Positions 1-24,237 of a stretch of DNA of 24,237 nucleotides are shown here, in pieces. The DNA lies in IMG/VR virus record IMGVR_UViG_3300042691_008076, positions 1 through 24,237 of that record. One strand, 5' to 3'. The stretch comes from a virus. The position numbers were made by a program, and so were the translations under genes. The notes below the pieces were generated by a model that was not told the origin of the DNA, did not search any database, and saw nothing but the letters and a program-made list of their open reading frames with translations. Each line of letters begins with the position of its first letter. Within the stretch, counting starts at the first letter, position 1.

Positions 1-119
1 CGAGAGGGAAACCATTGAAGAGAAAGACTTGAGACACTCTGGTTCTGGGCAACTGTAAATCGTTTCCATCCATTCGAGTATGTGCGAAGAGAAAACGCTT
101 GGCTTGGAAAAACCAGGGA

Positions 120-611
120 CTAGAACTGCATTGCCATGTTGTCGAAGCGGATTGTTAGTGTGATTTCTGCCATATCAGCAGTGCTGTCATATGACAGGTC
201 GCCGAAGTTCATGCTTGTGCAGAAAGCGCCCTTGATGTCCCAGAGCTGAACTACTGTTCCTACTGGGTCAATCATCTTGATCTGAATGTCACGCTTGTAG
301 AAGTCTGGATAGCCGCCTCTGCCCGACACTGAGTCGAAGCAGAGTCTTGACCATTCCATGACTTGCTGAGCGCCCGAAGGCATGATTGGATCGTGGAGTG
401 TAACCGACAGTGTTCCGAAGGTTGTCTTTCCAGCGATGTATCTTGTGCTACCCAGCCAGTTGATTGTAACTTCTTCGGTTGTAATCTCTGGTCTTGCAGC
501 TGTCTTCACCAAGAACGCATCGATACCTTCGATTGTGAAGATAAACTGACGCTTCATCAGTGGTGTGAATGGAGCTGGAAGCATCTCTGGTGTGTCGAGT
601 GTCTGAGCCAT
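120..611 (-). CDS. Tail tube protein (T4 gp19-like)
   Basis: This 163-residue protein should polymerise into the inner tube of the contractile tail, through which DNA passes; it would act inside the sheath. Its length equals that of T4 gp19. It has the expected mixed beta architecture: a KRQFIFTIEGIDAFLVKTAARPE segment near residues 20-42, a GSTRYIAGKTTFGTLSVTL strand region, and a final strand pair ending in LTIRFDNMAMQF. Position supports it: it directly follows two sheath genes, as gene 19 follows gene 18 in T4. A good ribosome-binding site (minus-strand AGGAG, 623-627) lies 11 nt before the ATG, and a promoter-like CTAGTTAG lies just upstream. The stop is TAG. The 119 bases beyond it to the window edge hold no gene I can support. 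Function is inferred from family resemblance, length and order. Confidence 0.88.
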   Translation of the reverse strand: MAQTLDTPEMLPAPFTPLMKRQFIFTIEGIDAFLVKTAARPEITTEEVTINWLGSTRYIAGKTTFGTLSVTLHDPIMPSGAQQVMEWSRLCFDSVSGRGGYPDFYKRDIQIKMIDPVGTVVQLWDIKGAFCTSMNFGDLSYDSTADMAEITLTIRFDNMAMQF

Positions 612-636
612 GGTGTGTTATTCTCCTGCTTGTATG

Positions 637-644
637 CTAACTAG
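637..644 (-). promoter_or_regulatory. Putative late promoter element of the tail tube gene
   Basis: The minus strand reads CTAGTTAG, one base from the recurrent CTAGTTAT element. It lies 25 nt upstream of the tail tube ATG, with the AGGAG ribosome-binding site between. Its role as a promoter is inferred from recurrence upstream of other genes. Confidence 0.5.
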
Positions 645-660
645 ATGTTTCCTGCGATAT

Positions 661-3600
661 TCAACCGGTGACGAAGTTTGCCCTGTTGCTGACAGTGAAT
701 TCGATGCTCAAGAACTCAAGGGAAGTTGTTGGAACGATGAAGATTTTACCCTTGATGGTCTTGTTGTCGAGGTCAGACTGAGTGGTTGTGGAAGTGTCGA
801 TCTTCACGAGGAACTTCTCAACACCACCTTGTGCTTGGTATCTGGACACGATAGGCTTCACTGCCGCCTGGAAGGCTTCCAGTGTCGCTTCTCTTGCTGG
901 CTCGAACATGAACCTGTTTCCAACTTGACGAATCTCTCTGCGAAGAGCGATAAGAAGTCTTCTCACGTTCACTCTGTTTAGCAAGCTGTCCTTGTTCAAC
1001 AGGGTCTTCTGTCCCCACACAACTGGTCCAACTCCCTGCTTGCTGACAAGAGGGTTCATTCTTGCCACGTAAAGGGTGTCAGAGGTCGACTTGTTGAGAG
1101 CAACGGAGAAGTCTGAGACGTTTGCCAGCGTGCCTCTGGTGAAGCCTGCAGGAGCGTTGAAGGGCTGTCCAACGGCATCGTTCTTGCCGAACGCTCCAAG
1201 CACTGCAACTGATGGTGGAACCTTCTCAAACACTGTTCCGTTGTCTAGACGGATGTTGGTGTCTGGGAAATAGGTTGCAGCGAACGAGCTATTGACTGCT
1301 CTTGTGTTGAACTGCTGGGCTGTCTGTGTTACGGACACGTTGGTGTACGAACCAGTGAGGTTGTTGCCAAGAGCGTCGTACTGCTCTGCATCCATGATGT
1401 AGAAGCAGTCGAAACGGTCCTGTTCAACAGTGCTGATAGCGTTGTCTGTAACATATCTTGCTCTCACTCCTGGGACGGCAAGAACTTGAACGTCTAGGTC
1501 GTTCACGTCGCTTACCACTTCAAGAGCCTTGAGGTAAGACTGGACAGTCGCACCGTTGGTCAGACCACGGCTTGTGTTGTCGAGTTCTTGTGTGATGGCG
1601 GCGTTCTTCATGTAGCGTGTGTCGCTGTTGAAGATACGAACACCGTCGAATCCTCTTTCGAGGTAGAACGAGAACTTGGCAAGGGACTGGATAGATGCGC
1701 TGCCTGTAAGGTCGTTTACGGCCAACGCTCTTGTCTTTGTTGCGTGACTTGCAACAATGTTGCCTGCACGCACGTAGCTCCAGCTCAACACGGCTGTTGC
1801 ACTTACGTCTGGAAGACCATTGCTTCCAGTCACAACCTTCACCTTGTCCAAGCAGAACAGGTTGTTGTTGAAAGCGTCGGAATCAAGAATGTTGCTTGCC
1901 GCTGTTGCAGCTGTTCCTGTGTTGTCGAACACAGCCATCTGCACGTTCGATGAGCCTGTTAGGTTCGGGTAATACTTGCTGTATCCCAAGATGCTTGGGT
2001 TGAACAGTGCGCTGCCGTTGATGTCGGTTACGCTTGTCTGCCTCTGGAACTGAACACCCCAGAACAGGTTGGTGTCGACACCTGCGCTAGCAGCTGCCTT
2101 CTTCAAGTTCAAGCGCATTGGGATAGGAGGCTGAGCAGCCTTGTAGAGCGGCTTGTGTCCAAGGATGTTGGTTGCAAAGTATGGGTTCCCTGTGTTGATC
2201 AGGTCGCCTTGGCGAAGGTCAACAAGAGAAGAAGATCCACCGGTAACCAAGTGCTGTGGACCACGGAAACCGAATGGAACAGCAGAGCTGTCGATATCCA
2301 TGTTTTCAACGATGTCAGCCATCTCAACTCTCACATAACGTGAGCGGTTAGACTCTGCACCAACAGTGACAACTCTCTGAGAGGCTGTGTCAGTGTCGAA
2401 GTCAAAGTACGAGTTCTCGGTTCCGATTCTCTTGGCAATGTAGTTTGGGCTTTCTGGGTCAAGAGAGCAGTTCGAGAACGTCTCAAGGATCACAGAAGCT
2501 CCGGTCTCATCCCTGTCGGTAAGCCTACGAACAAGAACGTCGAACTTGCCATATGGCTGAGTTGCTGTTCCTGGCTGGATGTTCATGATGGAGATTTTCA
2601 CATCCGAGTTGCTTGCCTCACCGTCGCTCCTGTGATGGAACTTGAACAGGTTGTAGTACGTACCACCGAAGTTCTGGGAGATAACCCACGGAGAGAAAGC
2701 ATGGCCGTAACGATCTTCGAAGTTCTCGTAGTTCGGTGTGATTGAGCTTCCAACGTTTGATGTGTGGGTAGCAGCAGCACCAGAGGTGGGTGTCAAGAAC
2801 GCAATGTTCTGAACAGCACCGAAGGCAGAACCCGAAGCAGCAACGATAACACCAGAACCGGTAGGAACTGCAAGTGCTGAGTACACATCAAATGCGCTGT
2901 AAAGAAGGTGTCCAGCTTCCTGTGTCTTCAGTGGGTCCGTGTTGAACACGTTTGCAAAGTAGTTCACAGCCTGTGGATCGAAGCTGGCCGTCAACACGTT
3001 TGGATATCTCGTGTCCGTTCCCTTGTGTCCGTTCATCAACAGAACGAACGACTGCTTGCCGCTAGAGATATCAACGGAACCAGTGAAGGCACCAGAGAAC
3101 ACAGCTTCGGTAGGCACGAAGTAAGACGCAGGAGCCGCACTAGGAGACGCAGCAGAGCTCAGTCTCAGAATGACACCCGATGGTGCGAACAACACGCCAC
3201 GGACGATTGGAACCGATCCTGTGGTCGTCTGAAGGCTAGCGTCAGAGAAGATAGTGCTGCCAGCACTCTCCGACATAAAGCAACCGAGAACGTAAACAGA
3301 ACCTGTCACGTTTCCTGTGTTTGCATACGGGTTATGCCCTAGGGCACCACCGCTGCTCTCAACAGGCTGCTGAGCACCAACAACGAATCCAGAACCAGAA
3401 ACAGTTCCGTCACCGTTACGTGTTGCACCAGTTCCAGCTCCAAGTGTTCTGATCTGAACTAGTGGAACGGAAGTGTTGGTGAACCATTCCCTTGCGGCAA
3501 GATAGCCGTTGGGCGTGTCCGTGCTAGCACCACCAAACGTTGCAACGAACTCAGGCAAGGACGTGACGGTTGTTGGTACGAACGCTGGTCCCTTCACTGT

Positions 3601-3705
3601 TGGAGACACAACACACGCTGGTGTGCCTGACGGAGTTTTTACTGCTGGCCCAGTAACCTCAACTTCGTTGGTTATCACACCGGGGCTTCTAAACGTACTT
3701 GCCAT
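661..3705 (-). CDS. Tail sheath protein, second copy (T4 gp18-like)
   Basis: A 1014-residue contractile tail sheath subunit, much longer than T4 gp18 (659). The N-terminus carries the sheath signature FRSPGVITNEVE (about residues 5-16), then a GPAFVPTTVTSLPEFVATFGG segment typical of the first sheath domain. The C-terminal domain is the conserved core: NVRRLLIALRREIRQVGNRFMFEP followed by LEFLSIEFTVS. The long middle is beta-rich and Ser/Thr/Gly-rich, as expected for surface insertions. It is clearly paralogous to the neighbouring upstream sheath: both share a NY-[IV]-AK-x-IG block, a PFGF-[RH]-G block and a GxDGVxIF-type block. The ATG is preceded by a purine-rich AGGAAGG and a perfect CTAGTTAT element, so it has its own promoter. 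An intrinsic terminator separates it from the upstream copy. Confidence 0.93.
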   Translation of the reverse strand: MASTFRSPGVITNEVEVTGPAVKTPSGTPACVVSPTVKGPAFVPTTVTSLPEFVATFGGASTDTPNGYLAAREWFTNTSVPLVQIRTLGAGTGATRNGDGTVSGSGFVVGAQQPVESSGGALGHNPYANTGNVTGSVYVLGCFMSESAGSTIFSDASLQTTTGSVPIVRGVLFAPSGVILRLSSAASPSAAPASYFVPTEAVFSGAFTGSVDISSGKQSFVLLMNGHKGTDTRYPNVLTASFDPQAVNYFANVFNTDPLKTQEAGHLLYSAFDVYSALAVPTGSGVIVAASGSAFGAVQNIAFLTPTSGAAATHTSNVGSSITPNYENFEDRYGHAFSPWVISQNFGGTYYNLFKFHHRSDGEASNSDVKISIMNIQPGTATQPYGKFDVLVRRLTDRDETGASVILETFSNCSLDPESPNYIAKRIGTENSYFDFDTDTASQRVVTVGAESNRSRYVRVEMADIVENMDIDSSAVPFGFRGPQHLVTGGSSSLVDLRQGDLINTGNPYFATNILGHKPLYKAAQPPIPMRLNLKKAAASAGVDTNLFWGVQFQRQTSVTDINGSALFNPSILGYSKYYPNLTGSSNVQMAVFDNTGTAATAASNILDSDAFNNNLFCLDKVKVVTGSNGLPDVSATAVLSWSYVRAGNIVASHATKTRALAVNDLTGSASIQSLAKFSFYLERGFDGVRIFNSDTRYMKNAAITQELDNTSRGLTNGATVQSYLKALEVVSDVNDLDVQVLAVPGVRARYVTDNAISTVEQDRFDCFYIMDAEQYDALGNNLTGSYTNVSVTQTAQQFNTRAVNSSFAATYFPDTNIRLDNGTVFEKVPPSVAVLGAFGKNDAVGQPFNAPAGFTRGTLANVSDFSVALNKSTSDTLYVARMNPLVSKQGVGPVVWGQKTLLNKDSLLNRVNVRRLLIALRREIRQVGNRFMFEPAREATLEAFQAAVKPIVSRYQAQGGVEKFLVKIDTSTTTQSDLDNKTIKGKIFIVPTTSLEFLSIEFTVSNRANFVTG

Positions 3706-3742
3706 GTTGGTTATTCTGCCTTCCTATAAAGGTTGTCGTTCG

Positions 3743-3750
3743 ATAACTAG
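3743..3750 (-). promoter_or_regulatory. Putative late promoter element of the second sheath gene
   Basis: A perfect minus-strand CTAGTTAT lies 37 nt upstream of the ATG at 3705 and immediately downstream of an intrinsic terminator. That is where a new transcript must begin if the second sheath is to be expressed strongly. The promoter role is inferred from the recurrence of the motif. Confidence 0.6.
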
Positions 3751-3758
3751 GACGACAC

Positions 3759-3789
3759 AAAAAAACTCCCATGGAACACATGGGAGTTT
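3759..3789 (-). terminator. Intrinsic terminator between the two sheath genes
   Basis: On the minus strand an 11-bp perfect stem (arms 3779-3789 and 3763-3773) closes a 5-nt loop and runs directly into seven T residues. This is a textbook rho-independent terminator, placed 29 nt after the stop of the first sheath gene. An additional 8-bp inverted repeat (3713-3720 with 3794-3801) flanks it. It should isolate the level of the first sheath from the second. Confidence 0.88.
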
Positions 3790-3818
3790 CTCAGGCAGAA
3801 TACAGGTGGTTGATGTTA

Positions 3819-6800
3819 TCAGCCGAGCTGCACGCCAGACGGTGTCACAATGAAGTCCATGATGACATATTCGATAGCCCTTGTTGGGAGCAAACGAATT
3901 TGTACGTTCATACGGTTGCTTCTGACATCCTCGGCTGTGTTGTTTCTGCTGTCACAGATAACAGCGAACTTCTCGATACCTTGCTTCTGTTGAACAGAGC
4001 TTAGAATCAATGAGGCTTCGTCAATCATTCTCTGACGTAGTGCTGGTGTGTTCTGTTCGAACAAGATACGGTTTCCTACGGCCACCATCTGACGCTTGAC
4101 TTCCAGAACCATACGCTTGACGTTGATGGAACGTAGAGCCGTGTCATTCTGCTGGAGCGTGTTCTGCGAGAAGAACACATAGTTTGCCGTTGGGAACTTG
4201 ACGATTGGGTTGATGTTCGCATCGAACAACGAGTTTCTGTCGACTTGGTTTACTCTGATTGCTGTCATCGACACGAAGTTCAAGGAACCACGGTCGAAGC
4301 CTGCAGGTGCGAACCAAGGGAACTTCACTCTGTCGTTGTATCCCAGAGCTGCCACAGCAGCCACAGAGGCGGGAAGAGTAACCTTCCTGGTGTTCACTGT
4401 GTCTTCCACAACAACCGATGGGAAGTACGCTGCTGCTGCGTTGTTATCCAGCGCACGGTTGACGAATGCGTTGGTTGTCTGTGTGATAGAGATGGTCTTA
4501 CCTGTCTCTCCATCAAAGATACGACCAGAGGTTGTACCGGACTGGTCATATTGCTGGATGTCCATGAGATAGAAGCTAAGGCCGAACTCTAGGTTTTTCT
4601 CCAGAGCATAGTCCGTCACCAGTGGGTCACGTTGTCCAGGGATAACGAGGATGTTGTTGTTGGCAATCGATGGGTTGGTTGCAACATCTACAGCTGTCTT
4701 GTAAGCAACAACATTGCTGTTCGCTGTACCAGCACCAGTGTAGTTCACGCTTGTTGGCGCTCCTGGAGAGACATAGCTGGCGTTTGCAAGGCCATATGTG
4801 CTGTTGGCGCCAACGTCGTCCGATGTCGAACGATCGCTGAACCTAGCGGCTTGCCTGTCGAAGATGTTTACACCATCCCAGCCGCCTTGCAAGAACGTTG
4901 TGAACTTGGCGAACTGAGAGTATGTGTTGAATGTCGTTGCGCTGCTGCTGTTGAGCAGGGTTGCAAGTGTCACACGGTTGCTGTAGTTCGAAGCGACATA
5001 GCTTGTTGGATCGATTGTGGCGTTCCTCAAGTAAGCAGCCTCACGCATGTGTGTTGCTGCACTGGCTGTCACTCCAGCAAGGGATGTGTTCGACAGAGCA
5101 ACCTTGGCAAGCGAGAACTTGTTGTTGTTCAAGGTGTCGGACTGCGAGCCTGTGGTGATAACACCAAGCTCTTGAATTCCCACGAACTTCGAGAAGTTCT
5201 CAACGATAGGGTTGATTTCGTCATTCACGTTGACGTTCAGAACGCTACCGTTGTTTCTCTCGAACTTCACGCCCCAGTACATCCTGCTATCCAGAATGGT
5301 CTGTGTTCCTGGGCTGCCTGCAATGCCGCTTGTGGCAAGAGAGTTGCGTGTGATGGTGAAGCGATATGGAACTGGAGGAACAATCGAACCAGAAAGGTTC
5401 GGCGCTCCACCAGCAGAACACGACACGCTTGTGATTCTTGTGCTTCCAAGAGCTACGCTGCCTGTTTGGTCAGTCAATGCTACGTTCGTAAGCGGCATCT
5501 GGTGACCATGGAAACCGAATGGCAGAGCCTTCTCTGGCACTTCTCCAGCATCAAGCTGGGCACTGGTCACAACACGAACATACTTCGAACGGTTGCCGTA
5601 CTTGCCTGTAACCAACGCTCCACGGTCCTCAACCTCAACAGCGTCGAAGTTGAACACAGCCTTCTTGTCACCAATGACCTTGGCCACATAGTTGTCACTC
5701 TGTGGATCGAGCGACAGGTTGTTGAACACTTCAAGGACTTGTGGGTCTGCATCACTGTCCTCGAAAGCTCTCACTGTCAGCGTAAAGGTTCCGAACTGTG
5801 TGTTTGGGTTCGTGGAAGCAAGCAGGTTCGAGATGCTTACCTTGATCTTGTTTCCAGCGTACGCACCATCATCTAGTGCTTCGGTATAAAACAAGTCATA
5901 CTCGATATTACCGAACGGCTGTGAGATGAAGTATGGAGACTTCGGTGCCTTGTAGCGTGTGTTGTACCAGCCGAACACATCTCTGTACTGAAGGCCAAGG
6001 CTGTTGGCGTTGCTGGAGCCGGAGAGCACTGCTACGGTTGGAAGGTCGGCACTTGTCTGAAGAGCGGCAACCTGTGCGTCAACTGGATAGTGGACGTACA
6101 ACAAGTGCTTCTTCTCAACGAAGTATTCTGGGTTGGTGTTTAGAATCTTGCCCACGTACTTGTCGCTGCTTGGGTCAAGGGATGCTGAGAACACCTTGAT
6201 TCCAGCAAGACCGTCATCGCTTGCAAAGGTTGAGCCAGCGCTTGTGCTCAACACAAGCTTGAACATGTCCTGAAGGATGCCTGTCGTTCCAGCCTTGGCT
6301 GCTTGATAGTTCTGTGTGCCTGCCGAGATGGTTGACGCATCAAACACTGCTCCACCAGCACCAGAGAGCACAAGAAACCTTGAGTCCGGGGTTGTAAACA
6401 ACACGGCTCTTACAAGGTGTGCGTTGTCAGGAGCGCTTCCATCTACATCGTAGCTGTCGTTGTTGGTGAAGTCAGGATATCCGTAGACTTCGTTTGTCTG
6501 CACTGAGTGCTTTGCTACAAGGAACTGTACAACGCCTTGCAGTGCGCCACCAGCGAACTCTGTTCCATTACCTACGACCTTCATGCCTGCATTGACAACC
6601 GTTCCACTTACCATGGTGTTCGAGATGTCTGCAGATGAGCTGTTGGCACCACAGCCGAGAACACGGATGTAGTTCACCGATGCTAGCTCTGAACCCTTGG
6701 ATTCAAGGAACTTCTGAGCTGCATATCCACCAACGAACTTGGGGTCAACTGAACCAAACTTGTCAGCGAAATCAGTGTAGCTTCCAAGACTCACTGGAAT

Positions 6801-6926
6801 GAAGGCTGGGCCTTTCTCTGCCGCCCCAATCACAGTGGCAGGAACACCACCCACCGGAGTCTCTCTCTCTGTAAGGTCAAACTCCCTGTCGAAGTAGTTC
6901 GGAGCCTTCAATACGATTTCTGCCAT
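3819..6926 (-). CDS. Tail sheath protein, first copy (T4 gp18-like)
   Basis: A 1035-residue sheath subunit, paralogous to the next gene. The C-terminal sheath core is clear: FFSQNTLQQND, then INVKRMVLEVKRQMVAVGNR and RAIEYVIMDFIVTPSG. Near residues 35-55 it carries GPAFIPVSLGSYTDFADKFGS, matching the other copy. It differs at the extreme N-terminus: where the paralogue has the usual SPGV motif, this protein has NYFDREFDLTERETPVGG, so the strand that interlocks neighbouring subunits may behave differently. Whether both copies build one mixed sheath or separate zones cannot be told from sequence. The start is the ATG with GAGGAT about 7 nt upstream; a promoter-like CTATTTAT lies 41 nt upstream, and a strong terminator follows the stop. 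Confidence 0.92.
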   Translation of the reverse strand: MAEIVLKAPNYFDREFDLTERETPVGGVPATVIGAAEKGPAFIPVSLGSYTDFADKFGSVDPKFVGGYAAQKFLESKGSELASVNYIRVLGCGANSSSADISNTMVSGTVVNAGMKVVGNGTEFAGGALQGVVQFLVAKHSVQTNEVYGYPDFTNNDSYDVDGSAPDNAHLVRAVLFTTPDSRFLVLSGAGGAVFDASTISAGTQNYQAAKAGTTGILQDMFKLVLSTSAGSTFASDDGLAGIKVFSASLDPSSDKYVGKILNTNPEYFVEKKHLLYVHYPVDAQVAALQTSADLPTVAVLSGSSNANSLGLQYRDVFGWYNTRYKAPKSPYFISQPFGNIEYDLFYTEALDDGAYAGNKIKVSISNLLASTNPNTQFGTFTLTVRAFEDSDADPQVLEVFNNLSLDPQSDNYVAKVIGDKKAVFNFDAVEVEDRGALVTGKYGNRSKYVRVVTSAQLDAGEVPEKALPFGFHGHQMPLTNVALTDQTGSVALGSTRITSVSCSAGGAPNLSGSIVPPVPYRFTITRNSLATSGIAGSPGTQTILDSRMYWGVKFERNNGSVLNVNVNDEINPIVENFSKFVGIQELGVITTGSQSDTLNNNKFSLAKVALSNTSLAGVTASAATHMREAAYLRNATIDPTSYVASNYSNRVTLATLLNSSSATTFNTYSQFAKFTTFLQGGWDGVNIFDRQAARFSDRSTSDDVGANSTYGLANASYVSPGAPTSVNYTGAGTANSNVVAYKTAVDVATNPSIANNNILVIPGQRDPLVTDYALEKNLEFGLSFYLMDIQQYDQSGTTSGRIFDGETGKTISITQTTNAFVNRALDNNAAAAYFPSVVVEDTVNTRKVTLPASVAAVAALGYNDRVKFPWFAPAGFDRGSLNFVSMTAIRVNQVDRNSLFDANINPIVKFPTANYVFFSQNTLQQNDTALRSINVKRMVLEVKRQMVAVGNRILFEQNTPALRQRMIDEASLILSSVQQKQGIEKFAVICDSRNNTAEDVRSNRMNVQIRLLPTRAIEYVIMDFIVTPSGVQLG

Positions 6927-6967
6927 GATTTATCCTCGCTTTTTGAGCTGTGTGAAAGTTCTACGGG

Positions 6968-6975
6968 ATAAATAG
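6968..6975 (-). promoter_or_regulatory. Putative late promoter element of the first sheath gene
   Basis: The minus strand reads CTATTTAT, one base from CTAGTTAT, 41 nt before the sheath ATG. Spacing agrees with the other copies of the element. Confidence 0.45.
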
Positions 6976-6988
6976 AGATAGGTGGCCT

Positions 6989-7019
6989 GTTTCCTGGTCC
7001 TGTGATATTCCTAGGAAAC
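6989..7019 (-). other. Inverted repeat downstream of the tail-completion gene
   Basis: GTTTCCT (6989-6995) and AGGAAAC (7013-7019) can form a 7-bp stem a few bases after the TAG of the 402-residue gene. The right arm overlaps a perfect TTCCTAGGAA palindrome (7008-7017). There is no T-tract, so this may be a weak terminator, an RNA-processing hairpin or nothing functional. Confidence 0.3.
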
Positions 7020-7026
7020 TATGTAC

Positions 7027-8235
7027 CTATTTCCTTGTGCCGTTGAAGAACTCCATAAGAGACTGTTCATCAGAGGCGGTGTACTCGGTTTCACCGTTCT
7101 TCTGATACCTGCTGGTCTGGGAGATGACCTTCGACTGTTTGTTGCCGTTTCTGTCCGTGTATTCTCTTCTGTAGAGGTACTTTTGCTGTGTGGTTGGTTT
7201 TGGTTTCGTTGCAGGGTCTAGTTCCAAGTCGGAAAGAATAAACGGATTGGTGTCCACCAACCCATCCTTGGTTTCGTTGAAGTTGTCTTGGTTACGTGTT
7301 TCCCCAACGAAGCTGTCACCTGGGTCCGAGACTTCGAATGACACTGTTGGTGCCGACAAGTATCTCTTGAATGGCACTCTCTGTCCCTCGCCTTGAGGAG
7401 CAAGCAGGTAACCTCTTACTGTCAGGGTTACACTGTACTTGATAATTCTCTCTTGGTCTGTGATGTCTTCGAAGTTGTCCTGCGCTGAAAGTGTCGGGTC
7501 CAGAGTAGACCCAAACCAATAACCCTTGTCAGTCTTGAGATAGAACCCTTTGCCTGGAGACAGTTGGTTCGCTAGTAGCGTATCAATCAGATAGTTCATG
7601 TGCTGTGTATAAGCCGTCCAGAACACGATCTCATACGTCGCCGTGAACATCTGTGGGAATGGTATGGAGATGACTTCGTAGACGTGGTTGTTTCGTAGTG
7701 TCCCAGGCTTGTCATCCAACAACATGCCTTCCTTCAGTGACGGTAGTTCTGCTGCCGATCCAACGTTCCCCCGTAGAGACGTTGGAGGTGTTGACATGTG
7801 TTTCAAATTTAGTGTGTTGATAAGAGACTGGTAGTCTCCATCTGTCACGTCATACCTTCTCTTGATGACCAACTCTCCAGGAAACAAGTCCCCACCTTGC
7901 TGTTCAATGCCTGTTCTACGAATAGAGATGGCTGGAAGTATCAACACACCATTCTTGTCTCTGAACGGCTTCAGTCTCTTAGCAAGAGCAAACCTCTCAC
8001 CCGTAGCCATAAGAACAAAAGGCTTGCGTACGTTTATCTGTTCGTTGTTTCCTGTTGTTATAGCCTTGTTTTGGAACTTGATATCCTTGTCGAACAGAGA
8101 ATGCACGGCTATGTCAACGTCTTCAATTCCACAGGAAGGAACATAAAACGTTGACGGATCATTTCCGAGAGTGTCATACCCAGTATCAACCTGTCCCTTG
8201 TCTTCACGATAGGGAACGTTCTGTCTTGTTGTCAT
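7027..8235 (-). CDS. Probable tail completion / sheath-terminator protein (gp15-like position)
   Basis: A 402-residue soluble protein with no signal peptide or membrane segment. I cannot assign it by a diagnostic motif. It lies between the neck gene and the sheath genes, where T4 has gene 15 (tail sheath stabiliser), and it has segments that look structural: VYEVISIPFPQMFTATYEIVFWTAY near the middle and ERIIKYSVTLTVRGYLLAPQGEG about two thirds along, reminiscent of tail-terminator proteins. The last 80 or so residues are charged and Lys/Thr/Gln-rich and look disordered. The ATG overlaps the neck gene stop in a 4-base ATGA (8232-8235), so the two are very probably translationally coupled. The function is inferred from context plus weak resemblance. 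Confidence 0.6.
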   Translation of the reverse strand: MTTRQNVPYREDKGQVDTGYDTLGNDPSTFYVPSCGIEDVDIAVHSLFDKDIKFQNKAITTGNNEQINVRKPFVLMATGERFALAKRLKPFRDKNGVLILPAISIRRTGIEQQGGDLFPGELVIKRRYDVTDGDYQSLINTLNLKHMSTPPTSLRGNVGSAAELPSLKEGMLLDDKPGTLRNNHVYEVISIPFPQMFTATYEIVFWTAYTQHMNYLIDTLLANQLSPGKGFYLKTDKGYWFGSTLDPTLSAQDNFEDITDQERIIKYSVTLTVRGYLLAPQGEGQRVPFKRYLSAPTVSFEVSDPGDSFVGETRNQDNFNETKDGLVDTNPFILSDLELDPATKPKPTTQQKYLYRREYTDRNGNKQSKVISQTSRYQKNGETEYTASDEQSLMEFFNGTRK

Positions 8236-8960
8236 TCGTCATATATTCCCTTCTTCGCTGGCATAGGATCGTTGTTGAAAGAGCTTGCAGCATCCTCTTG
8301 AATGAAGTCTCCTGAAGGTGAAGCGTCATTCCCAGGTTCTACCCTCTTCGCTCCTGTTCCAAGAGCAATGTCAGGCATCTGATGTCCTAGCCTGTTCCTG
8401 AGCTCACGAACGTCTCCAGTGGCTTCCCCTGTGCTAGACACAGGAAGACCTCTCTGCTGCTCAAAGATCGTCTGCGCACCCCCTCCAGCGGCTTTGGTGG
8501 GCAATGGGAAACTGTTCGGGTCAAGCTGTCCAAGCCTTGCTGTTCTTGCCGTTATCTTCCAAGAGTTGTCGTGCTCTTCAAGTCCGAAGATGTTGTTCAT
8601 GTTGGTGAAGGTAAGAACCTCGAACAGAACGTCACCGTAGGAGAACATGTCACCCTCGGATGGATAGAACCCCTTGTCAACCAAGTCCTTGTACTGGATT
8701 AGAACCTCAAGCTTCGCCTCCTGGTCCGGACCAAACGCTGTTGTCTTGCTGGACCATTCTGGCTGGCCCACAAGAGCGTTTAGTCTTATCGGACGCTCAA
8801 ACACCTTCTTCACCGCTTCGTTGTAAACAGCGTGAACAGCACTCTTGACAGTGCTCAAGGGGTAATACTGGATTGTCTGTCCAACAACGTCCTTTATCAC
8901 TTCTTTCGTGATGTCGTTGATGAACTGTATCTCACGTTGTCCGACAAAGAGGCGTGGAAT
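8232..8960 (-). CDS. Neck / head-completion protein, unusual or displaced start
   Basis: This protein should join the portal vertex to the tail (T4 gp14-like position, just before the gp15-like gene). The first canonical start is the GTG at 8900 (222 residues), but coding sequence clearly continues upstream: in frame, codons from 8969 read GIPIPRLFVGQREIQFINDI and then TKE before that GTG. In my memory of related myovirus neck proteins, a [IP]PRxFxGQRE segment leading into KEVIKDVVGQ is the normal N-terminus. No ATG, GTG, TTG or CTG occurs between the TAG at 8972-8970 and 8900. I chose the ATT at 8960 because an AGGG lies 7 nt upstream and an ATAGTTAT element lies 25 nt upstream; this is a proposal. 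Positions 8969 to 8900 bound the uncertainty. The C-terminal 60 residues are polar, probably disordered. Confidence 0.6.
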   Translation of the reverse strand: MPRLFVGQREIQFINDITKEVIKDVVGQTIQYYPLSTVKSAVHAVYNEAVKKVFERPIRLNALVGQPEWSSKTTAFGPDQEAKLEVLIQYKDLVDKGFYPSEGDMFSYGDVLFEVLTFTNMNNIFGLEEHDNSWKITARTARLGQLDPNSFPLPTKAAGGGAQTIFEQQRGLPVSSTGEATGDVRELRNRLGHQMPDIALGTGAKRVEPGNDASPSGDFIQEDAASSFNNDPMPAKKGIYDE

Positions 8961-8969
8961 GGGAATACC

Positions 8970-9935
8970 CTAGCTTTCTGTGATGATAACTATGGATGAT
9001 TCGTGGCCCACTTCTTCGGAAGCAACAAGGAGCTTCCAGCCCTTGTGGGTTTTCAGCCTTCCATGAAGCAGGGCGTAAAGCCCTTGCTTGTAAAGCCCAT
9101 GTTCCTTGGCGAACGTTGGCACATGTGAAATGTTGTGATATATCGTGCCATCAGGCGCCAACAGCGAGCCATATGTCTTTACCGGCTGCGTGCTATTTCT
9201 GTTGGCGATGTTCTTTCGGGCCTGTTCTTGCTTTTTGGCCCTGAACACTGGGTCTGATGCGATTCTTTCGTTGATAGCTTTGGTCCGCCTTGCCTGATTT
9301 GCTGGATCGCTGAGAGCCGCTATAGCAACTTTCCTTTGGTTAGGGTCTTTCATTCGTTCTTGCATTAGAACGGACATGGCTGCACGATGTTCTTCGCTTT
9401 CCCATAGCCGTTTGGCATGTTTAGAAGCTTTCGCCTTATATTCCGGCGTATCCATGGCCGCCATTCGTTTGATGGCCACTTTCTCTTTGAAACCGGGTTC
9501 TTGCCACTTTTTCTTCATGGCTTCGCTTTGCTTGGCACTTGTTTCCGTTGGCGTCTTCGAATGACATGCCCGCCATTCTCCTCGGATTATTTCGGTGCAG
9601 TTGTAGCATGCTCGTGTTCCATCCTCTAAGATAAGTCGGTATACGTTTGAGATACGTCGCTCTTCGGCGGCGTTTCTTTCTTCTTTCGACGCCCCAACCA
9701 TAACCTCCAGTACGCAGAACAGAAGGAAGTTGTCGTGTCCTAAGAGCGTGACACATTTGTTATAATCGGCCTGCAAGAATCGATTCGAATGGTTACCACC
9801 CATAAGGTCACGACAATGATTCTGCCAACGGTTTCTGAACCGATTCGTTTGCCCAATATACACTCTGCCCGTATGCGTGTTGGTGATTTGGTAAATGCCA
9901 CCCAAGTGACCGTGTTCATTGCTGTTGAATATCAC
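8970..9935 (-). CDS. GIY-YIG homing endonuclease with NUMOD-type DNA-binding repeats
   Basis: A 321-residue site-specific nuclease that would cut an uninterrupted allele and spread itself by repair. The GIY-YIG domain occupies about residues 12-90: GGIYQITN (GIY 13-15), GRVYIGQT (YIG 26-28), the conserved Arg in RFRNRW and the metal-binding Glu in FCVLEVM (Glu78). Residues 120-250 carry NUMOD3-like basic repeats (SEAMKKKWQEPGFKEKV, KAKASKHAKRLW, QARRTKAINERI). The C-terminus has an IENR1/NUMOD1-like helix-turn-helix (SLLAPDGTIYHNISHVPTF to HKGWKLL). The start is a GTG without a clear ribosome-binding site, 35 nt after the adaptor gene stop. Its TAG stop directly abuts, in the same reading frame, the coding sequence of the neck gene. 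Confidence 0.88.
   Translation of the reverse strand: MIFNSNEHGHLGGIYQITNTHTGRVYIGQTNRFRNRWQNHCRDLMGGNHSNRFLQADYNKCVTLLGHDNFLLFCVLEVMVGASKEERNAAEERRISNVYRLILEDGTRACYNCTEIIRGEWRACHSKTPTETSAKQSEAMKKKWQEPGFKEKVAIKRMAAMDTPEYKAKASKHAKRLWESEEHRAAMSVLMQERMKDPNQRKVAIAALSDPANQARRTKAINERIASDPVFRAKKQEQARKNIANRNSTQPVKTYGSLLAPDGTIYHNISHVPTFAKEHGLYKQGLYALLHGRLKTHKGWKLLVASEEVGHESSIVIITES
8986..8993 (-). promoter_or_regulatory. Putative late promoter element of the neck gene, inside the endonuclease 3' end
   Basis: The minus strand reads ATAGTTAT, identical to the element before the 186-residue gene. It sits in the last codons of the homing endonuclease and about 25 nt before the proposed neck start. If functional, it would separate neck expression from that of the endonuclease. 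Confidence 0.4.
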
Positions 9936-9970
9936 CGAACAAGCATACCACTATTCGAACGGTAAACAAA

Positions 9971-11236
9971 TCAATACATTGTTAGGGCCACTTTCGGACT
10001 CATAGGCGTGTATCCGAGCATTTTTACAGTGTTCTCAGCCTTCGTAGCTTCACGCTCAGCAATCTTGTCATATGTAAGGTTGTCGAGCGTTTCCTTGAGA
10101 GTCGTCAAGAGTTTCTCTTTATCTTCTCTACCGGCAGTTACAAGGTCTTCACCGTTCAGGGATATAGACGTACCGGGCACAGGAATCTCCTTGAACTTGC
10201 TTCTCACTCTTCCTAGGAGTTCTGTTGCAAGAGCTAGAGTGTACTGAGCAATCCAGTTCCTACTCCAGATGTTCAGTGAGTTGTAGTTCAGTGGACCGAA
10301 CGGAGCGTTGAATGGACCGTTGACGCCATAAATCTTGTCATCCTGATAAGAACCAGAGACTCCGGCACCAGTTGTGTAGTAGCTGGAACCACTTGCAACA
10401 AGTGTTGAAGCGATGGTTGGAAAAGGAGACTTGCCGTATCTCACTCTTATCCAGAACCTGCTGTTGTAGTTGGGAGTGATTACGCTAGGAGTTGGATAAA
10501 TGCGAATAGTCCTTCCAACTATCTTGTAACTGAAGTGAGACCTTCTCATCTTCTGCGCTGTCTTCAACATGCTTGAACGCAGAACGTCTTCGAACAGCGG
10601 CAGCACATAGAACCTTGTGTCTGGGATATAGCTTTCAACAGGAAGTCCTGAAGCAACGAAGTTCGAAGCAAGGTTCGAGTTGAACATGTACTGCACTGGG
10701 GCGTTGTGGAACACCTCGACAACTTCCATGGTTCCGACAGAGCCTGAAGGCTGCAGGGCGAACAACGTTTGTCCAGTTCCGTTTCCATCAAACAGCTCTG
10801 TGTACAAGTCATAGTCCTGCCTGCTGCCTGTGAGGTTCATGTAACCAAGATAAGTCTGTTCAGTCTGACTGTACCCGATGATACCTGCGTATGGGGCAGC
10901 AAGAGAGTTCAGGAACTCAAGGTTCTGCTGAACGTACATGTTGGTGATGTTGATGTTGTTGACTCCGTTGGAGTCAACCGAACCGGTTGGCATTCCCATG
11001 AGGTTCGCCAAGTTCGAGATGTTCTGGTACTCAATCATCTTGCTGTTGAACTCTCTTGTTGCTTCCTCAAAGCATGACCAAACCATAGGCTTGGTCAGCT
11101 CAACACCCAGAACGTCTTCTCCAAGACGCCTGAACACGAACGTAACAAGGCTGTCAGCATCACTCTGGAACAGAGTGTACTTGTCGTAGAAGCCAAACGG
11201 TGTTGGATGGAGAGTTGTGTTGAAGGTTGACGCCAT
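9971..11236 (-). CDS. Probable head-tail adaptor / neck protein (gp13-like position)
   Basis: A 421-residue soluble protein without catalytic motifs that I recognise. The N-terminal third looks helical (LTKPMVWSCFEEATREFNSK, MIEYQNISNLANLMGMP), the middle is beta-rich and includes FSYKIVGRTIRIYPTPS, and the end returns to helices (LATELLGRVRSKFKEIPVPG, LLTTLKETLDNLTYDKIAER). A helical connector fold of this kind is common in adaptor and neck proteins. Position supports this: it leads the adaptor, neck, completion and sheath run. The start is ATG at 11236 (MASTF, the same first five residues as the second sheath). A perfect CTAGTTAT lies only 11 nt before it and no ribosome-binding site is visible, so the mRNA may be nearly leaderless. 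The exact homologue among neck proteins is uncertain. Confidence 0.6.
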   Translation of the reverse strand: MASTFNTTLHPTPFGFYDKYTLFQSDADSLVTFVFRRLGEDVLGVELTKPMVWSCFEEATREFNSKMIEYQNISNLANLMGMPTGSVDSNGVNNINITNMYVQQNLEFLNSLAAPYAGIIGYSQTEQTYLGYMNLTGSRQDYDLYTELFDGNGTGQTLFALQPSGSVGTMEVVEVFHNAPVQYMFNSNLASNFVASGLPVESYIPDTRFYVLPLFEDVLRSSMLKTAQKMRRSHFSYKIVGRTIRIYPTPSVITPNYNSRFWIRVRYGKSPFPTIASTLVASGSSYYTTGAGVSGSYQDDKIYGVNGPFNAPFGPLNYNSLNIWSRNWIAQYTLALATELLGRVRSKFKEIPVPGTSISLNGEDLVTAGREDKEKLLTTLKETLDNLTYDKIAEREATKAENTVKMLGYTPMSPKVALTMY

Positions 11237-11247
11237 GATGGATGCAC

Positions 11248-11255
11248 ATAACTAG
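11248..11255 (-). promoter_or_regulatory. Putative late promoter element of the adaptor gene
   Basis: A perfect minus-strand CTAGTTAT ends 11 nt before the adaptor ATG. With T4 late-promoter geometry, the transcript would start about 5 nt before the start codon. A perfect TTCCTAGGAA palindrome (11265-11274) lies just upstream, beside the preceding gene's stop. Confidence 0.55.
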
Positions 11256-11275
11256 CGCCAGTATTTCCTAGGAAT

Positions 11276-12124
11276 CTACTTCTTCGCCTTCTTCTTGCCA
11301 CGCTTCATGAGTCTGTGAACCGTTCCATACACCAGAGCTCCTAGGCGTTGACGCTCTTCCGGGGTCTTCGCATTCGCTGGGTCTCCGTACTCATCCTTGA
11401 GTGCAAGAATAACCTTCTCCCACTTGGCAGGAAACTTACCTTCAACAACAAGCCTGCCCACTTCCTCGAACAGAACCCGAGAAACCACTTCTGCCAACTT
11501 CTTGACCTTCGGTGCTTTTGGCTTCTCTGCCTTCGCTGTAAGTTCCTTGCTAGCAGCGACGAACGACTGCATGATGGTTGAAGCGGCCTTCTTCAACTCG
11601 GGAATATCAGGCAGCAGCGAAGCAAACAGCTTCGCATCACCGTTCGTAAGAGCTTGTCTTACCATGGTTCCAGAGATGCGCTTGCCAGATGGTAGCTGCA
11701 CTTCCTTCAGCGCTACAGGGTGAATACGGCTTTCTGCTGCAAGTGTTGGATAGAGCTTCTGAAGCTTGTCCAGGCTGTACCTGCCTTCAATGTCTTCGGG
11801 ACCAGCGAACAGATAAAAGTCCACAGGCTTGTCCATGTTGTCCTTGATAAACTGGAAGGTGGTACCAACAGGAGAGCCAGGAACAAACACCACTTCGACA
11901 CCCTTGCTCTCAAGCACAGGCTGGATGAACTTCTGAACGTATTCCTTCGCTACTTTGCCGCTGAGAGGAAACTCCCCAGGACGCACTCTGTCTTGTTCAG
12001 ACAGAAACAGATATAGCTTGTCAACGGATTCCTTCGCCGCCAACACACTCAAAAAGTGTCCTATGTGCATAGGCTTGAACGAACCAGGGAACAGCCCAAT
12101 CTTCTTCACTGCAGACTTAGTCAT
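11276..12124 (-). CDS. HxGH nucleotidyltransferase (NMN adenylyltransferase / cytidylyltransferase-like)
   Basis: A protein of the nucleotidylyltransferase superfamily, which transfers AMP or CMP from a nucleoside triphosphate to a phosphate acceptor such as nicotinamide mononucleotide. The fold signature is at the N-terminus: IGLFPGSFKPMHIGHF carries the HxGH motif (His20, His23), and SGKRISGTMVRQAL (ISGTxxR, residues 150-156) supplies the second phosphate-binding motif. Residues 185-282 are a Lys-rich helical tail with EDxYG-type spacing and a very basic end (MKRGKKKAKK). The substrate cannot be decided from sequence. The start is the ATG at 12124 (MTKSAVKK); an ATG at 12130 and a GTG at 12148 are alternatives, but both fall in or upstream of the promoter palindrome. 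It is divergent from the ligase-like gene. Confidence 0.82.
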   Translation of the reverse strand: MTKSAVKKIGLFPGSFKPMHIGHFLSVLAAKESVDKLYLFLSEQDRVRPGEFPLSGKVAKEYVQKFIQPVLESKGVEVVFVPGSPVGTTFQFIKDNMDKPVDFYLFAGPEDIEGRYSLDKLQKLYPTLAAESRIHPVALKEVQLPSGKRISGTMVRQALTNGDAKLFASLLPDIPELKKAASTIMQSFVAASKELTAKAEKPKAPKVKKLAEVVSRVLFEEVGRLVVEGKFPAKWEKVILALKDEYGDPANAKTPEERQRLGALVYGTVHRLMKRGKKKAKK

Positions 12125-12128
12125 GGCC

Positions 12129-12145
12129 ATAACTAGCCTAGTTAT
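12129..12145. promoter_or_regulatory. Palindromic divergent promoter of the nucleotidyltransferase and ligase-like genes
   Basis: The sequence ATAACTAGCCTAGTTAT is a perfect 8-1-8 palindrome, so each strand carries a CTAGTTAT pointing at its own gene. Taking the element as -13 to -6, transcription to the right would begin at 12151, the A of the ligase-like ATG, and to the left at about 12123, one base into the ATG at 12124. Both mRNAs would be leaderless or nearly so. No ribosome-binding site is visible on either side. Confidence 0.6.
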
Positions 12146-12150
12146 CACTC

Positions 12151-13272
12151 ATGAATGACAGAACACACAAACTCATAAGACTCTTGACCAGAGTCCTTGT
12201 GGTAGAACACCTTCAACAACTAGCTGAAGGTGGTGCAGCTGGCCACATGGCTCATCCCTTCGATGTTGAATCGGTCAAGTCCGGTAAAGACTTGGTCGAA
12301 CTGTTTGGCAGAGCAGCCATCTACCTCGCCAAGAACCCAACACACGCCAGCGTCAAGATAGACGGAATCAACGCAAGCATAAGGCTCGCAACAGTTGATG
12401 GTGTCAAGCAGTTCGTTATTGACAGAGGTTCGAACAAGCCACTTGACGTAAGAGGAGTAACCAAGGCCGACCTCGAATCCAGATTCGGTCCTGGCCATGG
12501 CATGATAGAACGTGGAGGCAAGGTTCTAGATATCTTCAACTCTGCTCTACCGGCCATAAAGCCAGAACTACAAGAACTCGGAATGCTCAACAACCCCAAC
12601 GTGATGTTCAACATGGAATATGTTGCTGGTGGCAAGACGAACGTTCAAGAGTACCAGGACAACTTCCTTGCCATCCATGGGCTCCTGGAGATTATGCAGG
12701 TCAGTCCAACCAAGAGAACAGCCACAGAGACATCCTTCAACAAGGATGCCCTAGAAAGGCTCCTGGTGAAACTACAGCCATATGCAAACAAGCAAGGCTT
12801 CAAGGTTCTGCATGCCGTTATTCCTATGCAGTCTAAGCTTCCAGACTTCAAGGCAGAACTAAACAAGTCCTACACCGTAAACATCTCTCCTGACGTACAA
12901 GAGACAAAACCTCTAAAGGCATGGCTCCAAGGTGTGAGCATGCTTCCTAGGAACATGTCCCTGAAGCTATCAACCGGAAAGAAAGTCGAAGCCATAAGCA
13001 AGGACGTGTTTCAGAACATCATGAATGGAACACCGGTGTCCTCTTACCTAGCTGAACCACTGCCCCAGAACGTCAAGGCAGCCGTTGATGGCTTCGTTGT
13101 CTATCTCGCAACCATGAAGTTGGGAGAAGCACTGCTGAACTCTCTTGACAGCGAGCTCGGTCCCGTCGGCTCCCAAGAAGGTATCGTCATAAGAGGCTTG
13201 ACCCCCAAGCCTTTCAAAATCACGGGAACCTTTATCATCCGTGGTCTAGACAGTGCTTTCGCCAAAGCCTAG
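12151..13272 (+). CDS. DNA/RNA ligase-superfamily nucleotidyltransferase
   Basis: The only plus-strand gene, 373 residues. Covalent nucleotidyltransferase motifs appear in order: motif I SVKIDGIN with Lys69 as the expected AMP-accepting residue (KxDG 69-72), a DRGSN segment (residues 91-95), motif III-like FNMEYV with Glu156, IIIa-like NFLAIHGLL, motif IV QEGIVIRG (Glu343), and motif V-like KPFKITG (Lys356). The N-terminus has GGAAGHMAHPFDVE, a signature I associate with uncharacterised ligase-like proteins of other large myoviruses. No OB-fold or BRCT domain follows, so nick sealing, RNA repair or another adenylation chemistry are all possible. The ATG sits at the predicted transcription start; a downstream ATG (12247, MAHPFD) is less likely because the upstream GGAAGH would be lost. 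Confidence 0.72.
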   Translation: MNDRTHKLIRLLTRVLVVEHLQQLAEGGAAGHMAHPFDVESVKSGKDLVELFGRAAIYLAKNPTHASVKIDGINASIRLATVDGVKQFVIDRGSNKPLDVRGVTKADLESRFGPGHGMIERGGKVLDIFNSALPAIKPELQELGMLNNPNVMFNMEYVAGGKTNVQEYQDNFLAIHGLLEIMQVSPTKRTATETSFNKDALERLLVKLQPYANKQGFKVLHAVIPMQSKLPDFKAELNKSYTVNISPDVQETKPLKAWLQGVSMLPRNMSLKLSTGKKVEAISKDVFQNIMNGTPVSSYLAEPLPQNVKAAVDGFVVYLATMKLGEALLNSLDSELGPVGSQEGIVIRGLTPKPFKITGTFIIRGLDSAFAKA

Positions 13273-13296
13273 TTCGAGCCTCTGCAAGCCTCACCA

Positions 13297-13350
13297 GAGC
13301 CCGAGAACAGCTTCAACGGGTCAACGTGAGTGGGTTTCGAGAACGGGCTC
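13297..13350. terminator. Possible hairpin between convergent genes
   Basis: GAGCCCG (13297-13303) and CGGGCTC (13344-13350) form a 7-bp stem around a long 40-nt loop in the 96-bp space between the convergent ligase-like and endonuclease genes. There is no T-tract. It may end both transcripts, but support is weak. Confidence 0.3.
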
Positions 13351-13368
13351 TACAATGGCGTATAGAGC

Positions 13369-14961
13369 TCACAGTTCAAGAACAAACCGGTTGTTGGTTG
13401 AGCCATATACTCTCCACACGTTGTTCTCTTGAGCTACCACAGCTTCGGACTTTCCTGGTTGCGCCTTGAACTTCAGCCTGGGATATCTTCTCTGTCCATC
13501 CGTATACCAGAACGAAGGCTGGTCGGTTTCTCCATCTGTCTTGAACCCTGAGTTCGCATACACAGCACCAGCTCTTGTACTTCCTCCAAACCGGTTGTCT
13601 GCATATGTGACAATCTTGTTGAATCCGTTGTTGCAACACCAGTTCGAAACGTGCTTCAACAACTTCGAGAATCCTCCTCTTACTCTTGTGTTCAAGATGC
13701 TAGCAAACCTGGCAATCTCCATCCCACCCTCTGCCTTCTTTCGTTGAAGGTATCCTGGAAGTCTAAGACTTATGGCCGCCACAACCCTTTCTTCCTTATC
13801 AACGAGTCCAAATGACACACGACAACCAGTATACCCAGCTATGTGGTTCTCTTCGAAGAACACCCTCGCTTCTCGCATATCCAGTTGCTTCACGGTTGTG
13901 TCCCTGGCGTTGACAGACTGAACCGTAGACCCAACACCGTTCCTAACCATGGATTCAACGATGGCCCTCTTGTTCTCCCACTCATCCTTGAAGAACAAGT
14001 AGCTCTTGATATCGCTGGAGGGTGGGGGTAGATTGTGGTTCTGCAAGTCGTGCAACCGAACCTCCATCTCTTCGCTTGTCCAAACACATGGTTGTTCGAG
14101 CTTGAAGGGGGCAACAGAGGCAAGAAACAATTCAAACTCATCAACACACGGTGACCTGGGTTGAGCCTTCCATCTACTCTCTAGGGCTTCCTTGTACCTG
14201 AACCGTCTACCCCTTGTTGTGTTCCTCCGACCAGAACACACACCGATAATCATGGGAAAAGGAATGCCCGTTATCTTCTCTGCTTCTGCGAGACAAGAGA
14301 ACTCGGCGACAACCTTTCCTTCAGCATCTATCTCCACAACTTCACGCTTGTTGTGTCCACCGTGTTTGGTTGAATGATGGATATACTGGGAAGCTAGCGC
14401 TGGTTCTGCATACTCCCATGTGAAACCACCAATGCTCCCCAGTTTGCCTTTACAACAGTTCATTATGCAAGTGCTGTCGATAGCCAGAACTCTACCAGCT
14501 TCGGCCATGCTTGCCCACTCTCGAATAAAGGTTCGGTCTTTCAAGCTGAGTTGTCGAACAGGACGAAACGAGCTTGGGTCTTGATAAGGAACGTGAGCAA
14601 GTCCCGCCATGTTGTAGCACTCAGGCTTCCCTATGTTCTCATCTAGAACAGCCTGCTCTTTCCGAAACAACTCGTCTCGTGGAATTCCAGCGTCACACAT
14701 CTCCAACACTTCGAACTTGAAGGACTCTTCTCCATACTTCTTCCATGCATTCAACAGGTGAACGTTGCTATGGGTACCGTTTCGCAGCTGTTTCCTGTGT
14801 TCCCACCAACGCTTCGCAAGATTCCAACTGCTGCCAACGTAATAATTCCCGTTGGCTAGGTTGATTATCTTGTATATACCAGGCTTCTTGCACAAGCCAG
14901 TCTTTGTGTATGAACGCTTCTGCCTATTCAACATAGGCTTACCATAGCATGAAAAGGACAT
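13369..14961 (-). CDS. Composite GIY-YIG homing endonuclease with C-terminal GNAT-like domain
   Basis: A mobile endonuclease of about 530 residues inserted after the capsid gene. The GIY-YIG nuclease lies at residues 25-95: KPGIYKI (GIY 28-30), NYYVGSSWNLAKRWWEH (YVG 41-43, Arg51) and FEVLEM with the catalytic-type Glu87. Two IENR1/NUMOD1-like modules follow (CIMNCCKGKLGSIGGFTWEY and IDAEGKVVAEFSCLAEAEKI through GRRNTTRGRRFR). Then comes a block SYLFFKDEWENKRAIVESMV that resembles Vsr/EDxHD-type homing enzymes, and finally a GNAT-like domain (about 360-500: FFEENHIAGYTG, LRLPGYLQ, GGFSKLLKHV, YADNRF, YANSGFK) often seen at the end of phage homing endonucleases. I chose the ATG at 14961; a TTG at 15006 lies inside a hairpin and an ATG at 14934 is also possible. 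Confidence 0.85.
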   Translation of the reverse strand: MSFSCYGKPMLNRQKRSYTKTGLCKKPGIYKIINLANGNYYVGSSWNLAKRWWEHRKQLRNGTHSNVHLLNAWKKYGEESFKFEVLEMCDAGIPRDELFRKEQAVLDENIGKPECYNMAGLAHVPYQDPSSFRPVRQLSLKDRTFIREWASMAEAGRVLAIDSTCIMNCCKGKLGSIGGFTWEYAEPALASQYIHHSTKHGGHNKREVVEIDAEGKVVAEFSCLAEAEKITGIPFPMIIGVCSGRRNTTRGRRFRYKEALESRWKAQPRSPCVDEFELFLASVAPFKLEQPCVWTSEEMEVRLHDLQNHNLPPPSSDIKSYLFFKDEWENKRAIVESMVRNGVGSTVQSVNARDTTVKQLDMREARVFFEENHIAGYTGCRVSFGLVDKEERVVAAISLRLPGYLQRKKAEGGMEIARFASILNTRVRGGFSKLLKHVSNWCCNNGFNKIVTYADNRFGGSTRAGAVYANSGFKTDGETDQPSFWYTDGQRRYPRLKFKAQPGKSEAVVAQENNVWRVYGSTNNRFVLEL

Positions 14962-14982
14962 GTTTTCAAGGAATTGAATGCG

Positions 14983-15016
14983 GAAGGGAGAGCCACCTCT
15001 CGGCAACTCTCCCTTC
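14983..15016 (-). terminator. Stem-loop after the major capsid gene
   Basis: A perfect 10-bp inverted repeat (GAAGGGAGAG 14983-14992, CTCTCCCTTC 15007-15016) with a 14-nt loop lies about 30 nt after the capsid stop. No T-tract follows on the minus strand, so it may be a weak terminator or protect the 3' end of the abundant capsid mRNA. It would also reduce read-through into the endonuclease. Confidence 0.5.
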
Positions 15017-15044
15017 TAAGTCCCCGTTTTCACAGGGAAACTGT

Positions 15045-17045
15045 TCAGATGATGTTCATATCGAGAACGGTGACCGTAGCGAAGAAGTCACTTCTTACCA
15101 TCTTCTTGCCGTATCTTGTCATCAGGCCCTTACGAGGTGTGAAGTCTTCTGGACCGTAGATGACTGGGGTAAGGATGAGAGGTACGTATGGGGCGTAGAT
15201 GTATCCGCTTTCGAGGAAGGTCGAGCCCTTGTAACCAATCAGGATCTTGTTGGCTGGGAAGTATGGGTCAACGAACACTGAGTAGCGACCGTTGATGGTT
15301 CCCACTGCATCTGCGCCTACGCTCATACCGTCACGGACTTGTCCGTCGCCGTCGATCTTGTACGAAGCACGGTAGCCGATGGTTGCTTCAAGGATGGTTC
15401 CCACTTCTGGTGAGCACACGATGAAGTTACCAGAGCCACGGAGTGTCTTCTTGTAGATCATGTTGGCAGCGTCTGTCACGGTCTCGATGAGGGTCTCGTA
15501 CCACTCACGAACTGTACCTGTGAACGATGGTCCTGGGTAGGTTGTGTTGGTGCGAGCAATCTCGGTACCGGTGAGCTTGTTGACGAATCTACCAGAGGCA
15601 CGGCTCCAGAAGAAGTTCGCTGCACCAGCCTGTGTCAACAGGTCGTTGAGGATTTCACGGTCAACGTCAAGTGTCACGAGCTCAGACAAGATGTTGGTCA
15701 TCTCAGCTTCCACGTCGATCGAGTAGTAAGCTGTCAAGTCCTGAGCCATTTCTGGCGACCAGCGAGCACGGAGCTTGCGGGTTGTGGCTGTGACGTTCAC
15801 TGACTGGATCAAGATGTCAACTTCTGGGATGCGTGGGCTTGGATCGCTGGCGAAGTTGGTCTCGAAGCCTGGGACGGTCAAGGTCGCACCATCCGAGTTC
15901 ACCGAGAGGCTGTCAGCGATAGGAGCCGAGGCTGTCACTCTTGTGTTGTTTCCACCGGCAGCAGCTGCTGAACCGATACCACCACCAGGAAGGTTTGTGG
16001 TCGATGGACCAGACGAACCGTTGGCAAGGGCAAGAGCGAAGATCAAGTGCGAGCCGTTGAATGGATCTGGTGTGAAGGTCGAGCTTGTACCCGAATCATT
16101 CCAGTTACCACGCTTGGTAAAGCGACGGAAGTTCAACAGTGCTTCGCCTTGCTGGTAGGTCGATGGAACCGAGGTGAACACAGAACCCGATGAACCAAGA
16201 CCGCTGATGGCGATTTGCTCGATCGATGTCATGTCAGCACCAGCGATGGCTGCTGTCACCAAGGATGTCGAGAGAACCAAGAAGCAGTAGTCAAGAACGT
16301 TGTTCTCAACGTCAGCCTGCAAGGTTGGATCGTAGTCCACGAAGCGTGCGTTGTAACCAACCATGCCCGCCGAAGCCGACACAGACGATCCTGTTGCCCA
16401 CTGTGTACCACCGTTCCACATACCAACGATGATACCTGCGTTCGCAGCAAGTCCACCCTGGACGTGTACTCTCGAATAACCTGAACCAATCAGGTTGTAC
16501 TGTCCACCTGCAGCAATCGAACCAGAGGTACGGATCGCTGAACCCGATGGGTTGGTGAACACAGACTGGCCACGGCTATAAACCGCTGCGCCTGGGTCTG
16601 TTCCTGTTGCGTACTGGTTGCCAGATGTACCTGCATCGCCACCAACGTACGAACCGTAGGTGTAGTCCAAGTAAAAGAGCAATCCCGATGGAAGGCTCAT
16701 TGGCTGAACCGACACGATCTCATTCGCAATCAGACCAGCAAACACTCTACGGACAATCGGGAACGCCACGTTGGTGAAGCCCACAACCTGTCCAGACGAT
16801 GCAAGACCAGCTCCACCAGTCGAAAGCGAGAGGCTCTCGTTCAGGGTCTGCTTGCTTGTCTGTCCGGTCAGAACTTCAATGGCCTGACTCTCAAGGAGAC
16901 GGGCCATCTTCTGAGCGCCGAAACCGGAAAGCCCTTCGAGAAGACCTGTCTTCTTCCACTTCGCTAGAATTCTGTCGTCCGCAACGTTCATCGCAGTGCG
17001 CTGAATGCCTTCTGCGAGTTGGGCGACTGTTAGGTTTCTTGACAT
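15045..17045 (-). CDS. Major capsid protein (T4 gp23-like)
   Basis: A 666-residue HK97-fold capsid protein that forms the head shell. The diagnostic region is near residues 92-130: VAFPIVRRVFAGLIANEIVS followed by VQPMSLPSGLLFYLDYTYG, matching the T4 gp23 stretch FPMVRR...VQPMNSPTGQ. The C-terminus has the family's GYKG, YAPYVPLILTPVIYGPEDF and MTRYGKKMVRSDFFAT segments. Residues about 130-420 hold Gly/Ser-rich insertions that account for the length beyond T4 (521). The first 70 residues are helical and end in TLNES; LNE fits the LxE/IxE rule of T4-type prohead proteases, so cleavage after Glu70 is likely (T4 gp23 loses 65). The ATG has AGGAG 9 nt upstream and a GTAGTTAG element 35 nt upstream. 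Protease and scaffold genes lie directly upstream. Confidence 0.95.
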   Translation of the reverse strand: MSRNLTVAQLAEGIQRTAMNVADDRILAKWKKTGLLEGLSGFGAQKMARLLESQAIEVLTGQTSKQTLNESLSLSTGGAGLASSGQVVGFTNVAFPIVRRVFAGLIANEIVSVQPMSLPSGLLFYLDYTYGSYVGGDAGTSGNQYATGTDPGAAVYSRGQSVFTNPSGSAIRTSGSIAAGGQYNLIGSGYSRVHVQGGLAANAGIIVGMWNGGTQWATGSSVSASAGMVGYNARFVDYDPTLQADVENNVLDYCFLVLSTSLVTAAIAGADMTSIEQIAISGLGSSGSVFTSVPSTYQQGEALLNFRRFTKRGNWNDSGTSSTFTPDPFNGSHLIFALALANGSSGPSTTNLPGGGIGSAAAAGGNNTRVTASAPIADSLSVNSDGATLTVPGFETNFASDPSPRIPEVDILIQSVNVTATTRKLRARWSPEMAQDLTAYYSIDVEAEMTNILSELVTLDVDREILNDLLTQAGAANFFWSRASGRFVNKLTGTEIARTNTTYPGPSFTGTVREWYETLIETVTDAANMIYKKTLRGSGNFIVCSPEVGTILEATIGYRASYKIDGDGQVRDGMSVGADAVGTINGRYSVFVDPYFPANKILIGYKGSTFLESGYIYAPYVPLILTPVIYGPEDFTPRKGLMTRYGKKMVRSDFFATVTVLDMNII

Positions 17046-17080
17046 CTTGTGTTTCTCCTATGGATTCTTTCTTTGTGTAT

Positions 17081-17088
17081 CTAACTAC
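17081..17088 (-). promoter_or_regulatory. Putative late promoter element of the capsid gene
   Basis: The minus strand reads GTAGTTAG, two bases from the CTAGTTAT consensus, within an overlapping CTAGTAGTTAG. It lies 35 nt before the capsid ATG and just after the scaffold stop codon. Confidence 0.4.
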
Positions 17089-17091
17089 TAG

Positions 17092-18234
17092 TCATTTCGC
17101 AGTTTTCTTCATACCGGCGAGAACCTGCCAGCGTGAAGTGTCGAAGCTTGGAACGGAAGGTTGAGACGCCACTGTCTCTGTCATGGGCTGCTTGCCTTCT
17201 TGAATTGGCTTAGCCGCTGCAGACTTCTTACCCTTGCCGTCAAGAACCTTCACAATCGAGTTGTAAACGTTCTTCGCTTCTGCCAACGTGCGAGCACTAT
17301 CTAGATACTTCACGATTTTACGTTTCTGCGCTCCAGACAAATCGTCTCTCACAAAAAGCTTGTTGAGGTAGATCGAGCGGGCAGTGAGAAGCCTTGTCTC
17401 GTCGAGCTGGCTACGGAGCATCTTGTTCTCCACAACCATCTCTTCTTCAACTGGAGCTTCTTCCTCTACCATCCCCATCTCTTCAAGTTGTTCACGGACC
17501 AGCTTGCGAACTTCAGCAAGTGACATACCTGCCATGTCGTCATCGCCTGCGTCCATTGCATCTGCTGCACCACCGACCGAAGCAGGTGGAACAACTGGGG
17601 CTCCCTCTGAACCCTCTTCGCCCATCTCTACCTCAAGGTCGTCACCGTCAAGAGCAACGTTCACATTGTCAACGTCCTCTCCGGACACACCATCAAGGTC
17701 AAGTGTAAGGCTGAGTGAATCATCACCTGGGGCCATCTCTCCATCCCCAGCACCAAGGCCGTCAACCGAGCCCATGGCGTCCATGTCTTCCATGCCGCCA
17801 GCTAGCTCTTCCTGCTCACGAAGAGCACGGAATGCCTTGAGACGCTTCTGAGCCTTACGGGCTTCAGCAACAAGCTCAGCCTCGTCCATCTCAAGAACAA
17901 CGTCATCGTCTCCACCCATGTCGCCGCACTCAGCTGTAAGCTCTACATCGTCGTCCCCTGACATCTCTGCCATGAGCGAACTGATTTCTTCTTCCAGCTG
18001 TTCCATAAGAGCCTTCTCTTGTGGACCTGGGTCGGCCTTGTGATCGAAGTCAACAGGCTCAGATTCGGCAGTGACACCATCCGGGTTGCCCGAAACCTTC
18101 TGAGCATGGTCGCCAGTCACAGAAGGTGACATTTCTGCTGGCAGGGTTACTTTCCCAACTTCTTTCTCGAAGCCTTCGGCACCCTCAAAAAGCGCCTTTG
18201 CAAAATCCTTCAATGAACCTGTCTTTTTCTTCAT
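17092..18234 (-). CDS. Nested in-frame scaffold gene (internal start)
   Basis: Within the scaffold reading frame the ATG at 18234 (MKKKTGSLKDFAKALFEG) looks like a true start. AAAGGG (minus strand, 18241-18246 region) lies 7 nt upstream, an ATAGTTAT promoter-like element lies 33 nt upstream, and the encoded N-terminus begins with the Lys-rich amphipathic helix common in head core proteins. The product would be 380 residues: the acidic region plus the conserved gp22-like C-terminus, without the Ala/Pro-rich half. LFEG at residues 15-18 fits the LxE cleavage rule. Overlapping scaffold genes that share a C-terminus are known, as with lambda C and Nu3. Existence of the product is inferred from the signals. 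Confidence 0.55.
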   Translation of the reverse strand: MKKKTGSLKDFAKALFEGAEGFEKEVGKVTLPAEMSPSVTGDHAQKVSGNPDGVTAESEPVDFDHKADPGPQEKALMEQLEEEISSLMAEMSGDDDVELTAECGDMGGDDDVVLEMDEAELVAEARKAQKRLKAFRALREQEELAGGMEDMDAMGSVDGLGAGDGEMAPGDDSLSLTLDLDGVSGEDVDNVNVALDGDDLEVEMGEEGSEGAPVVPPASVGGAADAMDAGDDDMAGMSLAEVRKLVREQLEEMGMVEEEAPVEEEMVVENKMLRSQLDETRLLTARSIYLNKLFVRDDLSGAQKRKIVKYLDSARTLAEAKNVYNSIVKVLDGKGKKSAAAKPIQEGKQPMTETVASQPSVPSFDTSRWQVLAGMKKTAK

Positions 18235-19353
18235 ATCCTTACCCTTTACTGATAGTGGATTTCGGGAATAACTATAGGCTATTTGCAGATTTTCGTAGAC
18301 AAGCCCCAACCTGGACTCGTTCAGGGCATATAGCCTTGGGGAAACAACCCCGTTTTCCCTGAGTTTTGTCAAGTTCTCAAGTAGCGAGAAAACGTCCGAG
18401 TTCAGCTTGTCTTTCAACATTGAAGCTGTTGGACCGTCAACCTTGAAGGCTTTTGAAGCACCTTCCTCAAGACTGACAAGTTTCTGCTTGAACTCTGCAT
18501 ATTCCATGACCATCGCTGGCTGTTGTGGAACAGCAGGAGCAGGTGCAGCTGCAGCAGCGTTGGGAACAGCGGCAACTGGCGCTGGTGCAACTGGTGCCAC
18601 AGGTTCAGCAGGAGCCGCAGCAGGGGCAGGAGCGGCAGCGATGGCAGGTTGTGCTGTTGGTTGAACAGGAACCGGCGCAGGGGCTACCACAGGCAGTCCT
18701 GGAGCCTGCTGTGCTTGCTCACCAAGGAACTTGTCAACAGCCGAGTATATCTCAGCAAGACCGGTTGGTGCAGTAATGCTTGATGGTTCTTCGGCTGGTG
18801 GTGCTCCGGGAACAGCAGGTGCAGCAGCCATTGGATCTGTTGCAGCTGGTGGAGGAGCGGCACCGGCAGGGTCAGTTGGAAGTGGCGGTGCTGCCGCTGT
18901 TGTGTCTGTTACAGCTGGTGCTGCTGTCGACTGAAACAGGGAATCAACTGGGATAACGATTTGTTGTTCCCCGGCTGGTCCCGTTTCAATCTTTCCAAGC
19001 ACTTGTGATGCGGCTGGCGCAACGATAGGTGGTGCTGCAGCTGACACGGCTGGTGCAGTTGGGTCCGAAGACACAGGAGGCTGCACCGTGGCATCGAGAG
19101 GAGCAACAGAGCCAGCATCAGGACTTGGTGCCGCTGGTGCTGGAGGTGGCATGTCTGCACTCGCTGCCTGAGCAGGGTCAACAGTTACCGTGTCATCTTG
19201 CTGTTCAAGAATGACTCCACTGATCTCTTGATCGATCATCTTCTTGATCAGTGGGGAAACAGCTTTCAACACTGCGTTCTGAGCTTCGGCTGTGGCTGCC
19301 TCTCGAAGCTTCTGTGCTTCGATGAGGGCTTCTTGGAACAGTGGTGTGGTCAT
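17092..19353 (-). CDS. Prohead scaffolding/core protein with long Ala/Pro-rich N-terminal half (T4 gp22-like)
   Basis: A 753-residue protein that should form the internal core on which the capsid assembles, then be digested by the prohead protease. The end is the diagnostic part: RSQLDETRLLTARSIYLNKL, then LSGAQKRKIVKYLDSARTLAEAKNVYNS, the pattern of T4-like scaffold C-termini. Before it lies a very acidic, Met/Glu/Asp-rich region (about 430-640). Residues 1-55 are helical; 60-285 are low-complexity Ala/Pro/Val; 290-370 are helical again. T4 gp22 has only 269 residues, so the N-terminal half is extra. At residue 374 an internal Met begins a likely nested gene with its own signals. The ATG is preceded by AGAAGAGAG. 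The protein is the direct upstream neighbour of the capsid gene, as in T4. Confidence 0.85.
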   Translation of the reverse strand: MTTPLFQEALIEAQKLREAATAEAQNAVLKAVSPLIKKMIDQEISGVILEQQDDTVTVDPAQAASADMPPPAPAAPSPDAGSVAPLDATVQPPVSSDPTAPAVSAAAPPIVAPAASQVLGKIETGPAGEQQIVIPVDSLFQSTAAPAVTDTTAAAPPLPTDPAGAAPPPAATDPMAAAPAVPGAPPAEEPSSITAPTGLAEIYSAVDKFLGEQAQQAPGLPVVAPAPVPVQPTAQPAIAAAPAPAAAPAEPVAPVAPAPVAAVPNAAAAAPAPAVPQQPAMVMEYAEFKQKLVSLEEGASKAFKVDGPTASMLKDKLNSDVFSLLENLTKLRENGVVSPRLYALNESRLGLVYENLQIAYSYSRNPLSVKGKDMKKKTGSLKDFAKALFEGAEGFEKEVGKVTLPAEMSPSVTGDHAQKVSGNPDGVTAESEPVDFDHKADPGPQEKALMEQLEEEISSLMAEMSGDDDVELTAECGDMGGDDDVVLEMDEAELVAEARKAQKRLKAFRALREQEELAGGMEDMDAMGSVDGLGAGDGEMAPGDDSLSLTLDLDGVSGEDVDNVNVALDGDDLEVEMGEEGSEGAPVVPPASVGGAADAMDAGDDDMAGMSLAEVRKLVREQLEEMGMVEEEAPVEEEMVVENKMLRSQLDETRLLTARSIYLNKLFVRDDLSGAQKRKIVKYLDSARTLAEAKNVYNSIVKVLDGKGKKSAAAKPIQEGKQPMTETVASQPSVPSFDTSRWQVLAGMKKTAK
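18268..18275 (-). promoter_or_regulatory. Putative internal late promoter element within the scaffold gene
   Basis: The minus strand reads ATAGTTAT, one of the few occurrences inside a coding region. It is followed at the usual distance by a ribosome-binding site and the in-frame ATG at 18234. Confidence 0.5.
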
Positions 19354-19442
19354 TGTGTTCTCTCTTCTAACTCCTATATGACTCTCTTAGGTAGAGTGCC
19401 TTGATCCATAAGCAGCGGCTGTACAACACAAGTCATCAAGTC

Positions 19443-20003
19443 TTATGGGTTACTTACGGCTCTGGCTGTAGCAGAACCAACACCCAACTTGAACTTTCGA
19501 ACCTTGCCGATGTTGTCAACCTTGCCGTTCATGTCACGGTTCAAGAACTCACCGTTGGCAGGGTTCAACTGCTCTTGTGGTCTAGCACCGTTTGGTACAA
19601 GACCAGGAGCTACAGCCGAAACGAGCGTTGGATTCACGCCGTTACCCTCTCCAGGAGAAGCTGTGTTTGGCGAGTATGGTGTCGCAGGAAGACCACCAGC
19701 ACCTGTTGGTGTGGTCGCCTTGTTCCTGGGATCAGCATAGATTTCACCTGCTGCTGGGTCAGGCTGGAAGTTCCTTCTGTACATTCCGAAGCCTTGCTGT
19801 ACGTTCTCTCCGTTGTAAGTACCGAGAATTACTGCCGCTTGTTCAGCAGTGTAGTCTCCGGACAGAATTGGAGAGGTACCAAACGCCAACTGAAGGTTGG
19901 TTTGGTTTCTCTTGCCGAGAAAAGGAGCGCCACCTCTAGAGTAGTCCCTTGGACCGTACTCTGGGTTCGCTTCAATGGTTTCGTACTTGACTGTCGATGA
20001 CAT
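19443..20003 (-). CDS. Uncharacterised structural-region protein, 186 residues
   Basis: I do not recognise this protein. It is soluble, without signal peptide, membrane segment or catalytic motif. It is rich in Gly, Pro, Asn and Ala, with a low-complexity centre (about residues 95-150), which suggests a flexible, possibly virion-internal protein. The N-terminal part has YGPRDYSRGGAPFLGKRNQT and a short region SGDYTAEQAAVILGTYNGEN that may be helical. The C-terminus is basic (GKVRKFKLGVGSATARAV). It sits between the protease and scaffold genes, where T4-like phages keep minor core or head proteins. The ATG follows GAGG by about 11 nt, and an ATAGTTAT element lies 37 nt upstream. Confidence 0.7.
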   Translation of the reverse strand: MSSTVKYETIEANPEYGPRDYSRGGAPFLGKRNQTNLQLAFGTSPILSGDYTAEQAAVILGTYNGENVQQGFGMYRRNFQPDPAAGEIYADPRNKATTPTGAGGLPATPYSPNTASPGEGNGVNPTLVSAVAPGLVPNGARPQEQLNPANGEFLNRDMNGKVDNIGKVRKFKLGVGSATARAVSNP

Positions 20004-20040
20004 GATGTTTTATACCTCGCTGCGCTGTGTTTCCGCAGGT

Positions 20041-20048
20041 ATAACTAT
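20041..20048 (-). promoter_or_regulatory. Putative late promoter element of the 186-residue gene
   Basis: The minus strand reads ATAGTTAT, 37 nt before the ATG at 20003. Sequence and spacing match the internal scaffold element. Confidence 0.5.
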
Positions 20049-20082
20049 AACACCTTGTCATTTTACTACCCCCAGAGCAGTT

Positions 20083-20766
20083 CTACTCGAAACGAGCCTT
20101 CTTGTCGAGGTTTTGTCTTGCTCGCTGAGAGCCGGGAGAAACTCCAGGAAGGAAGCCCTTGCTTGATGCTCCCCCACCAAACAGTCCCGAAGCAGATTCA
20201 GGTGATGGTCTGTTCGAGATAGGTGTTCCTAGAGCAAGCCTCTGCCAAGGACTTACCCAGCCGTCGTTTGCACTTTGGCGATTCTCGTTCAACATCGCAG
20301 GCTGTTGATAGCCGGGGTCTCTTGGAGGCAAGGGATTCCTAGGCGTCACAAACTGTGGGTTGGCCATGTGCTGTGGCTGCTGTTCAGACATAAGCTGCTG
20401 CTGTGAACCCGGACCTGTTGGAAACGACACTCCATACTTCTGGAGCCCGTCCAGGTCAACGCCTGCCTCTGCCCTCTCGGCCATGGCGCTGTGTTGAGGG
20501 ACCGTGTTGTACATGGTGTCGTTCAACACTTCTTCCATTACAGCTCCGAACCTTGCATCCTTGTTTCCCATCGACGCAGCCAACAGCTTGATTCTTGGGT
20601 CGGCTTCTTGTGTCATGAGTTGACTCTGGTGGTTGCCGCCTTGATAAGCAGCAACTCCTGATTCCGATATCAGTTGTGAAAGAACGCCGTTCAGTGCTCC
20701 CTCGCTAATCAACTCCTTCAACGATTCCTTGATAATTGCCTTGAACTCGGTCTTCGTTATCTTCAT
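20083..20766 (-). CDS. Uncharacterised head-region protein with protease-type cleavage motifs, 227 residues
   Basis: I do not recognise a family. The first 35 residues form a charged amphipathic helix (MKITKTEFKAIIKESLKELI) ending in two IxE sites, LISEG (residues 19-23) and LISES (32-36), that fit the T4 gp21 cleavage rule. The rest is Gln/Pro/Asn-rich and probably disordered, with LNEN another possible LxE site. This layout, a helical delivery peptide that can be clipped off followed by a flexible body, suits a prohead core or internal head protein. The gene lies directly downstream of the protease, with a hairpin (20812-20831) between. The ATG is preceded by GAAGAGTGTGAAG; the promoter is unclear, with TATGTTAT at 20802-20809 a weak candidate. 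Confidence 0.7.
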   Translation of the reverse strand: MKITKTEFKAIIKESLKELISEGALNGVLSQLISESGVAAYQGGNHQSQLMTQEADPRIKLLAASMGNKDARFGAVMEEVLNDTMYNTVPQHSAMAERAEAGVDLDGLQKYGVSFPTGPGSQQQLMSEQQPQHMANPQFVTPRNPLPPRDPGYQQPAMLNENRQSANDGWVSPWQRLALGTPISNRPSPESASGLFGGGASSKGFLPGVSPGSQRARQNLDKKARFE

Positions 20767-20811
20767 AGTGCTTCACACTCTTCTCTATAGTAGCTAGAGA
20801 CATAACATACA

Positions 20812-20831
20812 AGCTACCGTGCGAGGTAGCT
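20812..20831 (-). terminator. Small hairpin after the protease gene
   Basis: AGCTACC (20812-20818) and GGTAGCT (20825-20831) form a 7-bp perfect stem with a 6-nt loop, 7 nt after the protease stop. The following minus-strand bases are only partly T-rich, so it may attenuate or mark an RNA-processing point rather than terminate fully. Confidence 0.4.
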
Positions 20832-20838
20832 ATAACCA

Positions 20839-21498
20839 TCACTTGCTACGACGTGAAGGTACCTTCATGGAAAGAAGTGTGTTAGCGGCCCTGTCTACAA
20901 GATCGGCTTTTGTAAGATGAACAGGTATAACAAGCTGCTTGCTCTCCGGAAGCATGAACGCCTGCTGTGTTGAGGGTTCAGAAACAAAATCCCAGCAGAT
21001 GATTTGCAAATCGTCTTGAACAACGTTGGCGTTGTTCTCTCTCACCAACGACCCAAGAGCTCTTGAAGAGATTCCAGGCTTGCCTCCGGCTTCGATGATG
21101 GCCTTGATGATTTGTCCACAAGGTGTGTCGAGAATCTGCACCCTCCCGTAAACGGTGTCACCTTCCATCCAGATTTCCTTGATCATGTGAGAAACGTTCT
21201 TCATATTCACGATCGGTTCCGCTGCATGGTCAAGCTCTCCGAAGGCTCTGTTCTCCCTGATGAGTTTGTCGTAGTTTCGAATCTCTCTCTCAAGAATATC
21301 CTTTGGGTACACTCTGCCGTTCTGGTTGAGTGCGTTTGCTCTCTGAAGGATGCCCTTCAGAATCAATGGCTTGTTGGGTTCCCTTGTCTTGACATCTGCT
21401 TCATCGTATTCAAACGAAGCAAACTCCTTGAGGAACATCATTTTCTTGGGCTGTGTGCTGTTGATCGTGGTTGCCTTGTTGTCTTCTGGAGTTGTCAT
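20839..21498 (-). CDS. Prohead core protease (T4 gp21-like, S80-type)
   Basis: A 219-residue maturation protease that digests the scaffold and trims capsid proteins before DNA packaging. Key motifs are clear: LILKGILQRANALNQNGRVY (about residues 45-64), GELDH with the catalytic His91, KPGISSRALGS with the catalytic Ser144 or Ser145, and CWDFVSEPS (residues 168-176), whose Asp170 is the probable third member. T4 gp21 has the same order and close spacing (His85, Ser140) and similar length (212). The N-terminal 25 residues are polar and may be removed by self-cleavage. The gene starts 3 nt after the stop of the 302-residue gene with no promoter between, so the two are translationally coupled. 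Confidence 0.93.
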   Translation of the reverse strand: MTTPEDNKATTINSTQPKKMMFLKEFASFEYDEADVKTREPNKPLILKGILQRANALNQNGRVYPKDILEREIRNYDKLIRENRAFGELDHAAEPIVNMKNVSHMIKEIWMEGDTVYGRVQILDTPCGQIIKAIIEAGGKPGISSRALGSLVRENNANVVQDDLQIICWDFVSEPSTQQAFMLPESKQLVIPVHLTKADLVDRAANTLLSMKVPSRRSK

Positions 21499-21501
21499 GG
21501 C

Positions 21502-22410
21502 TCAGTGGACCTTCTTTTTTGCCTTGAGTTGTTCTGTTAGAGGTGATAGACCAAGGTAAAAACTTACCAGCTCTTCTGAGATAAGCGAGCCATCCGAAGG
21601 TACTTCGCACTCACCATCGAGCAAACCCCTTACCTTGTCAAGCTTCTCGACAAGAACCTTGTCTTCATTCACATCGTGCTTGTTTCTGGCCAAGGCGGTG
21701 GAAAACTCTTGCTTCATCTCTTGAAGTTTACTAGTGAGAGCTAGCCTAGACTCAGAGTCTTCCTTCGAGAACACGTAAAGCTGGATTACCGCCTTCTGTT
21801 CCGGAAGCAAACCTTCGTACTTCTTGTTGACCTTCTCTGTCATGAGGTTGACAACAAGCTTGTCAACGTCGGTGCTGGTCATGGCGAGAACATCAACGGA
21901 AGACGAAGACGTGTCAACTGGAGCTGTCATGTATTCCATGAGTGTCTCTTCCAGCTCGACCGTCTCTCCAACGCTTTCCTTCAGCGTCTCATCCCTCCAT
22001 GTGTTCAGTAGCACTTGGATGGTTGCGTACTTCTTGTAGTCGGGTATCTTCTCTTCGAAGAAGAGCTGGCTGTTCGGTAGAGAACTGTTGATCTCGTGTA
22101 TCAACCCAGTCTTCTCAAGGTCTAGCCTTGCACTTGACTGAAGCTTTACCGTCTCTCTTACCCTTGTCAGTAGATACTCTGCTTGTGCCCTTGTAAGCCC
22201 AGGAGCACACTCTGATAGAGACTTAGACAGCTTGAGTTCCTTGAAAATGTCCGTTCCCTTGTTGAAGTGCTTCTTCAACAGAGTCTTAGCTTTCGCTATG
22301 TCCCCATCCCTGCCTTCGAGTATAGCCTTGCCGATATATCGAGCAAAGAACTCGTAGACCAGGACAGTGTTTCTCTTTTTGTTGTGCTTGAGCTTCATAG
22401 TCTTCATCAT
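21502..22410 (-). CDS. Uncharacterised prohead-region protein, 302 residues
   Basis: No function can be assigned by motif. The protein is highly charged and mostly helical: a basic start (MKLKHNKKRN), then TVLVYEFFARYIGKAILEGR, KAKTLLKKHFNKGTDIFKEL, a conserved-looking LIHEINSSL, and ATIQVLLNTWRDETL. The second half resembles a coiled coil (SRLALTSKLQEMKQEFSTAL, LVEKLDKVRGLLDGE). I recall similar proteins between portal and protease in other large T4-like phages, where T4 has the core proteins gp67 and gp68, so a prohead core or assembly role is plausible. Three ATG codons (22410, 22407, 22398) compete; the minus-strand GTAGG just before the first favours one of the later two. A perfect CTAGTTAT lies about 51 nt upstream. 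Confidence 0.72.
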   Translation of the reverse strand: MMKTMKLKHNKKRNTVLVYEFFARYIGKAILEGRDGDIAKAKTLLKKHFNKGTDIFKELKLSKSLSECAPGLTRAQAEYLLTRVRETVKLQSSARLDLEKTGLIHEINSSLPNSQLFFEEKIPDYKKYATIQVLLNTWRDETLKESVGETVELEETLMEYMTAPVDTSSSSVDVLAMTSTDVDKLVVNLMTEKVNKKYEGLLPEQKAVIQLYVFSKEDSESRLALTSKLQEMKQEFSTALARNKHDVNEDKVLVEKLDKVRGLLDGECEVPSDGSLISEELVSFYLGLSPLTEQLKAKKKVH

Positions 22411-22461
22411 CCTACTGCTTTACAGCTATATTCAGATACCTGTGTGCGTACGCCTTGTCAA

Positions 22462-22469
22462 ATAACTAG
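22462..22469 (-). promoter_or_regulatory. Putative late promoter element of the 302-residue and protease genes
   Basis: A perfect minus-strand CTAGTTAT lies about 51 nt before the first ATG of the 302-residue gene. The protease gene, 3 nt behind it, would be on the same transcript. Confidence 0.55.
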
Positions 22470-22541
22470 CTGTTCTACTCATCAACTGCCAACACAAGAT
22501 AAGCATGGGTACTAAGGTACAGTAACCCTATTATCTGTTAC

Positions 22542-22602
22542 TACCCCAACCCCCCGAGACCCCTCTCTGGTAATGTTCCACTGGCTAGAGAATTACCAGG
22601 GG
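22542..22602 (-). terminator. Hairpin plus G-rich tract after the portal gene
   Basis: CTGGTAAT (22567-22574) and ATTACCAG (22592-22599) form a perfect 8-bp stem with a 17-nt loop, 13 nt after the portal stop; further C/G pairing can extend it across a small bulge. On the minus strand it is followed by three G-runs within 20 nt (complement of 22544-22563). There is no T-tract. It may terminate or stabilise the portal mRNA. Confidence 0.45.
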
Positions 22603-22612
22603 TTCAGAGAGC

Positions 22613-24237
22613 TCACCCCTTGCTGCCTGATGTTGGGTTATTCCTTATTCCATCCATGTCAAGAATAAGCTCTTCAACAGAGACTCCAGCTGATTCCGTT
22701 ATTGGTGCTTGCGTAGGTTGTTGTTGGACTGTTGGTGGCACTATCTCGACCTGTTCTAGAATGGCTTTTGCTGCCCTTGTGGGCTTTATTAGGGTTGTGT
22801 TCATGCTCTTCAAGGCAGACTGTAGTTCCTTTGGTATACCGTACGGAATGCCTTCCTGGAGCAAGTCTTGTTCTATTTTCCTTTCCAGGACGAACTTCTT
22901 GACACCGGAGCCACCAAGCGAACCCATGTCATAAGGGTCTTTGCTATATCTGTTCTTTGTTGTGTCGAGCATGGACTTGAAGTCGGGCATGGAAAGGGCT
23001 CTGTTGCCAGAAAAAGCCTTTCGTCTAGATGATGGTGTTGGGTTGTGCTTGATTGGTGTAGATGAGGGTGATGTGGCACGAGGAGATGTGCTTGTGGCTT
23101 CACGTTCTTTCTCTGCCATCCTAGCTCTTCGTAGCTGCATCTCATCCTCTTCTGTTGTTCGTTCAAGGTCTCGAACTTCGTCTGGGTCTGGAGCGAACGG
23201 TGAAGTTGGAACCTTGTAGTTGGACTTGTCGAAGATATCGACGTTGCTGTCAGCAGAACGATCGAACGGTGGGTTCTCTGCTAGCTTCTTGAGTTCTGCC
23301 AAGTACGCCTGGTCTTGACGAGCTTCGTACTTGATTTGGTTTATCTCGTCGGGTCTCAGCTGGAGTATTTCCCTTGAGATGTAGTTCATAGAGTAGAACC
23401 CTGTCTCCTTCGACAGTTCCCAAGCTTTCCCAGCAATGTCAAGCTTACTTGCGATGAGAGCTAGCTTCTGTTGAACAGCTACGGTTGAAGGGTTGGAGAA
23501 CTTCAACTCGAAGTCAATCAAGTCTTCACCCTCGAAACCAAGAGCGTACAGGTGAATAATGGCCAGTTTGTTCAGTTCGGCAATAACAATCTTCTGAAGG
23601 TTGGCGATGGTTCTTGAGAACCTGATGTCCTCTTGAGCAAGTGTTGCCTTCGAGGAGACAGCTTCGTCATAGGTGAGGTAAGCTTTCGGAACCATAAGAG
23701 CTGCGAACAACTTCTTCTGGATGTACTCTACGTCTTCAACGGCTGTAGCGTTCTGTCCACCTGGAAGGTTTTCGATCTTCGTTTGGTTGTTTGGTCTGGT
23801 TGGGAGAAAGAAGTCGTCTTCAACCGAAGCTGGGTTGTACCTGAAGTCTTCCCTTCCAGAGAGTTGCTCAATCACAGAACTGCCCTTGAGCGACTCCTTG
23901 ATTGTCTGCATGTAGGTTCCAACGTCGTTGGGCGGGATAGCAGACACATCAATATAGAACACTCTACGTTCTGGGGAACGAACAAGACGGTATACCAACA
24001 TGGAGTCTTCCATCATGATGAGCTGACGCCATGGACGCCTTGCACTCTCCAAGAAGCTTGTCCCGTAAGGCAAGAACAAGTCGTTGCCTATGATACGGAA
24101 GTGCAGCATCTGCCAGTTCTCAAGGTACTTGCCGCCTCGGGACAACAGTTTGAATCGCACAGCATACGGGTCATCCTTGTCAAACCCTTCTTCACGCTCA
24201 ATCTCATTTATGGGCAACGGCTCAACGTTGATGACAC
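22613..24237 (-). CDS. Portal protein (T4 gp20-like), 5'-truncated by the window edge
   Basis: The portal forms the dodecameric ring at one head vertex; it nucleates prohead assembly and is the DNA gate. The match to T4 gp20 is direct: ARRPWRQLIMMEDSMLVYRLVRSPERR then VFYIDVSAIPP, followed by DDFFLPTRPNNQTKIENLPGG, AALMVPKAYLTYDE, DIRFSRTIANLQKIVI and SREILQLRPDEI. In T4 the equivalent segment begins around residue 250-290, so roughly 200 residues are missing. The frame is open to the window edge (reading VINVEPLPINEIEREE from about 24235), so the TTG at 24217 is not a true start. Beyond the conserved core, the last 190 or so residues form a polar extension (Ser/Pro-rich, then FKSMLDTTKNRYSKDPYDMG, ending in SGSKG) that goes beyond T4 gp20 and may be disordered. 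Confidence 0.94.
   Translation of the reverse strand, partial: VINVEPLPINEIEREEGFDKDDPYAVRFKLLSRGGKYLENWQMLHFRIIGNDLFLPYGTSFLESARRPWRQLIMMEDSMLVYRLVRSPERRVFYIDVSAIPPNDVGTYMQTIKESLKGSSVIEQLSGREDFRYNPASVEDDFFLPTRPNNQTKIENLPGGQNATAVEDVEYIQKKLFAALMVPKAYLTYDEAVSSKATLAQEDIRFSRTIANLQKIVIAELNKLAIIHLYALGFEGEDLIDFELKFSNPSTVAVQQKLALIASKLDIAGKAWELSKETGFYSMNYISREILQLRPDEINQIKYEARQDQAYLAELKKLAENPPFDRSADSNVDIFDKSNYKVPTSPFAPDPDEVRDLERTTEEDEMQLRRARMAEKEREATSTSPRATSPSSTPIKHNPTPSSRRKAFSGNRALSMPDFKSMLDTTKNRYSKDPYDMGSLGGSGVKKFVLERKIEQDLLQEGIPYGIPKELQSALKSMNTTLIKPTRAAKAILEQVEIVPPTVQQQPTQAPITESAGVSVEELILDMDGIRNNPTSGSKG

Follow-up and report, generated by a model that had tools for sequence, protein, structure and literature searches.

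A long scaffold ORF in a T4-type head gene cluster

Does the long open reading frame (ORF) that lies before the major capsid gene of this virus encode one scaffold protein, or is a second, shorter scaffold gene nested within it? The window, which is the whole 24,237-nt stretch of the virus record analyzed here, contains head genes of the T4 type clustered on its minus strand. The cluster includes the portal gene (22613–24217), a 302-aa gene, the prohead protease gene (20839–21498, a family match to phrog_207), genes of 227 and 186 aa, the 753-aa scaffold ORF (17092–19353, 78.2 kDa), and the major capsid protein gene (15045–17045, a family match to phrog_138). Directly 3′ of the capsid gene is a 545-aa homing-endonuclease-like ORF (13369–15006), an unusually long composite of several endonuclease families, HNH among them.

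The scaffold ORF, its N-terminal part included, has no PHROG or Pfam match. A protein search with the whole scaffold protein returned no match among phage records and a single match among viral contigs, the near-identical contig fragment L081, and relatives were therefore found through the capsid protein. The initial annotation described the C-terminus as gp22-like. As a statement of homology this did not hold, since hmmscan found no match between the scaffold and the T4 gp22 family (phrog_237) and hhalign gave probabilities below 3% (0.8–2.8%). The scaffold resembles T4 gp22 in its place between the protease and major capsid genes, in being acidic and helical, and in a suggestive C-terminal pattern (LNMRDAYINYVQREV...LTESQKEKV) that reaches no significant sequence or profile match; T4 gp22, however, is a 269-aa protein with no long form. 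The gp22 label would thus apply to this scaffold by gene order alone.

An internal in-frame start preceded by a promoter-like octamer

The initial annotation proposed that the scaffold ORF contains a nested gene with its own promoter and ribosome-binding site, and the elements it named were all found on the coding strand, which is the minus strand of the window. They are the octamer ATAGTTAT at 18275–18268, which the long frame reads as Tyr-Ser-Tyr, the modest Shine-Dalgarno-like AAAGGG at 18247–18242, 7 nt 5′ of the start, and an in-frame ATG at 18234–18232, which is codon 374 of the 753 in the ORF (19353–17092). The gap from ATAGTTAT to the internal ATG is 33 nt. Translation of the ORF from Met374 bears out the size of the downstream product, a putative short scaffold of 380 aa and 40.6 kDa (17092–18234, minus strand; MKKKTGSL...) that is predicted to begin MKKKTGSLKDFAKALFEG... 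and for which the conservation of the Met and the start signals in relatives provide the evidence. The claim that the spacing is that found before stand-alone genes also agrees with the data, as TAGTTA lies mainly 26, 36, 38, 38, and 52 nt before those genes and 34 nt before the internal ATG. The two proposed signals differed in strength: the promoter part is strong, and the ribosome-binding site is modest in the window, where the duplex energy of AAAGGG does not exceed that of synonymous shuffles.

Three copies of ATAGTTAT are present in the window, against 0.06 expected. Its core TAGTTA occurs ten times and is the most start-upstream-enriched of all window hexamers (binomial P about 1e-10). 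Because eight of the ten copies lie within 100 nt upstream of called gene starts and the ninth is half of a back-to-back pair at 12129–12145, TAGTTA can be taken to mark gene starts in the window. The tenth copy is the internal site, the sole one that is not 5′ of an annotated or plausible gene start, but it is 5′ of the internal ATG. Within the head cluster, on the minus strand, ATAGTTAT at 20041–20048 precedes the 186-aa gene, with TAGTTA 38 nt from the ATG at 20003, and is the probable promoter of a transcript that includes the long scaffold, and TAGTTA at 17082–17087 lies 36 nt from the ATG of the major capsid gene at 17045. Further octamers 5′ of genes, all on the minus strand, are CTAGTTAT 5′ of the 302-aa gene (22462–22469) and of the 1014-aa gene (3743–3750), and CTAGTTAG 5′ of the 163-aa gene (637–644). 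A scan of 16900–20200 found no sigma-70 promoters, and no terminator-like sites on the minus strand.

The pair at 12129–12145 (ATAACTAGCCTAGTTAT) is a near-perfect palindrome of two promoter-like octamers back to back, placed between a minus-strand gene (11276–12148) and a plus-strand gene (12151–13272), and is likely to be a divergent promoter pair. The TAGTTA at 8987–8992 falls in the last codons of a 321-aa ORF; the GTG called as the start of the following gene lies 86 nt away, which would imply either a long leader or a wrongly placed start codon.

Met374 is conserved in relatives with an undivided scaffold ORF

The capsid-protein search returned at least 80 loci with 48–79% identity. Wherever an ORF of useful length precedes the capsid gene, it is, among the matches listed, a single scaffold ORF that is never split, and the complete ORFs in these matches range from 445 to 769 codons. 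In an alignment of 25 scaffold proteins with a mean column identity of only 23%, five columns are invariant and 12 nearly invariant; Met374 is one of the nearly invariant columns and the only internal Met among the 17.

The N- and C-terminal parts are already joined in phages immuto and Mel-JY01, the two closest cultured outgroups, neither of which shows a clear counterpart of the inner start. In Flavobacterium phage immuto, the protein QQO92121.1 (L118:3731–4972), annotated as "DNA polymerase phi-like protein", is encoded directly 5′ of the major capsid gene, has both the N- and C-terminal scaffold-family motifs together with an internal duplication (FEQWLDSVSAQMDKFGKNNPTIQAIEKAV occurs twice), and is probably a scaffold. 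The hypothetical protein WWT39314.1 of Microcystis phage Mel-JY01 (L117:3812–4912) is a scaffold of the same family. At L008 (7001–9773), the capsid-protein match spans 2.8 kb rather than 1.9 kb, which suggests an insertion in the capsid gene (an intron or intervening ORF) or a second copy.

The promoter-like element defines the window's clade

In the closer relatives of the window, AATAGTTA[T/C] precedes the conserved Met, and variants occupy the same place in four loci: AATACTTAT (L008), AATATTTAT (L041), ACTAATTATC (L007), and ACTATTTAT (L056). The variants change the encoded residue, giving Asn-Ser-Tyr, Asn-Thr-Tyr, or Asn-Ile-Tyr, and the DNA pattern stays. That the middle base varies (AGT, ACT, and ATT for Ser, Thr, and Ile) while the flanking bases are fixed points to a constraint on DNA rather than on protein. 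ATANTTAY or its CTANTTAY variant is found 29–44 nt before the Met374 equivalent in 13 of 13 testable clade members. A single clade of 15 rows (support 99) on the capsid-protein tree is set apart by the element, which is present in all 13 rows that contain the region; the other two rows are fragments that lack this region. L056 is an outlier on this tree and has a weaker site.

When k-mers enriched upstream of gene starts were ranked across 13 genomes or loci of the window's clade, (A/C)TANTTAY was the top gapped motif, with 15 occurrences of CTANTTAT against 1.1 expected and 17 of ATANTTAC against 1.7 expected. The motif also lies 5′ of the capsid genes in L004, L007, and L009, and the aligned sites contain no −35 signal or second upstream box. 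A motif model was trained on gene-upstream regions outside the scaffold ORFs, with distances to start codons spread from 10 to 70 nt and the tested genome left out. In 12 of 14 sequences the internal site scored highest of the roughly 2,000 positions in its ORF; the window's own site ranked 1 of 2249 with the window absent from training, and those of L004 and L007 ranked third and eighth. Across 14 related sequences the element scores above synonymous-codon shuffles with a combined P of 4.7e-9, a value that is overstated, as are the other combined P values, because sequences within clades are related and not independent. The window alone gives a P of only 0.056, L041 0.31, and L056 0.16; the significance of the putative promoter comes from the relatives. 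A strict pattern of AATANTTAY, AGG, and ATG applied to the whole relatives was too strict to inform. Matches to gp55-type sigma factors were found in 6 of 14 relatives but are weak (E values 1e-3 to 6e-8), and the window is a fragment; a second late-sigma probe, phrog_12791, matched nowhere in the sequences searched and is uninformative.

The initial annotation had staked the nested gene in part on conservation of the Met and its upstream element. The Met is nearly invariant in relatives, the element recurs in every testable member of the window's clade with an almost fixed spacing and is kept more closely than the encoded residues require, and the proposal of a nested, in-frame scaffold gene with its own promoter-like signal is supported by these comparisons.

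A Shine-Dalgarno sequence precedes the putative internal start in other clades

Other clades are without the (A/C)TANTTAY element before the internal ATG. In 31 of their 42 non-redundant ORFs, the 26–44% part of the ORF has an internal in-frame ATG with AGGAG or GGGAG 4–11 nt ahead of it, whereas synonymous shuffles predict 8.7 such ORFs (P < 5e-5), and the neighboring parts of the ORF are near expectation for this combination. The window's clade is at expectation for the Shine-Dalgarno sequence (1 of 12, against 1.5 expected). In the other clades, the Shine-Dalgarno sequence encodes differing peptides and occurs in two codon phases, and conservation of a protein motif, such as the L/I-X-E site of T4 gp21, therefore does not simply account for it.

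Predicted structure of the long and short products

The AlphaFold model is confident for the helical parts only (full-length pTM 0.26). Two predicted features belong to the long form alone: an N-terminal helix of residues 4–44 (19222–19344, minus strand), which recurs across the family as well as in immuto and Mel-JY01, and a three-helix domain at residues 285–364 (18262–18501, minus strand; block mean pLDDT 80–96). The N-terminal part of the protein is 21% Ala and 15% Pro. The three-helix domain ends just before the junction, residues 366–379, which is a low-confidence linker between predicted domains. A C-terminal helical domain, residues 635–709 (17227–17451, minus strand), would be common to both products. 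The Lys-rich helix that was said to start the short product is predicted, at residues 381–389, only with low confidence. A search for similar viral folds with the full-length model returned weak matches only, of which two had E values below 0.001 and very low TM-scores, and was set aside.

Alternative explanations for the conserved junction

The signals at the junction could be explained without a promoter if Met374 were used as a translation start on the long mRNA, with ATAGTTAT acting as a translational or RNA feature. The clades that have the Shine-Dalgarno sequence alone lend this some weight, as they imply that a short product needs no promoter. Within the window's clade, however, the Shine-Dalgarno sequence does not surpass that of shuffles, while no element is more enriched 5′ of stand-alone genes than the ATANTTAY type, as would be the case for a promoter; we regard this explanation as unlikely. 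It is very improbable that what is conserved is a feature of the protein, with the junction kept as a prohead-protease site or linker and the Met kept by accident. The junction does read N-[STI]-Y in one group and L-Q-E in another, KLQE stands just before the Met in several clades, and T4 gp21 cuts after L/I-X-E (PMC9026906). However, N-[STI]-Y does not fit the L/I-X-E pattern, the peptide itself is variable (KLQEIK, GVKEST, LSGDKN, KAKGAK, VKENAA, and FKEIYK), AGGAG occurs in either of two codon phases although the DNA signal and the ATG persist, and the choice of codons exceeds that in synonymous shuffles. KLQE was considered as a protease site and rejected, because peptide and codon phase vary.

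A recent fusion, in which the gene of a core protein joined a stand-alone scaffold gene whose promoter and start persist as functionless relics, would account for the different composition of the two halves, the N-terminal one being rich in Ala and Pro, and it recalls T4, which has the separate small core genes 67 and 68 in addition to gene 22. The initial annotation had raised such a fusion, with the old signals kept, and had asked whether the halves are separate genes elsewhere. Alignment with relatives gave no separate halves: both are in one ORF in every relative with a pre-capsid ORF among the matches listed, and in the outgroups immuto and Mel-JY01 the two ends are already part of a single protein. 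A relic would not persist almost unchanged in a clade whose capsid identities fall to about 50%, and it would not give way to a different start signal elsewhere; we consider a recent fusion scarcely credible.

Proposed mechanism and comparison with known nested scaffolds

The evidence is drawn entirely from the sequences of metagenomic contigs. Computation identifies a conserved Met, a promoter-like element, and Shine-Dalgarno sequences, all placed non-randomly, and from these we infer transcription, translation, stoichiometry, and a division of labor between the two forms. The reading that we consider probable is a conserved nested, in-frame, 3′-coterminal scaffold gene, whose expression would rely on an internal late promoter in the window's clade and on internal translation initiation elsewhere. 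Because the inner start has its own promoter-like signal, this single gene probably gives the phage both a long and a short scaffold. In the window, (A/C)TANTTAY would be a late promoter without a −35 element, situated inside a long coding region and probably read by a sigma factor of the T4 gp55 type. By analogy with T4 late promoters, transcription would start near 18261, a few bases 3′ of ATAGTTAT, giving a transcript with a short leader and a modest ribosome-binding site from which the 380-residue, 40.6-kDa scaffold would be translated, devoid of the N-terminal helix, Ala/Pro-rich stretch, and three-helix domain of the 753-residue form. The latter, of 78.2 kDa, would come from an upstream transcript, e.g., one starting from 20042. 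As no terminator-like site was found on this strand between the genes, transcription from the putative promoters at 20042, 18269, and 17082 would accumulate toward the capsid gene, which would yield more short than long scaffold and more capsid protein than either. The other clades would make the same short product through internal initiation at a strong Shine-Dalgarno sequence. The long form might organize the core or contact the portal or protease, with the short form as bulk scaffold, and, as a guess, the long form may do the work of T4 gp67 and gp68, which are core proteins separate from gp22 (PMC9026906, PMC9958956).

Compared with T4, the late promoters (TATAAATA, gp55) are likewise short octamers without a −35 element 5′ of structural genes, but the consensus here differs from TATAAATA, which has no occurrence in the window and is not enriched before genes in the relatives. 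Two T4 genes in a comparable late cluster have internal products by these mechanisms according to the T4 record, gene 17 through "internal transcription and in-frame translation" and gene 21 through "internal translation initiation", although neither corresponds to the scaffold gene considered here; gene 22 itself has no annotated internal product in that record. In the part of the literature covered by our search, no report of a nested product was found for a scaffold at the gene 22 position.

Lambda and the herpesviruses provide the classical examples of nested scaffold products. In lambda C/Nu3, the short scaffold starts in frame inside a longer head-assembly gene and the two products have a common C-terminus. 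The long lambda product is a protease, whereas here the protease is a separate gene (20839–21498) and the long form would be a long scaffold. A further difference from lambda C/Nu3 is the internal promoter-like element of the window's clade. In the herpesvirus UL26/UL26.5 pair, the genes are nested in frame and 3′-coterminal with the scaffold as the short product, and the cytomegalovirus assembly-protein family is nested as four 3′-coterminal transcripts (PMC4498786). UL26/UL26.5 has no sequence relation to the scaffold described here, and the N-terminal part of UL26 is a protease, unlike the helix, Ala/Pro-rich stretch, and three-helix domain found here. The present gene thus has the second start, the same frame, and the shared C-terminus of the nested type, and apparently also an expression signal for the short product, since both kinds of signal exceed synonymous shuffles across the relatives; a maturation protease as the unique N-terminal part of the long product is absent.

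We did not find nested scaffold products annotated at the T4-type gene 22 position. We put forward tentatively that a large group of T4-type phages makes two scaffolds from one gene, that its lineages mark the inner start differently, either with an embedded late promoter whose bases dictate amino acids or with a Shine-Dalgarno sequence, and that the ratio of long to short product helps to set capsid size and shape. If true, this would be a conserved feature of a broad uncultured group that has been missed by annotating one start per ORF. The swap of embedded promoter and Shine-Dalgarno sequence would be a rare and clear case of regulatory constraint on coding DNA, and it would point to selection acting on scaffold isoforms in this lineage of capsids. 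The late-promoter consensus (A/C)TANTTAY can be tested in uncultured genomes. Related capsid proteins are also encoded in two very large uncultured phage records, L120 (484 kb) and L122 (595 kb), whose pre-capsid ORFs are of 576 and 310 codons, respectively; the L120 ORF shares the scaffold C-terminal motif.
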